This document shows positions 1 to 64,000 of a stretch of 64,000 nt of DNA, piece after piece. How positions within the stretch are numbered: position 1 is the first letter of the stretch; every line of letters starts with the position of its first letter. A program made the translations under genes and the position numbers. This stretch comes from Levilactobacillus namurensis (GTDB lineage Bacteria > Bacillota > Bacilli > Lactobacillales > Lactobacillaceae), in the NCBI RefSeq assembly GCF_032197885.1, contig NZ_CP134159.1:1736001-1800000 (forward strand), given 5' to 3'. The notes beneath the pieces are model-generated. The model was not told the DNA's origin, made no database searches, and worked only from the letters and a program-made list of their open reading frames with translations.

Positions 1-112
1 CCTCACCTTTACTCATGGGTTGCTCAGCCAGTTGCATCAGCTTCCAGTTATTTGATTCGGTAGAGCGGTCAAAAGATGGTGGCAAGTTCTGTAGGGTTGG
101 ATCAATCTGCAT
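1..112 (-). CDS. Phage tail/baseplate protein, N-terminal 37 codons only
   Basis: The start codon ATG at 112 overlaps the end of the baseplate J gene by 11 bases, and the frame stays open to the window edge. The visible N-terminus contains LQNLPPSFDRS. In contractile Gram-positive phages the gene after baseplate J usually encodes a YmfQ/DUF2313-type tail protein, and an LPP motif near the start fits that family. The assignment rests mostly on position; too little sequence is visible to be sure. Confidence 0.5.
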   Translation of the reverse strand, partial: MQIDPTLQNLPPSFDRSTESNNWKLMQLAEQPMSKGE

Positions 113-1280
113 TCGTAACCACCTCGATATCTCCATCTTCGTAGGCTACTGCTTCAAAGGTCGCAAGCTGAATATCAGCGGCTGTCAAAGTTTCCTTTGA
201 ACGGCCAATCTTGATGTCGGCATCCGTAACCCCCGTAACGCTATAGACCAAAGTATACAGATACGTAAAACGCACCTTATCTCCCATCGTTAAGGAGTTA
301 AGGTACGTTTTAATGTTGTCTTTGATTTGGTCAACACCATCAGATTCAAACAGCGTGCTGTCTATATCTAAAGTAATCGACATGAAGAGTGGGACCCCGG
401 TTGGTCGGTCAAAGTGAATTTCCTGCGGGTGTCCGCCTCGGTCAAGAATTCGGCATACTGTAGAACCCACTGTTTGGGTACCTCCCGCTAGCACGTCACT
501 GATTGCTTGTGCGACGTCCCCATCGATTCCCCCTGCGGCATAGACGTGAATAGACTTAGGTGGATCATCATTAGCATCAGTTTCATTGGTATCGTTGACG
601 TTGACCTCTACTTGGTCCACACCAGCTACGTTTGCTACAGACGATTTAATCCCGTCTTGAGTGGCTCCAGACAATGATTTCTCAAAAATTTCTACGCGTT
701 TACGAAAGGCCTCATCATCTTCAGTCACCATGCCACCAGTCGCCGCAATCGGGTTTGTCACGGATGTGATATCTTCGACCGGCATTGTCTGCTTAGTAAT
801 AGTTTCCGCTGCTACGTTAGCATCGGCGGACTCGTCCATCGATACTGCGGTTCCAGACCCGTTACCATCAGCGTCCAAGATTAACGTGTCCTCGAGCATG
901 AAAATTTGGCCGTCCTCAGTCTCAAACATTTCGTCCGGGTCAATTACGGTATCTGGTTTCCCGGTGAAGTTAAGCGTTACATAAGCTGGTTGGGCTTTGT
1001 TTCGTGTCAGCCCCAGCAGTGCGACAACCTTATCCAGGTTAACTCCCGTGGCAGTATCGTAAAACCAGGAATCCCAGACCTTACCGATGGTCTGCTCGTA
1101 AATTGCCATACGGTGAGCTACGATACGAATGAAGCTACCTAGAACTGACTTCTCAGAGGTATCAATGTTGGCTCCCATCAGGCTACCAGCCAGCTCAAAG
1201 AGATCAATTAAAATTGCATCTTCGGGTTCTGCGATATAGCCATGTTCGGTCGCCCCATACTCAGTACTAGTATCCGCCAT
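102..1280 (-). CDS. Baseplate J/gp47-like protein
   Basis: 392 residues, similar in length and layout to the Baseplate_J family (T4 gp6, PBSX XkdT). These wedge proteins form the baseplate of contractile tails and act in virion assembly. The N-terminal half has an acidic stretch and a mid region with TGGMVTEDDEAFRKRV, typical of the family core, where a T/S-x-G-x-x-x-E-x-D-x-x-xR pattern recurs. The start overlaps the preceding XkdS-like gene by 14 bases, so both are translationally coupled in the late operon. Family assignment is confident; fine structure is inferred from relatives. Confidence 0.85.
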   Translation of the reverse strand: MADTSTEYGATEHGYIAEPEDAILIDLFELAGSLMGANIDTSEKSVLGSFIRIVAHRMAIYEQTIGKVWDSWFYDTATGVNLDKVVALLGLTRNKAQPAYVTLNFTGKPDTVIDPDEMFETEDGQIFMLEDTLILDADGNGSGTAVSMDESADANVAAETITKQTMPVEDITSVTNPIAATGGMVTEDDEAFRKRVEIFEKSLSGATQDGIKSSVANVAGVDQVEVNVNDTNETDANDDPPKSIHVYAAGGIDGDVAQAISDVLAGGTQTVGSTVCRILDRGGHPQEIHFDRPTGVPLFMSITLDIDSTLFESDGVDQIKDNIKTYLNSLTMGDKVRFTYLYTLVYSVTGVTDADIKIGRSKETLTAADIQLATFEAVAYEDGDIEVVTNAD

Positions 1281-1668
1281 CTAGTGTCACCTCCTGCTCA
1301 ATTTCTTCGTAATTATCCTCATTTTCGGTTTGGTTCATATCTACAGTCATCGTCAATGTTATTGACAGAATCCGCGTTTTATGGTCCAAACTAAATTCAG
1401 TATCAGTGATGGCCACTACCCGTGGCTCCTGATCCAAGATGGCATCTTCAAAATCGCTTTGCGCAAACGCCTCGTTAAAGTCCTCACCTAGCAGGTTCTC
1501 ATAATCCATCCCCAATTCTGGGGCCAGCGGTGCATCGCCAAGTTGATTGCTAATAATGGTACGAATGCACTGAGCCAGTTCTTCCTGACCACTAACTGTT
1601 TCCATTTGCCCATCGTTAATCACTAAGTCACCGCTCGCGTTCTGTTTCATATCCCGTAAGTCAGCCAT
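1267..1668 (-). CDS. XkdS/DUF2634-like baseplate protein
   Basis: 133 residues. The pattern of a GQEELAQ segment followed by a gene-25-like fold (LAPELGMDYENLLG, then an EDAILDQEPRV segment) fits the DUF2634/XkdS family, related to the T4 gp25 wedge protein. In simple contractile tails this protein links the tail tube end to the baseplate wedges. It lies between a DUF2577-like gene and baseplate J, the same order as in PBSX (xkdR-xkdS-xkdT). It abuts its upstream neighbour and overlaps its downstream one. Confidence 0.8.
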   Translation of the reverse strand: MADLRDMKQNASGDLVINDGQMETVSGQEELAQCIRTIISNQLGDAPLAPELGMDYENLLGEDFNEAFAQSDFEDAILDQEPRVVAITDTEFSLDHKTRILSITLTMTVDMNQTENEDNYEEIEQEVTLDGGY

Positions 1669-2012
1669 TAAAACACCGCCTCGATAAATGCGTCATTCAA
1701 GCTATGCAAACGGTCTGACGCATTTGAAATATCCCCTGTATCGCCTACATCTGCTTCTGAAACGTCGCGATCAAAGAAGCCCACACTAACGCTGACATCC
1801 TTTTTGACATCGTCTCGAGCATGTTTAGGAATTCGTACACTCAGAATCATCCCTCGCTTATCGCCATCAGACGCAAGGTCTTGTGGTTGCACGGTGCAGG
1901 TATGATCTGACTCGACTGAAACCACTCGACAAAGTAGATGGACGTGTGTCTCACGCTTGACCTTCCGGGCAAAAAATCTAAAAAACTTCAAATCCTGTCG
2001 CTTGTTTGCCAT
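1668..2012 (-). CDS. XkdR/DUF2577-like baseplate protein
   Basis: 114 residues. A segment VGFFDRDVSEADVGDTG near residue 80-95 matches the usual DUF2577 signature around a V-x-x-x-DRD core. Relatives are small baseplate hub-associated proteins in PBSX-like contractile phages. Neighbours on both sides are baseplate genes in the canonical order and the reading frames touch by one base, so the gene is part of the late morphogenesis operon. Role beyond baseplate membership is unknown. Confidence 0.75.
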   Translation of the reverse strand: MANKRQDLKFFRFFARKVKRETHVHLLCRVVSVESDHTCTVQPQDLASDGDKRGMILSVRIPKHARDDVKKDVSVSVGFFDRDVSEADVGDTGDISNASDRLHSLNDAFIEAVF

Positions 2013-3253
2013 TACTTAAGCACCCCCGTAGTCAAAAATGAGGAACCGTCGTAAGCGTGTTCCCCATTATCGACGACCATCGTTCGATTCAAATTCCGGC
2101 TCTTAACTTTGATTACGGAGTCTGTCGTAATGCGATGCTGCAGCAGGCAACTAAAGCTCCATGATTCACCATCGTCATCTTCGCTGTAGCTTGGTTCCTC
2201 AGTCAGTCCAGTTGTGTTCGACAGCAAGAATTCGGCTGGCTTGGTGGCCGTACTATTCTTCTTAGCCCCACCAGCCTTCCGTAAGGCCTTCTCCGCTTTA
2301 TTCAAAAGCTTCTGTGCATTTTCCCAATCGTCCTTTGCATCTTTAACTTCCTGGGTCCGCTTGGCGTAGGAAGCTACCGCGTTCTTGTGGGACTTCAATC
2401 CGCCAACCTCACTGATGCGTTGTTGCCAATGAGCTACGGACTTTTTGGCTGCGGCCTTACCGCTCTTGGTCTTGGCTTTATCCAAACGTCCTTGTGCGGC
2501 AGTTAAATTCTTCTTGTACTGAGCACGATCCTTTGAGATGGTCGCCGTCGTCGACGACCGATACTTGGCGGCCGTCCCTTGCTGGCGCACCTTATTGGTG
2601 TAGTGGGTATGAGCCGACCGAACTGCCGCGCGCCGTGTTCGCACGATTTTCTGCAGATCACTGGCACTGGTGTCATAGACCACGCAGTATTTTCCACGCA
2701 CGATTCGGAGAACCGAACCACACTTCTTAGCGATAGACTCAATCAATTCCAACGGTTGACCATCAGCTGTATAGCCCTTTTTAAATTTCTTTGGAATTTG
2801 TAGCTTGATGGATTTCAGCGGAATACCTGACTTTTTGGCAATCGCCTTGATAACTTGTTCAGCGTTCGACTCTCTCTTGAAGGTAATCGAAACGTCTTTC
2901 TTCTTGGAGTAGTCGGCACCCTGGATGAAGGTGAAACTGAATTGGGAGTCCACCCCGGACCACAACAGTGGCGGAATCTTGTTAATGTTCCCTTCCGTTA
3001 AAACACCAACATCGCCTTTATACCCGGCATAAAGTGTGACGTGCTCTCCTTTTTTGAAAAGAGCTCGTGTTTTCTTAGACAAGTTCATGATGGTCACTGT
3101 CGCAACATCTGGTGTGGGTTCGCTAGAAAATGGCACGCTAAACTGAATTTCCAACAAATGATTCAGCCGATTGAGGTTTTCAAGCGTCACTTTTTCCTTA
3201 CCTGTATCCAGAACCAACTTGACTCGCCGATCCACTTGATACTTAGCTGCCAT
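2012..3253 (-). CDS. XkdQ/gpD-like baseplate hub protein with coiled-coil insert
   Basis: The frame is open from 3283, but the best start is the third ATG of an ATGATGATG run at 3253, eight bases after GGAGG; this gives 413 residues. The N-terminal 180 residues resemble XkdQ/phage late-control D hub proteins, which form the trimeric hub through which the tail tube passes. Residues about 215-340 are an unusual insertion rich in K, A, Q and R with heptad character (a likely coiled coil), not typical of short XkdQ proteins. The C-terminus resumes the hub-like pattern. Confidence 0.75.
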   Translation of the reverse strand: MAAKYQVDRRVKLVLDTGKEKVTLENLNRLNHLLEIQFSVPFSSEPTPDVATVTIMNLSKKTRALFKKGEHVTLYAGYKGDVGVLTEGNINKIPPLLWSGVDSQFSFTFIQGADYSKKKDVSITFKRESNAEQVIKAIAKKSGIPLKSIKLQIPKKFKKGYTADGQPLELIESIAKKCGSVLRIVRGKYCVVYDTSASDLQKIVRTRRAAVRSAHTHYTNKVRQQGTAAKYRSSTTATISKDRAQYKKNLTAAQGRLDKAKTKSGKAAAKKSVAHWQQRISEVGGLKSHKNAVASYAKRTQEVKDAKDDWENAQKLLNKAEKALRKAGGAKKNSTATKPAEFLLSNTTGLTEEPSYSEDDDGESWSFSCLLQHRITTDSVIKVKSRNLNRTMVVDNGEHAYDGSSFLTTGVLK

Positions 3254-3258
3254 CATCA

Positions 3259-3640
3259 TCACCTCCATCTTCGCCAATTCCAATAGTCATCGCTACTAAG
3301 ATCATCTGTTGGGTCAACGTCATCAATCATCAAGAAGACGGTTCGTCCAAAGGTTTCAGCATTGACGGCTGTAGATTGTCCAGATTCGTCCATCGGCACA
3401 AGGTCGACCGCTGGTAGTCGGTCATCATTGACATAGGCCCATAGTCGATGATTGAGTACCAATTTCTCTCCCAAAATGATGGGATTGAGGTCCTCGTCGT
3501 ATAAATCGACCGTAAAAAAAATCACCAACAGCGTTGTAGGACACTCCAAAGTTGAAGGTGATATCTGCTAATTCAATTTCAAAAATTTCCGGCAAATCAT
3601 CAACATCTACCGGAATATAGTCACGCTGTGACACCACCAT
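3259..3640 (-). CDS. Baseplate plug (DUF6983)-like protein, frame-interrupted
   Basis: Two overlapping frames together make one plausible protein. The first starts with ATG at 3640 after GTGAGGTGA, and its natural-looking part ends near DITFNFGVSYNAVGDFF. The second frame picks up FTVDLYDEDLNPI and runs to 3259. The switch falls at a run of eight A on the plus strand (3514-3521). Removing one base joins the frames into about 126 residues that fit the small baseplate-plug family found between LysM/XkdP and XkdQ genes. The break may be an assembly error, a mutation or slippage; nothing here decides between them. Confidence 0.6.
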
Positions 3641-3645
3641 TCACC

Positions 3646-4293
3646 TCACTTAACTCGAACCCGGACACCAATTGGAATCTTCCTATCCGGATACTTGTTC
3701 CACTTACGCAACATCGCAATCGATGTTCCAAAGCTTTGATGGAAACCCCAGTAGGTGTCCCCGGCTTTAGTCTTGCGATAAGTACCCTTGGTCTGTTCGG
3801 ACTTGGTGCTTCCCGTTCGCTTCTTGCTACCATTATTTTTCTTCCCCTTCTTTTTGATTCGGGAAGTCTTAGCAAAATGTACAAACTTGAGGCTCATTGT
3901 TGCCTCAATGGTAGAGGTGTACTTTTCGCCATGACGGGTTAAGTCCTCAATTTGAAGGTGTTTGTAGTAGACAACAGCGCCCTTAAAAACCACTTGTGTG
4001 CCATCGAATCGCCACTTATTCAGTTTGGACCAAACCTTATTAGCCTTAGCCATCGTATCTTCTTGAATCAAGATTGAAAGGGTGATTGTCTTACTTGTTG
4101 GCCGCGAATGATCAGTGATAGGTTCGCCCTTCTCAATCGCATACTGAGTTACCTCTGAAGCAGAATCATCATCCTCAGTCTTGGCATGAATCCCGATTCG
4201 TTGAGACATCTTATTTTTTCCGTACTCGTGCATGTATGCACCAAAAAACTCGGAAGTCCCATCCCGAGTTCGCTTGTATACAGGTTTTACCAT
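3646..4293 (-). CDS. XkdP-like baseplate protein with C-terminal LysM domain
   Basis: 215 residues. The N-terminal 130 residues look like the tail-chamber/XkdP domain that binds the baseplate. After a lysine-rich linker (about 140-165), the C-terminus from TYRKTKAGDTYWGF to IPIGVRVRV is a LysM fold, a peptidoglycan-binding module common at this position in phage tails. It directly follows the tape measure gene, sharing one base. Probable role: attaching the baseplate hub to the wall or stabilising the tail tip. Confidence 0.8.
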   Translation of the reverse strand: MVKPVYKRTRDGTSEFFGAYMHEYGKNKMSQRIGIHAKTEDDDSASEVTQYAIEKGEPITDHSRPTSKTITLSILIQEDTMAKANKVWSKLNKWRFDGTQVVFKGAVVYYKHLQIEDLTRHGEKYTSTIEATMSLKFVHFAKTSRIKKKGKKNNGSKKRTGSTKSEQTKGTYRKTKAGDTYWGFHQSFGTSIAMLRKWNKYPDRKIPIGVRVRVK

Positions 4294-7200
4294 TAAGCTC
4301 CTCCTAACAAGTCTTGTAACTGCTCAAAGCTTTCACCTATCGCTTCCTTGACCCACTTCATAACTTGTTGCTTCTTAGCATTTCCACCAGCATCACCAGT
4401 GATATTGACATTGATCGTTGGGTGAAAATCAATCTTGGGTTTACTGCTGTGTCGTGAATTTGAAGGAATTGCTTGGTTCGCAATCTGCTTCGATTTCTCG
4501 TGCGGATAAATGGTTCCGGCTGAGTCTGGCTTGAAGAGTTCTGGTCCCTTCTCACCAACAATTGACCACTCACCAACCTTCGGGCGACCGCCCTCGGCAA
4601 AGCGGCGATGCCCCTGTGGCCCAGAATGTAACCAATCATACTTAGCAGTTCCCCGAATAGATGTGTTTCCAGTCGCATTTTTGTAGTCCGAGTTGTTCAG
4701 GAATGCCAAGACTTGGTCATACGGGTTCATGATATTTTTGTGTCCCTTAACGGCGTATGCCGCAAAGGTTCCAGGCGTGTACTGTAGTGGGCCCCGCGCT
4801 TCATTACCGCCAGAGTTTGAATCATGAATCTGTTGCATGATTGACCGATTACCAGTTTCGGACATTGCTGTCTTGAGAATGGCACTCGCAATTTGATCAC
4901 GAATTCCTTCAGGAACCTTCATGACTTCTTCGGCCTTGCTGATCATAGCTTTTGTAATGGATTTACCGCCCATTGAGCCACCAAAACTACCACCAGTCTC
5001 AGTTTGCAGGTGCTTAGAAATCCAAGCCAATGCTGACTTGCCAATCTCTCGCTTGAACAGCTTTTCAACGCCAGTATCCTTAGACTTACTCTTCTCCGCG
5101 CCAGAGCTCTTGCCATGCATCTTGGTTACATCGTACCAGCCGCTAGTAGACAGCATGTTCTTCTTCAGCGGATTTCCTTTAGTAACACCGATATGAACGT
5201 GAGGACCAGATCCTGTACCGACCAGCTTTCCTAGCGTCGCAATACGCTGTCCCGTTTTTATCGTTTCGCCAACGCCAACTTTAATATTACCCATGCCACC
5301 GAATTCCTGATAAATTTCTTGGAATCCATCATCACTCTTTACAATGATGACTTTACCTAAATCAGAAATTCCAACGCCACCAATTCTCGAAACAGTTCCA
5401 CCATGAATGGCTCTGATAGCTGATCCCAATGGTCCACTGAAATCAACACCATCATGAGCGGCACCAGCACCATAGTACTGGGCACGAGATGTTCCAAACC
5501 CATCCTCCTTAGCAAGCCCTGGTGAGTGGGCCCAGTTACCGCCGGCCCCGCTACCGCCATTAATTGCATCATTGATGACGTTCCATCCAGCCTTGTACCA
5601 ATTAGGGCCGACAGAATCTGTTGCGCCCTTGGCTGTAGTGGTCAACCCACGTTGCAGGTCGGACCCCTTAGGATTAGCTGTCTTGCCATCAAAGTCACGT
5701 TTCCAAGCAGCATCTGGGTTCTTGTGATTCTTAGTAGCCAGACTAATCAGCTTATCATCAGACGCACCAGTACCTTTCTTGAAGTGTGGCAAGTATGGTT
5801 TGGCCTTCTCAACCTGTGATCCGTTGAAGACTTCATCACCCTTTTTCAGGGGCGTAATGACATCCTTACCAATAGGCTTCAAAAGTTGACTGCCACGTGC
5901 CACTAGTTCTTGTCGAGGGCCACTTGTTGCGTCGTTAAGAACAGCCAGTTGATCACTAGCAATTGGACCCTTAGACCCAGTTGCGTAGTGAATTGGCTTC
6001 AAAACAGACTTGTTCCCACCAAACTGTGCCAGTGTGGTATCGATACTGCTGATACCGGAATTCATCGATGAAATTGCACCGGCCATCCCGTCATGGGCTT
6101 GACCTTTTAACTTGCCAAAAATGGACCCAAAATCGCTAACTAGGTCCGTTGTGACGCTGTTAAACTGCTTGTGCATCGACTTCAGTGAGGCGACTGTATC
6201 ATCTTTGACATCGTCAAACTTCTTGACCGCCTGCTTATGCAGTTTAGTGGTCTCAGATTCCGCATCAGTGCGAGTATCATGCCACAATGAGGCGTTCTTC
6301 TTGTTGAGCTGTTTCAGCGACGAAGCAGACTTCTTAGACATGTCACCGTAGTTCTTAGTGACTAATTTCGACATCTTTTTGGATTCCGAAATTGAGTCTT
6401 TAGAAGTCTTCTTGCTCAGCCCTGGCATAGCGGCTCCGCTACCAGTAGCAAAGCTAGTTAACTGGGTCGTGCCAGCAGCAAAGTTAGGGAGTCGTTGTCC
6501 AAAGGAACCTCGCACCATCTTAGTAACATCTGCGTGGTTGTAGATACGATCACCTGACCGTACCTGTAGAAGTTGCGCACCCTTAGCACCCACAACGCTG
6601 AATTGCTTCCCGCGTTGTAAGACCTCGGAGCCATTTTCCCCAACCATTGCCATACCGGTCTTACGGATTGATCCACCAACAGCTTTTCCAGGGAGTCCCT
6701 GATTGACTGTAATCCCGCTACCCATATAAGTTTTCCCAGCTGCCTTGGCTAACTTGTTTCCGGGATTGTAGTTATTCTTGATGGACTGCGTATCAGATAC
6801 TGGCTTTTGGTGTTTAGAGCCGGTTGCAGAAGAGTTTTGATTAAGCATAGTTTCAAGATTATTGGACATAACGCCCATAATCCCGTTGATACCACCTGCG
6901 GCATCAGCGGCTGCTTGAACTACGGCATCGCGTTGCTTTTCTGCCCAGTGCACCGTTTTCTTGTACTGATCATATGCCGCACTAGTGGTCTTGTCGTACT
7001 GATCCTGAGCGTATCCCTTGATTCGCTTATACTCAGCAGACTTTACACCATAAAGCTGCTTAGCTGACTTTAGAGTCTGATCGTAACGGTCCTTTGCTGA
7101 AGAAACTTGCGCAGTGTAAGTCTTCTTAGCATTGGATTTCGTCAGACTATAAGATTTGGCCGACTGACTGACCACCGAGTTGTATTGCTTCGTTGTTAGC

Positions 7201-10073
7201 TTAGATGTCCGAGAGTTTAGGTTTCTTAGTAAGGACTGCTGCTTCTGATTTCCTTTATCGGTTAGCTTAAGAATATCTGAATTCAGCTTCCGAACCAGTG
7301 CGACCCTATTCTTACCACCGGTACGCTCATCACGTTCAATCGCCGTATAGTCGGCTTTGACAGCCGCCAAGTGCTTTTGATTGTATGACTTTTGTGAATT
7401 AAGTGCCTTTTGTGCTGAACCAGCACTAGTTGCACCAATCTTTTCCAAAAAGCTTGCGGCCTTAGTTGATTTAGAAGTCGTCTTATCGACATAACCTGAC
7501 AGAGCTGAGTATGCTTTGTCGTACTTAGTGCTATTAGACGTAAGCAGTGAGGACTCGTCTGCCTTGATTTTCTTAGTCTGTTTTAAGGAAAAATCGGCTG
7601 CAGCATTGGCCCAGTCCTTATTTGCCGAACTGACTAGCTGAGTCGCTGTCTGGGTGGCGGTTCGTGCGTCCTTTGGCAAAGAGTCGAAGGGATTGTCCTT
7701 CTTAGATGCCTTACCAGAAGACTTGTGTGAGCCACCACTTATGCTCTTATTGTTAGAACTACCTACAGATAAGCCAGAAATATCATTACCAGCACTGGAA
7801 CCGTAAGGATTAGTTCGTAGCGTTTGGTGACTCACTGAGCCACTCTTTTTAGCGCTGGCATCGTAACTATGAATATTTTTGCGTTCTGTCTTATTTACTT
7901 GTTTAACAATGGGACTATCAGCAATTGTATTGCCTATGGCCCCACCAACAGCTGCACCAATTGTGGCAACAAGTGGATTTCCACCACTTAGAGCGGCTGC
8001 AACTCCACCGCCGACTGCGGAACCAGCGCCGTGCCATAACTCCTTGCCGCCTTGCTTGCTATCAACACCAGAATGAATTGCTTTAACAACATCGCTACCA
8101 ATACTTAAACCAATACCAGCATAAGCAAGTTTAGAGACTAAACTAGAAGCAGATAGTTTCCCAACTTTGCCGGTAGTTGCCGAAGAGACCGAGCTTGCGG
8201 CACTAGCAGCACTTTCGGATTCTGCCAAAGCCGTCGATGACGCTGCTAATGCATCCTGCGACACAGCTAAGCCTTTGACGAACTTGGCCGTCTTGATGGC
8301 CGCACTACCTAGCGTTGTGATAACACTAACAACTTTCGCTGCCGGTGCCAATGCAGCAACCGTTATGGCAGTCCACGTCAGCATAGTCTTTTGTGACTTA
8401 TCGAGTTTGCCGAACTTCTCCAGCAAGCCCCCCATACCGATTGCCAGTTTAGTAATCGACGGGAGTACCGTTTGTGCAAAAGTGATGGCTAATCCTGATG
8501 CTGCCTGTTTGAATTTGTTGATTTGGTTCTGAGCAGACTGCATGTTTTTGGCAGACAGCTTGCCGGTATAGTCATTCTTAGCTGAATCCTTGACCTTCTC
8601 GTTTAACTTGCCAAGCTGATCAGCATTTTCAGCTAAGATGGCTCCAGCTTGTTGCCCTGTTGCCCCAAACAGATTATGGAATACAGAGGCCTTTTCAGTC
8701 GCTCCTAGCTTGGCACTATGCTTTTGAATTAGGCTAAAAGTGTCAGCCATAGACTTCATATCACCATTTTTCTTGGTGAAATCTTTGGTTGAAAGTCCTA
8801 ATTTATCAAGCGCACCTTGTGCTGCTTTTGAAGGTGTCTGTAGACTGGTCAGTGTCTTACGTAACCCAGTCCCGGCTTTATCAGCTTCGAGACCATTATT
8901 AGATAAGATACCGATTGCACTGGCAGTTTCGGACAGACTTAATCCGGCTTGCTTAGCACTGACACCAGAATAACTAAGAGCAATCCCCATCGAATGGAAG
9001 TCCGTTGCCGTCAAATCAGCAGCGTATGCCATTTGATTAGTAACTGTCTTAGTGTTCTTGATCATGCCAGCAGTAGAGTTGGCCCGCATTCCGAAGGACT
9101 CTAAGGCTGCTGTTGAATCATGCACAACGTCTGAGAAACTGTCCCCAGAAGCTACAGATGCCTTTAGCATGGACTTCATAGAACCAAGAGACTGCTCAGA
9201 GGTGTAACCACGCTTGGTTAGCTCTTGATACCCCTCAGCAATTGACTTTTGGGACTTGCCATACTGGATAGAGTATTTAGCACCATCAGCCTGCATTTGC
9301 TTAGTGGCCTTCAGTGAAGTTCTGGCACTCTCACCACCAGTCGTCAGCAAGTTATTGGTGACCTTGTACTCATGCTGAAGCTCAATGGCCTTCTTAGCTC
9401 CATAGACAAACGCGGCGCCAACACCTAGGCTCAATGCCTTGGTCTTATCATAAACACGGTTAGCAGACTCAGACGCCGTCTTCATGGACTTCTGGGCTCG
9501 ATTGAATCCGTTGAGTTCGTTAGAAGTCTTAGCCATCTGTAGGCCTAAATCATTAACACGCTTTCGCTGTGCCTGATAAGCCTCCGTTGTTGCTCCATTA
9601 GCTGCTTTAATCCGCTGAAGCTGGGTTACCTCTTTACCGTACTGAGTCTGTAAGCTCGCGTATGTGCTGCGGAGTGACCGAATATGGTCACTATTGGCCG
9701 CATGTGCATGGCCCTGCGCCTTCAAGGTCTCGGTATACGAAGCATCGGCCTTCCGGCTAAGTTCTAACGACTTTCGCGAAGACTTAAGCTCATTTTCGTA
9801 TTCCTTTACCTGCTCTTTCAGCTTGGCCCTATCTTGCGCAGACTCTCGATCCTGTCGTCCAGAATTGCGTTGGTCCTCGGTATAAGACTTGGCAGCTGAC
9901 GTAGACTCTCGCTGGGCCACTGCTGAAGCTCGCTGACTGGCTGAGAAACTGGCACTTGCCGTCGTTGCCGACTTTGTTGCCGTTTCTAGTGTCTTGACGC
10001 TACCTTTCGCAGACCGTAGTCCACTATCATCAACTTTCCAATCAATGTCGATTGTCGTGTGCTTGATTGCCAT
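4293..10073 (-). CDS. Tail tape measure protein with M23 peptidase and lytic transglycosylase domains
   Basis: 1926 residues. Tape measure proteins set tail length and carry wall-cutting domains for DNA entry. Residues 1-200 are coiled coil (KSSRKSLELSRKAD region); about 230-560 is a TP901-type core with repeated G/A-rich helices; about 560-760 has hydrophobic helices. A lysostaphin-like M23 domain lies near 1530-1640 (HDGVDF and GPHVHIG, the zinc-ligand motifs). A soluble lytic transglycosylase-like domain lies near 1695-1830 (catalytic-type Glu in ETGNRS, then GPLQ and a Y-D-Q motif). Two different lytic domains in one tape measure suggest cleavage of both the peptide and glycan parts of the wall. 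Confidence 0.93.
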   Translation of the reverse strand: MAIKHTTIDIDWKVDDSGLRSAKGSVKTLETATKSATTASASFSASQRASAVAQRESTSAAKSYTEDQRNSGRQDRESAQDRAKLKEQVKEYENELKSSRKSLELSRKADASYTETLKAQGHAHAANSDHIRSLRSTYASLQTQYGKEVTQLQRIKAANGATTEAYQAQRKRVNDLGLQMAKTSNELNGFNRAQKSMKTASESANRVYDKTKALSLGVGAAFVYGAKKAIELQHEYKVTNNLLTTGGESARTSLKATKQMQADGAKYSIQYGKSQKSIAEGYQELTKRGYTSEQSLGSMKSMLKASVASGDSFSDVVHDSTAALESFGMRANSTAGMIKNTKTVTNQMAYAADLTATDFHSMGIALSYSGVSAKQAGLSLSETASAIGILSNNGLEADKAGTGLRKTLTSLQTPSKAAQGALDKLGLSTKDFTKKNGDMKSMADTFSLIQKHSAKLGATEKASVFHNLFGATGQQAGAILAENADQLGKLNEKVKDSAKNDYTGKLSAKNMQSAQNQINKFKQAASGLAITFAQTVLPSITKLAIGMGGLLEKFGKLDKSQKTMLTWTAITVAALAPAAKVVSVITTLGSAAIKTAKFVKGLAVSQDALAASSTALAESESAASAASSVSSATTGKVGKLSASSLVSKLAYAGIGLSIGSDVVKAIHSGVDSKQGGKELWHGAGSAVGGGVAAALSGGNPLVATIGAAVGGAIGNTIADSPIVKQVNKTERKNIHSYDASAKKSGSVSHQTLRTNPYGSSAGNDISGLSVGSSNNKSISGGSHKSSGKASKKDNPFDSLPKDARTATQTATQLVSSANKDWANAAADFSLKQTKKIKADESSLLTSNSTKYDKAYSALSGYVDKTTSKSTKAASFLEKIGATSAGSAQKALNSQKSYNQKHLAAVKADYTAIERDERTGGKNRVALVRKLNSDILKLTDKGNQKQQSLLRNLNSRTSKLTTKQYNSVVSQSAKSYSLTKSNAKKTYTAQVSSAKDRYDQTLKSAKQLYGVKSAEYKRIKGYAQDQYDKTTSAAYDQYKKTVHWAEKQRDAVVQAAADAAGGINGIMGVMSNNLETMLNQNSSATGSKHQKPVSDTQSIKNNYNPGNKLAKAAGKTYMGSGITVNQGLPGKAVGGSIRKTGMAMVGENGSEVLQRGKQFSVVGAKGAQLLQVRSGDRIYNHADVTKMVRGSFGQRLPNFAAGTTQLTSFATGSGAAMPGLSKKTSKDSISESKKMSKLVTKNYGDMSKKSASSLKQLNKKNASLWHDTRTDAESETTKLHKQAVKKFDDVKDDTVASLKSMHKQFNSVTTDLVSDFGSIFGKLKGQAHDGMAGAISSMNSGISSIDTTLAQFGGNKSVLKPIHYATGSKGPIASDQLAVLNDATSGPRQELVARGSQLLKPIGKDVITPLKKGDEVFNGSQVEKAKPYLPHFKKGTGASDDKLISLATKNHKNPDAAWKRDFDGKTANPKGSDLQRGLTTTAKGATDSVGPNWYKAGWNVINDAINGGSGAGGNWAHSPGLAKEDGFGTSRAQYYGAGAAHDGVDFSGPLGSAIRAIHGGTVSRIGGVGISDLGKVIIVKSDDGFQEIYQEFGGMGNIKVGVGETIKTGQRIATLGKLVGTGSGPHVHIGVTKGNPLKKNMLSTSGWYDVTKMHGKSSGAEKSKSKDTGVEKLFKREIGKSALAWISKHLQTETGGSFGGSMGGKSITKAMISKAEEVMKVPEGIRDQIASAILKTAMSETGNRSIMQQIHDSNSGGNEARGPLQYTPGTFAAYAVKGHKNIMNPYDQVLAFLNNSDYKNATGNTSIRGTAKYDWLHSGPQGHRRFAEGGRPKVGEWSIVGEKGPELFKPDSAGTIYPHEKSKQIANQAIPSNSRHSSKPKIDFHPTINVNITGDAGGNAKKQQVMKWVKEAIGESFEQLQDLLGGA

Positions 10074-10087
10074 ACTTTTTCACCTCA

Positions 10088-10258
10088 CTATTCTTCGGGA
10101 TTCAATTCTTGCATCAACTCAAACTTTTTATCAGCTTGATAGTTAAACATTTCTAGTTCATCAAAGGTCGCCAACTCAACCTCTTCGCGCGTAGCAATCC
10201 CCATCTCAACCGGCCACTCATACTGCCGATTGTCTCGATAGGCGAGCTCCAATTGCAT
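10088..10258 (-). CDS. Second tail assembly chaperone frame (T-like), possibly reached by frameshift
   Basis: The frame is open from 10372 to 10088 and overlaps the end of the upstream chaperone gene; the first well-placed ATG is at 10258, giving 56 residues. That ATG follows AAAGGG directly, with no room for a normal ribosome site. In many tailed phages the two genes just before the tape measure are joined by programmed frameshifting (lambda G and GT). Here the second frame is +1 (or -2) relative to the first. The polypeptide is acidic with two E-rich helices. Exact start is uncertain. Confidence 0.6.
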   Translation of the reverse strand: MQLELAYRDNRQYEWPVEMGIATREEVELATFDELEMFNYQADKKFELMQELNPEE

Positions 10259-10268
10259 CCCTTTACGA

Positions 10269-10643
10269 TTACTTTTGCAGCCATTTGCCAAGAAACTGAT
10301 CAGCCTTTTCCATGACCTCACCGTAACCGTCATGTTCATCCCAGTAATCCCAGTTCGTCTTAGGATCCACAATTACCGTCTTCATTAAGCTTTCGTTATA
10401 TACAGAGTTATTAATGACGCCATTCCCCATGCGGGCAAAGTCAACGATTTGGTGAGCTTTCTTTAAACCAGGGAAGAAGAAGGTATAGTCTTTGGGACCA
10501 TCGAAATCTTCAACCGTGATAGTTTCAGTTTTACCAATTCGCTTCAGTGGTACTCGCTCTGCTTCATCACGTTTTTGTCGTGCCTTAGCCACCTCGTTGG
10601 TCGCCTTAGTGTCTTGCGATACAGTTTTCTTTGCTTCAGTCAT
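10269..10643 (-). CDS. XkdN-like tail assembly chaperone
   Basis: 124 residues, highly charged N-terminus followed by VEDFDGPKDYTFFFPGL, a pattern typical of XkdN/gpG-type chaperones encoded between the tail tube and the tape measure. These proteins coat the tape measure during tail assembly and are absent from the virion. The gene follows a terminator-like hairpin after the tube gene, which probably lowers its expression relative to the tube. Its end overlaps a +1 frame, see the neighbouring entry. Confidence 0.75.
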   Translation of the reverse strand: MTEAKKTVSQDTKATNEVAKARQKRDEAERVPLKRIGKTETITVEDFDGPKDYTFFFPGLKKAHQIVDFARMGNGVINNSVYNESLMKTVIVDPKTNWDYWDEHDGYGEVMEKADQFLGKWLQK

Positions 10644-10674
10644 TTGTAATCACCCTTTATATAAATTTTTGGTA

Positions 10675-10707
10675 CAAAAAACGCTCAGGGAGTCGAACCC
10701 TAAGCGT
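10675..10707 (-). terminator. Intrinsic terminator with T-loop-like hairpin after the tail tube gene
   Basis: On the minus strand a 10 bp stem (ACGCTTAGGG with CCCTGAGCGT) encloses a seven-base loop TTCGACT and is followed by six T. It lies 7 bases after the tube stop codon and before the chaperone gene, so it probably attenuates rather than blocks late transcription. The loop is identical to a tRNA T-loop. Confidence 0.8.
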
Positions 10708-10713
10708 CTAGTT

Positions 10714-11112
10714 TTATTCGTTCATTTCATCGTTGTAGTCAATGCACAAGATTACCCATGCTTTAACGCCGGTCTTGGTCCCCGCACCAAATGATGGCAC
10801 CTTTTGGATTTTGGCCTGATTCGAGTAAACCCGTTCGTGTGGCGTCGTAACACTCAACGTAAATTCTTTATGGGCATTAGCGAGAGCCATCAACTTAAGG
10901 TTCGCTGGTGAGCCAGCAGACAGGTTAATCGTGATAGTTCCATGAATGTCATTGTTTGTACTAAAAACACCCCAGCCTTGAGCATCAACATCATAATCTT
11001 CAGAGTTGTTGGCTCGTTCGCCTGAGACCATGTCTCCGGGTTGATATCCGTACATGGGTTCACTATCAGCAATGACCTTGACATCAGTTGCATCGTAATT
11101 CCATTTAGCCAT
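10714..11112 (-). CDS. Tail tube protein (XkdM/DUF3277-like)
   Basis: 132 residues. Located between the sheath gene and the chaperone, as expected for the tube. The sequence has the compact beta-rich pattern of contractile-tail tube proteins, with DAQGWGVFSTNNDIHG and GTITINLSAGSPANLKLM typical of the Phage_tube_2/DUF3277 family. Many copies stack as hexamers inside the sheath. It has a good ribosome site and is followed by an attenuating hairpin, matching the high expression needed for a major structural protein. Confidence 0.85.
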   Translation of the reverse strand: MAKWNYDATDVKVIADSEPMYGYQPGDMVSGERANNSEDYDVDAQGWGVFSTNNDIHGTITINLSAGSPANLKLMALANAHKEFTLSVTTPHERVYSNQAKIQKVPSFGAGTKTGVKAWVILCIDYNDEMNE

Positions 11113-11126
11113 TATTTATCACCCCT

Positions 11127-12164
11127 TTAGTATGGAAAATCGAGAGTACCGCCGACCTTCATGCCATGCACAGCATCGGCAGGCGTATAAGACCAGTGAA
11201 TCCCGTTGTATTGACGGTTCTTGATGTCCTCAACAGACAGGTCGGCATACTTATCAGCCGTAACTGAATAGTCCGCTGCCTTAGTTGTGGCATTGTAAGC
11301 AATAATCCCGTTGGCATAGGCCGTAGAGAGAACCTTCTCAACAACTGCTTGGATTTGAGCAAATCCAAGATCATCGAAAGTGATCTTATCTTGCGTGTTC
11401 AACAAATCTTGAAGAGATGATTCAATGTTGACCTTGACCCAATCACTACCGTGTAAGACATCAATCCAGTCTCCAGAAGCCGTCCAGCCATTAGAGCTAA
11501 CGGCCTTTTTCCCTTTGACCACATAGCAGATACCATGAGCCGCCTCAATTGCCGCATACTCTGGGTAGGACAAGTCATCGACCTCAACACCCACTAAATC
11601 TCCCTTACCTTTCCACGTCACAGAGCCGACCGTCTGGTTAGCTACTCGACCTAAAAAAGCCACCGGAAAGTTATCCGTCGTGGCCTTATGAATTAGGTTA
11701 ATGGTCCGCTTATTGGTGTAAGCTTTCGCTGCATCCGGCGTGGGGAACTCCGCAACTAAGAACTTAAAGTTCTGTTCTTCGATGTAGTTGCTAAGTTCCA
11801 GCTGATCTGCGTCATTATCACCGATAACAACGGCGAAATGCCAAACGCTAAAGAAGTAATCCGCAGCGGCCGCAGAAATCCCGCCAGTCGTTGCCTTCGT
11901 ATTAGCATCAGTCGTGGACGCTGTGTAGGTGATCACTTCGATTGTGGTCCCCGCATTCGGTTGTGCGTAGTAAGCAGCTGCCACATTATAAATGTTTGTG
12001 CCTTCCGCGTAGTCAGCCGCTAAGGCATCCAAGCTTGAATACACTTGGTCCTTTTGGGTATCACCCTTAATAAAAAGTCCCGGGACCCCTAAACCAACAG
12101 GGATTACCGGGTGGTTGACATCAATCGTAACAATGATGTCACCAATTTTCGTAGCTACAGTCAT
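11127..12164 (-). CDS. Tail sheath protein (DUF3383-like)
   Basis: 345 residues, resembling the DUF3383 sheath family of contractile tails. The N-terminus has a short beta segment (VATKIGDIIVTIDV) and the middle has a Rossmann-like stretch around FAVVIGDNDADQLEL. The C-terminal HWSYTPADAVHGMKVGGTL is characteristic of the end of these proteins. Presence of a sheath shows that the phage is a myophage-type virus, unlike most Lactobacillus siphophages. It lies 14 bases upstream of the tube gene. Confidence 0.85.
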   Translation of the reverse strand: MTVATKIGDIIVTIDVNHPVIPVGLGVPGLFIKGDTQKDQVYSSLDALAADYAEGTNIYNVAAAYYAQPNAGTTIEVITYTASTTDANTKATTGGISAAAADYFFSVWHFAVVIGDNDADQLELSNYIEEQNFKFLVAEFPTPDAAKAYTNKRTINLIHKATTDNFPVAFLGRVANQTVGSVTWKGKGDLVGVEVDDLSYPEYAAIEAAHGICYVVKGKKAVSSNGWTASGDWIDVLHGSDWVKVNIESSLQDLLNTQDKITFDDLGFAQIQAVVEKVLSTAYANGIIAYNATTKAADYSVTADKYADLSVEDIKNRQYNGIHWSYTPADAVHGMKVGGTLDFPY

Positions 12165-12176
12165 TTAGCTACCTCC

Positions 12177-12647
12177 TTAATTTGTATTATCTAAGTTAAT
12201 CTTGTCGATGGTTGGAACATCTTCATGGAAGCCATCTACTACTCGAAGATGTAAATCAAACCCAACGCGCCGTTCGTAATTGATGGACTGAAAAACGCTT
12301 CGGTTGTTGAAAGAGTCAATGTCGGAAATTACAATATCGTGATCTGTTCGAAGTTTGCGACGCACGGCATCAGATTTGAGATTCTTGAAGAGCTTCATAG
12401 CGAGGTCTTGAGCCTTAATGCTGTTGTCACTACAGCAAGTCATTGAGACCGTCAAATCGAACATCTCACCGTTATTCATTTGCTCCATGTCCTTGATGTA
12501 AGGCGTAGTGATCTTATAAGTGAAGAAAGGGTAAGCGCGTTGCGGGCCAGAAAAGTCCTGCTCAACTAAGTCACATCCCACAAGGCCTTTAACTTCGTCA
12601 ATTAGAACGTCGGCTAGTCCTCCATACTCGAAAGAACCGTCAGTCAT
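12177..12647 (-). CDS. Tail terminator/neck protein (LIC_12616-like)
   Basis: 156 residues. The pattern DLVEQDFSGPQRAYPFFTYKITTPY near residues 29-54 fits the phage neck-terminator/LIC_12616 family, which caps the tail tube and joins it to the head. It is placed immediately upstream of the sheath gene, the usual position. The start overlaps the preceding gene by 8 bases. Confidence 0.7.
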   Translation of the reverse strand: MTDGSFEYGGLADVLIDEVKGLVGCDLVEQDFSGPQRAYPFFTYKITTPYIKDMEQMNNGEMFDLTVSMTCCSDNSIKAQDLAMKLFKNLKSDAVRRKLRTDHDIVISDIDSFNNRSVFQSINYERRVGFDLHLRVVDGFHEDVPTIDKINLDNTN

Positions 12648-13014
12648 GGTTACTTACCCCCTTCAGGTCGTACTCGTGCACGTCAGAGTAATCCGTATAA
12701 TCCCGCTCGTGGTCAACAACGTATTTTCGACCGGTCCGCTTATTTTCAACGACTGTTCCCTTAGGGGCCTCCATCGTTGAATACCAAACAGCATCATAAG
12801 ACTGCGTTTCCCCACCCGCATTATGCTGAACCTCCATGCTGTACAGTGATGTCTTGGATGGCACCACCAGTGGCTCACTGACCTCAACTGGTGGCGTCTC
12901 AGAGTCCTTAACCCAAGTTCCATGCTCTAAGTGACCACCCTCACCATTGGCAGGTAGATACACTAGCAGTGGGATTCCAAATTCCACTAGCATGTCGGCA
13001 AACTCTTCATACAT
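12640..13014 (-). CDS. Probable head-tail joining protein, family not recognised
   Basis: 124 residues. The C-terminal half includes VVENKRTGRKYVVDHERDYTDYSD, like head-closure or stopper proteins that carry a small beta-barrel. It lies between a gp10-like connector gene and the tail terminator gene, exactly where a head-completion protein is expected. Function is inferred from position; no catalytic motif is visible. Confidence 0.6.
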   Translation of the reverse strand: MYEEFADMLVEFGIPLLVYLPANGEGGHLEHGTWVKDSETPPVEVSEPLVVPSKTSLYSMEVQHNAGGETQSYDAVWYSTMEAPKGTVVENKRTGRKYVVDHERDYTDYSDVHEYDLKGVSNHD

Positions 13015-13616
13015 CAGACGTTCACCACCTTATATCTCACAGCATCAATAAGATGACCTGTATCTTCCAGTGGTGAGTTAGAACCTTTACGAGCAATAGT
13101 TATGGGAGAATTGGCAGGTGATTCAATGGAGCGTATTTTTTGCACGATACTCCGTTGAATGCGATTACCTAAAGATTCCATGATTTTTCTAGCTGTAATA
13201 CCGCTATCACCCATCCCCAGCTCGATAACTTGATCAACAAGATACTCAACCCAATCATCAACATTTTCGTCAAAGGTAGACCGAATAAAGGATCGCTCTG
13301 GGATATGAACTTTCTTAGCCAGATAGAACATTGGGATAAGTCCGCCCTTACCATCACTGACAGCAAGAATGTTTTTGTCCTTTGGTCGAAAAAGGCCCTC
13401 AATATCCCGGGCCTTAGCTCCCTTGGGCACATTCTCGGTGGGAATCGTCAACCATTTGCCGTTTTTCGGTTCAATATCAGCGCCATACTCGTTGGCGGAC
13501 GCAATCATTTGCATAAACGACCCGTCCTCACCAAATATCCCAACCTGCAACTGTAGATGACTTAGCTCCGCCATCTCCCGTTCAACATCTGGGATTCTGT
13601 CAAAATCTTCCATCAA
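13014..13616 (-). CDS. Phage virion morphogenesis/gp10-like neck protein
   Basis: 200 residues. It contains LQVGIFGEDG, EYGADIEPKNGKWLTIP and RSFIRSTFDENV, a pattern of HK97 gp10-like or virion-morphogenesis neck proteins that act at the head-tail junction. The C-terminal SPLEDTGHLIDAVRYKV matches the conserved end (L-x-D-T-G-x-L). Start is ATG at 13616 or the next codon; it overlaps the upstream connector gene by four bases. Confidence 0.75.
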   Translation of the reverse strand: MMEDFDRIPDVEREMAELSHLQLQVGIFGEDGSFMQMIASANEYGADIEPKNGKWLTIPTENVPKGAKARDIEGLFRPKDKNILAVSDGKGGLIPMFYLAKKVHIPERSFIRSTFDENVDDWVEYLVDQVIELGMGDSGITARKIMESLGNRIQRSIVQKIRSIESPANSPITIARKGSNSPLEDTGHLIDAVRYKVVNV

Positions 13617-13939
13617 ATCACCACAATTCTGAGGGAGCCACCATCACCGAACTGGCCCAACAAGTATTTGTACCGGTCGGCCCAAGCGTTGACACCCTTG
13701 AAATATTGCTTCTTCAAATCCCCAACTTGCTTCAGAGAAACACGGTCATCCTCACGACTGATCAGACTCGCTGCTAGATAACGGCATGCTTGCTCTTGAT
13801 ACTGTGTGGGGAAACCCCGGTTCTGAACTTCAGTCCAAGCATCATCAATTGCGAGTTGGATAGTATCGTCACTGACCTTCGTCAAGTCCGACCGAATCAG
13901 CCGAACGTTCTGGATGGTGCTCTTATCCGCTTCATCCAC
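13613..13939 (-). CDS. Head-tail connector/adaptor protein
   Basis: 108 residues, largely helical, with DDTIQLAIDDAWTEVQNRGF and a YLAASLISR helix, resembling small head-tail adaptor proteins (DUF4054, gp6-like) that attach to the portal vertex. Its position between capsid genes and gp10-like neck genes supports this. No enzyme motif is seen. Confidence 0.65.
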   Translation of the reverse strand: MDEADKSTIQNVRLIRSDLTKVSDDTIQLAIDDAWTEVQNRGFPTQYQEQACRYLAASLISREDDRVSLKQVGDLKKQYFKGVNAWADRYKYLLGQFGDGGSLRIVVI

Positions 13940-13950
13940 TTAGACCACCT

Positions 13951-14313
13951 CTATTCATCTTCCGGGGTCTTTAATTCAGCAATCCGAGCCTTCAACGTGT
14001 CCACCATCTTCTTACGACCGGCGCCGCGTTGTTCATCGGCTAACCACTTGGTCAGTGTCTCAACCGATACGGTGTCAGCAATCTCAGGCAGCGCTTGGTC
14101 AAGGGTCATGTCAGTAACACTTTGCACGTCCTTGCCACCTTTACCTTCAACAGCAGATAAGGTGCCCTTTTCAACTAAAAAAGCATTCAACTTGTTCGAC
14201 TTGATAGCCGTGTTGAATGCTTCGGATTGCTTCTTGGTGAGTTGGTTAGAACCGGGGACCAGTTGCACCCCACCAACGTTGTGAATGAATTTACCCTTAT
14301 TTTTAACTAACAT
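13951..14313 (-). CDS. Small head-module protein, HeH/LEM-like C-terminus possible
   Basis: 120 residues. The N-terminal half (VQLVPGSNQLTKKQSEAF) resembles short phage proteins found directly after the major capsid gene. The C-terminal half has an SVETLTKWLADE and MVDTLKARIAEL helix pair, like a small DNA- or protein-binding helical module. Function is unknown; the location suggests a capsid accessory or head-completion role. Confidence 0.55.
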   Translation of the reverse strand: MLVKNKGKFIHNVGGVQLVPGSNQLTKKQSEAFNTAIKSNKLNAFLVEKGTLSAVEGKGGKDVQSVTDMTLDQALPEIADTVSVETLTKWLADEQRGAGRKKMVDTLKARIAELKTPEDE

Positions 14314-14323
14314 GGCGTCCTCC

Positions 14324-15202
14324 TTAGATTCCTGACAGCTTAACGATGGCGTACGGCGTCTTGATTACCAGGCCACCGGTCCGTTCATCATAAGGCACAA
14401 TCGTGTTAGGATAGTGCGCTTCTTGTGGGAACTGCGTGACGTCACGAGGGAGCAAAAAACCGCCAGTCTGTGCCGTGGAATCAAAGATCATCGCACATTC
14501 TGAGTTATCCAACCCCTTACCAACTAAAGCAGAGGTTGTTTCGATGGAATTAAACCAGCCGGCGGCCTTGATGACTTCCAGAATAGTCCGGGAGTCGTAG
14601 TCACTGTAACGTGAGTTCAAAGATTCATATTGGGCTGGTGCTAAAACTAGCTTCAACCGCGCTTGATTGAACCCCGGAATTACAGTAATTAAGGACTTAG
14701 CCTTACGTAAGGTCTCTTGCATCTCTGCCCCGGTCGACTCTGAAAACTTCTTGTCGGCGTTCATTGCCTGAATACCTTCCAGGTTTGTCAGACCAGTGAT
14801 ACCAACCTTTGATTCCCCGTTGAAGATGATGTCATTTTCCTTTTCGGAGATTGCCCGGCGGACCGTTTCAGCTTTATCCGTTTGAAGCGGTTGTCCGGCC
14901 ATTTGAGCGGCAAATACTTCCTGATACGTGAAGTGAATACCAGCGGCAATAGTGTAGATTGGCTGATAAGCTCGCTTAACGTCTTCGTCGACCATTGGCA
15001 AGTCATCGGCCCCGTTGGCAATAACCTTGGCAGCACCGTGCCGGGTCATTAGGCTGTACCCGTAGGTCTCTGCCCCGGGATTTACCCCCGGAATTGTCGG
15101 AAACAGTGACCGACCAATTAATTCTTCTTGTGGTGCCTTAAGCACCGTTTTTTCCATTGCGATTAAGTCGCGATTTTCAATCATTGCTAATTCTTGTGGC
15201 AT
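14324..15202 (-). CDS. Major capsid protein (DUF2184-like)
   Basis: 292 residues. The N-terminus and the GAETYGYSLMTRHGAAKVIAN and DLPMVDEDVKRAYQPIYTI region match the DUF2184 capsid family (HK97 fold, as in PBSX-related and Mu-like phages). It is followed by connector genes and preceded by a cement-like gene and a scaffold, the canonical head order. Forms the icosahedral shell. Confidence 0.85.
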   Translation of the reverse strand: MPQELAMIENRDLIAMEKTVLKAPQEELIGRSLFPTIPGVNPGAETYGYSLMTRHGAAKVIANGADDLPMVDEDVKRAYQPIYTIAAGIHFTYQEVFAAQMAGQPLQTDKAETVRRAISEKENDIIFNGESKVGITGLTNLEGIQAMNADKKFSESTGAEMQETLRKAKSLITVIPGFNQARLKLVLAPAQYESLNSRYSDYDSRTILEVIKAAGWFNSIETTSALVGKGLDNSECAMIFDSTAQTGGFLLPRDVTQFPQEAHYPNTIVPYDERTGGLVIKTPYAIVKLSGI

Positions 15203-15216
15203 CTACTGTCGCCTCC

Positions 15217-15681
15217 TTATGGCAAGTTAATTTGAAGTTGTGCCGTTGAGCCCGCAGTGGCGTCGTCGGCAACAAACTTACCCGCTGTCTTAAACGTCCC
15301 CACAATCGTGTCAGCATCTGCGGCCGGCTTGAAGTTCCCAGTCGTCCCATCAACAGCAGCTGGTTGTCCTTCCGTAACGTCGGCCGTGATGGCAACATTG
15401 ATGGTCCCCTTACGTAAAACAGGAACCATCTGCTTAGCCTTGTACTTAGACGTTTGCGGAGAATCATCCAAGTTATCGACGTAGTCCTTGGCTACTGCAA
15501 CGCCATAGAACTTACCGTCACTAACGGTCGTAACAGCCCCTGAGCTCATTTGAACGGCAGCTCCGGCAGCGACTACCCCAGCAGCGACTGCAGAGTCAAC
15601 TTCTGTGTGCCGAATGTCGGCAATCTTGCCCAACCCAATGTTGGGGTCCATGTACATTTGTGGTCGTGGAATTAATCCCAT
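15217..15681 (-). CDS. Capsid cement/decoration protein (gp24-like)
   Basis: 154 residues, rich in G, A, V and T. The sequence reads as a short beta-barrel (AAGAAVQMSSGAVTTVSDGKFYGVAVA) typical of structural cement proteins that stabilise DUF2184-type capsids. It lies directly upstream of the major capsid gene, with 14 bases between them. Confidence 0.75.
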   Translation of the reverse strand: MGLIPRPQMYMDPNIGLGKIADIRHTEVDSAVAAGVVAAGAAVQMSSGAVTTVSDGKFYGVAVAKDYVDNLDDSPQTSKYKAKQMVPVLRKGTINVAITADVTEGQPAAVDGTTGNFKPAADADTIVGTFKTAGKFVADDATAGSTAQLQINLP

Positions 15682-15695
15682 GAGTTATCCCTCCT

Positions 15696-16244
15696 TTACT
15701 TGTAGGCGTTGGCTCGGTCGCCTTTGAGCTTATCTACCGAGTCAGTTTCGTTTTGGTTCCCACCTTGGCCACCCAACGTGTGAGTGAACCCTTTCTTATC
15801 TGCCAAGGAAACCGCAGAATCGTAGAATGCATTGATATAGTCGTCAGACTTATCCTTTTCATCAAAGGAATCATTGGTGGTCTTGATGGCAGCCACCTTA
15901 ACTTCCCGGTCAGTCTTTCCCTTGAAGTCGAAGCTATCACCGACGAAACGGGCCGCACTAGTCTGTAATGCAAGCCGCGCATCAATACGCTTGTCTAAGG
16001 CGTCTTGATCAAGTTGCTTATCTTGAGCATCCTTAAGCTGAGTCTTCAAGGCATCCCGTTCGCCCTTGAGTGAGTCGGCTTCCTTCTTAGAGCTTGCCGC
16101 TTCGTCATTCGCCCCGTTCAGTTGCTTCTTTAGCTTTGCAAGTTCAGCCTCTTTAGCAGCCACTTGCTTCTTTAAGTCGTCGTGGGCATCTGCAACATGC
16201 TGGTCCACTTCGAACTGTTGGCTGTCGATAATCAAATTAGCCAT
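15696..16244 (-). CDS. Nested in-frame scaffolding protein of the DUF2213 gene
   Basis: Inside the DUF2213 frame, an ATG at 16244 is preceded at seven bases by AGGAGG, encoded by the codons for G-G-K-H. Initiation here would give 182 residues: a short N-terminus (MANLIIDSQQFEV) and a long K/E/A/L-rich coiled coil, the shape of a scaffold. This mirrors lambda C/Nu3, where a protease gene contains an in-frame scaffold gene. The ribosome site is seen; translation from it is inferred. Confidence 0.6.
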   Translation of the reverse strand: MANLIIDSQQFEVDQHVADAHDDLKKQVAAKEAELAKLKKQLNGANDEAASSKKEADSLKGERDALKTQLKDAQDKQLDQDALDKRIDARLALQTSAARFVGDSFDFKGKTDREVKVAAIKTTNDSFDEKDKSDDYINAFYDSAVSLADKKGFTHTLGGQGGNQNETDSVDKLKGDRANAYK

Positions 16245-16799
16245 GTGTTTTCCTCCTGTATTCGTGTTGTTATCGCCCATAACAAAAACCGCACTGTCAT
16301 GGATTGAAATTCCATGACCTGCGCGGCCTCTATCTACGATAGCAATGTGATTTATCTTGATATTACGCTGAGCGGCGTCATACTGGGCTCCGCCGTACTC
16401 TCCGGATTCTGTAGGAACGTCAGCATTGAAGCCAATTGAAAGTTCCCGCTTACCCGACTTAACCTGAGCAATCATGTCTGGGTCCGTAATGGTTGCCCCA
16501 ACTACCAGCTTATTGTCTTCAACGTGGGCGTCACTGTCGGTCATCCCTACAGATAATGCCTTGAAGTTCCGCACATCAACACCCACGTTTGGGTGGTCAT
16601 TAGTCAATGGCTTATTGTTGGCAGATTCGATGGTCTCCTTAGAAAATACCTCATCCGGAAGCTTTGCCACTTGGGAGACACTTCCACCATTACGCATATA
16701 CGGGAAGACTCCGGGACGCGTAATCGGAAACTCCCCGTGTAAATAACCTTCGGGCGTTTCAGTATACTTGCCAAGCTCAGCACGATCATAGAATTTCAT
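15696..16799 (-). CDS. DUF2213 head maturation protein fused to scaffold
   Basis: 367 residues. The first 175 residues match DUF2213 (YLHGEFPITRPGVFPY, NKPLTNDHP, VGATITDPDM, ELSIGFNADV, HIAIVDRGRAG), a family placed where head maturation proteases occur; the H-x-A-I-V-x-x-G-R-A-G end is typical. Residues about 185-290 are a coiled coil (AELAKLKKQL), like a scaffolding protein. An internal ribosome site before codon 186 suggests that the scaffold part is also made alone. It lies between the LysM gene and the cement gene. Confidence 0.8.
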   Translation of the reverse strand: MKFYDRAELGKYTETPEGYLHGEFPITRPGVFPYMRNGGSVSQVAKLPDEVFSKETIESANNKPLTNDHPNVGVDVRNFKALSVGMTDSDAHVEDNKLVVGATITDPDMIAQVKSGKRELSIGFNADVPTESGEYGGAQYDAAQRNIKINHIAIVDRGRAGHGISIHDSAVFVMGDNNTNTGGKHMANLIIDSQQFEVDQHVADAHDDLKKQVAAKEAELAKLKKQLNGANDEAASSKKEADSLKGERDALKTQLKDAQDKQLDQDALDKRIDARLALQTSAARFVGDSFDFKGKTDREVKVAAIKTTNDSFDEKDKSDDYINAFYDSAVSLADKKGFTHTLGGQGGNQNETDSVDKLKGDRANAYK

Positions 16800-16810
16800 G
16801 CAATCACCTC

Positions 16811-17080
16811 CTATGGCAATTGCAGAACCTTACCGGGCTTAACCGAATAGTCCTTCAAGCCATTAATTTGTACAAGTGTGTCCAGTGAAATACCAGCATC
16901 AGTGGCAACCCGCCATAGCTTGTCGCCTTCTTTTAAGGTCACGGTCTTGGCCGTACCCTTAGGCTTAGTTGCTGGTGCTGCTGGTGTCGTACTCGAAGCA
17001 TACATGCTAGTAACAGTTTTAGAGCTAGGTGCTGCAGAGCTTGGCGTACTTGCGGCACTAGATGAATTTGTATCTGCCAT
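16811..17080 (-). CDS. Small LysM-domain protein in the head module
   Basis: The best start is ATG at 17080, after GGGAGGTGAAAGT; an upstream ATG at 17119 lacks a good ribosome site. The product is 89 residues: about 40 residues rich in S, T, A and P, then a LysM fold (TVTLKEGDKLWRVATDAG to KPGKVLQLP). No signal peptide is seen. LysM in the head region is unexpected because this module normally binds peptidoglycan; it may be a virion-associated linker or bind another protein. Confidence 0.7.
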   Translation of the reverse strand: MADTNSSSAASTPSSAAPSSKTVTSMYASSTTPAAPATKPKGTAKTVTLKEGDKLWRVATDAGISLDTLVQINGLKDYSVKPGKVLQLP

Positions 17081-17102
17081 ACTTTCACCTCCCTTCGTTT
17101 CG

Positions 17103-17930
17103 TTATTCTTCTGAGTCATCTAATTCGTCATCAAAAACTGGATCACCAGTACAACGGCACCCATAATCTTCTCCGGGTAGCAAGTCAGCCGTGTCGTAGT
17201 TGTAGATAATGCCTTCACGTGCCACATGACTGGCACGTTCACGCTCGTCCATCATTCCACGCCATTGAAAGTGGTTAATTCCAGCTGCTTGGTGCCTAGT
17301 ACGGGTCATCTGACTGTAGATGGTCCCGGACTGGTCCCGGGCAATGAAAGCGGCGCGATTGCGACTCACCTTGCCTTGGTGACGGATTGCTTCCGCCATC
17401 TCACCATAAGACTGCCCTTTTGTGACGCCGCGGTAGATAATCTGCTCAATCTTCGTCGCATAATCATCGCGGATACCCTTGATGTAACTGACATTTTCGG
17501 CAATCTTACCTTTGACGTAGCCGTCAAGCTGCGCATCTCCTGCGACTGGATTAATTGCCATGATTACCGGCTTACCACTAGGAAGCAACGTTGCATGCTT
17601 CACCAACTCGTGAGCCTGAATCTGTGACGACACGTTGGCACGATTACTGGTGTTGATAGCCGACATAAACCGCTCAACCATTTGCTTCGCGTCAGTGTCT
17701 GTAAAAGAACCAAGAATCAGCTCCTTTAACCGGTTAATTATGGATTCAACCCAGTCGATCATGTCGTCGTTGTAAAGCGAGTCGTTGACAGTTCCTCGGT
17801 CAATTACTGGCTTGACCTCTGACTTAAGCAACAGTAGTGTAGTGCTCTCAACTTGGCCTACAGCCTTACCGACAGTATGTGCGTATGATTTCTCAATTCT
17901 TAGTGGATAACGCGTGTGTGGCACTCTCAT
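17103..17930 (-). CDS. Minor head protein, SPP1 gp7/Mu gpF-like
   Basis: 275 residues. Residues about 145-200 carry the helical core with RGVTKGQSYGEMAEAI and RNRAAFIARDQSGT, and the C-terminus has WRGMMDERERASHVAREG and DYGCRCTGDP, the conserved W-D-E-R and C-R-C pattern of this family. These proteins bind the portal and guide capsid assembly or genome ejection. The gene starts two bases after the portal gene stop. Confidence 0.85.
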   Translation of the reverse strand: MRVPHTRYPLRIEKSYAHTVGKAVGQVESTTLLLLKSEVKPVIDRGTVNDSLYNDDMIDWVESIINRLKELILGSFTDTDAKQMVERFMSAINTSNRANVSSQIQAHELVKHATLLPSGKPVIMAINPVAGDAQLDGYVKGKIAENVSYIKGIRDDYATKIEQIIYRGVTKGQSYGEMAEAIRHQGKVSRNRAAFIARDQSGTIYSQMTRTRHQAAGINHFQWRGMMDERERASHVAREGIIYNYDTADLLPGEDYGCRCTGDPVFDDELDDSEE

Positions 17931-17932
17931 GG

Positions 17933-19294
17933 CTAATCACCGCCATGTTCTTTGCGATAAGCCTCAACTACCGCCCGGCGCTCGTCATCACTCATACTGT
18001 CCATATCAACTGAGCCATCCGGGTCCATGCCACTGGAACCAAAACGTGCCTCTCGAACCTCTTCAGGTCCTTGCACGCCGTTTTGAATGTAAATCTGGTC
18101 GGCCTGAGCGTTTGCTAAGCGAATCTGCGAATCGGTTTGCGAATCAACCGACCACAGCGGGTTAAATTCGATGGACCAGTCAACAGTGTCAGGGTCCAAC
18201 GGTCCGCCACACTCATCACTGGCTCGCATAAGCAACTTGAGCAAGTATTCCAGTTGGGGACGCATCTTGTTTTCTTGGTCTGAAGCAATGCGGCTATAGT
18301 AATTCATCACATCATACTGTGCCCCAGTCAGTGTCCCGGCCTCTTGGCCTTTAAGAACCGACTTAGGCATGCGGGCCGCGCCGCTAAGGTATTCCCACAA
18401 GAAATCAAGTAGGCTGTCAATGCCACCGACGTTGGTTGACTCCTTGGTCAACTCTTCCTTGTCACTAATTAATGCGGTGGACTCAGTTCTAAACTTTGAC
18501 GAAGCAGCCGCCCCGACCTGCAACAGCTTATCGGGGCTCGTATCGTCAACCGATGGAGACTTGAAGACTTTGAAAACATAGTCGTAAAGAATCTCACCAA
18601 CCGAGTAGAGCCCTGTATCCATCGTCATTAAGATGTCGTAAATGGTCTCCAATAGCGAGACACCTTCCGTTTCATCTTCGAACCGCAGTTCTTGTTGGCG
18701 AAGCAAACGTGACTTATCTACCTGCTGTACCCCATAATAATTTGACCCTTGCACGTCAGCGGTTCCGTTGTTGATCTGATAACTTAGAGCTTGCCCGTAA
18801 GTTGGTGAGAAGACGTCATCATCGAACTTGGTCTCGTTGACCTTCTTGGAGCTAAACGCCGTAATAAATGGGATTCGCAACAGTCTGTCTGGGTTCAAAG
18901 GGTCCTCAAGTCCATAATTCCAGCTCTCGGTCGTACTGATAGCAATATACCCCGCTCGGTAAAGCCGTGAGTATCGGTAAAGGTCCTTGAATCGCTTCTG
19001 AGCATTCAATTCATTTAATCGTGCCTCATACTTAGCTGCTAAGGAATTATCGTCCATCTTGATATGCCAGCCGTTACGGGTCATATCCTCAGCGGGAATG
19101 TCCACGATGTTTCGGGCCATCGAATTACCCTGATACAGTTGCTCCAACTCGTAGTCGCCCAAATGGTGTCCCATCCCCGGCCGCTGCATACAGAAGGGGT
19201 CTGGGTGTCGTGTTCCTGCCGTTGGTGCCTGCTTGGTCTGCATAAAGTCCATAATCAATGGATTACCATCAAGTCCCACAATATCTTTGCTCAT
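17933..19294 (-). CDS. Portal protein (DUF1073-like)
   Basis: 453 residues. The segments GNSMARNIVDIPAEDMTRNGW, RLYRAGYIAIST and LSGAARMPKSVLKGQEAG match DUF1073-type portals. Twelve copies form the DNA channel at one capsid vertex. It sits between the large terminase and the minor head gene, as expected. Strong ribosome site (GGAGGTGAGTG) just before ATG at 19294. Confidence 0.88.
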   Translation of the reverse strand: MSKDIVGLDGNPLIMDFMQTKQAPTAGTRHPDPFCMQRPGMGHHLGDYELEQLYQGNSMARNIVDIPAEDMTRNGWHIKMDDNSLAAKYEARLNELNAQKRFKDLYRYSRLYRAGYIAISTTESWNYGLEDPLNPDRLLRIPFITAFSSKKVNETKFDDDVFSPTYGQALSYQINNGTADVQGSNYYGVQQVDKSRLLRQQELRFEDETEGVSLLETIYDILMTMDTGLYSVGEILYDYVFKVFKSPSVDDTSPDKLLQVGAAASSKFRTESTALISDKEELTKESTNVGGIDSLLDFLWEYLSGAARMPKSVLKGQEAGTLTGAQYDVMNYYSRIASDQENKMRPQLEYLLKLLMRASDECGGPLDPDTVDWSIEFNPLWSVDSQTDSQIRLANAQADQIYIQNGVQGPEEVREARFGSSGMDPDGSVDMDSMSDDERRAVVEAYRKEHGGD

Positions 19295-19310
19295 TCACTC
19301 ACCTCCTTGC

Positions 19311-20648
19311 TTATACAACACCGAAGCGCTTCTCTAGTGACTCGTATTGAATAATGTACTTTTCTAAGCCGTATCTGAGTGCGTCAATAAAGTGATTATT
19401 GGCGTCTACCGGCTTATTCAACCAGTTTCCGTCCTTATCACGGTCGAAGACATACGTGTTAAACTCTTCAATCGCATGCACACAACTAGGCAGGATGTGA
19501 ATTCGATAGCCCTGCAAGAAGTTGATTCCATAGTCGATTGAATCAGGGCCTTTAATCGACGCATGCATACGCCGCACGCCTTTAGCCTGTAACTCATCAA
19601 TCAATCGAGGTTCAGCACAATCGGCCCCAATATCGGACTTTAAGTAGTGGTTATCGTCCAACCAATCGAAGATGTCCTGTGTCGTCATGGCCTTCTGATA
19701 CAGCTCTTTAAAAATCCAGATATCCTTGGTCTCACGATTAATAGCAGCTTCAGCAAAGGTCGTGGGGTCATGAGTGAACCCAAAGTCCATCCCGTGACCT
19801 ACGCCATCCGACTCAGCTACTACCTTGTTGACATCAAAGTCTTCAACAATCCAGTTTTCAAATACAAGTCCCTCAGCAACACCCCAGTTGCCGTCACAGA
19901 CAATCTGAGCCCGTCTAGGGTTAGTTCGATACAAGTCTAGGTATCTTTGCCTATCTTGCTTATCAAGCCACTCGTTGACCCTAAAGGTAGTCGTTCGAGC
20001 AAAAACATCTGGTTTACGTGTCTCCGGGTCAAAAAACATTGGTTTCAACCAATGCCGTTCCGACCAAGGGTTAAAGGTTAGCGTGATTTGCTTGAAGAAC
20101 TCCTTCTTCCACTTCTCCCGCTTGATTAACTCGTCCGCTGGAACGTACTGGTGTTCAGCATAGGGATCATCTAAGCTCCCACGAATGGATTCAACAACTG
20201 TTTCGAACTTATCCGAGTTCTCGATTTCGTACGCCTCCTCGAACCAAGCCCAGCTAAGAATACCCGTATCCACGTCAACTGAGGTGACCTTCAGTGGATC
20301 ATCTAGTCCACGGAAAATAATCTTTTGACCGGTGGGCAAATAGGTAATCTCTGGCTTACCTTCATTGCATTTGAAAAGGCGACTAACCCCGAATCGGTTA
20401 ATCGCCCATTTAAGCACCGTGTACGTCGAATCATGATTGGTGTTGGAGTACCGGCGGACCACCAGTAGGTTAGACCAAGGATACTTCATAATTCGGTAGA
20501 TGAAGTTTAACGCCGTGGTCCGAGACTTCTTAGATCCACGGGAACCCTTGACTACGCGAAAAAAGTGTCGATCACGCCAAAACTCATTGTAGCCATGACC
20601 AATCAGGTACTTAATCTTTATCTTCGGTCGCTTAGCTGTCGTTACCAT
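19311..20648 (-). CDS. Terminase large subunit
   Basis: The open frame extends to 20768, but the ATG at 20648 follows GGAGGAG at seven bases and gives 445 residues, overlapping the small subunit by 17 bases. An ATPase P-loop-like motif lies at 35-42 (GSRGSKKS), the Walker B region at 129-138 (ILSWAWFEE). The nuclease domain shows three acidic positions: D288 (GMDFG), D343 (ADCAEP) and D422 (FIDALRYGLE). The protein packages DNA at the portal. It resembles PBSX XtmB-type terminases. Confidence 0.9.
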   Translation of the reverse strand: MVTTAKRPKIKIKYLIGHGYNEFWRDRHFFRVVKGSRGSKKSRTTALNFIYRIMKYPWSNLLVVRRYSNTNHDSTYTVLKWAINRFGVSRLFKCNEGKPEITYLPTGQKIIFRGLDDPLKVTSVDVDTGILSWAWFEEAYEIENSDKFETVVESIRGSLDDPYAEHQYVPADELIKREKWKKEFFKQITLTFNPWSERHWLKPMFFDPETRKPDVFARTTTFRVNEWLDKQDRQRYLDLYRTNPRRAQIVCDGNWGVAEGLVFENWIVEDFDVNKVVAESDGVGHGMDFGFTHDPTTFAEAAINRETKDIWIFKELYQKAMTTQDIFDWLDDNHYLKSDIGADCAEPRLIDELQAKGVRRMHASIKGPDSIDYGINFLQGYRIHILPSCVHAIEEFNTYVFDRDKDGNWLNKPVDANNHFIDALRYGLEKYIIQYESLEKRFGVV

Positions 20649-21384
20649 CGGCATCTCCTCCAATCTCTTCATCATCTTCTGGTACGTCATCAACGAATGT
20701 CGGTAACGGCAGGTTATCACGGTCGCTATCACGCTTAAGCTGAGCAACTTCTGCTTTAGCCTTGTCAACTTGGGCCTCCATCAACGTGATACGCTTGCGC
20801 CGGATATCATTTTCATCAGCAATTGCTACGAACTGCTTAATCAAGTTCCCTAGCGTCCCCATTGCCCGAGACTGTGCCGCCATAAAGGTGGCCTGTTTGT
20901 CCCATGCATACTGCACGTCGTAGGTTGTCCCCATACCTGAACCAGAAATCTCATCGCTTAGATCATTGTGATCGTTAACGTACATAATCTGCTGGGCCCT
21001 GATAATTGCCGTGTACTGCAGCGTAATATTTTGCCAGATGATATCTGCCGGCGATTGTTGCTCAACAACCTGCAGAATGTCGCTAGTTTCATCGGGAAGC
21101 CACTTGGCAAACAAACCATGGGTGACCGCGTTGTGATTGTGTGGTGGCGCCCCGCCATGGTTACCAACTGCATTATGATTATCGTGGAGTGAATCGTAAC
21201 GCTCCGTTTGAATCGGAGCGTTACGTTTAGTGTCCCCATCCCAATGATCCGTTGATTTCCACTTGCGAATCGTTGAAGCAGACACGCCCAGCTCTCTGGC
21301 AATATCTTTAAGTGGCTCCTGTTTTCCGGATTCCAGCCAAATCGATTTAGCCTTGTCCCGGTCTGGATTTCTTCGTCTTGACAA
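20632..21384 (-). CDS. Terminase small subunit
   Basis: 250 residues. A helix-turn-helix at 20-48 (PLKDIARELGVSASTIRKWK) is the DNA-recognition domain of XtmA-like small terminases. The region NHGGAPPHNHNAVTHGLFAKWLP follows, a conserved N/H/G-rich feature of this family. The remaining part is helical (oligomerisation). It recognises the packaging site, often located in or near its own gene; a perfect 12 bp hairpin is present in this gene at 21195-21225. Confidence 0.85.
   Translation of the reverse strand: MSRRRNPDRDKAKSIWLESGKQEPLKDIARELGVSASTIRKWKSTDHWDGDTKRNAPIQTERYDSLHDNHNAVGNHGGAPPHNHNAVTHGLFAKWLPDETSDILQVVEQQSPADIIWQNITLQYTAIIRAQQIMYVNDHNDLSDEISGSGMGTTYDVQYAWDKQATFMAAQSRAMGTLGNLIKQFVAIADENDIRRKRITLMEAQVDKAKAEVAQLKRDSDRDNLPLPTFVDDVPEDDEEIGGDADGNDS
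21195..21225. repeat. Perfect 12 bp inverted repeat inside the small terminase gene
   Basis: Arms CGTAACGCTCCG and CGGAGCGTTACG with a seven-base spacer TTTGAAT. The repeat lies just downstream of the helix-turn-helix codons. There is no T-run, so it is not a terminator. Phage packaging sites often lie in small terminase genes, so a pac-like role is possible but not shown. Confidence 0.6.
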
Positions 21385-21442
21385 CCGTGCTCACCACCTC
21401 CCCACATCCGTGTTGTTTTGTAATTGCTGCTAAATACCGAGA

Positions 21443-21676
21443 CTAATCAACCAACGTGTCCCGAATTAACTTTTCAGCAAACAAATTTTTCCGTTGTTTT
21501 TCGGTCAGTTCATTTGTTGGCGTCGGACTTAGTTGGGCATAAAAATCACCATAGGCATCCCTTTCCAACCCTATGACGTAACAGGGAGAGCCTTCATATT
21601 CTATTTCTTGGTTATACGAATAAGCCCATGAAAATTGAGCTGCGTTTTCTGGATTAAGCTTAACTGTGATGCTCAT
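21443..21676 (-). CDS. Phage protein of unknown function
   Basis: The frame opens at 21685, but ATG at 21676 has AAAGGATG seven bases upstream, giving 77 residues. The protein is soluble, with YNQEIEYEGSPCYVIGLERD and a basic C-terminal helix (KQRKNLFAEKLIRDTL). It lies just upstream of the small terminase on the same strand, where small packaging-associated genes often occur. I do not recognise a family. Confidence 0.6.
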   Translation of the reverse strand: MSITVKLNPENAAQFSWAYSYNQEIEYEGSPCYVIGLERDAYGDFYAQLSPTPTNELTEKQRKNLFAEKLIRDTLVD

Positions 21677-21809
21677 TGCTCTCATCCTTTGCTTTTGTGA
21701 TTTCGCCTACAGAAAAAGCACCACTCTTTTGCGAGTGATGCTTGATTCAAAATCTGAAAATTTAAATTTATAAGTGTCATTTACACTATCTCTTGCAGGA
21801 TCTCCTTAT

Positions 21810-21838
21810 TAGACAAGCAAATTAAAATGTGGAATAAT
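21810..21838 (+). promoter_or_regulatory. Promoter candidate for the CsbD-like gene
   Basis: A -35-like TAGACA (21810-21815), 17 bases, and AATAAT (21833-21838) lie 36 bases before the start codon at 21874. The element drives the plus strand, against the phage late genes. Moderate match only. Confidence 0.4.
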
Positions 21839-21873
21839 ACTGTTGTAACAAATACATTATGGGAGGTTATATT

Positions 21874-22089
21874 ATGAGTCTAGATGACAAGATTGATAGC
21901 ACCAAAGATAAGGTAAGTGGAAAAGCTAAAGAAGTTGAAGGCAAGGTTACGAACGACAAGGCCCGTGAAGCTGAAGGTAAGGGTCAAGGCATTCTAGGTA
22001 AGGCTAAAGATAAACTGTCAGATGCCAAAGATGCTGTTAAAGATACGGTTGATGACGTAAAGGAAAAGTTAGATAAAGACGATAAATAA
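21874..22089 (+). CDS. CsbD-family stress protein, prophage cargo
   Basis: The start is ATG at 21874 after GGGAGG; an upstream in-frame ATG has no ribosome site. 71 residues, almost only K, D, E, A and G, with repeats like KAKEVEGKVTNDKAREAEGKG that define the CsbD-like family of general stress proteins. The gene is alone on the plus strand inside a minus-strand late region and has its own promoter and terminator, the layout of a phage moron expressed in the lysogen. The role of CsbD proteins is not well defined; stress protection is the usual inference. Confidence 0.85.
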   Translation: MSLDDKIDSTKDKVSGKAKEVEGKVTNDKAREAEGKGQGILGKAKDKLSDAKDAVKDTVDDVKEKLDKDDK

Positions 22090-22101
22090 ATTATTATTTT
22101 T

Positions 22102-22136
22102 AAGAAGACCAAAATCTGGTCTTCTTTTATTTTTTC
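22102..22136 (+). terminator. Terminator of the CsbD-like gene
   Basis: A 10 bp stem (AAGAAGACCA and TGGTCTTCTT) with a five-base loop, followed by a T-rich tail, 12 bases after the stop codon. Its tail overlaps the end of the convergent minus-strand gene at 22127. Confidence 0.9.
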
Positions 22137-22303
22137 ACGCTTGTTACCCTGTTTTTTCTCCACACTGTAATACGCGGCTTATGTGGTCGCTGTGGCTTTT
22201 TACGTTGCCACCGTCCATCTTTAAGCTGACGTTCCAAGTCGCCCAAGCAACGCGCTTCTGTGCGGCTGACCAGGCCAAATCTGCTGTTTACCATCTGGTC
22301 CAT
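22127..22303 (-). CDS. Small basic phage protein, unknown
   Basis: ATG at 22303 follows GGGAGGTGG, giving 58 residues. The C-terminal half is strongly basic (RWQRKKPQRPHKPRITVWRK), suggesting nucleic acid binding. It sits 13 bases after the methylase-like gene on the same strand. The 3' end overlaps the convergent CsbD terminator. No family recognised. Confidence 0.6.
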   Translation of the reverse strand: MDQMVNSRFGLVSRTEARCLGDLERQLKDGRWQRKKPQRPHKPRITVWRKNRVTSVKK

Positions 22304-22316
22304 GCCGGCCACCTCC

Positions 22317-23387
22317 CTAAAATAGCGATAACTGCTCATACTCTTCTTCCCGTGTCGCCAATGTGATGGCCACGGGAATATCTTCGATGTCTTTAAGCTT
22401 CAAGTTCAACCCATCCTGTACCCGATGGAACCAACGTGGTGCCCGTGCTTTTAGCATGTAGAAGACGAATCCCGGTGTGAACGATGTTTGGATACAAGCG
22501 TACTGGGTACCGACCCTACCACTGGATTTTAGCAAACCGATCTGCCCCCGCGCCGCCGACATCTGAATCACTATCGTCCCGGCGGGGTACACTTTTTTTG
22601 CTTTCGCACGCTCAATCGTGGCAATATCTTTCAGTTTCAAGTGGTCGCTAGGCTTTTCATACGTCCCAGCGATTGGGTCCGGATTAATCTCTAAAGCTTT
22701 CTTCTGCATCGGTGCCAAAGTAGGCCAGAACTTAACCAAGCCACTTTCAATGTGGTCAATGGCCTCTTCTTCCCACCCACTGATTTCAAATTGTTCCTTA
22801 ACTTCATCGGTGTGGGGCATCACGTTGATTGACGAAAATCCTAAGAAATCGTCATTGTCGTTCTGAACGAAGTAGACTTGCTTGGCAGTCCGTTCCAACG
22901 TGTCTCCGTGTATCACAACGCAATTCATTCCCCGCAGCGCCAAGTTATGTAGCAAGTACGGAATGGCGTTGTCAGCCACCTCATAGGCCATGTACAGATA
23001 GTTGTGAGGCGCGTAGGTCGTGAGCGGATTCTCGGCTAGCTGGTCGTCCTTCCACTTCTGAATCAGCAGCGAACCTGTCCCGGCCGTTGGATCATATCCC
23101 GACCAGCCATTGGAATCCTGGAGGTTGTTGCGCGTGATGGCCGCCAAGATGTGGGCCACGGTGTCCGGCGTATAGTCCTGCTGATTGGTCTTGCGCTCTG
23201 CGACGTATTCTTCGAAGTAGGCCCAGAAGCTGTCGACGTAGACGTCTGTGCTAACCCGTAGCATGGCCTTGTAAAACTCCTGGCGCTCGTCTGGCTTGAA
23301 AAGGATGTCCTTCAAGTACTTTTCAAATTCAGCATGCTGCTTAACTCCAGCAATCCGATAGAACTCTTCCCGGCCTAGCTTGCCCAT
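22317..23387 (-). CDS. HsdM-like protein with HsdS-like half, catalytic motif IV missing
   Basis: Start ATG at 23387 (a GTG nine bases upstream is less likely); 356 residues. Residues 99-106 (DPTAGTGS) form the S-adenosylmethionine motif I of type I N6-adenine methylases. The NPP(Y/F) catalytic motif IV is expected near residues 180-195, but the sequence there is INVMPHTDE. The last 110 residues (KLKDIATIERAKAKKVYPAGT to GTQYACIQ) look like half of an HsdS recognition domain. It may bind DNA and cofactor without methylating, or be a diverged active enzyme. Position before the terminase is common for phage methylases. Confidence 0.7.
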   Translation of the reverse strand: MGKLGREEFYRIAGVKQHAEFEKYLKDILFKPDERQEFYKAMLRVSTDVYVDSFWAYFEEYVAERKTNQQDYTPDTVAHILAAITRNNLQDSNGWSGYDPTAGTGSLLIQKWKDDQLAENPLTTYAPHNYLYMAYEVADNAIPYLLHNLALRGMNCVVIHGDTLERTAKQVYFVQNDNDDFLGFSSINVMPHTDEVKEQFEISGWEEEAIDHIESGLVKFWPTLAPMQKKALEINPDPIAGTYEKPSDHLKLKDIATIERAKAKKVYPAGTIVIQMSAARGQIGLLKSSGRVGTQYACIQTSFTPGFVFYMLKARAPRWFHRVQDGLNLKLKDIEDIPVAITLATREEEYEQLSLF

Positions 23388-23410
23388 CCTGATCACCTCA
23401 ACTATGTATC

Positions 23411-23437
23411 AAAAAAGCCCGGCGACTGCCGCCAGGC
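23411..23437 (-). terminator. Intrinsic terminator at the end of the tRNA-like RNA region
   Basis: On the minus strand GCCTGGCG and CGCCGGGC pair (8 bp, five-base loop), followed by six T. It ends transcription arriving from the gene-free stretch at 23.4-24.1 kb, 24 bases before the methylase start. Because it lies in a non-coding stretch it supports an independent RNA. Confidence 0.85.
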
Positions 23438-23550
23438 CTAACTTTAACTTTCAATTCGAGAGAAGTTTTGCCTTCTTTCTCTTTGAATTTGATTTTGGAT
23501 GCGAAATCATTGTCTGTAGTCCATTTGAGTTTTTTTATTTTTGCATCCAA

Positions 23551-23616
23551 CGAACCCTGCAGGATTCGAACCTGCGTCCCCACAAATGCGGTGCTCTGCC
23601 GCTGAGCTAAGGATTC
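23551..23616 (-). pseudogene. tRNA-Thr(UGU)-like element with shortened anticodon arm
   Basis: 66 bases. Acceptor arms GAATCCT and AGGGTTC pair (one G-U), D-stem GCTC/GAGC and a perfect T-arm (GCAGG, TTCGAAT, CCTGC) are intact. The anticodon arm plus variable loop is 16 bases instead of about 22. It is what remains if a UGU-anticodon arm lost six bases. It is therefore not a normal decoding tRNA. Confidence 0.65.
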
Positions 23617-23652
23617 AGAACCCGGCCTGTTTGGAGGTAGTGAACCGGGTGA

Positions 23653-23840
23653 CGTGCTTGGTAGGGAGTCGAACCCTACAGGTTGGGGGTATCTCTGCTT
23701 CATTACCAATTACCTATGAGCGCCGCGGCGCAACTCACAGAACCAACGGTCGCATTTCATTTATGGCTTTCACCATTATTGAAGAGCCACCGGCTACGCA
23801 TCATAGCGCGCTTTCTGTTTACCTATTCCATCACAAGCAC
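23653..23840 (-). other. 188-base element closed by tRNA-like ends
   Basis: At the 5' side GTGCTTG is followed by TGATGGAATAGGTAAACAG, which resembles a tRNA-Leu D-arm. At the 3' side a T-arm (TAGGG, TTCGACT, CCCTA) is followed by CAAGCAC, complementary to GTGCTTG. Between them are about 120 bases with further hairpins in place of an anticodon arm. It could be a tRNA-like domain of the larger RNA or a tRNA remnant split by an insertion. Confidence 0.45.
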
Positions 23841-23986
23841 ACGATGAGTTTTCGGTCATCATCAGGACTAACGCGAAGTTACAATGCCACCCGCGGGGCA
23901 ATGCATTAACTGAAAGAGTGTCGAATCAGTGGCTTACCCATCACGGTGCCTATCTCTCTGTTTAAGGCAAACTCAGTCAATAGCAA

Positions 23987-24058
23987 TGCCGTCGGTGGGA
24001 ATCGAACCCACATTTCCTAATGGCGGACCACCAGGCGGCTTAACCATTTGCCTACGGC
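23987..24058 (-). other. tRNA-like element with abnormal anticodon arm
   Basis: 72 bases, with acceptor arms GCCGTAG and CGACGGC (six of seven pairs), a D-arm-like GGC/GCC and a perfect T-arm (GTGGG, TTCGATT, CCCAC). Where the anticodon arm should be, an 8 bp stem (CCTGGTGG with CCATTAGG) closes a four-base loop TCCG instead of a seven-base loop. Length is normal for a tRNA but the decoding arm is not. Confidence 0.5.
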
Positions 24059-24135
24059 GACGTGAAAGGGGCTGTCCCTATCACTTATTTGATACTACCA
24101 ATATAAGGCCTAAATCCGGTTTAAAAGTACCATCT

Positions 24136-24633
24136 CTATCCCAAATTTGTACCAGAAACATCCGGTTTACGCCGTAGATAATCCGTGAAGTCCAGCTCAT
24201 CATTGACGATTCCTTTGCTCTCCAGCCGCCCAGTGAAGGCGTAGTAGAACTCGATCATCGCCGACTTCTTCCGCCGAGCAAATTGGCTGTGCCCCAAGTG
24301 CAGTGTCATGGCAATCTGGACGTCCAGGTCGTGTTTGACGAACGAACGCCACACCACCAGGCTTGCTACACTCGTGCAGTTCTGAAATGCCTCCAGCGCG
24401 CTCTCAACAACGATTTGGCAATCTGCCTGATCCACTAACTTTCCGTCTCGGTCCTCACTAACCCCTGGGGCCTTGGGCATGCCGTCATACTTTGGTGACT
24501 GCAAAGAAGCCAGGCTCTTGCCCGACTTCAAAACCAGTCGCATGAAGTAGCGGTTAAAGAACCGTTTCACGTACTTGACAATCTCTTTATCATTTTGTTC
24601 CTCGAAAAGTTCCGTTTGTCCTACTGCCATCAT
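24136..24633 (-). CDS. ArpU/RinA-type late transcription regulator
   Basis: 165 residues. ALEAFQNCTSVASLVVWRSFV and SQFARRKKSAMIEFYYAFTG match the ArpU-like phage regulators of lactobacilli and enterococci, which activate late gene transcription. The gene is the last of the middle region and stands just before the non-coding RNA and late genes, the standard place. ATG at 24633 follows GGGGGTTAGACC. Confidence 0.8.
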   Translation of the reverse strand: MMAVGQTELFEEQNDKEIVKYVKRFFNRYFMRLVLKSGKSLASLQSPKYDGMPKAPGVSEDRDGKLVDQADCQIVVESALEAFQNCTSVASLVVWRSFVKHDLDVQIAMTLHLGHSQFARRKKSAMIEFYYAFTGRLESKGIVNDELDFTDYLRRKPDVSGTNLG

Positions 24634-24664
24634 GGTCTAACCCCCATCAAATAAGCGTTTGTGG

Positions 24665-24721
24665 TATACTAGGTGCGTTGAGTTTTATTTGGTGAGGGCT
24701 GCTGCCGGGCGGCCCTTTTTT
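24665..24721 (+). ncRNA. Candidate short plus-strand RNA with extended -10 and terminator
   Basis: In the gap between two minus-strand genes, TGGTATACT (extended -10, TATACT at 24665-24670) is followed after 25 bases by a hairpin GGGCTG/CGGCCC (24696-24715) and six T. The predicted transcript is about 45 bases from near 24677. No ORF fits. It runs against the phage operon and may be antisense-acting; no -35 is evident. Confidence 0.4.
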
Positions 24722-24752
24722 CATGTAATCAACTGGAACTGTTTTCACATAC

Positions 24753-25259
24753 TTAGTCATCGTCCACCTCTGGCGCCGGCACCTTACCCAGCTTGGCAAT
24801 CTTGGCTAGACGGTCACCGTCAGGAAGCCTTTTAAGTTCCTTGATCAGCAGGTCGCATTCTTCATCCGTAAATTGAAGATTATCATCCTTCAAATCGTCT
24901 AGTTGAACGCAGTCACTTGTCTGAAAATCAAAACCATTAAAACCGGATTTTCTATAAGCTGCCATGACTTCTACATCGTCCACATCTCGCCCAATTATCA
25001 CGTTCCAGCGGTGTTCCTTGCGTTCAGCAACAGGCGTCATAGAAAACTCAGCCATTAGCATGTATAGCTTTTTCGAATAGGGTATTGAAAGACTGAATCC
25101 GTCCATAATTTGCATGTCAAACGTTCCATTGTGAACAGTTCCTACAGCTTTACCTTTGAATTCAATTAAGACACTGTCTTGGAAAATACCACTACGATTC
25201 TTCACCTCATAATGTTTGCTGAGGCCCTCAACGGCCTTTTTGAACTCGTTATACTTCAT
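24753..25259 (-). CDS. Phage protein of unknown function
   Basis: 168 residues, acidic overall, with a proline-containing acidic tail (GKVPAPEVDDD). It has no signal peptide or membrane segment. Mid-region FDMQIMDGFSLSIPYSKKLYMLMAEFS suggests a beta-alpha fold. It has a good ribosome site (AAGGAGGAAATTCGC before ATG 25259) and lies between the zinc-ribbon frames and arpU. I do not recognise the family. Confidence 0.65.
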   Translation of the reverse strand: MKYNEFKKAVEGLSKHYEVKNRSGIFQDSVLIEFKGKAVGTVHNGTFDMQIMDGFSLSIPYSKKLYMLMAEFSMTPVAERKEHRWNVIIGRDVDDVEVMAAYRKSGFNGFDFQTSDCVQLDDLKDDNLQFTDEECDLLIKELKRLPDGDRLAKIAKLGKVPAPEVDDD

Positions 25260-25316
25260 GCGAATTTCCTCCTTGTCGTGCTCTCGCTGTATTTTCTGAT
25301 TCTCTTTGGTGTGCCA

Positions 25317-25532
25317 TTACGGCCGCCAAACGCGGTTTGCTTTGTAGTAGAACCCATCTGAATTAGGCTGACCAAGTTCAGAACAAACTTTATACAGAAA
25401 TAATCGTTCACCACACTTAGGACACCGTGCAAAATAGTTCCCCCACTTGGTCTTTACCTCGCTGTGAGTTCCACAACTTGGACACTCTAACTTGGCATTT
25501 ACCAGATCACCGTACTTAGGCCGCTTACGCAA
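25317..25532 (-). CDS. Zinc-ribbon C-terminal frame, possibly continuous with the upstream gene
   Basis: As a separate gene it would begin with TTG at 25532 with no ribosome site. It has CPSC and CPKC knuckles (zinc ribbon) and ends KANRVWRP. The same frame remains protein-like upstream of 25532 for about 29 codons (PEATSNTKDTIDGSLKNKPL) with no start codon, stopping at a TGA near 25620. This suggests that the two overlapping frames were one protein of about 210 residues with a helix-turn-helix-like N-terminus and zinc-ribbon end. Confidence 0.5.
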   Translation of the reverse strand: MRKRPKYGDLVNAKLECPSCGTHSEVKTKWGNYFARCPKCGERLFLYKVCSELGQPNSDGFYYKANRVWRP

Positions 25533-25975
25533 CGGTTTGTTTTTGAGTGAGCCATCAATTGTATCTTTCGTGTTAGAAGTAGCCTCTGGCTTTGAATCTG
25601 CGTGGTCCTCATAATGGCATCAATTTTTTTGCTTGTAGAGTAGCGGCAATGTATGCGATTGTACTTTAGCTGAACTAGATCATTCGGCGTTGCGACATAA
25701 TGAAAATTCGGTGAGCTCCTCATTTTTTTCGCCATCTTCTTTACATATCCGTCTCCTAAATTCAATTCAACAGAAATATCACCGTACAAGAATCCCCGAG
25801 CAATCCTTTCGCGCAACATGCTGGTCCGCGGAGAACGCTCATTTTCGATTTCCACATAGCGATTAGCAACTGTTTGCACACCTTTAAGCTCTGATTTTGG
25901 CCACTCCTTAGGACTTTTGTATCTTTTTTCGAATCGTTGTACGCCCCTTAACAGCGTTGCGTTTAACGACATCAT
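25499..25975 (-). CDS. Phage regulator-like protein, C-terminal frame probably shifted
   Basis: 158 residues as read. The first about 118 residues (RFEKRYKSPKEWPKSELKGV and ERIARGFLYGDISVELNLGDG) look natural, with a helix-turn-helix-like segment near 72-92. The last 38 residues (RTTQIQSQRLLLTRKIQ and after) look like an out-of-frame translation. A shift near 25600-25620 would continue into the zinc-ribbon frame. ATG at 25975 overlaps the upstream gene by four bases. Function unknown. Confidence 0.55.
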   Translation of the reverse strand: MMSLNATLLRGVQRFEKRYKSPKEWPKSELKGVQTVANRYVEIENERSPRTSMLRERIARGFLYGDISVELNLGDGYVKKMAKKMRSSPNFHYVATPNDLVQLKYNRIHCRYSTSKKIDAIMRTTQIQSQRLLLTRKIQLMAHSKTNRCVSGLSTVIW

Positions 25976-26304
25976 TTCTCCCTCCCTTGAAGTCCATCCA
26001 TCATTTGCAAACTCTTTGAAATGTTTTTGACGAACCAGGACAATGAATTTGCCATCTCGGCCATGATAACCGAAGCGTTAGCATCGCTTAAGCCTCTGCC
26101 ATTTAAGTACTCGTCAATAAGTCCTGCATAAAGTACTGGCATAGCGTCAGGATTGCTTGGAAAGTCCACATGGAATCCATCTTGTTCAAGAGTAACGATT
26201 AACCGCTGCGGACCCATTTCATCAAATGCTTCTGAAGTTGCATCGTCCGTATTTTTTTGATTCATCTGCTTAATGAGTTGTCGTAACATATCTTCCGGTT
26301 TCAT
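25972..26304 (-). CDS. Conserved phage protein, paralogue of 26555-26890
   Basis: 110 residues. It shares with the gene at 26555-26890 the core (E/F)(M/F)GPQRLIV(T/S)LE(Q/K)DG(F/L)HVD(F/M)P, a following LP/MP-x-L segment and a helical C-terminus. The two probably arose by tandem duplication. Function is unknown; both are small, acidic and soluble. Confidence 0.65.
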   Translation of the reverse strand: MKPEDMLRQLIKQMNQKNTDDATSEAFDEMGPQRLIVTLEQDGFHVDFPSNPDAMPVLYAGLIDEYLNGRGLSDANASVIMAEMANSLSWFVKNISKSLQMMDGLQGREK

Positions 26305-26386
26305 TCGTAATATCCTCGATTCTCCAGCCGTTAATGACTGGTGCAGTTTGTTGGTACAAGGCAGCCTTTACTTTCCAAGTTGCCAC
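26270..26386 (-). CDS. 38-residue protein, unknown
   Basis: GTG at 26386 follows AGGAGG at nine bases, a strong ribosome site. The product begins M-A-T-W-K-V-K-A-A-L-Y-Q-Q and is too short to classify. It overlaps the start of the next gene by 35 bases in another frame, which is unusual but occurs in compact phage operons. Confidence 0.5.
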   Translation of the reverse strand: MATWKVKAALYQQTAPVINGWRIEDITNETGRYVTTTH

Positions 26387-26406
26387 GTGTTGAATCCTCC
26401 TGTGAT

Positions 26407-26562
26407 CTATACGGTGATTACCCAGTTATCTTCGGTCTCCCGCTCTTTGGTCACGTACTGCTTAACTTCGGGCTTAGCCTGATGTTCCCGTGCGTGCTGT
26501 GCCATGCGGCGCTTCTTCTTGCGCAGGGTTGACTTCTTCGCATGTTTCCGCTGTTTAGCCAC
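26407..26562 (-). CDS. 51-residue very basic protein, unknown
   Basis: GTG at 26562 is nine bases after AGGAGG and overlaps the end of the upstream gene by eight bases. The N-terminal 30 residues are nearly all basic (KQRKHAKKSTLRKKKRRM), the C-terminus acidic (ERETEDNW). This charge split suggests a nucleic acid binding peptide. No family recognised. Confidence 0.6.
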   Translation of the reverse strand: MAKQRKHAKKSTLRKKKRRMAQHAREHQAKPEVKQYVTKERETEDNWVITV

Positions 26563-26890
26563 GGGCGTTCGCCTCCTGCTTAGCGACTAGGTCGTTGGAT
26601 TGGTCATTTAAGTACTGATTGACGAACTCTGACATGAGAGCCACGATGGCTGACTTATCACCATCACGAATTCCTCCAGTTTTTGCAAGTGAGTCGAACA
26701 GCTGACCAAGCAAGAATGGTAGTGAACCATTTTCACCGGGCATATCGACATGCAGCCCGTCCTTTTCAAGTGAGACAATCAGCCGTTGCGGACCAAATTC
26801 ATTGAATTTCTGGGTGATAACGTCGTCACTGCTATCAACTTGACCTTCGACATCGTCCATAGCGGCTCTAAGTAAATCAAACACATTCAT
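26555..26890 (-). CDS. Conserved phage protein, paralogue of 25972-26304
   Basis: 111 residues. The region FNEFGPQRLIVSLEKDGLHV matches the downstream paralogue over its whole length with the same spacing to the helical end. It is directly joined to the RusA gene (one shared base). Function unknown; duplication within one operon hints at two partners or a heteromer. Confidence 0.65.
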   Translation of the reverse strand: MNVFDLLRAAMDDVEGQVDSSDDVITQKFNEFGPQRLIVSLEKDGLHVDMPGENGSLPFLLGQLFDSLAKTGGIRDGDKSAIVALMSEFVNQYLNDQSNDLVAKQEANARG

Positions 26891-27324
26891 TATTTTTCCT
26901 CCTTGGCTTCAGTTACTGTGACTTCGATTCTTGGCTCGTCTGAATAGTACTTGTGACAGCTGACGTCCGTGATGAGATTGTCGTCCTCCCACACGATGCC
27001 GGTCAGCGCGTCCTCAACGAGCTTGAGGTAGTTGGACGCGTCAGGCTTCACAATCGGCCGGTGCTCGCCTCGTAGACGCCGCCCACGCTCCACCTTACTG
27101 ATTGACCGCTGTACGTGCCGGTAGACCTTGACGTCCACCTTGAGTGCCTTGTCGCGTAAGATGGGGCCGTGATACTTCATCTTGGCCTCTTGGCGAAAGA
27201 AGCGCTTGTAGTCCCGTGACCGTCGTGGATCGTAGGCGTGGCCATTGCGATTGAAGCGCGGACGCCCGGCGGGTACTGGCTCACCGTGGATCACTAGGTG
27301 GGTCTTAGCCGTTGTTGATTCCAA
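26890..27324 (-). CDS. rusA: RusA-family Holliday junction resolvase
   Basis: The best start is TTG at 27324, behind AAGAAGGGA; upstream in-frame codons have no ribosome site and overlap the opposite gene. 144 residues. VKPDASNYLKLVEDALTGIV and WEDDNLITDV contain the conserved aspartates of RusA (K-P-D-x-D/S-N and D-D), which bind Mg2+ and cut four-way junctions. In phages it resolves recombination and replication intermediates before packaging. Confidence 0.88.
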   Translation of the reverse strand: MESTTAKTHLVIHGEPVPAGRPRFNRNGHAYDPRRSRDYKRFFRQEAKMKYHGPILRDKALKVDVKVYRHVQRSISKVERGRRLRGEHRPIVKPDASNYLKLVEDALTGIVWEDDNLITDVSCHKYYSDEPRIEVTVTEAKEEK

Positions 27325-27356
27325 ATAAGTCCCTTCTTTCGATTTCATACGTGCGA

Positions 27357-27362
27357 TATAAT
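27357..27362 (+). promoter_or_regulatory. -10 element for the plus-strand gene at 27376
   Basis: A perfect TATAAT lies just before the plus-strand gene. The -35 region (TTCTTT at 27334-27339) is poor, so the promoter may be weak or activated. Confidence 0.35.
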
Positions 27363-27375
27363 TTTTTTGAAAGGA

Positions 27376-28071
27376 ATGATTACTATCAATGCTTGGATTA
27401 CTGCTATTACCGTTACCATTTCCGTTATCTCGTTGATGCTTGGGATAATAAACATCTATAGGTCGCTGGATAAAATTGAAATGGACTGGCACACTCAAAT
27501 CGTGAAATACAAGCGTGGTGATGTCATTTGCTCTAATAGCTCTAGCTTTCCCTTACCTGTCCTGACTCAAGTAGCTAACAAGATGGATAAAATTGACGAT
27601 TCTGTAGATATGGTGGCAACTCTTGTTCAGCCCTTTATGCTGCAGTTCACCGCTATAAACTACGGAAAAAACGACATGGGATATTGGAGCTTACATGTAA
27701 CTGATGATCAAGACCGCGAAGTCCCTGTTTATACACAGAAGCAGGTTAATCGGCAGGGCACCAAAAATCTTCTTGTAAAGACGCATCCATCACAATGGGA
27801 ACGGGTCACCATTCCTCAAGATTCAGTAGGTATGTTCAAATCTCAGTCTTACACTGAGTGGAACGTATTTATTGACTTAAACGGATTTGATACCCGTAAA
27901 ATAACCGCTGAAGTCGCAATTACTAAGAAAAGATTAACCAAACTTTTCAAGCCTCACGTATACATAGGTTCAACTTACGTTTATGATTTAGCGGACTCAT
28001 CCGTCGTTATACAGAGCAAAGATATTCAAGACCAGTCCCACAATGGAAGCCACCAAAGCCACAATAAGTAG
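27376..28071 (+). CDS. Membrane-anchored protein of unknown function, plus-strand cargo
   Basis: 231 residues if the ATG at 27376 is used; TTG at 27367 is an alternative, and AAAGGA between them makes both imperfect. Residues 3-28 are a membrane segment (ITVTISVISLMLGIINIY). The rest is soluble, with beta-rich MLQFTAINYGKNDMGYWSLHV. It runs opposite to the phage operon, so it is probably expressed in the lysogen, for example as a superinfection-related protein (inference). The A/T-rich composition differs from its GC-richer neighbours. Confidence 0.65.
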   Translation: MITINAWITAITVTISVISLMLGIINIYRSLDKIEMDWHTQIVKYKRGDVICSNSSSFPLPVLTQVANKMDKIDDSVDMVATLVQPFMLQFTAINYGKNDMGYWSLHVTDDQDREVPVYTQKQVNRQGTKNLLVKTHPSQWERVTIPQDSVGMFKSQSYTEWNVFIDLNGFDTRKITAEVAITKKRLTKLFKPHVYIGSTYVYDLADSSVVIQSKDIQDQSHNGSHQSHNK

Positions 28072-28080
28072 CACCTTCAC
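27997..28080 (-). CDS. 27-residue hydrophobic peptide candidate
   Basis: GTG at 28080 follows GGAGGTG at seven bases. The product, M-K-V-L-L-I-V-A-L-V-A-S-I-V-G and a short polar end, is a single membrane helix. It overlaps the 3' end of the plus-strand gene and begins four bases after the antirepressor gene. The ribosome site is the only support. Confidence 0.35.
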   Translation of the reverse strand: MKVLLIVALVASIVGLVLNIFALYNDG

Positions 28081-28084
28081 TGTT

Positions 28085-28807
28085 CTACACCTCCATGGCA
28101 GTCTGTTCGCCGGCCTGCTGCATCATCATCTTTGTAGCAGTGTTGGGTTCCCAGTCGTAGATATACTTCATGGACCTGTTGAATTCCTTAGCACGAATCT
28201 GAGTTCGCGTATGAACGCCACACACCTTATTGAGCCCAGTGCTGATGTCCTTATAGAGTTCTGCGCGTTGATCACGTGTCAGTTGAAGATGATTCTCACC
28301 GACATATCGATTAACTGCGCGGGTAACGCCATGACTGACGGTACTGTACTCTGTTGGGTCCATCTTTTGATTGGCCTCGAAGTCGTCCATGCGTTCTTCG
28401 ACGTTCGTCAGCCGGGAGTTGGCCCGATTGGCGTTCTCCATCACCAGCAGGAGCTTTTCTTCCGGTGTCATTGGGAGAACGACCTGTTGAGCTTGTCGCT
28501 TGGCTTGCTTCTCCATGGCGATGAAGTACTCACGCGCTTGCTTACCCTTGGGAGTCCGCTGAATCATCGACACCTCTTTAGCCATATCCAGGGTGAGAGC
28601 GTGGTTAACTTTTGGCCGGCCACCTTGGGGTTTCGCTCTTTTTTGAGCTAAACCTACAAAATCAACATCTTCAGTAAATCCATACTCTGCCATTCGTGGA
28701 AACCAGTCTTTGTAATCCGTCTTAACTCCCAGGAAGTCATGCAGATCCCGTCCATCAACGGCAATGGTGCCGTCATTTTTCTTGAAAGTCTTGATTAATT
28801 CGTTCAT
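28085..28807 (-). CDS. Phage antirepressor (AntA/ORF6C type)
   Basis: 240 residues. The N-terminus to about residue 95 is an AntA/AntB-like domain (VDGRDLHDFLGVKTDYKDWF and ALTLDMAKEVSMIQRTPKGK). After a coiled coil, the C-terminus (from about 145) resembles ORF6C (VNRYVGENHLQLTRDQRAEL). Antirepressors counter CI-type repressors to favour lytic growth. The four-base ATGA overlap with the 38-residue gene upstream shows translational coupling. Confidence 0.85.
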   Translation of the reverse strand: MNELIKTFKKNDGTIAVDGRDLHDFLGVKTDYKDWFPRMAEYGFTEDVDFVGLAQKRAKPQGGRPKVNHALTLDMAKEVSMIQRTPKGKQAREYFIAMEKQAKRQAQQVVLPMTPEEKLLLVMENANRANSRLTNVEERMDDFEANQKMDPTEYSTVSHGVTRAVNRYVGENHLQLTRDQRAELYKDISTGLNKVCGVHTRTQIRAKEFNRSMKYIYDWEPNTATKMMMQQAGEQTAMEV

Positions 28808-28920
28808 GCCTGTTCCTCCTCGTCTAGCTCACTGAGCTTGTCCTCAAGCTTCTCGTAAATCGCGTCCCAGATATCCTGGCATAGATCAGATTCAACAACA
28901 TCGCTGATTGCGTTCTTCAT
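28804..28920 (-). CDS. 38-residue acidic protein, unknown
   Basis: ATG at 28920, after AGAGG, gives a peptide of 38 residues, largely acidic and helical (SDLCQDIWDAIYEKLEDKL). It overlaps the end of the replication gene and the start of the antirepressor gene by four bases each, a typical operon link. Function unknown. Confidence 0.6.
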   Translation of the reverse strand: MKNAISDVVESDLCQDIWDAIYEKLEDKLSELDEEEQA

Positions 28921-29786
28921 GATGTCGCCTCTTCTTTCTCCGGCCGCCGTGCCTTGAACTTTTTGATTCGCGCGTCCAGTGCTGCCTGATGTTCGGGGCT
29001 TAGCTTGCCGTCCGAAGCAGGTTTATCAGGCGTCTTCTGAGCCCACGTTGGTAGTGTTTCCTTGGCCCGTGTCGGCTTAGAACTCCCACGGCCGTTCTTC
29101 ATGCGTTGATCGTGTTCTGCAGCCGCCTTTTTGGCCTGATCAAGCGTTGTAATCTTGCGTTTCTGCCACCCATCAATCACGGCTTGCATGTACTTAAGCG
29201 CCCCGCGCGATTGGACGTTATGCTCACCGGCGATGGTGATGGCGAAGTCAATCACGTCCGCTGGCAGTTGCTCAAGCCAGTCGTTAATCTCAGGCATGGC
29301 GATAGCGTTGGGGAATCCCCACAGGCTGGTCCACTTATCGATCACACTTGATCGGGTGATACCCGCGTCGTCATCCTCATTCTTTTCGTTTTGTTTAGTT
29401 TCGTTTTGTTTAACTAATGCGCTACTGTCTTGTACACTCCTTTGTGTACCCTGTTGTGTACTGTCTTGTACACTCCTTTGTGTACTCCCTTGTGCACTAT
29501 CTGACGTATAAAGTACACAAACGCGGTAGGAAGTAGCTTTTCGACCATTAGAACTAAAATCGATGAGGTTAAGTTGTTTGAGGACGTTCCGGTTCTTGAC
29601 GATGCCGGATCGTGACAGCCCCGACAGTGATTCAAGCGTTGCATTAGCGGCTGTAAACCATGTGGACCAGCCGGCCTTGTTATTGATGGACATCAGGGTG
29701 TACCACAATGAAACCTGGCCTGCTGATAGCTTCTGCTTGTATAGCCGATAATCGTCAAACGCTCGAATTTGCATAAGGTAGTTCAA
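28917..29786 (-). CDS. Replication initiator with DnaD-like region
   Basis: 289 residues. The N-terminal 90 residues (LYKQKLSAGQVSLWYTLMSI and RSGIVKNRNVLKQLNLIDF) form a winged-helix replisome organiser domain; the segment from about 150 to 220 (KWTSLWGFPNA to GALKYMQAVIDGW) resembles DnaD. Such proteins bind the phage origin and load the helicase. Codons about 100-125 are direct repeats encoding STQRSVQDS twice, and their DNA contains palindromic iteron-like sites. The gene overlaps the 38-residue gene by four bases. Confidence 0.8.
   Translation of the reverse strand: MNYLMQIRAFDDYRLYKQKLSAGQVSLWYTLMSINNKAGWSTWFTAANATLESLSGLSRSGIVKNRNVLKQLNLIDFSSNGRKATSYRVCVLYTSDSAQGSTQRSVQDSTQQGTQRSVQDSSALVKQNETKQNEKNEDDDAGITRSSVIDKWTSLWGFPNAIAMPEINDWLEQLPADVIDFAITIAGEHNVQSRGALKYMQAVIDGWQKRKITTLDQAKKAAAEHDQRMKNGRGSSKPTRAKETLPTWAQKTPDKPASDGKLSPEHQAALDARIKKFKARRPEKEEATS
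29425..29516. repeat. Iteron-like repeats, candidate phage replication origin
   Basis: Inside the initiator gene, GTACAC-TCCTTT-GTGTAC occurs twice (29432-29449 and 29468-29485), each an interrupted palindrome. A further GTGTAC lies at 29456-29461, and related sites follow (TTGTGCAC near 29490 and GTACAC near 29513). Origins of Gram-positive phages often lie in the initiator gene as repeats of this kind. Confidence 0.65.
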
Positions 29787-29797
29787 ACCAACACCCC

Positions 29798-30646
29798 CTA
29801 ATCAATCAGTTCATCAGCATCGATGATGTCGCCCAGAACCTTAGTTGACCGACAGTAGTCGCACGTCTCACAGCGCTCCGGTTCTTCCTGGCCATCGATG
29901 ATGGACTTGAATCGGTGTTCCTGATCCTTGACCCGCCACATCGCATCATCTAGCTTGTCCTGCGGGATTGAGATGACCGCCTTGTCGGGCGGGTCTTGCT
30001 TGGTGACTGCAACAATGTAGGGCGTACATAGCACACCGTACTGTTGACGAACTAGCTCTTGGTAGACGGCCATTTGGAGCTGGTAGTCGTAGGCATAGAC
30101 GAATGGGACGTAGCGCCGTGTGCGGGTATCCCAGACCCGCTTGTGTAGGTCTTGCGTGGTCTTTAAGTCGAGGAAGATGCCTCGCTCAAGGTTCAAGCAG
30201 TCCAGCTTGCCCATCCAGTCGATACCGTCAATCGTCCCGGTGACAATTGACTCCTTAGCACCCTGGTAGAGTGCCCGGAATGTGGCATCGCTGTCTAGCG
30301 TCTTGATCATGTTCTCGGCCACCTTATATGGTGCCTTAAGTTGGCCCTTCGTCTTACCTCGGGTGGATAGCATCACGTCCTTGTGAGCTTCTACGAAGCG
30401 TTTATGGGACGCTGGGGACTCGAAATAGCTGTGAAGGTAGTTACCGACCAGCAAGGCCGTTGGGTCTCGCTGGGGCTTCCAGTCGCCTCTTAGTTCTGCC
30501 AGTGCTTCGGCCTCACACGCCGCGAACTTCTTGAACCATGTTGGCGACATGAAGTGCTTGTTTGCCTCGTCACTATAGTAGTTAGTCGAACTTAGAGTGA
30601 ACCCCGTCGTCTGGGAAGAGGTCCGTTTGTTGGGTGCCACTTGCAT
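29798..30646 (-). CDS. PD-(D/E)XK nuclease, RecE/AddB-like exonuclease partner of RecT
   Basis: Start ATG at 30646 is eight bases after AAGGAGG (an earlier ATG at 30679 is less likely); 282 residues. GNYLHSYFES, then GTIDGIDWMGKLDCLN and IFLDLKTTQDL give the D-x(n)-(D/E)xK nuclease pattern (D in KLDC and DLKT). A C-terminal C-x2-C-x-x-C pattern (CETCDYC) suggests an iron-sulphur or zinc site. The N-terminal part is longer than the core. It overlaps the RecT gene and probably degrades DNA ends for annealing. Confidence 0.8.
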   Translation of the reverse strand: MQVAPNKRTSSQTTGFTLSSTNYYSDEANKHFMSPTWFKKFAACEAEALAELRGDWKPQRDPTALLVGNYLHSYFESPASHKRFVEAHKDVMLSTRGKTKGQLKAPYKVAENMIKTLDSDATFRALYQGAKESIVTGTIDGIDWMGKLDCLNLERGIFLDLKTTQDLHKRVWDTRTRRYVPFVYAYDYQLQMAVYQELVRQQYGVLCTPYIVAVTKQDPPDKAVISIPQDKLDDAMWRVKDQEHRFKSIIDGQEEPERCETCDYCRSTKVLGDIIDADELID

Positions 30647-31580
30647 CAGCGTCTGCCTCCTTTCCCTTGGACTTATCAATTCCGTCTAGCAAACTGTCAA
30701 TGAATTGAGAATCGTTAAGTGATTTGCTTGAAGCAGAAGCTTCGGATCCCGATACGCTTTCGGACGCAATCTCGGACGCTTCTGATACGCTCTCGGACTG
30801 CTGTGGCACTTCTGGTTGTTCCTGGCTGTCCTTGGCGGGTTTGTCCTCAATCAAGTCTGCAACAGTCTTCTTGGGAGTCACATCCTTGGCTGACTGGTCA
30901 TCGTCGTACTCGGATTCGGTCGAATCGTTGATAGCTTTGACGAACAAATCGTTATCGTTAGAGCTGTTGATGTAGAGCTTAGCGGCCCGATTGATGATCG
31001 TCCGTTGAGCCATTTCCTGACCGAATTTCTGTTGCACGTTGTGGGTCCGCGATTGCGACCAGCTGGCGTCGATTTCCTTCTTGGTCATGACCGTCCAGAC
31101 CTTATGGCCATCCTCTTGGAGCACGTAGGCAAATGCCCCGATGATAGGATTATCGCGATTCTCAAACTTTGGCTGATACTTGGTGACGATCAGGTTCATC
31201 TCGTCATCAGCGCCAATCTCGAAGCCATCACCCTTAAAGACTGCCTGGGCTTTGATATCCTTGACCGACGACAATTGCTTGAGCACCGTCACTGACCCGA
31301 AGTAGGAACGCTGTAAGGTGCATTGCTTACCGTATGGGATGAAGTAGCATTGATTCTTTGCGGGGCTTAATCCCTGAATGGCCATGTTGAGCAGTGCCTT
31401 TGAGACTGACCGTGGGTCGCACTTGTCGAGCATTGACGGTCCCTTTGAATCGTCTGACAGGATCAGCCAGGCGGCGTTGAGTGCGTTGCCGACCGAGTAG
31501 CTAGGTGGGAGCTTGAGGCCCTCACTGTCCTGCATGTTCTGAATCTCTTTTTGAACTGATACTACAAGTTGATTAGCCAT
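30582..31580 (-). CDS. recT: RecT-family single-strand annealing protein
   Basis: 332 residues. The first 210 residues match RecT (SVGNALNAAWLILSDD, MAIQGLSPAKNQCYFIPYGK, ASWSQSRTHNVQQKF). The C-terminal 100 residues are low-complexity, rich in S, D, E and K. RecT anneals complementary strands made by the neighbouring nuclease, giving phage-coded recombination. Ribosome site and start at 31580 (ATGGCTAATC) are good; the gene overlaps the nuclease gene start. Confidence 0.9.
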   Translation of the reverse strand: MANQLVVSVQKEIQNMQDSEGLKLPPSYSVGNALNAAWLILSDDSKGPSMLDKCDPRSVSKALLNMAIQGLSPAKNQCYFIPYGKQCTLQRSYFGSVTVLKQLSSVKDIKAQAVFKGDGFEIGADDEMNLIVTKYQPKFENRDNPIIGAFAYVLQEDGHKVWTVMTKKEIDASWSQSRTHNVQQKFGQEMAQRTIINRAAKLYINSSNDNDLFVKAINDSTESEYDDDQSAKDVTPKKTVADLIEDKPAKDSQEQPEVPQQSESVSEASEIASESVSGSEASASSKSLNDSQFIDSLLDGIDKSKGKEADADASGTQQTDLFPDDGVHSKFD

Positions 31581-31796
31581 TTAGTTTCCCTCCTCGTCCA
31601 AATTTGGTGACCAGCTGACCAGTTCATCACTGATGCTGTAGAGTTGATTGATGTCGTCATCGCCAAGTTTGTTGTTCTCCGCCAGTTCCTGTACCTTGCT
31701 GAAGAGAGCTGATTTGATATCGTCCAATTCGTCCGTGTTGGTGCAAACGATGGACTTCGGCGTGTACTTGCTGTTGGTACGAATCATCACATCCAT
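31581..31796 (-). CDS. Phage protein of unknown function
   Basis: 71 residues, acidic and helical, ending DELVSWSPNLDEEGN. ATG at 31796 follows GGAGGTGATCAC. It lies just before recT, with which it shares an operon. No family recognised. Confidence 0.6.
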   Translation of the reverse strand: MDVMIRTNSKYTPKSIVCTNTDELDDIKSALFSKVQELAENNKLGDDDINQLYSISDELVSWSPNLDEEGN

Positions 31797-32077
31797 GTGA
31801 TCACCTCCGCGTCCTTGTAGTCCTGCAGAATTTCGGCAAGGTTGTCGTCGTCATAGTCGATTGGGTCACCGTAGTCCTCATGTTCGCTGTCTAGGAAGTC
31901 GTGCATCGAAGCGGCGTCATCCATGACGTACCTGCCATCGTCAAGCGTCCAGTACTTCTCACCGTAGATTAGCGGGAATCCGTCAATGTCATACGTTTGC
32001 TTGTCCTCAGCGGAATCCTTATCCAAGCGATTCATGTAGTTGTTGAGGTCAAACGTTGCATGGTCTGGTGCTACCAT
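31787..32077 (-). CDS. Acidic phage protein of unknown function
   Basis: 96 residues when started at ATG 32077; a GTG at 32086 is an alternative. It is strongly acidic, with many D in the middle and end (DSEHEDYGDPIDYDDDN). The composition resembles DNA-mimic proteins, but no fold can be assigned from sequence alone. It overlaps the next gene by ten bases. Confidence 0.55.
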   Translation of the reverse strand: MVAPDHATFDLNNYMNRLDKDSAEDKQTYDIDGFPLIYGEKYWTLDDGRYVMDDAASMHDFLDSEHEDYGDPIDYDDDNLAEILQDYKDAEVITWM

Positions 32078-32190
32078 TGAATCCACCGCCCTTCTAGAGT
32101 AGAATTGAAACTGAAAATACTTGAGATAAGTAATCTTTCACCGAGCTCTGACGGCCAGGTCAGGGCTCTTTTTTTGTGCCAAATTTTCAT
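32071..32190 (-). CDS. 39-residue protein candidate
   Basis: ATG at 32190 has AAAGGAGGAACAGAA before it and overlaps the previous stop by four bases, both signs of a real gene. The product (M-K-I-W-H-K-K-R-A-L-T-W) is basic. The DNA also holds a perfect plus-strand terminator hairpin, so the region may serve two purposes. Confidence 0.4.
   Translation of the reverse strand: MKIWHKKRALTWPSELGERLLISSIFSFNSTLEGRWIQW
32143..32175 (+). terminator. Plus-strand intrinsic terminator within the early operon
   Basis: A 10 bp stem (GAGCTCTGAC with GTCAGGGCTC, one G-T), six-base loop and seven T on the plus strand, opposite to the local genes. It would stop an antisense transcript. A weak promoter (TTGAAA at 32105, TAAGTA-like -10) precedes it. 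Confidence 0.6.
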
Positions 32191-32354
32191 TTCTGTTCCT
32201 CCTTTAGTTCCAATCCAAAGAAATCAATCGCCCAGGCTTTCCAGCCGCCCATCGCGTGCACTGACTCGGACAGCCAGTAGCCGAAGCTGACGCACAGTGC
32301 AATCAGGCCGAACCATGAGACAACCTCACCAACGTAGTAGTAGAACAAATCCAT
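32187..32354 (-). CDS. 55-residue membrane protein, unknown
   Basis: ATG at 32354 follows GAGAGGAG at eight bases. The product starts MDLFYYYVGEVVSWFGL, has one membrane helix (about 10-28), and an amphipathic tail. Small holin-like or membrane-associated proteins of this size are common in phage early operons. Function unknown. Confidence 0.65.
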   Translation of the reverse strand: MDLFYYYVGEVVSWFGLIALCVSFGYWLSESVHAMGGWKAWAIDFFGLELKEEQK

Positions 32355-32359
32355 AATTA

Positions 32360-32641
32360 TTAACTCCTCTCATCTAAGTACCTGCGCCAGGCGTCCCGAA
32401 CTTCCGGGAACAGCCAAACGCGTTTGCCACGCTTGCCAGGGGCTCCTGCACGACGTTCGAGCTTTGCCACGTATCCCAGCGGAACGAAGTTTTGCTCAAG
32501 ATTGCTAGTGGAGACCCCGGTCATGTCCGCCAGCTGACTAAGGTTGACGGAGATTTGAAGATTGTCATTTTCGCCAAGCATTTGGTTCACTTGGTCTTCG
32601 ATGACCCTCTCGGCCACCGCTTGTGGATCGAACGTCGCCAT
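32360..32641 (-). CDS. DUF771-like helix-turn-helix phage protein
   Basis: 93 residues. NLSQLADMTGVSTSNLEQNFV is a helix-turn-helix near residues 33-53, followed by a short wing with basic GAPGKRGKRVWLFP. The pattern fits DUF771-type phage DNA-binding proteins. It lies between two small regulators in the early operon. Confidence 0.65.
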   Translation of the reverse strand: MATFDPQAVAERVIEDQVNQMLGENDNLQISVNLSQLADMTGVSTSNLEQNFVPLGYVAKLERRAGAPGKRGKRVWLFPEVRDAWRRYLDERS

Positions 32642-32645
32642 GGCT

Positions 32646-33143
32646 CTAGCCTCCTACCCTGGCATTTGCTTCATCGAATACTCCGTGGATGTCAACGCCG
32701 GCATACTTGGCTTTGGCCACAATGTCGGTATTCTCTGACATGATCTCCTCGGCGTACTCCCGGAAGTAGTCCCGAATCAACAGCGTCTGTTGCGATGACC
32801 GGGCCTCCGGCTTGGTCGTCATGGCCTCGTCGAATGATTCTTCAAGCGCCCGGCGGTCGTCCTCTTCCTTGCGTTGCTGGAAGAGCGTTGCCATGACATC
32901 GTCATAACGTCTGCTGCTCTTCAAGAAAGAAAGAACGCCGTAATCCTTACGGGCGCCAGAGAACGCCAACAAGGTACTATGCAGCGCGTGTGCCAACCCA
33001 GCTCGCATCCCCTTGTCGCCAGTACGCTGGCCATTCGCTAAACGGGTCAATTGACCATCGGAGATATGAACTTTTTGAGCAACGTCCCTACGCACCACTC
33101 CTGCCAAATCCAAAGTTAATTGTTCGGCAAATTTATTCTGCAT
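32646..33143 (-). CDS. Helix-turn-helix phage regulator
   Basis: 165 residues. Residues 17-40 (VRRDVAQKVHISDGQLTRLANG) form a Cro-type helix-turn-helix. A charged helical C-terminus follows. Similar proteins occur near Cro in Lactobacillus phages. Ribosome site GAAGGAAGTGACAGC before ATG 33143. Target unknown. Confidence 0.65.
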   Translation of the reverse strand: MQNKFAEQLTLDLAGVVRRDVAQKVHISDGQLTRLANGQRTGDKGMRAGLAHALHSTLLAFSGARKDYGVLSFLKSSRRYDDVMATLFQQRKEEDDRRALEESFDEAMTTKPEARSSQQTLLIRDYFREYAEEIMSENTDIVAKAKYAGVDIHGVFDEANARVGG

Positions 33144-33277
33144 GCTGTCACTTCCTTCTAACTGTCAATTTGATGTAAGACATTTGACAGCCATAATCGT
33201 TATACTTAAGCCATAGCTTCAAAGACTTGGTCAGCTGTCTCATTAGCAATTTGTGCCTTAGCAACCACAACTAAGTT

Positions 33278-33377
33278 TTATAATAGCCGATCGTTATCAG
33301 CGGTTAGTTCTTCAATGAACTTAGCTGAATGATTTGACGTGCCAGCTACCATTTCAATTTTTTTCTTGCCGTGTCAT
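33278..33377 (-). pseudogene. 33-residue small gene with +1 break at A7
   Basis: ATG at 33377 follows AGGAGG at seven bases and reads M-T-R-Q-E-K before a stop. Skipping one base of the seven A (plus T at 33358-33364) gives a continuous small protein (IEMVAGTSNHSAKFIEEL and so on) up to the stop at 33278. As at 3514, a homopolymer break in an otherwise credible gene. Confidence 0.5.
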
Positions 33378-33391
33378 TTTGCCACCTCCTA

Positions 33392-33454
33392 TTAATTTGA
33401 TGAGCAGTGTCCGATCACAAGAATCAGTAATCCTGCTGCTAGAACTTGGAGCAT
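33392..33454 (-). CDS. 20-residue hydrophobic peptide candidate
   Basis: ATG at 33454 follows GGGGGTG at five bases. The product is M-L-Q-V-L-A-A-G-L-L-I-L-V-I-G with a short polar end, one membrane helix. It is immediately upstream of the broken 33-residue gene. Only the ribosome site supports it. Confidence 0.35.
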   Translation of the reverse strand: MLQVLAAGLLILVIGHCSSN

Positions 33455-33495
33455 AGTGTCACCCCCGTTCTTTGGAAAAAATAATATTAGTCACC

Positions 33496-33693
33496 TCAAC
33501 TTTTTAATTTAATTTCTACACCGTCCACTAGTGCAAACAGATTATCCTTTGCTAGTGGATATTTTTGTTCAATTCGTTTCATCTCACTATCAGTAAAGGT
33601 AACTGCGGCAAACAAATTATCATCAACAGAGACATTTACCAAGTGATTAAAACCACCTGACTTGTAAAAATGAATCACTTCATGCTTTTTCAT
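33496..33693 (-). CDS. Phage protein of unknown function
   Basis: Start ATG at 33693 follows AGGAGGTGAGCTG; upstream codons back to 33720 are unlikely. 65 residues, with a beta-hairpin-like SGGFNHLVNVSVDDNLFAAV and a helical end. No family recognised. Confidence 0.6.
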   Translation of the reverse strand: MKKHEVIHFYKSGGFNHLVNVSVDDNLFAAVTFTDSEMKRIEQKYPLAKDNLFALVDGVEIKLKS

Positions 33694-33786
33694 CAGCTCA
33701 CCTCCTAACGTTAAATTCAAAATTGAGAAAGAAAATCCAGCTGGTAAAACTCAAATTTGGGTATGACATAGTGCTATCTGAGCTAC

Positions 33787-33963
33787 CTACTTTCGCATTA
33801 GCCCCACAACTATGAATGGAACTATGATTGCCACAATGACTGGCCAGACAAACTTAACGAAAATCCAGTGTCTATCCGTGAAATCAGAAAACCTTTTCCA
33901 GAAACCCTCTGGTTTGGATTTCTTAATCCGATCATTGAGTTCTGGACTGAATCTTACCTTCAC
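33787..33963 (-). CDS. 58-residue membrane protein, unknown
   Basis: GTG at 33963 (or TTG three bases before) follows GGAGG. The N-terminal half is basic; one membrane helix lies near residues 33-55 (FVKFVWPVIVAIIVPFIVVGLM). It is the second-last early gene before the plus-strand gene at 34038. Function unknown. Confidence 0.6.
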   Translation of the reverse strand: MKVRFSPELNDRIKKSKPEGFWKRFSDFTDRHWIFVKFVWPVIVAIIVPFIVVGLMRK

Positions 33964-34037
33964 CAACTCACCTCCTCTGGCTACCGATATCACTCACCTT
34001 CTCTGGTACAATTGATACCGGAATGGAGTGGTAAATA

Positions 34038-34646
34038 ATGATTATTGCGCAAGTAATGGGGCCAAAAGACTGGGCCCTTATTCTGACACCAATGGCGACT
34101 ATACTAGCTGTTCTTCTACATGACGCATATCAGTTCGTTAAGGACAAACGGCAAATTCATCATCAAAAACAGTTAGAAGCATATGAAACATTCTATGTTC
34201 CTGCGATTAAATGGTTCTACCAACTAAACCCAGACGGTGCTTCATATCAAGAGATGAAATGGAATAATCCGGATGTAGATAAAATGGATCAATTGATAAC
34301 AGAAAACATCAAATACGTTTCCCCAGAGATTCTTAAAATCTATATTCTTTATTTTCGTTCAGCTCATGAGCAAGGGTCAGTAAAAACAGATAGTGGTTTA
34401 GATATATCCATGGACTTCTTAAATTCCACACCCAAGGAGGCGGTACAACATCAAAGCCTTGAAATCGCAAAATATTTCCATGCTTTGATGGTTACGATAA
34501 CCACAGAAGCAAATAAGGAATCGCGAAAGCTAGGAATGCCAGAAATCGGTAAACCAATGCTTGAGAACCTTCAAGATATGAATCTCGCTCCAAAAAATAA
34601 ACGGGAAGGATTATGGCGGTTACTACACAAGCGGTTTGATAAATAG
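34038..34646 (+). CDS. Membrane-anchored protein, plus-strand cargo, unknown
   Basis: 202 residues, ATG at 34038 after GGAGTGGTAAATA. Residues 12-28 are a membrane helix, the remainder is soluble (HHQKQLEAYETFYVPAIKWF). The gene runs opposite to the early operon and lies between it and the Cro gene, as a moron would. It resembles in outline the plus-strand gene at 27376 (one membrane helix, soluble domain). Role unknown; superinfection exclusion is a possibility. Confidence 0.65.
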   Translation: MIIAQVMGPKDWALILTPMATILAVLLHDAYQFVKDKRQIHHQKQLEAYETFYVPAIKWFYQLNPDGASYQEMKWNNPDVDKMDQLITENIKYVSPEILKIYILYFRSAHEQGSVKTDSGLDISMDFLNSTPKEAVQHQSLEIAKYFHALMVTITTEANKESRKLGMPEIGKPMLENLQDMNLAPKNKREGLWRLLHKRFDK

Positions 34647-34689
34647 TCAACTCCAAGACTCCTTTTCAAATAGAAATCGTTGATGAAAC

Positions 34690-34857
34690 CTAAACTCCAT
34701 TTTTTAGGATTTTTTCGACTTCTTGGCGTTCAAGTTGCAGCTTGGACGCTTTTTTCCCAAACAACCAATCAACCCGTCCTTTCGCAACGGACCACTCAAA
34801 TTCCGTCATACCAGCAACAGCTTCTGCTAACTTCGCAGATTGTTCTTCCTTCTTCAT
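34690..34857 (-). CDS. 55-residue early protein, unknown
   Basis: ATG at 34857 shares its A with the stop of the Cro gene and follows GAGGAGGTGAGC. The product is helical and basic at the end (GKKASKLQLERQEVEKILK). It is the second gene of the lytic operon, a place often held by small regulators. No family recognised. Confidence 0.65.
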   Translation of the reverse strand: MKKEEQSAKLAEAVAGMTEFEWSVAKGRVDWLFGKKASKLQLERQEVEKILKNGV

Positions 34858-35090
34858 CAGCTCACCTCCTCAGGTTGCTTATTTGTACTATTAGAGTCGT
34901 TAGGTCCAAATAAAAGTTCATCGACAGTTACACCAAAGAAACTAGCCATAGAAATAATGGTATCAACCGATCCGTCACGGCGGCCATTCTCCATTGATGC
35001 AACAGTACTCACAGAGAACTTTGTCTTTGATGCTAGTTGCTCCTGAGATAATCCGGCCCGCTTTCGATAATACTTTAAATGGGATTTCAT
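34857..35090 (-). CDS. Cro-like repressor
   Basis: 77 residues, an XRE helix-turn-helix over residues 5-60 (RKRAGLSQEQLASKTKFSVS and VASMENGRRDGSVDTI). First gene of the minus-strand lytic operon; faces the CI-like gene across an operator region with TTGTACAA palindromes. Acts by shutting off cI and its own promoter in the standard model. Confidence 0.85.
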   Translation of the reverse strand: MKSHLKYYRKRAGLSQEQLASKTKFSVSTVASMENGRRDGSVDTIISMASFFGVTVDELLFGPNDSNSTNKQPEEVS

Positions 35091-35110
35091 CTTATTCCCT
35101 TCTTTCTTTA

Positions 35111-35160
35111 TGTACTAATAGTATCGCTACTATTTGTACAAGTCAACTCTTTTTGTACAA
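35111..35160. promoter_or_regulatory. Lytic promoter with operators between cro and cI
   Basis: On the minus strand TTGACT (35141-35146), 17 bases and TACTAT (35118-35123) form a near-consensus promoter for cro. A 13-base inverted repeat (TGTACTAATAGTA and TACTATTTGTACA, 12 of 13 matching) spans 35111-35140, and TTGTACAA occurs at 35134 and 35153. A further AGTACAAG half site lies near the plus-strand TATAAT (35199-35204) that probably serves cI. Confidence 0.8.
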
Positions 35161-35225
35161 ACATTTCATTTATTTTAAGCATTACTCTAAGTACAAGATA
35201 TAATACTAATAGTGGAGGTGTCTTA

Positions 35226-35576
35226 ATGACTACAGGTAGTAGAATTGCATCACTGCGCAGACGCATGTCGATGACCCAACCGATGCTGGCCGAAAAAATG
35301 AACGTTAGTCGAAGTACTGTAACTAGCTGGGAAAATGATCGGCGCTCTGTTAGCAATGATGACCTGATAAAACTGGCTGATCTATTCGGGGTCACAACCG
35401 ATTATCTGCTTGGCCATAAAATCGATTTAGGCGATACCCCCGTGGCTGCCCATCTCAGAAACGGATTGAGTCTCGACGACTTACCTGAAGACAGGCGACA
35501 AGCCGTTATTGACTATATGGAATACCAAAAATCCCTTTACAAAAAAGAACAGGAGCGCAAAGGGAAAAAGGAATGA
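35226..35576 (+). CDS. CI-like repressor, short form
   Basis: 116 residues; start ATG at 35226 after GTGGAGGTG. Residues 5-60 form an XRE helix-turn-helix (RRRMSMTQPMLAEKMNVSRS and VTSWENDRRSVSNDDLIKLA). It lacks a LexA-like C-terminal peptidase domain, so it is not self-cleaving. The next gene encodes an ImmA-like protein, as in ImmR/ImmA systems where a separate protease removes the repressor. Confidence 0.85.
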   Translation: MTTGSRIASLRRRMSMTQPMLAEKMNVSRSTVTSWENDRRSVSNDDLIKLADLFGVTTDYLLGHKIDLGDTPVAAHLRNGLSLDDLPEDRRQAVIDYMEYQKSLYKKEQERKGKKE

Positions 35577-35582
35577 TGCTAA

Positions 35583-35999
35583 TTGAGACTAAGCAGACTC
35601 GAAAAACTGATGGCTCAGCACCCCGAACTAGATTTCGTCTTCGACAAAAGTGTGCCTATCGAACTTGGCGGGTATGTTGTGAATAAAAAGATTTTAATGA
35701 ATCCCAACATCTCTGAGCGTGAGCAGTATCAATGGCTATATGAAGAATTGGGCCATAACGCCACTACTATTGGTGACATTAGTGATTACGGACCAGCAGA
35801 AAATGCAAAACAGGAACATCAGGCTCGCGTTTGGGGATTTACTCACTTGCTAACACGGGCTGACATGGAACGCTTACGTCGCGAATATGCGTGTGAGGAG
35901 TCCGACTACCCAGCAGCTGATGATGTTGGTGTTGAACTACCATATCTGCATGAAGTTGGTCTTGCGTATGGATTGCAGTACAAACACGTTTTGGATTAA
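35583..35999 (+). CDS. ImmA/IrrE-like protein
   Basis: 138 residues, TTG start at 35583 behind AAAAAGGAA (the codon before is a stop). YQWLYEELGHNATTIGDI is the metallopeptidase helix: the usual H-E-x-x-H reads E-E-L-G-H, so the first zinc histidine is Glu, as in many phage members. A second helix with QARVWGFTHLL follows. It is probably a regulator of CI in the ImmR/ImmA manner. It lies seven bases after cI. Confidence 0.7.
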   Translation: MRLSRLEKLMAQHPELDFVFDKSVPIELGGYVVNKKILMNPNISEREQYQWLYEELGHNATTIGDISDYGPAENAKQEHQARVWGFTHLLTRADMERLRREYACEESDYPAADDVGVELPYLHEVGLAYGLQYKHVLD

Positions 36000-36012
36000 A
36001 GGAGGGACTACA

Positions 36013-36324
36013 TTGAGCTTAAAAATTGGCATACAGTCAGTTAACCCACTGCAAGGCAATGAGGACCTGTCCAAGGCCACTATTGACTTTATTATCAAGT
36101 ACATCAAGAACCACTTTCCCAATCTGTCAGGTAGAGAGCTGAATGAATTTATTGCCATTACGTTCGATAGTCTAAGTAAGGGTGATAGGGGACAATCTAT
36201 AACAGACTATATGAATAGTAATAATCTATCAGAAAGCAATATTTCCGTTTATGACTCTGTTCTTGATTTATCCATGAGACCACTAGCATTCATAAGTCGA
36301 TATCTATCGTCTTATACGCAATAG
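36013..36324 (+). CDS. Lysogeny-module protein of unknown function
   Basis: 103 residues from TTG at 36013, 6 bases after AAAGGAGGG. It is helical (LSKATIDFIIKYIKNHF and LNEFIAITFDSLSKGDRG). It follows the ImmA-like gene. No family recognised. Its 3' end touches the minor-head remnant. Confidence 0.6.
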   Translation: MSLKIGIQSVNPLQGNEDLSKATIDFIIKYIKNHFPNLSGRELNEFIAITFDSLSKGDRGQSITDYMNSNNLSESNISVYDSVLDLSMRPLAFISRYLSSYTQ

Positions 36325-36511
36325 ATTTAAATACTACACTTGGTGTGCACTAAACGATGAACGAACCTCCCCTGAACACCGTAAATTAGATGGGAAAAAG
36401 TTTGCTTTGCTTCCTGAGTATGAGACCAAAGAAATTCCATATCTAGAAATCTATCCAGGATCTGAACATTTGTGCCGTTGCTTTATGGACCCAGACTTCG
36501 ATAATATGTGA
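36323..36511 (+). pseudogene. C-terminal remnant of a SPP1 gp7/Mu gpF-like minor head protein
   Basis: Frame without a start: YYTWCALNDERTSPEHRKLD, then EIYPGSEHLCRCFMDPDFD, ending at TGA 36511. The W-x-x-x-x-D-E-R-x-x-x-x-H pattern and the terminal C-R-C are the same conserved C-terminal signature seen in the intact minor head protein at 17103-17930, but this copy is from a different phage. It points to past recombination into the lysogeny region. Confidence 0.6.
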
Positions 36512-36732
36512 AAGATGTCTTGTTGGAGCAGGGATTCAGTAATCATTTAGTTTGAATGAATACCAGTTTTGAGAACCTCTTCAATTAAGTAATTCGTAAT
36601 GTGACTATCTGCAAAGGGTGCAGTTGCCTCCAAATAACAATCTTGTTTTGATCATTCTGGATTATTGGCTTTAAAAATTATCGTTAGCAATTTCACGGTT
36701 CAAAAAATGTATCTCAGACTAAGGAGAATTCT
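36512..36732. other. Gap with a minus-strand protein-like fragment
   Basis: No intact gene. On the minus strand about 33 codons (36547-36651) read ATAPFADSHITNYLIEEV and LKTGIHSN without a start codon, like the end of a decayed protein. The rest shows nothing recognisable. Confidence 0.35.
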
Positions 36733-37368
36733 ATGTCCGAAAACTTTATGCATATTCCAAGAAAATGTCCGCACTGCAACTATTCAGGTATACAAACTCA
36801 ACTCAGCAAAACAGCGTCCTTCCGCTCTTATGAAAACGAAGAAGTAGAGGTAATAGTTTCAAGATGTGAAAATTGTCGACGAGCAACCGCCTACAATTTA
36901 TTCTTCACCAGCGGTGGTTCTTATTTGCGAACTGAATTAGTTAGCCCTATATTTTCACCAGAAAATATGACTTTTCCAAAATCCATTGAAAAGATGTCGC
37001 CGTCATTTATTAAGACGTATTCTCAAGCATCTACAGCAGAAGAAATAGGCCTATCTCAGATTGCTGGTATGGGATATCGAAAAGCGCTTGAATATTTAGT
37101 AACTGATTTTGTGCTAACCAATAAGCTAGTTACCAAAGATGAGTCTGTAAAACTCCCTCTATCTAAACTAATTAAAAAACTCCCCGAAGAAAGTATCAGG
37201 GAGTTAGCGCTTGCTAGTGCTTGGATTGGAAATGATGAAACTCACTACTATCGACAGAATCCTGAATTCCAGGTTGCTGATATAAAAGAGTGGATTCGGG
37301 CCATGATTAATTACATTGAGATGAAAGCATCAATCAAACGAGCTCACAATTTGGTAAACAAAAACTAG
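36733..37368 (+). CDS. DUF4145-like protein with zinc knuckle (HEPN clan)
   Basis: 211 residues, ATG at 36733 after AAGGAG. C12/C15 (CPHC) and C45/C48 (CENC) form a zinc ribbon. Residues about 110-190 (IAGMGYRKALEYLVTDFVL and WIGNDETHYY) match the DUF4145 p-helix bundle, a HEPN-clan domain often found in phage-defence proteins. It is the first gene of module 1. Role in defence is inference from the clan and place. Confidence 0.7.
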   Translation: MSENFMHIPRKCPHCNYSGIQTQLSKTASFRSYENEEVEVIVSRCENCRRATAYNLFFTSGGSYLRTELVSPIFSPENMTFPKSIEKMSPSFIKTYSQASTAEEIGLSQIAGMGYRKALEYLVTDFVLTNKLVTKDESVKLPLSKLIKKLPEESIRELALASAWIGNDETHYYRQNPEFQVADIKEWIRAMINYIEMKASIKRAHNLVNKN

Positions 37369-37379
37369 TAAAAGTAATC

Positions 37380-37550
37380 CTATTTATTGAGCTCATTGAT
37401 TCCTTTTTCACCGATCAAAATGCCATCAGTTGTCCAAAACTGTACAACTTTTCTCACTGGCGAATCAACAGTTCCTTTTCCTATAACATGTTCCACTCGA
37501 ATAACTTGCTGCAATTCTGCCCTTTCAACCACAGGTTCAAATTCATTCAT
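37380..37550 (-). CDS. 56-residue protein under a LexA-like box
   Basis: ATG at 37550 follows GGTGAGGTG. The product begins M-N-E-F-E-P-V-V-E-R and carries FWTTDGILIGEKGINELNK; it is small and soluble. A TATAAT (minus strand) lies just after a LexA-like box at 37588-37599. It faces away from the 37664 gene, with a shared regulatory gap of 113 bases. Its layout matches the gene at 39830. Function unknown. Confidence 0.65.
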   Translation of the reverse strand: MNEFEPVVERAELQQVIRVEHVIGKGTVDSPVRKVVQFWTTDGILIGEKGINELNK

Positions 37551-37587
37551 TTATATCACCTCACCAGTTTTAGTTGCAATAATTATA

Positions 37588-37599
37588 AAACATACGTTC
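37588..37599. promoter_or_regulatory. LexA/DinR-like box
   Basis: AAACATACGTTC: GAAC-N4-GTTC with one mismatch (G to A). It abuts the -10 TATAAT of the minus-strand gene at 37380, the usual place for a LexA operator. Supports SOS control of the small gene. Confidence 0.6.
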
Positions 37600-37625
37600 A
37601 CTTTTAGCTACTGTCCAAAACTGAC

Positions 37626-37655
37626 GACGTTAAAAGCTGTACATATTTTCAGGAG
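37626..37655 (+). repeat. Shared 30 bp leader of cargo genes, copy 1
   Basis: GACGTTAAAAGCTGTACATA followed by TTTTCAGGAGG, ending in the ribosome site of the 37664 gene. Nearly identical to 40085-40114 apart from one T. Probably a shared promoter/leader; the perfect match in two places implies common origin. Confidence 0.7.
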
Positions 37656-37663
37656 GGACCAAC

Positions 37664-38257
37664 ATGTCAGAAAATGACACTAAGTTTTGCTCATCGTGTG
37701 GTAAAAAAATCCCTATCAACTCAGAATTTTGTCCTCATTGTGGGGAAAAACAACCAGTAGTATCAGACAACCCTGCTCAAGAAAAGACAGTCGTGAAATC
37801 GTTTGAACCGTCGAGACCAATTTCCAAATCAAATTCCACCAAAAAATGGATTTCAGGCATCACTGCCGTCGTTATTCTCGTTGCACTTATCTTCGGTCTG
37901 AGTTGGGTTGTCAATCATTCAAAATCTCCAGAAAGCATAGCGTCTTCTATCCAGTCGAAGCTTAGGACTCAATCAGCTGACTACGGCAAAGCTAAGGCAA
38001 CATGGAATAGTGACAGTGAGGTAATAGAGATTTACCTTCCTAAAAACTCACATGTAGTAGAATCGTTAGAAGATGGCAGCCCTGCTTTATGGAATTCTCT
38101 TGTACGGGACTTAAAATCTAGTTCTACGGCAATTAACAAAAAGAATAATCCAAACTATTCTCATATAACCGTGGTCAGTCCACATGATAAAAATTATCTA
38201 TGGCTAGAAATTAATCATGGCAAAATAAAATACAATCAAGGAGATAATTTAAACTAA
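37664..38257 (+). CDS. Zinc-ribbon membrane protein with extracellular domain
   Basis: 197 residues. A zinc ribbon at 9-27 (CSSCGKKIP and FCPHCGEK) is followed by a linker, one membrane helix near 64-84 (ISGITAVVILVALIFGLSWV) and a 110-residue domain outside. ATG at 37664 after AGGAGGG. This zinc-ribbon plus membrane layout resembles cell-envelope sensor-like proteins. The following gene has a similar zinc ribbon. Cargo role unknown. Confidence 0.65.
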   Translation: MSENDTKFCSSCGKKIPINSEFCPHCGEKQPVVSDNPAQEKTVVKSFEPSRPISKSNSTKKWISGITAVVILVALIFGLSWVVNHSKSPESIASSIQSKLRTQSADYGKAKATWNSDSEVIEIYLPKNSHVVESLEDGSPALWNSLVRDLKSSSTAINKKNNPNYSHITVVSPHDKNYLWLEINHGKIKYNQGDNLN

Positions 38258-38269
38258 GGGGTGTTTATT

Positions 38270-38902
38270 TTGGAAGAAAAGACTAAATTTTGTATTCACT
38301 GTGGGAAAAAGATTCCCGCAACTGCTTCATTCTGCCAATTCTGTGGCTACACTCAAGGTTCTGATACCAATACTCAAGAAAATGTAGACCAAACCAGTAA
38401 TTATCAACAGACTGCATCCCCTAACTCGTTCACATCAAATATTTCTGATGTCCCTTATAATGAAAATAAAATCCCAGGTATCGTCAGTTCTACAAAACTT
38501 TATTTTAAAGATATGTTTCGCATAAATAAGAGAATGGGTCGTGCCGATTTTTGGTGGGCATCACTGGGTGTTGGCATTATTATGGTAATTATTGGCTTCA
38601 TTATAGGAATTATTCAAACCGTATTTCTTGGTGGTAGTGACAACTTTATGGAAACCGATATTGCCGGTGAGCTAACTCCTGCTGGGGTCACAAGCCTCAT
38701 TATGTTGATTATTCTGTTAGCTATCTATGTGATTCTTTTTATCGCTGCTCTGACAGGCGAGATTCGTAGACTCCATGATCTGGGATATAATGGCGCATTT
38801 TGGTTGATTAACCTAGTTCCAGCAATCGGATCCCTAATTATGCTAATTATTTTATGCCAGCCTTCAAAACAACAAAATAATCGCTACGTTCTACAAAAAT
38901 AA
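38270..38902 (+). CDS. Zinc-ribbon plus DUF805 membrane protein
   Basis: 210 residues from TTG at 38270 behind AAGGGG. Cys pairs (CIHC and CQFC) form a zinc ribbon in the first 25 residues. From about 75 the DUF805 family domain follows with four hydrophobic helices (VGIIMVIIGFIIGI, LIMLIILLAIYVILFIAA) and the signature EIRRLHDLGYNG. DUF805 proteins are inner-membrane proteins of unknown function. Its stop is one base before repeat R1. Confidence 0.75.
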   Translation: MEEKTKFCIHCGKKIPATASFCQFCGYTQGSDTNTQENVDQTSNYQQTASPNSFTSNISDVPYNENKIPGIVSSTKLYFKDMFRINKRMGRADFWWASLGVGIIMVIIGFIIGIIQTVFLGGSDNFMETDIAGELTPAGVTSLIMLIILLAIYVILFIAALTGEIRRLHDLGYNGAFWLINLVPAIGSLIMLIILCQPSKQQNNRYVLQK

Positions 38903-38903
38903 T

Positions 38904-38952
38904 CAGCTTCTGTCCGGTGACTCCCCTCGGTTCGATTCCGGGGAGAAGCATA
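38904..38952 (+). repeat. tRNA-minihelix-like repeat R1
   Basis: 49 bp. GCTTC and GAAGC can pair as an acceptor stem; between them lies a T-arm (CTCGG, TTCGATT, CCGGG) but no D or anticodon arm. Copies R2 (40825) and R3 (42588) are in the same orientation with a few substitutions. It begins two bases after the DUF805 stop. Confidence 0.85.
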
Positions 38953-39001
38953 GAATATGCATAAAATCTATTCAATTTTTTTAATTAGGGAGGCTAAATA
39001 C

Positions 39002-39826
39002 TTGGAAATTAAAATGACGGGATACTGTCCATACTGCAAAAAAGAGGACCATAAGCAAATTGCCAATGGTCTCCTTAACAACGATAATTATTCAATTTTA
39101 AAGTGTCCGAAGGGACATTCATTTATTGTCTACCTACAAAACAACAAATATGAGTGGCTGATTCGTAATTCTTTAAATGCTTTCAACGATCATTATTACC
39201 TTGAAGCATTTATGAGCCTATACCAATCAATTGAGCAATTTCGAATATCATTTATTGAAGCGAGCTATATTAAGCATAATCAGGCCAGGTTCAAACATAT
39301 TGAAAAGATGTTCGAAACTAATCCAGATTCAACTCAGATACTTGGTGCCTATAAAAGTGCCTACTTTTTAGAGACTGGTGAGCTAGTTGATTTAAACAAT
39401 TCTCGTCACAAACTATCTACCAAAAACATGTCTATTGTTCCACTTAGAAATAAAATTGTTCATCAAGGATATTATCCTAATGAACAAGAAGTTTTAAGGG
39501 CTGGCGATATAATCATCAAATACATTGCCAGTGTGGAACAAATCATTAAGTTTCATGTTGATCCTAACCCCATGAATCCACGACTAACTAAACTAATGGT
39601 ACCAGTTGACATTAATCTGATGGCACAACTTCCTGGATTAACTGAACATTTTGCTATTTCTAAAATCCAGAAACATAATCCTAGCGACTTAGACATCTTC
39701 CCATTTGAAGATGAAACATTGCATTTATCTGGATTCATTTCTGATGGACGCAAACTTCCTTCATTTCAGCGATTAGCAAATATTAGAAAAAAGAATAAAT
39801 TTGCTGAATTTGAAGTAGACGAATAG
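39002..39826 (+). CDS. HEPN-like protein with zinc knuckle
   Basis: 274 residues from TTG at 39002 after GGGAGG. A zinc knuckle (C9, C12, C35, H39) leads, followed by a helical domain. R149-N-K-I-V-H154 is the R-x4-H active-site motif of HEPN RNases, in VPLRNKIVHQGYY, an arrangement seen in Abi-type and APEA-type proteins. First gene of module 2, as the DUF4145-like protein is for module 1. RNase activity is inferred from the motif only. Confidence 0.65.
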   Translation: MEIKMTGYCPYCKKEDHKQIANGLLNNDNYSILKCPKGHSFIVYLQNNKYEWLIRNSLNAFNDHYYLEAFMSLYQSIEQFRISFIEASYIKHNQARFKHIEKMFETNPDSTQILGAYKSAYFLETGELVDLNNSRHKLSTKNMSIVPLRNKIVHQGYYPNEQEVLRAGDIIIKYIASVEQIIKFHVDPNPMNPRLTKLMVPVDINLMAQLPGLTEHFAISKIQKHNPSDLDIFPFEDETLHLSGFISDGRKLPSFQRLANIRKKNKFAEFEVDE

Positions 39827-39829
39827 CCT

Positions 39830-40000
39830 TCAACATCTAATAACAATTGACCCATCCCCTGGAATCTCAAAACTATTCTTATTAATCTCACTATTATTCC
39901 CCATATCATTATACTCATCACTTCTAACAAGAACCTGAGTATCCGGCTCAAACTGAGCTAGGTAATCAATCATTTCTTTTACTGTAAATGTATTACTCAT
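39830..40000 (-). CDS. 56-residue protein under a LexA-like box
   Basis: ATG at 40000 after GTGAGGC. The product begins M-S-N-T-F-T-V-K-E-M-I-D-Y-L and ends GDGSIVIRC, beta-like. A minus-strand TATAAT lies upstream, and a LexA-like box at 40020-40031 overlaps the likely transcription start. It has the same size and place as the 37380 gene, but the sequence is not similar. Function unknown. Confidence 0.65.
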   Translation of the reverse strand: MSNTFTVKEMIDYLAQFEPDTQVLVRSDEYNDMGNNSEINKNSFEIPGDGSIVIRC

Positions 40001-40019
40001 TTATATTGCCTCACTTTCA

Positions 40020-40031
40020 GAACGTACGTTT
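40020..40031. promoter_or_regulatory. LexA/DinR-like box
   Basis: GAACGTACGTTT: GAAC-N4-GTTY with the R-N-R-Y core GTAC. It lies 20 bases before the 39830-40000 start codon. Confidence 0.65.
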
Positions 40032-40084
40032 GCACACATTTATTATAACATCGCCTATTCATTCGGTCGTCGTCCACACCCGAT

Positions 40085-40114
40085 GACGTTAAAAGCTGTA
40101 CATATTTCAGGAGG
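40085..40114 (+). repeat. Shared 30 bp leader of cargo genes, copy 2
   Basis: GACGTTAAAAGCTGTACATA then TTTCAGGAGG before the gene at 40120. Same element as 37626-37655. It begins about 54 bases after the LexA-like box, in the divergent gap. Confidence 0.7.
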
Positions 40115-40119
40115 AAAAC

Positions 40120-40479
40120 ATGAATATCATCAAATGCATTTCGCTTGCAGTCGCTACACTATTACTAGCGACTGCTGTATATGTTCCCCAGACTGCATCA
40201 GCCAACACTTACGGAGAACACGGTCCTACTGACATCGGATACTGGATGCATAAGCACCGTGCCATTGTTACAAAGTCTATCCGAATCTATCAGTACACTA
40301 AGGGTACCATGTATACGCCATCTCATCGCGTTCGTAGTTTTAAGCTTCACCGTGGCCAAATTATCCACATAAAAAATGGAACCTATACGAATTGGAAAGT
40401 ATATGGGCGCAAGTACGTAAACAATAAGCATTATGAAACTGGTAGTAACCGTTTTAAAGGATGGTTCACGAGCTACTAG
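40120..40479 (+). CDS. Secreted small protein, paralogue of 40516
   Basis: 119 residues with a clear signal peptide (KCISLAVATLLLATAVYVPQ, then ASA). The mature part is basic and Y-rich; its central motif (I-x-V-T-K-S-I-R-I-Y-Q-Y-x-x-G) recurs in the next gene, followed by F-K-L-H-x-G and a final S-x-x-x-x-WFT-x-Y. These are small exported proteins of lactobacilli with no assigned role. Cargo of module 2. Confidence 0.65.
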   Translation: MNIIKCISLAVATLLLATAVYVPQTASANTYGEHGPTDIGYWMHKHRAIVTKSIRIYQYTKGTMYTPSHRVRSFKLHRGQIIHIKNGTYTNWKVYGRKYVNNKHYETGSNRFKGWFTSY

Positions 40480-40515
40480 TTTAGATTAATCAAATACATC
40501 TATCGGGAGGAAATT

Positions 40516-40824
40516 ATGAAAAAGATCTGGATCACCCTCGTTTCAGCAATTGCTTTAACCATGTTTATCAGCACCTCAGCAAATGCCAGTTACTATAAAC
40601 GCGCGTATGTCACTCGCAACATTACCGTATATAAATTCATCCGAGGTGATAGCTATGCAACTAGTCGCCTGGGTCATCATCTAAAATTACATTATGGGAA
40701 AACTATCCATGTTGCACCCTTCTATCATATGGGAAAGGACGGCTATTTCTTGAAAGTAAACGGCCACGGATCAAAACTATATTATGCACGAACGAACAGT
40801 TCTAAATGGTTTACACGATATTAA
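40516..40824 (+). CDS. Secreted small protein, paralogue of 40120
   Basis: 102 residues with a signal peptide (WITLVSAIALTMFISTSANA). It shares with the previous gene V-T-R-N-I-T-V-Y-K-F-I-R-G, L-K-L-H-Y-G and the end KWFTRY. Stop codon one base before R2. Both probably sit at the cell surface of the lysogen. Confidence 0.65.
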   Translation: MKKIWITLVSAIALTMFISTSANASYYKRAYVTRNITVYKFIRGDSYATSRLGHHLKLHYGKTIHVAPFYHMGKDGYFLKVNGHGSKLYYARTNSSKWFTRY

Positions 40825-40873
40825 CAGCTTCTGTCTGGTGACTCCCCTCGGTCCGATTCCGGGGTGAAGCATA
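40825..40873 (+). repeat. tRNA-minihelix-like repeat R2
   Basis: 49 bp copy with GCTTC/GAAGC and the T-arm (one substitution in the T-loop, GTCCGATTCC). It starts directly after the previous stop and lies 24 bases before the PemK-like start. Confidence 0.85.
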
Positions 40874-40896
40874 AATATGATAAGGAGGGATCATCC

Positions 40897-41817
40897 ATGC
40901 CTGAAAAACCTGAAAATTCAAAGATAACCAAGGGTGATATAATGCGCCAAGCCATAAAGAACTTTAAGACCGTTTATTATGGAAATCGTTGGAATAAAAA
41001 GTTTGAATTTATCCCAACTTGGCTTCTCCACGAATCAGAAATGTTTCTTGAAGAGAAAAAGAATTATACTCACTACAAAACGTTCAAACGTGGTGCAATT
41101 GTAAATGTGAATTTTGGTGTAAATATAGGTGACGAGTTATCGGGCCCACACTTTGCAATCATTTTAAATAAAAATGACAGTCCCTCACGTGGTGTATTGA
41201 CTGTGCTCCCCCTAACTTCTCATGACCATCCGAATGAAGTTAAGCTTACTGATACAATTCGCAATTTGAGCAGTGATATGTTTCGTGATACTGGATTAGG
41301 CGTTATGCTTGCACTCTATGCGACTGAGATAGGTGCAGATGAATTTTATTTAGCTGCTAATCCCAAATTTCCAAACGCAAAGCAAAGATTGAAAACAAGT
41401 TTGATGTCTGGAGAAGACAAAGAATTAGGAAAAAGTACATTTGAGATTATTACACATATTATTCCCAATAAAAATACAGCATTTCGTTTGTTGTCTAATA
41501 ACGGTAAACGAACAACTATTAATTTAGGACGGTTACTAAATCCTGATGGTTCTCATTCCGATATTGTAAAAGACTTAGTTAATACACTTATATGGACAAA
41601 AAGGAAATATGAGGATTATAACTTAGTCACTTACGCAAAAGTAGCAGACGTTACAACTATCAGCAAGCAACGTCTTAATAGGCTAAGCCCCTTTGATCCA
41701 ATTGGTAAAATTATGGTTTCCAACTCAACATTGACACAAATAGATCAGGCCTTGGCAAAACTTTTCATCAAACAAAAGTCATTGGTTGACAATAGTTCCA
41801 GAATGGATAATAATTAG
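40897..41817 (+). CDS. PemK/MazF-fold protein
   Basis: 306 residues from ATG 40897 after AAGGAGG. Residues about 60-110 (FKRGAIVNVNFGVNIGDELS and PHFAIILNKNDS) match the MazF/PemK fold, which in toxins is an mRNA interferase; the protein is two to three times longer than classical toxins, with an N-terminal helical part and a C-terminal extension. No antitoxin gene is adjacent. Phage PemK-like proteins of this length are common and their role is unclear. First gene of module 3. Confidence 0.75.
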   Translation: MPEKPENSKITKGDIMRQAIKNFKTVYYGNRWNKKFEFIPTWLLHESEMFLEEKKNYTHYKTFKRGAIVNVNFGVNIGDELSGPHFAIILNKNDSPSRGVLTVLPLTSHDHPNEVKLTDTIRNLSSDMFRDTGLGVMLALYATEIGADEFYLAANPKFPNAKQRLKTSLMSGEDKELGKSTFEIITHIIPNKNTAFRLLSNNGKRTTINLGRLLNPDGSHSDIVKDLVNTLIWTKRKYEDYNLVTYAKVADVTTISKQRLNRLSPFDPIGKIMVSNSTLTQIDQALAKLFIKQKSLVDNSSRMDNN

Positions 41818-41875
41818 GTTATTGAGGGTTACATTATGTACGCCCACCTAATTTATCCTAGTAATTCTGGGATCT

Positions 41876-41910
41876 AAACGGTTAGCCAATGGCTAGCCGT
41901 TTTTTTATTT
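41876..41910 (+). terminator. Terminator after the PemK-like gene
   Basis: Stem ACGGTTAGCCA with TGGCTAGCCGT (one bulge), followed by seven T and an A/T tail. 58 bases after the stop codon. Confidence 0.85.
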
Positions 41911-42009
41911 TATAAAGCTCTAGTTAAATTTTTATTTGACCGCGAATTTACAGTTCAAGTACAAGACTTGTGCATTATCATTAACTCGTTTTTATTATAT
42001 TATTTTTTC

Positions 42010-42083
42010 GAACCCTTAGCTCAACAGAATAGAGCAACAGTTTCCTAAACTGTAGGTTGCGAGTTCGATTCTCGCAGGGTTCA
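42010..42083 (+). tRNA. tRNA-Arg(CCU), phage-encoded
   Basis: 74 bases. GAACCCT pairs with AGGGTTC, D-stem GCTC/GAGC, anticodon stem ACAGT/ACTGT with loop TTCCTAA, T-arm GCGAG/CTCGC with TTCGATT. No CCA encoded. Reads AGG codons, which are rare in GC-richer host genes. Prophage cargo. Confidence 0.85.
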
Positions 42084-42085
42084 TT

Positions 42086-42159
42086 GGACCTTTAGCTCAG
42101 CTGGTTAGAGTAGACGGCTCATAACCGTCCGGTCGTTAGTTCGAGTCCAACAAAGTTCA
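42086..42159 (+). tRNA. tRNA with CAU anticodon (Met or Ile2), phage-encoded
   Basis: 74 bases. GACGG/CCGTC encloses CTCATAA. Acceptor GGACCTT/AAAGTTC has one mismatch and one G-T; the T-arm has one mismatch. Might decode AUA if lysidine-modified. Slightly degenerate, so activity uncertain. Confidence 0.7.
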
Positions 42160-42180
42160 TTTAGGTAACTATCTAAGGAG

Positions 42181-42315
42181 ATGACTTTAACGTTAAAGAA
42201 AGATGTTTTTCAATTGATAAATGATCTAATCGACCACTTACCAGTCATTGCTCTGATTGTATTAGTTATCATAATTGTGTCCTTTTACGTTTTTCACATA
42301 CGGTCAAAACACTAA
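42181..42315 (+). CDS. 44-residue membrane peptide candidate
   Basis: ATG at 42181 directly follows AAGGAG with no spacer, which weakens it. The product has one membrane helix (VIALIVLVIIIVSFYVF) and a basic end (HIRSKH), like small holin-like or type I toxin-like peptides. It lies after the two tRNAs. Confidence 0.4.
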   Translation: MTLTLKKDVFQLINDLIDHLPVIALIVLVIIIVSFYVFHIRSKH

Positions 42316-42339
42316 CTTTTGCATTATGGAGGTAATTAA

Positions 42340-42561
42340 ATGGTTTTTACTGATGTATTTAATGTTACGCATGATGACTGCAAGATCATTCAAACTCAGA
42401 ACGACTTCAAACGTGTGTTTATTATTGAAAACGAACAGGGAGTACGTTTTACCTGTTTGAAAGATGATGCACCTCGCTCTTCCAAAATTCACGATCATTG
42501 GAAACATGCCAAGCCTAGTGATTCTCCTGATGCACATCCTTTTCATGATAAATTTGTGTAA
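42340..42561 (+). CDS. 73-residue protein, unknown
   Basis: ATG at 42340 after TATGGAGG. Beta-rich start (DCKIIQTQNDFKRVFIIENE) and a His-rich end (HDHWKHAKPSDSPDAHPFHD). No family recognised. Last gene of module 3, followed by R3. Confidence 0.6.
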   Translation: MVFTDVFNVTHDDCKIIQTQNDFKRVFIIENEQGVRFTCLKDDAPRSSKIHDHWKHAKPSDSPDAHPFHDKFV

Positions 42562-42587
42562 CTGGATTGTTATGTGCCTAAGACGTG

Positions 42588-42634
42588 GCTTCTGTCTGGT
42601 GACTCCCCTCGGTTCGATTCCGGGGTGAAGCATA
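42588..42634 (+). repeat. tRNA-minihelix-like repeat R3
   Basis: 47 bp copy: GCTTC, T-arm (CTCGG, TTCGATT, CCGGG) and GAAGC. It lies 27 bases after a stop codon and 104 bases before the integrase. Confidence 0.85.
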
Positions 42635-42708
42635 GTCCCAAGGATGGTGACATTAAAAGATAAATATGTACTTGGGCCCGTTCAGGGCTTTTCTTTAATC
42701 GTCAAAAA

Positions 42709-42720
42709 GAACGCACGTTC
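42709..42720. promoter_or_regulatory. LexA/DinR box before the integrase
   Basis: GAACGCACGTTC, a perfect GAAC-N4-GTTC dyad that also fits the R-N-R-Y centre of Gram-positive LexA boxes. It lies 17 bases before the integrase start, next to its ribosome site, so LexA would block transcription or elongation. Confidence 0.7.
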
Positions 42721-42737
42721 GGAATGGAGGAATTATC

Positions 42738-44069
42738 ATGGCTCAAATATTCAAACGTGGCGACAGCTGGAAAGCCAAGGTCTACTTCAAGGACATTCAC
42801 GGCAAACGGACGTCACGCTCACAGGAAGGGTTCCGCACCAAGAAGGAAGCCGAAGCGGCCGCCCGGGTGATGGAAGACACTTACAAGAATGGATCCGATG
42901 TCGGCGACAAGAACATCTCTTTTAGCGACTACTTCCAGAAATGGTTCCACATCTTCCGGGAACCTGGCCTGTCAGATACCACTATCGCCCGGTACCAATA
43001 CACCATCAACGTGATTGACGAATACTTCGGTGACACACTTTTCCGTAAGATCAAAACAGCCGACTATCAGGAATTTCTCAACTGGTTTGGCAACGGGAAC
43101 GGAAAGGACGCGAAGCCCCACGCTAAGGCGACTGCCGACAAAATCAACACACACATCCGGGCCGCTGTCCGCAATGCAGTCAACGATTCGGTCATCAGCC
43201 GGGATTTCACGCAAAACACTCACGTCGTCTACGACAGCAGCCGGACCCGTGAGATCAAATGGCTCTCATATGACGATGCAGCCAAGCTGTACAACTACAC
43301 GCTGAACCACTTGGAAGGCATTGACGTTGTTCCCTATATGGTTCTGACTGCCCTGCTCACCGGCATGCGCCAGCAAGAAATCGCGGGGCTTACCTGGGAC
43401 GACATCGACAGCAAGGGGGGCTTCATCAAGATCACGAAGACCTGGAACTGGACGAAGCGTGACTTTGGCCCCACCAAGAACCCGGCATCCGTCCGGACCA
43501 TCTCGATTGACCGCAACCTGGTGAACATCTTGACCAAACTGCAGTATGAGCAAAAACGCTACTTGAAAGTGAACGACAAGACCAATCCACACAGCCTGGT
43601 TTTTCTGTCGCGCTACAACCGTGTCCCCTCTTCTAAGGCCCTCAACGACCGGTTACACGAACTGATGAAGGACGCCGACATCAACATATACCTGCGGTTC
43701 CACGGGCTCCGGCACACTCACGCGTCCATTCTGCTGTATCAGAAGATGTCGATTGCCTATATCAGCCACCGACTTGGTCACCAGGACATCGCCACAACAA
43801 CGAAGACTTATCTCCATATCATCAAGGAACTGGAGCAGGAAGAGACCGTCCGCACCCGTGAGATCTTCACTGACCTGGGGAAGAAGGCCGACTGGTCCGA
43901 CTTCAATCAAAGTCAAGGCCGAGTGATGGGTGCACCCAAATGGGTGATTCTCACTCCTGAATGGGTGCACCTTGGGTGCACACTTTTACAAAAGCATACG
44001 CGAATATATTTTTTTAGATACAAAAAAAGAGCAGAAATGCTATTATATCAACGTTCCTGCTCTTTTTAA
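42738..44069 (+). CDS. int: Tyrosine site-specific integrase
   Basis: 443 residues. N-terminal arm-binding and core-binding domains (about 1-170), catalytic domain with R211, H322-x-x-R325, H348 and nucleophile Y358. Integrates and, with an excisionase, excises the prophage; no excisionase gene is evident nearby. Residues 390-443 are an extension that reads through TGGGTGCAC repeats and a terminator and ends in its T-run, so the true ancestral stop may have been lost. It ends 23 bases before the tRNA-Leu gene. Confidence 0.9.
   Translation: MAQIFKRGDSWKAKVYFKDIHGKRTSRSQEGFRTKKEAEAAARVMEDTYKNGSDVGDKNISFSDYFQKWFHIFREPGLSDTTIARYQYTINVIDEYFGDTLFRKIKTADYQEFLNWFGNGNGKDAKPHAKATADKINTHIRAAVRNAVNDSVISRDFTQNTHVVYDSSRTREIKWLSYDDAAKLYNYTLNHLEGIDVVPYMVLTALLTGMRQQEIAGLTWDDIDSKGGFIKITKTWNWTKRDFGPTKNPASVRTISIDRNLVNILTKLQYEQKRYLKVNDKTNPHSLVFLSRYNRVPSSKALNDRLHELMKDADINIYLRFHGLRHTHASILLYQKMSIAYISHRLGHQDIATTTKTYLHIIKELEQEETVRTREIFTDLGKKADWSDFNQSQGRVMGAPKWVILTPEWVHLGCTLLQKHTRIYFFRYKKRAEMLLYQRSCSF
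43927..43982. repeat. TGGGTGCAC repeats next to the attachment site
   Basis: A 12 bp palindrome TGGGTGCACCCA (43927-43938) and two further TGGGTGCAC copies (43962 and 43973) lie in the 3' coding extension of the integrase. Spacing suggests arm-type integrase binding sites. Confidence 0.55.
44022..44067. terminator. Bidirectional terminator between integrase and tRNA cluster
   Basis: AGAGCAG and CTGCTCT pair (22-base loop) with A-run on one side and T-run on the other. It ends the integrase on the plus strand and, on the minus strand, the rRNA-tRNA transcript. Confidence 0.75.
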
Positions 44070-44091
44070 AGTGGCTTATGTTTCCCAGTTA

Positions 44092-44112
44092 TACCGGAGG
44101 TGGGGTTCGAAC
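44092..44112. other. Inferred right attachment site in the tRNA-Leu 3' end
   Basis: The integrase gene ends 23 bases from the 3' end of tRNA-Leu, the usual phage target. The phage keeps the tRNA 3' end intact. The other half is outside the window, so the core cannot be defined. Confidence 0.5.
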
Positions 44113-44176
44113 CCACACGACCTCAACGGTCACTGGATTTTGAGTCCAGCGCGTCTGCCAATTCCGCCACTCCGGC
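44092..44176 (-). tRNA. tRNA-Leu(CAA)
   Basis: 85 bases with a long variable arm; anticodon loop CTCAAAA between CTGGA and TCCAG. Last tRNA of the rRNA-linked cluster and prophage insertion site. Confidence 0.95.
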
Positions 44177-44207
44177 AAAAAATATCTGATTGGATACACC
44201 CAGTCAA

Positions 44208-44278
<71 letters not shown>

Positions 44279-44332
44279 ATAATCGTCTATCCAATCTGAC
44301 TGGAACAACCTTAAGGGGTATGCCCAATCTAG

Positions 44333-44406
44333 GGCGGTATGTGAGAATCGAACTCACGCGTGCCGGAACCACAATCCGGTGTGTTAACCACTTCACCAAT
44401 ACCGCC
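44333..44406 (-). tRNA. tRNA-His(GTG)
   Basis: 74 bases including the extra G at position -1 opposite C73, the His identity pair; loop TTGTGGT between CCGGA and TCCGG. Confidence 0.95.
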
Positions 44407-44418
44407 ATAACATTACAA

Positions 44419-44489
44419 CAGGGATAGTAGGAATTGAACCCACACCGACGGTTTTGGAGACCGTAGTTCTACCTTTAAACTATATCCCT
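44419..44489 (-). tRNA. tRNA-Trp(CCA)
   Basis: 71 bases; acceptor AGGGATA/TATCCCT, loop CTCCAAA between ACGGT and ACCGT, discriminator G. Confidence 0.95.
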
Positions 44490-44495
44490 ATATGA

Positions 44496-44578
44496 TGGAG
44501 GGGAGTGGATTCGAACCACCGAACCCGAAGGAGCGGATTTACAGTCCGCCGCGTTTAGCCAGACTTCGCTACCCCTCC
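44496..44578 (-). tRNA. tRNA-Tyr(GTA)
   Basis: 83 bases with long variable arm; loop CTGTAAA between GCGGA and TCCGC. Confidence 0.95.
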
Positions 44579-44583
44579 ATAAA

Positions 44584-44656
44584 TGGCGCGGGACGGAATC
44601 GAACCGCCGACACATGGAGCTTCAATCCATTGCTCTACCGACTGAGCTACCGAGCC
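44584..44656 (-). tRNA. tRNA-Phe(GAA)
   Basis: 73 bases; loop TTGAAGC between ATGGA and TCCAT. The acceptor GGCTCGG/CCGCGCC has one T-C mismatch. Confidence 0.93.
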
Positions 44657-44708
44657 ATTATTTCATCATGTAGTAATGTTGTGTATTAAATTAATAATAA
44701 CATAACCA

Positions 44709-44782
44709 CGGTCTGTACGAGACTCGAACTCGTGATCTCCTCCGTGACAGGGAGGCGTCCTAACCAACTGGACCAACAGACC
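44709..44782 (-). tRNA. tRNA-Asp(GTC)
   Basis: 74 bases; loop CTGTCAC between CCTCC and GGAGG, discriminator G. Confidence 0.95.
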
Positions 44783-44809
44783 ATAATCAAGTGTTATGCT
44801 ATTATCTTA

Positions 44810-44882
44810 TGGAGGATACAGGGCTCGAACCTGTGACCCTCTGCTTGTAAGGCAGACGCTCTCCCAACTGAGCTAATCCTCC
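44810..44882 (-). tRNA. tRNA-Val(TAC)
   Basis: 73 bases; loop CTTACAA between TCTGC and GCAGA. Confidence 0.95.
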
Positions 44883-44892
44883 ATGATAACAA

Positions 44893-44965
44893 TGACCCGT
44901 ACGGGATTCGAACCCATGTTACTGCCGTGAAAGGGCAGTGTCTTAAACCACTTGACCAACGGGTC
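44893..44965 (-). tRNA. tRNA-Glu(TTC)
   Basis: 73 bases; loop CTTTCAC between CTGCC and GGCAG. Confidence 0.95.
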
Positions 44966-44978
44966 ATACTTTGGGAAA

Positions 44979-45069
44979 CGGAGAGTGAGGGATTCGAACC
45001 CTCGAAACAGGTTAGTACCCGTTTACAGCATTTCCAATGCTGCTCCTTCAGCCACTCGGACAACTCTCC
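44979..45069 (-). tRNA. tRNA-Ser(GGA)
   Basis: 91 bases with long variable arm; loop TTGGAAA between CAGCA and TGCTG, discriminator G. Confidence 0.95.
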
Positions 45070-45077
45070 ATCTAAAG

Positions 45078-45150
45078 CTCCGGCAGGCGGGCTCGAACCG
45101 TCGACAACCTGATTAACAGTCAGGTGCTCTACCAACTGAGCTATGCCGGA
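45078..45150 (-). tRNA. tRNA-Asn(GTT)
   Basis: 73 bases; loop CTGTTAA between CCTGA and TCAGG. First tRNA after the 5S gene. Confidence 0.95.
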
Positions 45151-45156
45151 ATAATC

Positions 45157-45273
45157 GCGTGGCAACGTCCTATCCTCGCAGGGGGCGATCCCCCAACTAC
45201 TTTTGGCGTGCTGAAGCTTAACTTCTGTGTTCGGCATGGGAACAGGTGTATCCTTCAGGCTATCGCCACCACA
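45157..45273 (-). rRNA. rrf: 5S rRNA
   Basis: About 117 bases, from TGTGGTGGCG to its paired 3' end near GCCACGCG, with the typical CCGAACACAGAAGTTAAG core. It lies between 23S and tRNA-Asn. Ends are approximate by a few bases. Confidence 0.95.
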
Positions 45274-45338
45274 CTATAAGAGAACTTATTCCCTCAAAAC
45301 TAGCTACTACCAATTATTCTCTTGAGAACACCATTACT

Positions 45339-48254
<2,916 letters not shown>

Positions 48255-48420
48255 ATTTATCACGATGTGATAAACGATTAATCGAGTATTAGCGATTTAA
48301 ACTAATTAAAAAACTCAAAATAAACGCGGTGTTCTCGGTTTAATTATCTTAATAATTAAAGGAAAATAATTGATAGTATCTAGTTTTCAAAGAACAAATT
48401 CTATGATGCTTTCGCATCAA
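48255..48420 (-). other. Spacer between tRNA-Ala and 23S
   Basis: About 165 bases, A/T-rich. It includes sequence that can pair around the 23S ends for processing (ATCGTGATAAATAGG and others). No gene. Confidence 0.7.
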
Positions 48421-48493
48421 TGGAGAATAACGGGATCGAACCGTTGACCCCCTGCTTGCAAAGCAGGTGCTCTCCCATCTGAGCTAATTCCCC
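48421..48493 (-). tRNA. tRNA-Ala(TGC)
   Basis: 73 bases; loop TTTGCAA between CCTGC and GCAGG, in the 16S-23S spacer. Confidence 0.95.
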
Positions 48494-48512
48494 ATATCGA
48501 CCTTACGGTCAA

Positions 48513-48587
<75 letters not shown>

Positions 48588-48667
48588 AAAAAAGCACATA
48601 AGGCTTTGAGGGTAGACCCCTCAAAACTGACCATTGTTTCGACAAAGTATGTGTAGCCTCCGTATAT

Positions 48668-50241
<1,574 letters not shown>

Positions 50242-50429
50242 AGATGATAAGCTCGAATAGCTCATCGATTGTTGTTACATTTTTAAAGCGAATTGACTTC
50301 GCAAATATTGCTTTGGGTTTGAATATAAATTCAAACCGCCCTACACATATTTGGTTTGTCGAAACAATGTTCAGTTTTCAAAGGTCTACCAAGTTATCAG
50401 AAGCAATCGCTCCGTGACAACTTTTAAAG
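50242..50429 (-). other. rRNA operon leader
   Basis: About 180 bases between promoter and 16S. It contains the CATTGTTTCGACAAA motif that recurs after the 16S gene, consistent with the processing stem. No gene. Confidence 0.6.
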
Positions 50430-50458
50430 TATATCATGTCGTCAATATCGTGTCAACA
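50430..50458 (-). promoter_or_regulatory. rRNA promoter P2
   Basis: TTGACA (50453-50458), 17 bases, TATACT (50430-50435), nearly consensus, directed at 16S. Start expected near 50423. Confidence 0.9.
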
Positions 50459-50534
50459 ACTTTTTAAACATTATTTTGAATGAATATTGAATGTTTAACC
50501 AGAAGCTGAATAAATATTCTTAACAACGTATATT

Positions 50535-50563
50535 ACTATATCAATTCTCAAACCGGCCGTCAA
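50535..50563 (-). promoter_or_regulatory. rRNA promoter P1
   Basis: TTGACG (50558-50563), 17 bases, TATAGT (50535-50540). It lies 105 bases upstream of P2; tandem promoters are usual for rRNA operons. Confidence 0.85.
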
Positions 50564-50716
50564 GCCTTTTTTTAAATTAATAAATCGTAACGCCTCGCTG
50601 TGTTCGATGTCTCAATGACTTAACTGACAACAAAAAATAGTTTACCAATATCTCCGGGTAGGGTCAAGGGAAAAATGAATATTTACCGAAATAAATTTCA
50701 TCCTCCGTGAAATATA

Positions 50717-50757
50717 CAAGCAAAAGGCCCGCCATCATCACGATAGCGGGCCCCTTT
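50717..50757 (-). terminator. Terminator of ltaS
   Basis: Stem GGCCCGC/GCGGGCC with a 13-base loop and T-run on the minus strand, just after the ltaS stop at 50767. Confidence 0.85.
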
Positions 50758-50766
50758 GCTTAATCT

Positions 50767-52830
50767 TTACTTCAATTCTGGTGCATCCGTCTTGTAGTCA
50801 TCGACCGTACTCTTCCCATGATGCTGAGCTAGAACACTAGTCTTCTCCGTCTTCTGGGCCTCCGCCAACCGTTCCATGGCTGGTTTCAACTTATAGGTAA
50901 AGTCCGACTTATCGACTTTCTTAAAGTTCTTCGGTGTGTAGAACCGTAATAGATCCCCGTAAATCACCCGATCAGACAGTGAGAGTTCCGTCGTCACGTG
51001 GTTTTGCATCTGATCGACCTGCTTCTTCTGAGCCGCCGTCAGCTTCAGGACCTTCCCCGTCTTAGTATCATAGACGGTCCCCCCAACCTTAGTATAAGTC
51101 GGTGAGACAAAGTTTCCGTTACGGAAAGCAACCGTCTGATTACGGTTCTTAGCCAGCAAGTCTTGACCAAACTGAATCGTATCCGTGTTCTTGACCCCTA
51201 ACAGGTCCAATAAGGTCGGCAGGACGTCAATCTCACCACCATACGTGTGGTTGATACCGCCCTTCAGTCCCGTGGCGTGAATCATCAGTGGGACCTTCTG
51301 GAACTGGGCCAAATCAAAACTCGTAACCTTCTTCTTCCCCAATAATTGGGCAATCGCTGGCCGGTGGTTATTCGAAATCCCGTAGTGGTCCCCGTACGCC
51401 AGGATGACACTATTCTTATAGAGTCCTGCCTTCTTCAGGTATGACACGAACTCCGCAAACGCCTGATCCAGATAATGTGCCGTCTGAACGTAAGGATCGA
51501 CCGTCTTATCTCCGGTCTTCGTCGCTGGGAAATCAATATTCTTCTTATCTAATTCGTATGGGTAGTGGTTCGTCAACGTAATCAGCTTCGCGTAGAACGG
51601 TTGTGGTAACTGTTGCAGATACTTAACCGAGTCCTTGAAGAAAATCTTATCCTTCAGACCATATCCAATACTATAGTTGGCTTTTTGCTGATAGTAGCTA
51701 GAACTAAAGAAGTACTGGTATCCCCAGGACTTATAGGTGTTATCCCGGTTCCAGAAACTAGGAACGTCCCCATGAAAAGCCGCTGTAGTGTAACCCGCTT
51801 CTTGGCTCAAGATCGCTGGAGCCGCCTGGAACGTATTCTGCGTCCCGTAAGTGGTCATCGCCGAACCTTGTGGTAACCCAAACAGGGAATTTTCCAACAT
51901 CATTTCTGCGTCAGAAGTCTTCCCTTGGGCCACTTGATGGTAGAAGTTATCAAACGACAGGGTGTTTTTACTATGGTAGAACTTGTTTAACGTAGGTGTT
52001 ACTTCTTTACCGTTCACCTTGTAATCCAACAAGAACTGTTGGAAACTCTCCAAATGAATGATAAAGACGTTCTTTCCCTTTTCCTTACCAAAGTACGACA
52101 CGTTCGGGCTGACCCGATTCTGCTTCAAGTACTTCAGCACACTCTTCATGTCACTTGCGTTAGCACTCGCCCGCGTCGAACTTTCCTTTTGCGTCTGGTA
52201 CGCATTAAAGGCCGCATACTCGTTCAACCCCAAGTACTTCACGATGTAGTTGTTGTCAAACGTCCGCGTCAGCAACCCGGAACGGTCAGCGTTGGCCATC
52301 CCGAACTCCGCAAACATTAGTCCAAATGACAGGACCGAGATGGTCAGTGCGTAACGGCGTTTAAACGGCCGCGGGTCGATACGAATCACGTGCGTCAGTA
52401 GCAACACGATCAAAATAATAATATCCAGGTAGACGAAAAAGTCATACAGGTGGGTAATCTGCGCTAAGCTTTTCCCCAAGTTATTCTGAACGTCGCTAGA
52501 CCCCTTCATGATACCGAAGGACAGAAAATCCGAGAATTCCCGGTAATAGACCACGTTCGCAAAGATCCAAGTGGACTCCAGCAAGTCGATGACCAACATG
52601 AGCCAGTACGCTAACCGGCCCCGGAAGTATAACGCAATCCCAAAAACCAGCAAGGCGGCCGGCACTGGGTTCACGAACAGCAAGAACTGCTGCACACTTC
52701 CCTTCGCCCCCAAAGTAAATTCGGTTTGGTAGGCAATGTACGTTTTTATCCAAAATAAGACGACAATCAACAGGAAAAAGCCCATTCGGGTGTTCAACCA
52801 GTTCATCTTTCGCTTAACAAAGTTTGCCAT
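50767..52830 (-). CDS. ltaS: Lipoteichoic acid synthase (LtaS)-type phosphoglycerol transferase
   Basis: 687 residues. Five membrane helices lie in the first 180 residues, followed by an extracellular sulphatase-like domain. E261 (HLES) and the nucleophile T305 (GKTSD) match the LtaS active site; AYGDHYGISNNHRPA and a later His complete the metal site. The enzyme polymerises glycerol phosphate from phosphatidylglycerol onto the glycolipid anchor. A C-terminal tail is longer than in S. aureus. A consensus promoter lies 35 bases upstream, and a terminator directly follows. Confidence 0.92.
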   Translation of the reverse strand: MANFVKRKMNWLNTRMGFFLLIVVLFWIKTYIAYQTEFTLGAKGSVQQFLLFVNPVPAALLVFGIALYFRGRLAYWLMLVIDLLESTWIFANVVYYREFSDFLSFGIMKGSSDVQNNLGKSLAQITHLYDFFVYLDIIILIVLLLTHVIRIDPRPFKRRYALTISVLSFGLMFAEFGMANADRSGLLTRTFDNNYIVKYLGLNEYAAFNAYQTQKESSTRASANASDMKSVLKYLKQNRVSPNVSYFGKEKGKNVFIIHLESFQQFLLDYKVNGKEVTPTLNKFYHSKNTLSFDNFYHQVAQGKTSDAEMMLENSLFGLPQGSAMTTYGTQNTFQAAPAILSQEAGYTTAAFHGDVPSFWNRDNTYKSWGYQYFFSSSYYQQKANYSIGYGLKDKIFFKDSVKYLQQLPQPFYAKLITLTNHYPYELDKKNIDFPATKTGDKTVDPYVQTAHYLDQAFAEFVSYLKKAGLYKNSVILAYGDHYGISNNHRPAIAQLLGKKKVTSFDLAQFQKVPLMIHATGLKGGINHTYGGEIDVLPTLLDLLGVKNTDTIQFGQDLLAKNRNQTVAFRNGNFVSPTYTKVGGTVYDTKTGKVLKLTAAQKKQVDQMQNHVTTELSLSDRVIYGDLLRFYTPKNFKKVDKSDFTYKLKPAMERLAEAQKTEKTSVLAQHHGKSTVDDYKTDAPELK

Positions 52831-52864
52831 GAGACAGCCTCCACAAAATAGTTAACATTACTCC

Positions 52865-52892
52865 AGTATAGCCGATAGACCTTGGGAATCAA
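52865..52892 (-). promoter_or_regulatory. Promoter of ltaS
   Basis: TTGATT (52887-52892), 16 bases, TATACT (52865-52870), minus strand, 35 bases before the start codon. Confidence 0.75.
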
Positions 52893-52932
52893 TTGGAACG
52901 GCTAACCTTTGGAAAATTTCAACTTTTCGAGT

Positions 52933-52970
52933 CTAAAAAAAAACAAAACTATGGCACCCATAGTTTTGTT
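52933..52970 (-). terminator. Terminator of the ykuJ-like gene
   Basis: Perfect 13 bp stem (AACAAAACTATGG and CCATAGTTTTGTT) with a three-base loop and a long T-run on the minus strand. The stem begins in the stop codon of the gene. Confidence 0.9.
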
Positions 52971-53205
52971 AGTTGTCCGTCAATAAATCAAATAATTCGA
53001 TAGCCACTAAATCAATGTTATCAAACTCAAAGGTTGTCTCCGGATTATGTTCAGTTAACGTGTAAGTCTGGTTAGCCGCGTTGTAAACGACCATCGCTTG
53101 CTCCACGCCGGCTTTTTCGAATCGACGGGGTTGTGGCTCGTCGACGGCATCCTCTTGCATCGCCTTCAAGCGATTGATGATGCCAATCAGTTGAGATTCT
53201 TCCAT
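52969..53205 (-). CDS. YkuJ/DUF1797-family protein
   Basis: 78 residues from ATG at 53205, seven bases after AAAGGGG; an ATG 24 bases upstream has no ribosome site. IIGIINRLKAMQEDAVDEP-like start and the end FEFDNIDLVAIELFDLL match the B. subtilis YkuJ family, whose structure is known but whose function is not. Single-gene unit with its own terminator. Confidence 0.75.
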   Translation of the reverse strand: MEESQLIGIINRLKAMQEDAVDEPQPRRFEKAGVEQAMVVYNAANQTYTLTEHNPETTFEFDNIDLVAIELFDLLTDN

Positions 53206-53245
53206 GATTGGTCCCCTTTCTAGCTTCACTATGATTTTACCAAAC

Positions 53246-53269
53246 TTAAGGCGTTATCGCACGCCTTAA
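53246..53269 (-). terminator. Hairpin after the flippase-like gene
   Basis: TTAAGGCGT and ACGCCTTAA form a 9 bp stem. Only a weak T-run follows (GTTTGG), so termination may be partial. It separates the laf operon from ykuJ. Confidence 0.55.
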
Positions 53270-53279
53270 TCGAAAAAAC

Positions 53280-54314
53280 TCACGCATTTGTCTTGTCAGT
53301 TTCTTCAACCACCTTGTCTGGCCGAATCACCATCGCGACCAAACCCGCCAGCATCCCGAAGTAATACGTCAACAGGCGCCAGAGAATCATCGCCAAGACC
53401 AGTTTACTGTTCGACGCGATGTAGCTCTTAAAGATCATCTCAAAACTATACTCGGCGCCCCCAGCTCCCCCGGGGATTGGGAACAGCGAGATTACCATCA
53501 CGATCAAGACGTGCATACTGGTGACCATGACGATGTTCGCCGTGGTGTAGCCCAACGCCAACATGATGAAGTACGGAATCAGGTAGTAGAACATCAACTG
53601 AATAAAGGTAATCACAAAGACCCGCAACATCAGCCGCCACTGGCCGCTGATCCGGACACTTTCGGCGTAGAACGAATCAATCTTACGATTAATGTTCGCC
53701 ACCATTCGGGTGTAACGTACCGGCTTCATGAACCAATGGGCCGGATACAGGACCACCGCGACCGCCCGCTTGGTAAACCCGTACCAAAACATCACCATCA
53801 AGAGGCCTACAATCACGGCCAAGTGAATCGTAAAGCCGAAGACCACCAGCCAAGCTAGGGCGTGCAATTTATCTTGGATGTAGTTGAACCCAATCACCAA
53901 GGCAATCAGAAAATTGATCACAATCATCGACTGGAAGACCACAAACTTCATCAATAAGACGGAGCTAGCCTTCCCCGCATCGACCCCAGTCTGCATCAGA
54001 GCAATCAATTGGGCCGGCTGACCACCGGAAGAAAAGGGCGTAATCCCGTTAAACAACTGTTCCACCAAGGGGATCCGCACTGCGTCCTTAAACGTAAATC
54101 CCTGAATTCGGTCCGAGATAAAGACTTTCACAATCACGGCTTCTAAACCCAAGTAAAGCACCATGCACAGCACGGCGACCCCGAACCACCAGAAGTTGAT
54201 GTGCACGAAGTCGTTGATCAGCACGGAAAATTTAATATCGCGCAGTGAGAAGGCAAAGATGGCCACTCCTAAGAGGAGCATAACCGTAAGGACCCATTTA
54301 TTTCGTCGTGACAT
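53280..54314 (-). CDS. Flippase-like (LPG synthase TM domain) membrane protein
   Basis: 344 residues with about eight membrane helices and the family motif GITPFSSGGQPAQ near residue 90 (the P-F-S-x-G-G-x-P-A pattern of the UPF0104/AglD2 family). No catalytic soluble domain. Third gene of an operon with two glycolipid glycosyltransferases, so it may move or sense the glycolipid anchor; this is inference. It starts two bases after the lafB-like stop. Confidence 0.8.
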   Translation of the reverse strand: MSRRNKWVLTVMLLLGVAIFAFSLRDIKFSVLINDFVHINFWWFGVAVLCMVLYLGLEAVIVKVFISDRIQGFTFKDAVRIPLVEQLFNGITPFSSGGQPAQLIALMQTGVDAGKASSVLLMKFVVFQSMIVINFLIALVIGFNYIQDKLHALAWLVVFGFTIHLAVIVGLLMVMFWYGFTKRAVAVVLYPAHWFMKPVRYTRMVANINRKIDSFYAESVRISGQWRLMLRVFVITFIQLMFYYLIPYFIMLALGYTTANIVMVTSMHVLIVMVISLFPIPGGAGGAEYSFEMIFKSYIASNSKLVLAMILWRLLTYYFGMLAGLVAMVIRPDKVVEETDKTNA

Positions 54315-54316
54315 AC

Positions 54317-55339
54317 TTACCCCTCTTTTGCCTGTGCCCGATAGAACCGCCGCCAGATGGTGGTCAGGTGCGCTTCCGAGTACCGTTCAGCCGCCGCTAA
54401 GCTCTTCTGGCGCCACTGGTCTAAGGCGGCCTGGTCTCCCGGCAACGTCTGCAACTGGGCGTTCATCTCCGCATAATCTTGGGCGGGAATGTAGTCACCG
54501 GCAATGATGGCGTGATAGAGGTCCAAATCGCGTAACATGACCGGGGTCCCCGTACTAAAAGCCTCTAAGACCGACATCGGAAACAGCTCGTTGAAAGATG
54601 GTAATAAGAAAAGGTCCGCTAAATCGTAATAGTCGACCAACTTCGCCCGGTCAACGATGCCCGGAAAGCTGAGGTTCGCGGGCGGATCATCAACGACCTT
54701 CTTCAGGTCGGCATACCCGTCCGTGATCCGGCCAAACGAAAAGCCCCCCGCCCAGATAAACTGAATCTGCGGGTTATTCCGCGCCAACTTGATAAAGTCA
54801 AACAAGCCCTTGCGCTCCTGAATCTGACCGATGCCTAGGACCGTGAAACGGTGGGCATCGTACCCGTATTGTTGCCGCAACGCCAGCTTCTGGGCCGGCT
54901 CAACCGGGTAGAATTCCTGACGACTGACAAAGTTGGGAATGTACGTCACCCGCTCTGCGGGAATCCCGTAGGCCGCCAACTTAGGAATAAAAGTCGGATT
55001 GACCACCACAATGTGATCCATCCGCTTATAAAACGCAATCACGTACCGGTAAAAGATTCCCCGAAAAGGTTGGGGAATCTTCAAACTTCCCTCCAACGTT
55101 TCCGGCAAAAAATGAACGTAGCCGATTTTTCGACCGCGTCCGGGTAAAAACGTCGACAGATAATAGGAAAAGTTAATCGTGTGGTAATGGGTAATATCTG
55201 CTTTACCATACCGGTTGACCGTCACGTCAAAGTCATCTTGTAAGTGGGTCTTCATCAGGTTCATCAGCTCGTTATACGCACTGCCGACACCCTGCCCCTT
55301 AACGGAATCCGCGGCGGAAAACATGTTAATTTTTAGCAT
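54317..55339 (-). CDS. lafB: GT4 glycosyltransferase, LafB/BgsA-like
   Basis: 340 residues. N-terminal GQGVGSAYNEL and C-terminal PSFNELFPMSVLEAFSTGTP (E-x7-E) are typical of GT4 retaining enzymes. Position after a LafA-like gene matches LafB/BgsA, which add a second sugar to glucosyldiacylglycerol. Works at the inner membrane face. Sugar specificity cannot be read from the sequence. Confidence 0.8.
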   Translation of the reverse strand: MLKINMFSAADSVKGQGVGSAYNELMNLMKTHLQDDFDVTVNRYGKADITHYHTINFSYYLSTFLPGRGRKIGYVHFLPETLEGSLKIPQPFRGIFYRYVIAFYKRMDHIVVVNPTFIPKLAAYGIPAERVTYIPNFVSRQEFYPVEPAQKLALRQQYGYDAHRFTVLGIGQIQERKGLFDFIKLARNNPQIQFIWAGGFSFGRITDGYADLKKVVDDPPANLSFPGIVDRAKLVDYYDLADLFLLPSFNELFPMSVLEAFSTGTPVMLRDLDLYHAIIAGDYIPAQDYAEMNAQLQTLPGDQAALDQWRQKSLAAAERYSEAHLTTIWRRFYRAQAKEG

Positions 55340-55351
55340 TCAATAACTCCT

Positions 55352-56530
55352 CTAATCACTAAAGTCCGGGGTGTCCTCGTGCGCCTGCTCGTAACTGACC
55401 TGCGCATCCCGATAGAAAGCCATAATATTCTGCCCAAAGGTATCTGCGGAAATCTCCGACAGTTTCCGGGCCAATAGCTTGGCGTCCTGGTGTTCATCCC
55501 CATGCAATAAGTAATCGACCACGTTCGCCACCAGTTCATCACTGTTCTTGACCGTCGCCCCCAGCGCCCGACTAGACAACAACTCGTCCGTATAGGGACT
55601 GGTCATGACCACGATCTTGGTTCCTGCCGCCATCGCTTCGATGTAGGTCAACCCCTGGGACTCGGAATCTGAAGACGACAAAAAGACGTTGGCCATGTGA
55701 TAGTACCGGAAGACATCGTCGTTGTTCACTTCCCCGGTGAACGACACGTGGTCCGTCAGATCAGCATCCTTGACCTGTTGTTCCAGGTCTTCACGGGCCG
55801 GGCCATCCCCCACAATCAGAAGCTGGGCATTCGGGACCGCCGCTAAGATCCGGGGCATCGCCGCAATGCTGGCCGTAATGTTCTTCTCGTAGGCCAACCG
55901 ACTCAACGACAAAATCACCGGCGTGTCCGGCGCGAAGCCTAACTGCCGCCGTAGATTCGCCGTATCCGGTTGCTCATACTGGTGTAAGTTGACCCCCGTT
56001 GGAATCACCCGAATCGGAGCTTTAACCCCGTAATCGGTCAAGGTCGTTAACACCCGGTCACTGGGCGCCACGACCCCCGTTAAGTGGTAGCAGAAGGCTA
56101 AAGTTCCCTGCTTCACGTGGACCGGCTTTAAAATCTTACCGTTCGCCACGTAATGGAGATAATCCTCATACATGGTGTGGTACGTATGCAGACACGGAAT
56201 TTCTAGGTTCCGGGCGACAAACTTGCCAATCCAGCCCATCGAGAATTCAGTCTGGGTGTGGACGATGTCTAAGTTCAGTTCCTTGGCAATCTGGTAAGCC
56301 TGAAAGAGCCCGCGAACCGCGATTCGGCGGTCGGTAAACGATACGAACGGAATACTCGAGAAGCGAAAAACGTTGCGCTCATAAACGTTGCGCTCCACGT
56401 GTGGATCGGTGGTCGTAAAGATGTACACCTGGTTTCCCTGCTTTTCCAGCTGGTCCCGTAACGTCTTGATGGACGTGGCGACCCCACTGACCTGTGGGAA
56501 ATAGGTATCCGTAAAGATGCCAATGTTCAC
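55352..56530 (-). CDS. lafA: Monoglucosyldiacylglycerol synthase, LafA/BgsB-like
   Basis: The frame opens at 56569, but GTG at 56530 follows AAGGGGGG at seven bases; 392 residues. MNIGIFTDTYFPQVSGV is the standard start of glycolipid GT4 enzymes. SDSESQGLTYIEAMAAGT holds the E-x7-E motif. It adds glucose from UDP-glucose to diacylglycerol, the first step to the LTA anchor. First gene of the operon, behind a consensus promoter. Confidence 0.82.
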   Translation of the reverse strand: MNIGIFTDTYFPQVSGVATSIKTLRDQLEKQGNQVYIFTTTDPHVERNVYERNVFRFSSIPFVSFTDRRIAVRGLFQAYQIAKELNLDIVHTQTEFSMGWIGKFVARNLEIPCLHTYHTMYEDYLHYVANGKILKPVHVKQGTLAFCYHLTGVVAPSDRVLTTLTDYGVKAPIRVIPTGVNLHQYEQPDTANLRRQLGFAPDTPVILSLSRLAYEKNITASIAAMPRILAAVPNAQLLIVGDGPAREDLEQQVKDADLTDHVSFTGEVNNDDVFRYYHMANVFLSSSDSESQGLTYIEAMAAGTKIVVMTSPYTDELLSSRALGATVKNSDELVANVVDYLLHGDEHQDAKLLARKLSEISADTFGQNIMAFYRDAQVSYEQAHEDTPDFSD

Positions 56531-56596
56531 TGCCAATCCCCCCTTGGATTTTGTTTGGTTTCTAAGCACTTAAACGTTCGTCATACAATCATCACA

Positions 56597-56625
56597 ATTA
56601 TATGGGTTTACCTACCTGATTGCAA
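56597..56625 (-). promoter_or_regulatory. Promoter of the lafA-lafB-flippase operon
   Basis: TTGCAA (56620-56625), 17 bases, TATAAT (56597-56602), minus strand, 67 bases before the GTG start. Confidence 0.8.
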
Positions 56626-56645
56626 ACCACCAACCGCCAGCCCAC

Positions 56646-56699
56646 GCAAAATAGCAGGCCCATTTAACCAATTCTGACAACTGGCTAAACGGACCTGCC
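56646..56699 (-). terminator. Terminator of ptsHI
   Basis: Long imperfect stem on the minus strand (GCAGG-x-CC-x-TTTA-x-CCA with its complement ending in CCTGC), followed by TATTTT. Confidence 0.75.
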
Positions 56700-56713
56700 G
56701 ATTTCGTAAAGAT

Positions 56714-58444
56714 TCACTTAAGTAATCCAGGCACAGCCGCCTGAACCATGGTAATCACTTCTTGACTGGTGCTAGCCGAATTCAGCGCCGTTTCCACCAA
56801 CGACTGTAAGTCCTTGGCGTTCAACTTGGCAATCAGCTCGCGGGTCTTCAGGATCGACCCCGCCCCCATGGAGAACTCGTCTAAGCCCATCCCCAGTAAC
56901 AGGGGAACGGCAATCGGGTCGCCGGCCATCTCACCGCACATCGCCACGGGAATCCCCGCGTTGTGCCCGGCCGCAATCACCCGGTTAACTAACCGGAGAA
57001 TGGCCGGATGGTACGGCTGGTAGAGGTAGCCGACGTCCTGGTTCGTCCGGTCAGCAGCCATGGTATAGCCGATCAAGTCGTTGGTCCCGATACTCATGAA
57101 ATCAACTTCCTGAGCGAACCGGTCAGCCAGTAATGCCGCGGCTGGCACCTCGACCATCATGCCGACCTTCACGGTACCCATCGGTACCTGCTTGACCGTC
57201 AACTTCGAGCGTTCGTCGTCGTAGATGGCCTTAGCCTGGCGAAACTCATCGAGCGTCGCAATCATTGGGAACATAATTCGTAGATTGCCGAAAGCCGAGG
57301 CCCGCAACAACGCCCGTAACTGACTACGAAAGGCCTCTTGGTGGGTCAAACTGCGGCGAATCGCCCGCGCCCCCATGAAGGGGTTAGCTTCCGGCTTCTG
57401 CTGCAGGTACGGTAACGGCTTATCCCCACCGATATCGAGGGTCCGCATCACCACCGGATGCGGCGCCATGGCTGCTAAAACTTCCTTATAAGCCGCGAAC
57501 TGTTGGTCCTCACTGGGTAAGTGGTCCGCATCCATGTAGAGGAACTCCGTGCGCATCAGTCCGATAGCCTCGGCCCCGTTACGCAGGACGTTAGGCATGT
57601 CTTGGGGAGTGCCAATGTTGGCTGCCAACGTGACGCCCACGCCATCCGCACTGGTAGTCACCGTATGCTGTAATTTCGCTAACCGCTCTTGGTTGGCGAT
57701 GCGGGCCTGCATCTGTTCCCGCGCCGTGGTCAACTCGGCTTCACTAGGATCCAATAAGACCTGGCCCTGGTTACCGTTCACCACGACCGTACTACCTTCG
57801 GCCATGTCCGCCGTCGCCGTCTGGGTCCCTACGACCGCTGGAATGTTCAGCGAGCGGGCCAGAATCGACGAGTGCGACGTTCGGCCACCCAGATCCGTGA
57901 CAAAGCCTAAGATGTAACACGGATTAACGGAGACCGTATCACTGGGAATCAGATCATGGGTCACCACGATGACCGGGTGATTGACCAACGCCAAGTCTGG
58001 CAATTGAACCTGCAGGAGGTGGGCCGTGACCCGCTTGATCACGTCATGGAGGTCCGTGACCCGTTCTTGCATGTACGCATTACCCTTTAGGTCCTTGAAC
58101 GATTGCTCATAACGTTGGGCAACCGTGGCCAAGGCCGCTTCGGCGTTCAGGTGCTCCTGGCGAATCAACTTTTCGACCGCCGCAATCAATTCTGGGTCCT
58201 GAAGCATCACAATATGCGCACTAAAAACCTGGGCACTATCAGCGCCCAGGTTTTTAGTTGCACGAGTTTTAATCGTCTCAATGTCGGAGACGGCTGCTTC
58301 AAGGGCCTGATGGAATCGATTTAGTTCGTCATCCAAATTCGTAATTGTGTGTCGCTTAACGGTTAAGTCCGGTTCAACCAAGCGATAGACCTGGCCGCAC
58401 ACGATTCCGTCACTTGCGGCAATTCCCTTGAGCATCGCTCTCAT
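56714..58444 (-). CDS. ptsI: Phosphoenolpyruvate-protein phosphotransferase (PTS enzyme I)
   Basis: 576 residues. Active H191 lies in GGRTSHSSIL; the C-terminal domain has the PEP-binding ATP-independent TIM barrel with GVMMEVPAA-like and SIGTNDLIGYTMAADR segments and the C-terminal CGEMAGD. Cytoplasmic; passes phosphate from PEP to HPr for sugar uptake. ATG 58444 shares one base with the ptsH stop. Confidence 0.96.
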   Translation of the reverse strand: MRAMLKGIAASDGIVCGQVYRLVEPDLTVKRHTITNLDDELNRFHQALEAAVSDIETIKTRATKNLGADSAQVFSAHIVMLQDPELIAAVEKLIRQEHLNAEAALATVAQRYEQSFKDLKGNAYMQERVTDLHDVIKRVTAHLLQVQLPDLALVNHPVIVVTHDLIPSDTVSVNPCYILGFVTDLGGRTSHSSILARSLNIPAVVGTQTATADMAEGSTVVVNGNQGQVLLDPSEAELTTAREQMQARIANQERLAKLQHTVTTSADGVGVTLAANIGTPQDMPNVLRNGAEAIGLMRTEFLYMDADHLPSEDQQFAAYKEVLAAMAPHPVVMRTLDIGGDKPLPYLQQKPEANPFMGARAIRRSLTHQEAFRSQLRALLRASAFGNLRIMFPMIATLDEFRQAKAIYDDERSKLTVKQVPMGTVKVGMMVEVPAAALLADRFAQEVDFMSIGTNDLIGYTMAADRTNQDVGYLYQPYHPAILRLVNRVIAAGHNAGIPVAMCGEMAGDPIAVPLLLGMGLDEFSMGAGSILKTRELIAKLNAKDLQSLVETALNSASTSQEVITMVQAAVPGLLK

Positions 58445-58710
58445 TAGTCAGATAAACCCTCTTTTTTCAGCGTTTCAGCAACGGCAGCCATTGCATCGGC
58501 TTCGTCGTCACCATCAGCCGTAATCGTAATTTCAGCGTTTTGGCCAACACCCAAGGACATCACGCCCATGATAGACTTCAAGTTCACGGACTTGTCTTGG
58601 TATTGTAAGCTAACTTCTGAGTTGAACTTGCTTGCAGATTGGACTAATAACGTTGCTGGACGGGCATGAATCCCAGTTTCAGCAGTGATATGAAATTCGC
58701 GTTTTTCCAT
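58444..58710 (-). CDS. ptsH: Phosphocarrier protein HPr
   Basis: 88 residues. H15 (GIHARPA) is the phosphate carrier; S46 ([10 protein letters not shown]) is the HPr kinase target used in carbon catabolite control. Cytoplasmic. Starts with ATG after AAAGGAG and is followed directly by ptsI. Confidence 0.97.
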
Positions 58711-58814
58711 AAATGATCGATCTCCTTTAAGCTTAGGTTGAATTCTTATCGAACATAGCGCCTTGATCTTGCGCAGTGATCAAACAACCATACTGACGTT
58801 ATGCCTACTTACTA

Positions 58815-58843
58815 AGAATATCAATCTGACCATCAAATTACAA
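58815..58843 (-). promoter_or_regulatory. Promoter of ptsHI
   Basis: TTGTAA (58838-58843), 17 bases, TATTCT (58815-58820), minus strand, about 105 bases upstream of ptsH. Confidence 0.6.
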
Positions 58844-58874
58844 GTGATACTGAACCGCTTTCATCAAAAAGACC

Positions 58875-59075
58875 TTATGATTGGTCTTCGGTCGCATCCC
58901 GATCGTAATGGTAGACCAGCTTACCGCCCTTATGGGCCTCGCCAATCACCCGCTTCCGGGTCTCAAACGCCATGAACGCCTGTTGAAAGGCCGGGAACTC
59001 GTCCGGTTCCACCTCAAACTGATCGATTTTCTGGTCCTTTAACTGATTCATCAGGTCCGTAAAGTCTCTTGCCAT
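58875..59075 (-). CDS. Conserved small protein, unknown
   Basis: 66 residues from ATG 59075, seven bases after AAAGGGGG. Charged helix start (ARDFTDLMNQLKDQKIDQF) and HYDRDATED end. It lies alone between ptsH and clpE, with a promoter that overlaps the divergent clpE control region. No family recognised. Confidence 0.65.
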   Translation of the reverse strand: MARDFTDLMNQLKDQKIDQFEVEPDEFPAFQQAFMAFETRKRVIGEAHKGGKLVYHYDRDATEDQS

Positions 59076-59129
59076 CTGCTCGCCCCCTTTAGCCATCATG
59101 TCAATATGACCGCGCCTGTATGTGCCTAT

Positions 59130-59158
59130 ATTTTACGGTGAAATACCAAACAGGTCAA
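59130..59158 (-). promoter_or_regulatory. Promoter of the 58875 gene
   Basis: TTGACC (59153-59158), 17 bases, TAAAAT (59130-59135). Divergent from clpE; a CIRCE-like element lies 40 bases upstream. Confidence 0.7.
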
Positions 59159-59197
59159 AGAAATTTGCCGACTTTTCGTCAAAAGCCGACCTCCTTT

Positions 59198-59224
59198 TTA
59201 GCATTCTATAGTTGAGAGTGCTAA
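59198..59224. promoter_or_regulatory. CIRCE-like operator (HrcA)
   Basis: TTAGCATTC, nine bases, GAGTGCTAA: one mismatch from CIRCE (TTAGCACTC-N9-GAGTGCTAA). It lies 83 bases upstream of the clpE -35 region and between two divergent promoters. Confidence 0.8.
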
Positions 59225-59284
59225 AATAAAGCCGTTCGGAAGAAGTGGCCCCTTAACCATTGTCTGACGAAGCAAGCAAATTAG

Positions 59285-59312
59285 TTGCATGCTGTGGCCG
59301 ACGCGGTATACT
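59285..59312 (+). promoter_or_regulatory. Promoter of clpE
   Basis: TTGCAT (59285-59290), 16 bases, TATACT (59307-59312). Start expected near 59319, inside the CtsR site. Confidence 0.75.
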
Positions 59313-59321
59313 GTGTTTAAA

Positions 59322-59338
59322 GGTCAAGAAAGGTCAAA
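59322..59338 (+). promoter_or_regulatory. CtsR operator
   Basis: GGTCAAG-AAA-GGTCAAA, a CtsR direct heptad with three-base spacer. It overlaps the transcription start of clpE. Confidence 0.85.
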
Positions 59339-59406
59339 CGCTTTTCAACGAACGACCGACGTGTTTTGCCACGTTATTCCATTAAAGAAGGGAGACGAAC
59401 AAACAC

Positions 59407-61614
59407 ATGCTATGTCAAAATTGCCACCGGAATCAAGCAACCATTCACCTCTACATGAGCGTGAACGGGCAGCGGCAACAAGTTGACCTATGCCAAAATT
59501 GCTATCAACTACTCAAGCAACAGCAAGACAACTCTGGAAATGGAGGTGGCCGTATGGCACAAGATCCATTCGGCTTTGGTAACCTGGATGACATTTTCCG
59601 GGCCATGCAAGGTGGCAACTCCGCCAACCAAGCAGACTACCGGCAAGCTGCTAACCAAGGGCGTCCGACCCAACCGGCGGGCAACCAAGGTTCCGGTAAC
59701 GGCCTGCTGAGTCAGTATGGTCTGAATCTGACCAAGTTAGCCAAAGACGGCAAAATCGACCCAGTGATTGGGCGCGATAAAGAAACGGCACAAGTCATTG
59801 AGATCCTCAACCGACGGACCAAGAACAACCCAGTCCTGATCGGTGAAGCCGGCGTCGGGAAGACGGCGGTGGTCGAAGGCTTGGCCGAGCGAATCGTTGA
59901 AGGCAACGTTCCGCAGAAGTTGACGAATAAGCAAATTATTCGTCTCGACGTGGTTTCCCTAGTTCAAGGCACCGGTATCCGGGGCCAATTCGAACAACGG
60001 ATGCAACAATTAATGAAAGAAGTTCAAGCTAACCCCGACATCATCCTCTTCATTGACGAAATCCATGAAATCATGGGTGCCGGCAATGCTGAAGGCGGGA
60101 TGGACGCCGGTAACGTTTTGAAGCCAGCGTTAGCCCGGGGAGACTTCCAGTTAATTGGAGCCACCACGTTAAATGAATACCGGGACATCGAAAAAGACCA
60201 AGCCTTAGCACGGCGGTTCCAACCAGTAACGGTAGACGAACCTAGCCCGGACGAGGCCATCAAGATTCTCAAGGGTATTCAAAAGAAGTACGAAGATTAT
60301 CACCACGTTCACTACACGGACGCCGCGATTGAAGCGGCCGTTCGGTTATCTGACCGGTACATCCAAGACCGGTTCTTACCCGACAAGGCCATCGACTTAC
60401 TCGATGAATCCGGGTCGCGGAAGAACCTGACCATCAACGTGGCCGACCCGCACGCCATCGACGAGAAGATCGCCGATGCTGAGAAGCAAAAGCAAGCCGC
60501 TTTGAAGCAGGAAGACTACGAGAAGGCCGCCTACTACCGGGACCAGGTCACCAAGTTGAACAAGTCTAAGGAAAGCGCCCAGAGCGCCGACCAGGACCAG
60601 TCCACGGAAGTGACCGAAAAAGACATGCAAGATATCGTGGAAGAAAAGACCAACATCCCCGTTGGCGAACTGCAGGCTAAGGAACAACATCAACTGAAGA
60701 GCTTAGGCCCTGACCTAGAGAAACACGTGATCGGCCAAAACGAAGCGGTTGATAAAGTGGCCCGCGCCATTCGCCGGAACCGAATCGGTCTGAACGGAAC
60801 GGGCCGGCCAATTGGATCCTTCCTGTTCGTCGGTCCTACCGGGGTCGGCAAGACGGAACTCGCCAAGCAATTAGCTAACGAGCTCTTCGGGTCGGAGGAT
60901 GCCATGATTCGGTTCGACATGTCCGAATACATGGAGCCGCATTCCATTTCTAAGCTGATCGGATCTCCTCCTGGCTATGTCGGGTACGAAGAAGCCGGTC
61001 AACTGACCGAACAAGTTCGGCGGCACCCATACACGCTGGTACTCTTGGACGAAATCGAAAAGGCTCACCCCGACGTCATGAACATGTTCTTACAGATTCT
61101 AGACGACGGCCGGCTGACCGATTCCCAAGGACGGACCGTGTCCTTTAAGGATACCCTGATCATCATGACCAGTAACGCCGGGACCGGTGACGTCGAAGCC
61201 AGCGTCGGGTTTGGCGCCGAAGCCAGTGGTAAGACCCATTCCGTTCTGGACAGTCTGACCAACTACTTCCGTCCCGAATTCCTGAACCGGTTCGACGACA
61301 TCATCGAATTCAACTCCCTGACTAAGGAGAACTTGATGCAGATCGTCGACTTGATGATCGGTGACGTGAACCAGATGCTGGCCACGCAAGGGCTACACAT
61401 CCACGTCACGGAACCCGTAGAAGAGAAGCTGGTCACCGATGGTTATAATCCAGCCATGGGGGCGCGGCCGCTTCGCCGGGTCATTCAAGAAGAGATTGAA
61501 GACCGCATCGCTGACTACTACCTTGACCACACGGGCACCAAGAACCTGGTGGCTAAGATCGAAGACGGGAAGATCGTTCTGACCGCCGATGACAGCGCCA
61601 CGGCAACTAAATAA
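59407..61614 (+). CDS. clpE: ATP-dependent Clp protease ATP-binding subunit ClpE
   Basis: 735 residues. An N-terminal zinc finger (C3, C6, C29, C32) marks ClpE. AAA1 has Walker A at 147-154 (GEAGVGKT); a UVR-like linker lies near 352-390; AAA2 has Walker A near 476-484 (GPTGVGKTE). Unfolds damaged proteins for ClpP. Regulation by CtsR and possibly HrcA is supported by two operators upstream. Confidence 0.95.
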
Positions 61615-61623
61615 TCCTGATTA

Positions 61624-61660
61624 ACGGGCAAACCATCTGCGGGTGGTTTGCCCGTTTTTT
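61624..61660 (+). terminator. Terminator of clpE
   Basis: ACGGGCAAACCA and TGGTTTGCCCGT stem followed by a run of T. Confidence 0.95.
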
Positions 61661-61720
61661 AGGGTCAGCACGAGAGCGCCACCATTCCCGACAAGACTGG
61701 TTTTGAAACCGAAAAATCAC

Positions 61721-61749
61721 CTGCATCCCCCTAGGAGTTGCGGTATACT
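61721..61749 (+). promoter_or_regulatory. Promoter of the 61786 gene
   Basis: CTGCAT, 17 bases, TATACT (61744-61749). The stretch GCGGTATACTG and TTTAAAGG resembles the clpE promoter, minus the CtsR repeat. Confidence 0.55.
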
Positions 61750-61785
61750 GTATTTTAAAGGAAAGAACGGAAGGAGGGAATTGCC

Positions 61786-62898
61786 TTGGCACTATTGAAC
61801 TGGTTACGTCACTTGGTCACCCGGCCGACAAACCGGCCCCGGCACCAGCGTCCCCTGACTCGGCGTACCCGGCAGACTCTGCCCCGCCCAGCGACGCATG
61901 CGCCCATGCCGCCTCAACCAACCGAGCCACCAGTCCCTCGCCAGCTCACCCCGGAGGCCGCAACACCTTTAGCCCCAACGTCACCAGCGCCCGTCACTCA
62001 CGCGGCGCCCGATGCAACGCTGGTGGTGCGCCTGGTCGATCAACGGGACCACCCCCTTCAGCCCGCACTGGTCTTAACGGGGCAGTTGAATGCCCCGGTG
62101 CGCCTCAAGATTCCCGAGATTCCGGGGTACACCCTCCTGGATATTCAGGGATTCACCCAAAATTTTCTCAGTGCGTACGGCCTGACCACGCTAGTCTACC
62201 AATCCATCTGGGGACAGCCCGTCACGACCTACCTGATCGACTACGATACCGGCCAGCTCCTGGCTCTCCCTCGGACCTTACGCGGTAAGTTGCGGACGCC
62301 ATATCAGTTGACGCCCCCCGCCGTAACCGGCTACCACATCTTCCAGGCCGAAGGGAACCAGCACGGCCAGTTCAGCGATCAAAGCAAGCGGGTCCTGTAC
62401 TTCTACCGACGCGACGCCTGGCAGACCGTCCAGCGGGTCCACCAATACGTGACCTTGACTGCCGATCACGACGTCTACGACCTCCCAGCGGGGACCGCGT
62501 ACGGGTACCAGTTCCCGGCGACTTCCCTCTGGCGACTCTTCGCCATCATCACCCTCACCGACCAGTCCGTCTGGTATAACCTAGGGGGCAATCAATGGCT
62601 GGCCGCGACCGATACGCAACGCCATCAGCACTGGTCACGAGTCATGGCACTCCCACCTAAAGTCACGACCTGGACGCAACGGCAGACCGTCCACTGGACC
62701 GGTCACGTCGACTACGTGCCTCAGGGTCGTCTGACCATCTACCGGGAACCTTACGGTGAAGTCGCCGGGCAGTTGCAGAACGGTGACGCCTTAGACGTTC
62801 GCCAGTGTCTCACCGACGATCAAGGGCTGGTCTGGTACCAAGTCGGTCCGGCCGCCTACATCAATGCGCGCTATGTTCGCCTGAATCCTCAAAAATAA
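61786..62898 (+). CDS. Proline-rich protein with MucBP-like and SH3-like domains
   Basis: 370 residues from TTG at 61786, 5 bases after AAGGAGGG. No signal peptide: the first 45 residues are basic (TRPTNRPRHQRPLTRRTRQT) and residues to about 75 are P/T-rich. From about 80 two MucBP-like beta repeats (VVRLVDQRDHPLQPALVLTG and YQSIWGQPVTTYLIDYDTGQ), a middle domain, and an SH3-like end (GRLTIYREPYGEVAGQLQNG and WYQVGPAAYINARYV). The domains suggest surface or wall binding, which conflicts with the lack of an export signal. Function unknown. Confidence 0.65.
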   Translation: MALLNWLRHLVTRPTNRPRHQRPLTRRTRQTLPRPATHAPMPPQPTEPPVPRQLTPEAATPLAPTSPAPVTHAAPDATLVVRLVDQRDHPLQPALVLTGQLNAPVRLKIPEIPGYTLLDIQGFTQNFLSAYGLTTLVYQSIWGQPVTTYLIDYDTGQLLALPRTLRGKLRTPYQLTPPAVTGYHIFQAEGNQHGQFSDQSKRVLYFYRRDAWQTVQRVHQYVTLTADHDVYDLPAGTAYGYQFPATSLWRLFAIITLTDQSVWYNLGGNQWLAATDTQRHQHWSRVMALPPKVTTWTQRQTVHWTGHVDYVPQGRLTIYREPYGEVAGQLQNGDALDVRQCLTDDQGLVWYQVGPAAYINARYVRLNPQK

Positions 62899-62902
62899 CC
62901 TT

Positions 62903-62946
62903 AAAAAATGCGTACGACCAAGATTAGCCTGGTCGTACGCATTTTT
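62903..62946. terminator. Bidirectional terminator
   Basis: Perfect stem ATGCGTACGACCA/TGGTCGTACGCAT flanked by A5 and T5, serving the 61786 gene and the dipeptidase gene. Confidence 0.9.
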
Positions 62947-62996
62947 GTCATGCTTAATTTTTTATTCTGACTTGTCAGCCGGCCCCTAACCGTTTA

Positions 62997-64000
62997 CTAG
63001 AGGTTCTTATCCATGTTGAAGGTCAGCTGAGACAGGGTTAAGCCCTTTTCAATCAAGTCATTGGTGAACTGGGTCGTGACCTGCCGCATCTGGGCGGTGA
63101 CTTGATGGTTCTGTTCCGTCAGGAAGGCCGTCAACTCTTTGCCACTCAGCTGTTGCTGGTCCGCAGCCGCCAGGGCTTGGGCCACGTGGGTCCGTAAGTT
63201 CTGCTTAGCGGCCGTGACGTAATCAACGTCCTGTTCAATGAATTGCGTGTAGTGGGACTCCACGATCATCGACAGCTTCCGGTACATCCAGTAAGCACTG
63301 GTGTCATCCAGGTGCCGCGGCGTGGTCCGGTACGACGGGTCCGTGTCCGTGACGTTGGCAAAGAACGGCACGTACGGGCTGAACGCTGGGACCCCGAAGC
63401 ACAGCCACATCAAGGCTGAACGGTCCGCGGGCACGTCGTTACGAATCTGTAAGACGTGCGAGTTCTGGGTCCGGTTCATTGAGATTGGCCGGAACTTGGT
63501 CCGTAAGTCTTCTGGACCGTGACCCAAGGGATCGTACGGCGTCTCGTTGTAGTGGGAACTCAAAATGTACTCGATGTCTTCCACACTGATCTTGTGACTG
63601 GTCCGGCAAATGAAAGGCAGTTCGCTGGATTGCGGATCCTGCTTAATTTCTGGATTCAGGTATCGTTGACCGAACCAGACCCGCGGCGTGTTGTAGTGCC
63701 GGTCCTTTTCGGTACTGGTCCCAAAGATGTGCCGGAAGTTCCAGCCATCGCGGTCCGGGTTCAAGTGGTGGTCCGCGACGAAGGCCTGAATTCCCTCGGA
63801 AAACATGAAGTTATCGGGATCATCAAAGGTGACCTGTTGAATGGCAACTTGGTTAGCCGTGACGGCATAAGCGTCGTCAGGAATTCGTTGCGCGACCCAG
63901 TGATGGCCGGTCACGATTTCCATGTACCAGACTTCCTGGTTGTCGGAGAAAAGGACCCCGTTGCCTTCAGGTGAGCCGTATTGCTTGATCAGCTTGCCTA
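62997..64000 (-). CDS. pepD: C69-family dipeptidase, C-terminal part
   Basis: 334 residues visible; the frame stays open to the window edge, so the N-terminal nucleophile Cys is outside. NQVAIQQVTFDDPDNFMFSE and HGPEDLRTKFRPISMNRTQN are typical of PepD-type dipeptidases of lactobacilli (usual length about 470). Breaks down dipeptides in the cytoplasm. Follows a bidirectional terminator. Confidence 0.88.
   Translation of the reverse strand, partial: GKLIKQYGSPEGNGVLFSDNQEVWYMEIVTGHHWVAQRIPDDAYAVTANQVAIQQVTFDDPDNFMFSEGIQAFVADHHLNPDRDGWNFRHIFGTSTEKDRHYNTPRVWFGQRYLNPEIKQDPQSSELPFICRTSHKISVEDIEYILSSHYNETPYDPLGHGPEDLRTKFRPISMNRTQNSHVLQIRNDVPADRSALMWLCFGVPAFSPYVPFFANVTDTDPSYRTTPRHLDDTSAYWMYRKLSMIVESHYTQFIEQDVDYVTAAKQNLRTHVAQALAAADQQQLSGKELTAFLTEQNHQVTAQMRQVTTQFTNDLIEKGLTLSQLTFNMDKNL

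What the first reader, a model, noticed from the sequence alone, without database searches (positions are those of the whole stretch)
36733..42634. Repeat-punctuated cargo array: tRNA-minihelix repeats close each of three prophage modules
Three copies (38904-38952, 40825-40873, 42588-42634) of a 47-49 bp element stand at the end of gene groups, all in the same orientation, two of them within two bases of a stop codon. Each can fold as GCTTC/GAAGC acceptor stem plus a T-arm with TTCGATT loop, with no D or anticodon arm. This is the minimal RNase P substrate shape, so the repeats could act as mRNA processing points or 3' ends. They could instead be remnants of insertion at a tRNA-like target that captured cargo one piece at a time. 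I know of no described system of this form.
Basis: partly seen in the sequence, partly recalled or inferred. Interest (0 to 1): 0.85.

Follow-up and report, generated by a model that had tools for sequence, protein, structure and literature searches.

The report
Anticodon-less tRNA mimics punctuating phage operons
Three near-identical repeats in a Levilactobacillus prophage are miniature tRNA look-alikes standing at the ends of gene groups, and the same RNA shape turns up between genes of many unrelated phages, probably marking places where long messages are cut.

Summary
The three repeats are real, all on the + strand, and far beyond chance. There is no anticodon arm and no CCA. Compensatory changes support the fold. 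In Levilactobacillus prophages the element closes gene cassettes (moron, toxin-like and candidate defence genes), and neighbours are swapped at it: 9 of 21 upstream flanks occur with two or more downstream flanks.

The larger finding lies outside the window. The same architecture, with conserved loops but different, co-varying stems, follows stop codons in other Lactobacillaceae prophages, in T7-like cyanophages between psbA and the capsid gene, and in metagenomic viruses, one with eight copies on one strand. I found no Rfam 15 match and no description in the papers searched.

Best reading: an RNA punctuation signal that recruits tRNA-processing enzymes (RNase Z, perhaps RNase P), comparable to plant-mitochondrial t-elements. 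In Levilactobacillus the near-identical copies have also become recombination boundaries. The structured RNA class is well supported; cleavage is inferred, not shown.

The parts
38905..38951 (+). mini-tRNA-like element, copy 1, 2 nt after the stop codon of the DUF805 gene
   Evidence: competing fold
40826..40872 (+). mini-tRNA-like element, copy 2, 1 nt after a stop codon
   Evidence: fold
42587..42633 (+). mini-tRNA-like element, copy 3, 25 nt after a stop codon and 104 nt upstream of the integrase start
   Evidence: fold
37664..38257 (+). zinc-ribbon protein gene (module closed by copy 1)
38261..38902 (+). zinc-ribbon/DUF805 membrane protein gene, directly before copy 1
38957..39826 (+). 289-aa gene of unknown function (listed ORF; true start uncertain), first gene after copy 1
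40120..40479 (+). 119-aa ORF, secreted-type by eye (no family match)
40516..40824 (+). 102-aa ORF, secreted-type by eye (no family match), directly before copy 2
40897..41817 (+). PemK/MazF-like gene after copy 2 (listed ORF begins at 40864; ATG at 40897 chosen by eye)
   Evidence: no PADLOC match
42010..42083 (+). phage tRNA-Arg(CCT)
42085..42160 (+). phage tRNA-Met(CAT)
42340..42561 (+). 73-aa gene, last before copy 3
42738..44069 (+). tyrosine integrase gene, downstream of the array, ending beside tRNA-Leu
30582..31580 (-). RecT-family recombinase gene, candidate agent of homologous exchange at the repeats (role inferred)

Best explanation
The repeat belongs to an apparently undescribed class of phage RNA elements: anticodon-less tRNA mimics of about 47 nt that punctuate polycistronic mRNAs. 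Shown by comparison: the fold and its co-variation, the two constant loops (YGGU and TTCGATT, which would allow a tRNA-like elbow), the sense orientation, and the frequent position just after stop codons. Inferred: the transcript folds into a tRNA-like elbow with a stacked helix of about 12 bp, is bound by tRNA-processing enzymes and is cut, most likely by RNase Z just after the discriminator base and possibly also by RNase P on the 5' side; the upstream gene would gain a structured 3' end and the downstream gene a new 5' end. In Levilactobacillus prophages the near-identical copies act secondarily as short homology islands at which recombination swaps cassettes between the repressor operon and the integrase.
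For: Co-variation: 14 Levilactobacillus-type rows, score 0.111 against 0.065 in shuffles, 0 of 500 as high; 56 model-found rows, 11 of 15 pairs with changes on both sides (fitted alignment); 10 diverse phages, score 0.730 against 0.170, slid controls at most 0.233; other Lactobacillaceae, 140 double-change cells against 36.6 (fitted alignment). Position: within -9..40 nt of a same-strand stop in 20 of 21, 16 of 32 and 16 of 21 elements, random 8.5, 6.4 and 10.9%, opposite-strand stops 0, 5 and 1. No CCA in 74 of 74. Eight copies in one metagenomic virus, -3 to 36 nt from stops. Cyanophages: stop codon inside the acceptor strand with compensating partner strand, 39 of 101 pattern places; S-TIP37 places it between psbA and the capsid gene. 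RNase P and RNase Z both read the elbow and RNase Z takes CCA-less precursors (PMC4810234 passages). Flank swapping.
Against: No RNA data: no transcript end at any element was seen. By energy alone only 11 of 25 distinct 47-nt rows (hybrid and decayed rows included) have all three helices above P 0.5, and copy 1 prefers another fold. Half of the 32 distinct A5 elements are not close behind a same-strand stop, and in L287 two of four elements do not directly follow a same-strand gene. The U after the discriminator (19/21, 31/32, 18/21) is partly built into the model: 9 of its 10 seeds end in T. If RNase P cut 5' of the cyanophage elements it would remove the stop codon.
Confidence: 0.55

Rival explanations
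1. A structured RNA that works without being cut: a 3'-end stabiliser, a decoy for a tRNA-binding protein, or a signal acting on translation between cistrons.
For: All comparative evidence for the RNA fold holds equally; position near stop codons; a second hairpin lies just downstream in several phages, e.g. L108, L109, L116.
Against: The tRNA-like helix length and lack of CCA are what a processing substrate would show; nothing found here points to a specific binding partner.
Confidence: 0.22
2. A DNA recombination site, comparable to an integron attC, recognised by an integrase that moves cassettes as gene plus element.
For: Cassettes end with the element, all in one direction; 9 of 21 upstream flanks have two or more downstream partners; 93 of 555 homology ends lie at elements, 9.4 expected if uniform; a tyrosine integrase gene lies downstream.
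Against: No single crossover position is seen inside the element; integrases next to it differ, 60% identity in JNU_P2; in cyanophages the element sits at one fixed place beside psbA and the capsid gene; copies in L287 or L108 differ in their stems.
Confidence: 0.12
3. Tandem homology islands only: tRNA-derived repeats with no RNA role, kept because recombination copies them around.
For: In Levilactobacillus copies are nearly identical and flanks reassort at them; decayed copies exist in 7 of 56 rows; a hybrid with a tRNA-Met 3' half exists; elements often adjoin phage tRNAs.
Against: Compensatory changes across unrelated phages and closeness to stop codons call for selection on a fold.
Confidence: 0.06

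Closest known systems
Plant mitochondrial t-elements (and mitochondrial tRNA punctuation)
   Same: tRNA-like structures between genes of polycistronic transcripts that mark cleavage sites (PMC8003010 passages)
   Different: Organelle genomes, proven processing; here DNA phages, a minimal fold with constant loops and no anticodon arm, cleavage unproven
tRNA-like structures at the 3' ends of plant RNA viruses
   Same: Viral tRNA mimicry at RNA 3' regions, elbow mimicry and RNase P cleavage reported (PMC4810234, PMC4810235, PMC12710915 passages)
   Different: RNA genomes, one copy at the genome end, CCA end and pseudoknot in the cases described; here DNA phages, intercistronic, repeated, no CCA
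Intercistronic RNase III sites of phage T7 (recalled, no call)
   Same: Structured cut sites between genes of a phage operon
   Different: Long hairpins cut by RNase III rather than a tRNA shape
Integron attC sites (features recalled, no call)
   Same: Structured repeat closing each cassette in an oriented array near a tyrosine recombinase gene
   Different: No single crossover position found; same element class in phages with no cassette array
tmRNA tRNA-like domain (features recalled, no call)
   Same: Acceptor, D-like and T parts without an anticodon arm
   Different: No tag-coding part seen; not called as tmRNA by ARAGORN in the window or matched by Rfam

Membership tests
tRNA (Rfam RF00005) | covariance-model match at the element | tested here: not met
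   No RF00005 match at the three copies, even at E up to 10 or at gathering
tRNA (Rfam RF00005) | anticodon arm | tested here: not met
   Loop-to-loop distance leaves no room in the window copies; S-RIP1 alone has an extra arm there
Any Rfam 15 family | gathering-score match | tested here: not met
   Window 1-44300, 10 loci, 5 loci: no match at an element; not every locus was scanned
t-element-like processing signal | tRNA-like fold kept by compensatory change | tested here: met
t-element-like processing signal | location between genes of one transcript direction | tested here: met
   exceptions in L287
t-element-like processing signal | cleavage by RNase Z or RNase P, RNA ends at the element | not testable with these tools
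   needs RNA-end mapping or in vitro cleavage
Integron attC | one fixed crossover position in the repeat | tested here: inconclusive
   positions 1, 7, 23 and 37 lean to the upstream flank, 11, 20, 28 and 40 follow neither; small, non-independent sample
Integron attC | core sites recognised by IntI and a cognate integron integrase | not tested
   attC models and IntI were not searched
Integrase attachment-site fragment (tRNA 3' end) | repeat equals the 3' part of the target tRNA | tested here: not met
   Integrase ends beside tRNA-Leu, whose 3' end sequence matches only itself in the window, not the element
Viral 3' tRNA-like structure | aminoacylation or CCA end | tested here: not met
   CCA in 0 of 74 elements; aminoacylation not testable

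The most novel reading that the evidence does not exclude
DNA phages share a widespread, unnamed class of anticodon-less tRNA mimics that punctuate their operons: each copy recruits host tRNA-maturation enzymes to cut the message right after a gene, a phage counterpart of mitochondrial tRNA punctuation. In Lactobacillaceae prophages the same signals frame exchangeable defence and moron cassettes, so RNA punctuation and cassette shuffling share one element.
Probability: 0.5. Interest if true: 0.92.

Novelty: new variant of a known kind. Interest (0 to 1): 0.82.

Why it matters
It would be a new RNA class in dsDNA phages, recognisable by two constant loops while every stem changes, which may be why no family model holds it. 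It would mean that phages use tRNA-maturation enzymes to process mRNA, extend viral tRNA mimicry from plant RNA viruses to DNA phages, and give a signpost for finding exchangeable defence cassettes in prophages. It is directly testable in laboratory strains.

Tried and rejected
Integrase-driven capture at a tRNA target: no single crossover position, whole elements at junctions, integrases differ. Known Rfam families: no match at an element in what was scanned. Halovirus HF2 intergenic repeats, followed up because L108 looked haloviral to me: they are promoters, not this element (PMC8707807 passages); L108's 572-aa protein had no phage relative, so its host stays unknown. Blast for relatives of L116 and L140 DNA: no match. 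Wider genomes: in an order-level sample 4 of 118 genomes matched at E<=1e-7, all of the window's family. The Levilactobacillus core pattern itself is confined to one genus (12 of 397 family genomes).

Rows dropped before counts: one search left out L097 and L105; one search left out L105 and L011's element cut by the locus start; one search took one element per Levilactobacillus upstream cluster and, for the A5 set, distinct rows without L276 and L280; one search took 47 loci that I had picked by eye. In one search one downstream cluster (D1) holds a doubtful member (L100). Loci include overlapping or near-identical records, so junctions and homology ends are not all independent events. Random positions were drawn within 3 kb of each element.
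Full report
Observation. The repeats are present as stated, on the + strand; copies 2 and 3 are 91% and 87% identical to copy 1 over 54 nt. A 28-nt core with up to 3 mismatches hits 3 times in the window and 0 times in 100 shuffles, and 3 times in the whole genome. Copies 1 and 2 start 2 and 1 nt after stop codons, copy 3 starts 25 nt after one. They lie between a repressor-like gene and a phage metallo-protease-type gene on one side and a tyrosine integrase that ends next to tRNA-Leu on the other.

Shape. The structure is a 6-bp acceptor stem, a 3-bp hairpin GUC-YGGU-GAC, and a 6-bp T stem with loop TTCGATT. Acceptor and T stems together make 12 bp, as in tRNA (recalled). There is no anticodon arm, and T stands where a tRNA would have C74. 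On 14 Levilactobacillus-type rows the co-variation score was 0.111 against 0.065 in shuffles, 0 of 500 as high. On 56 model-found rows (32 distinct; decayed copies, a hybrid and L105 included) 11 of 15 pairs showed a change on both sides, and the score was 0.176 against 0.087 (that alignment is fitted to the model). Folding energy alone is less kind: of 25 distinct 47-nt rows, the hybrid and a decayed row included, 11 have all three helices above P 0.5, and copy 1 has a better competing fold.

Cassettes in Levilactobacillus. Matches occur in phages LBR48 and JNU_P2/P4, in IMG/VR (11 stretches, 18), in 12 genome-contig stretches all titled Levilactobacillus, and in 12 of 397 Lactobacillaceae genomes, all in the window's genus. 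With the covariance model, 16 of 35 genus genomes have a match above 45 bits. In each of the 36 loci that could be oriented, its elements point the same way. Among 51 elements there are 21 upstream and 22 downstream flank clusters and 39 distinct junctions; 9 of 21 upstream and 6 of 22 downstream clusters meet more than one partner (one downstream cluster has a doubtful member). Elements hold 93 of 555 interior homology ends on the query side, 9.4 expected if uniform (pairs are not independent). The other 462 ends lie elsewhere, so elements are a hot spot, not the only one. Alleles inside the element do not point to one crossover position. I read this as homologous exchange between near-identical copies; the phage encodes a RecT-family protein. 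Genes in these arrays include matches to PDC-M24A and B, PD-Lambda-1, PD-Lambda-5 component B, PDC-S02, a C5 methylase with an AAA ATPase, and a HipA-like kinase, besides a PemK/MazF-like gene with no PADLOC match and DUF805 proteins. Several cassette proteins had no match at all.

A wider class. A pattern that keeps only the two loops returned 41 IMG/VR stretches, 29 of them new (L107-L135). By a script that allows small offsets, 17 of the 29 have an acceptor pairing of 5 bp or more; two of these, L125 and L130, share a sequence that ARAGORN calls tRNA-Ser in L125. Examples with wholly different stems are GCCACC..GGTGGC (L114), GCGGTG..CACCGC (L116) and GTTAAG..CTTAAC (L129). In the isolate S-TIP37 the element overlaps the end of a small gene between psbA and the capsid gene. 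In S-RIP1 the weak match (16.9 bits) has an extra arm where an anticodon arm would stand. Ten diverse members give a co-variation score of 0.730 against 0.170 in shuffles and at most 0.233 in slid controls. Metagenomic virus L108 carries eight matches on one strand, -3 to 36 nt from stop codons, with hairpin stems that include GTC/GAC, GCT/AGC and GTT/AAC around TGGT; the weakest of the eight score 20-22 bits. L116 carries three.

Other Lactobacillaceae. Model R2 finds matches at E<=1e-6 in 29 of 161 family genomes and 13 of 40 genera. Of the 24 loci fetched outside the window's genus, one overlaps a predicted tRNA; the other matches were listed but not all inspected. The 34 distinct rows of the fitted alignment give 140 cells with changes on both sides against 36.6 in shuffles. 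L287 shows the same plan in another genus: a peptidase_M78 gene, then four elements with different stems among other genes, then an integrase. Two of its four elements do not directly follow a same-strand gene: one comes 273 nt after it, one after two reverse-strand ORFs. In an order-level sample 4 of 118 genomes matched at E<=1e-7, all of the same family.

Placement and ends. Elements start within -9..40 nt of a same-strand stop in 20 of 21 (Levilactobacillus), 16 of 32 (A5 set) and 16 of 21 (metagenomic set, L105 included) cases; random positions nearby gave 8.5, 6.4 and 10.9%; opposite-strand stops 0, 5 and 1. The last matched base is T in 19/21, 31/32 and 18/21, and CCA occurs in 0 of 74. 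The T count is partly circular, because 9 of 10 model seeds end in T.

Mechanism. Elbow loops, a stack of about 12 bp, sense orientation, closeness to stop codons, repetition along one strand and lack of CCA favour tRNA-processing enzymes. A cut by RNase Z would leave the stop codon on the upstream message even in the cyanophages, where a cut by RNase P at the acceptor 5' end would remove it, so I rate RNase Z first. That both enzymes read the elbow, and that RNase Z takes CCA-less precursors, comes from PMC4810234 (passages); that t-elements mark cleavage sites between mitochondrial genes comes from PMC8003010 (passages). That B. subtilis RNase Z favours downstream U is recalled. Cleavage itself is not shown.

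Known or not. No Rfam 15 family matched an element in the stretches scanned. Ten paper searches showed me no description of such elements in phages. I saw their listings, and passages of PMC8707807, PMC9004378, PMC10763512, PMC4810234, PMC8003010, PMC4810235 and PMC12710915. The library holds open-licence papers only, so an account elsewhere is possible.

Noticed in passing
window 37613-37648 and 40072-40107; similar DNA after elements in L006, L013, L097, L098: A shared leader (GTCCAMAMCYGAYGACGTTAAAAGCTG...) precedes several cassette genes; read as codons it can start ATG-ACG-TTA-AAA-GCT (MTLKA). The integrase leader after copy 3 looks related (GTGACATTAAAAG).
   Followed up: partly
window 23551-24061 (- strand); L105 about 9280-9900: Near the presumed terminase end of the phage lie two Rfam tRNA matches plus further odd tRNA-like stretches; in the L. 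brevis relative L105 one mini-tRNA-like element (9415-9462) sits in a similar cluster.
   Followed up: partly
L005 8300-8346, L010 8194-8240, L011 543-589, L034 9489-9535, L053 3252-3298, L098 8570-8616, L106 9934-9980: The same decayed element copy (broken pairs, altered T-loop) is shared by these seven loci; some are related records.
   Followed up: partly
L034 9016-9062 and L106 9461-9507: Natural hybrid: the 5' part of the element runs into the 3' part of a tRNA-Met at the shared T-loop sequence, probably a short-repeat deletion.
   Followed up: no
L240 3006-3059 and L129 4034-4087: Glutamine-II riboswitch matches lie about 60-130 nt upstream of the element in a T7-like cyanophage (S-TIP37) and in a metagenomic virus.
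   Followed up: no
L114 3983-4047: A Pistol ribozyme match lies upstream of the gene that the element follows: a possible gene framed by two RNA processing signals.
   Followed up: no
L241 3175-3243 (S-RIP1): Element with an extra stem-loop inserted between the D-like hairpin and the T-arm, where an anticodon arm would be.
   Followed up: partly
L290 14796-14841: An element follows a zinc-type alcohol dehydrogenase gene, not an obvious phage gene.
   Followed up: no
window 42660-42735, also about 37585 and 40020: Before the integrase there is a terminator-like hairpin with T run and a GAACGCACGTTC box; similar boxes precede two small reverse ORFs. They resemble SOS (LexA) boxes as I recall them.
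   Followed up: no
L226: One metagenomic viral contig has two elements with identical stems (GGCTA..TAGCC) but different flanks.
   Followed up: no
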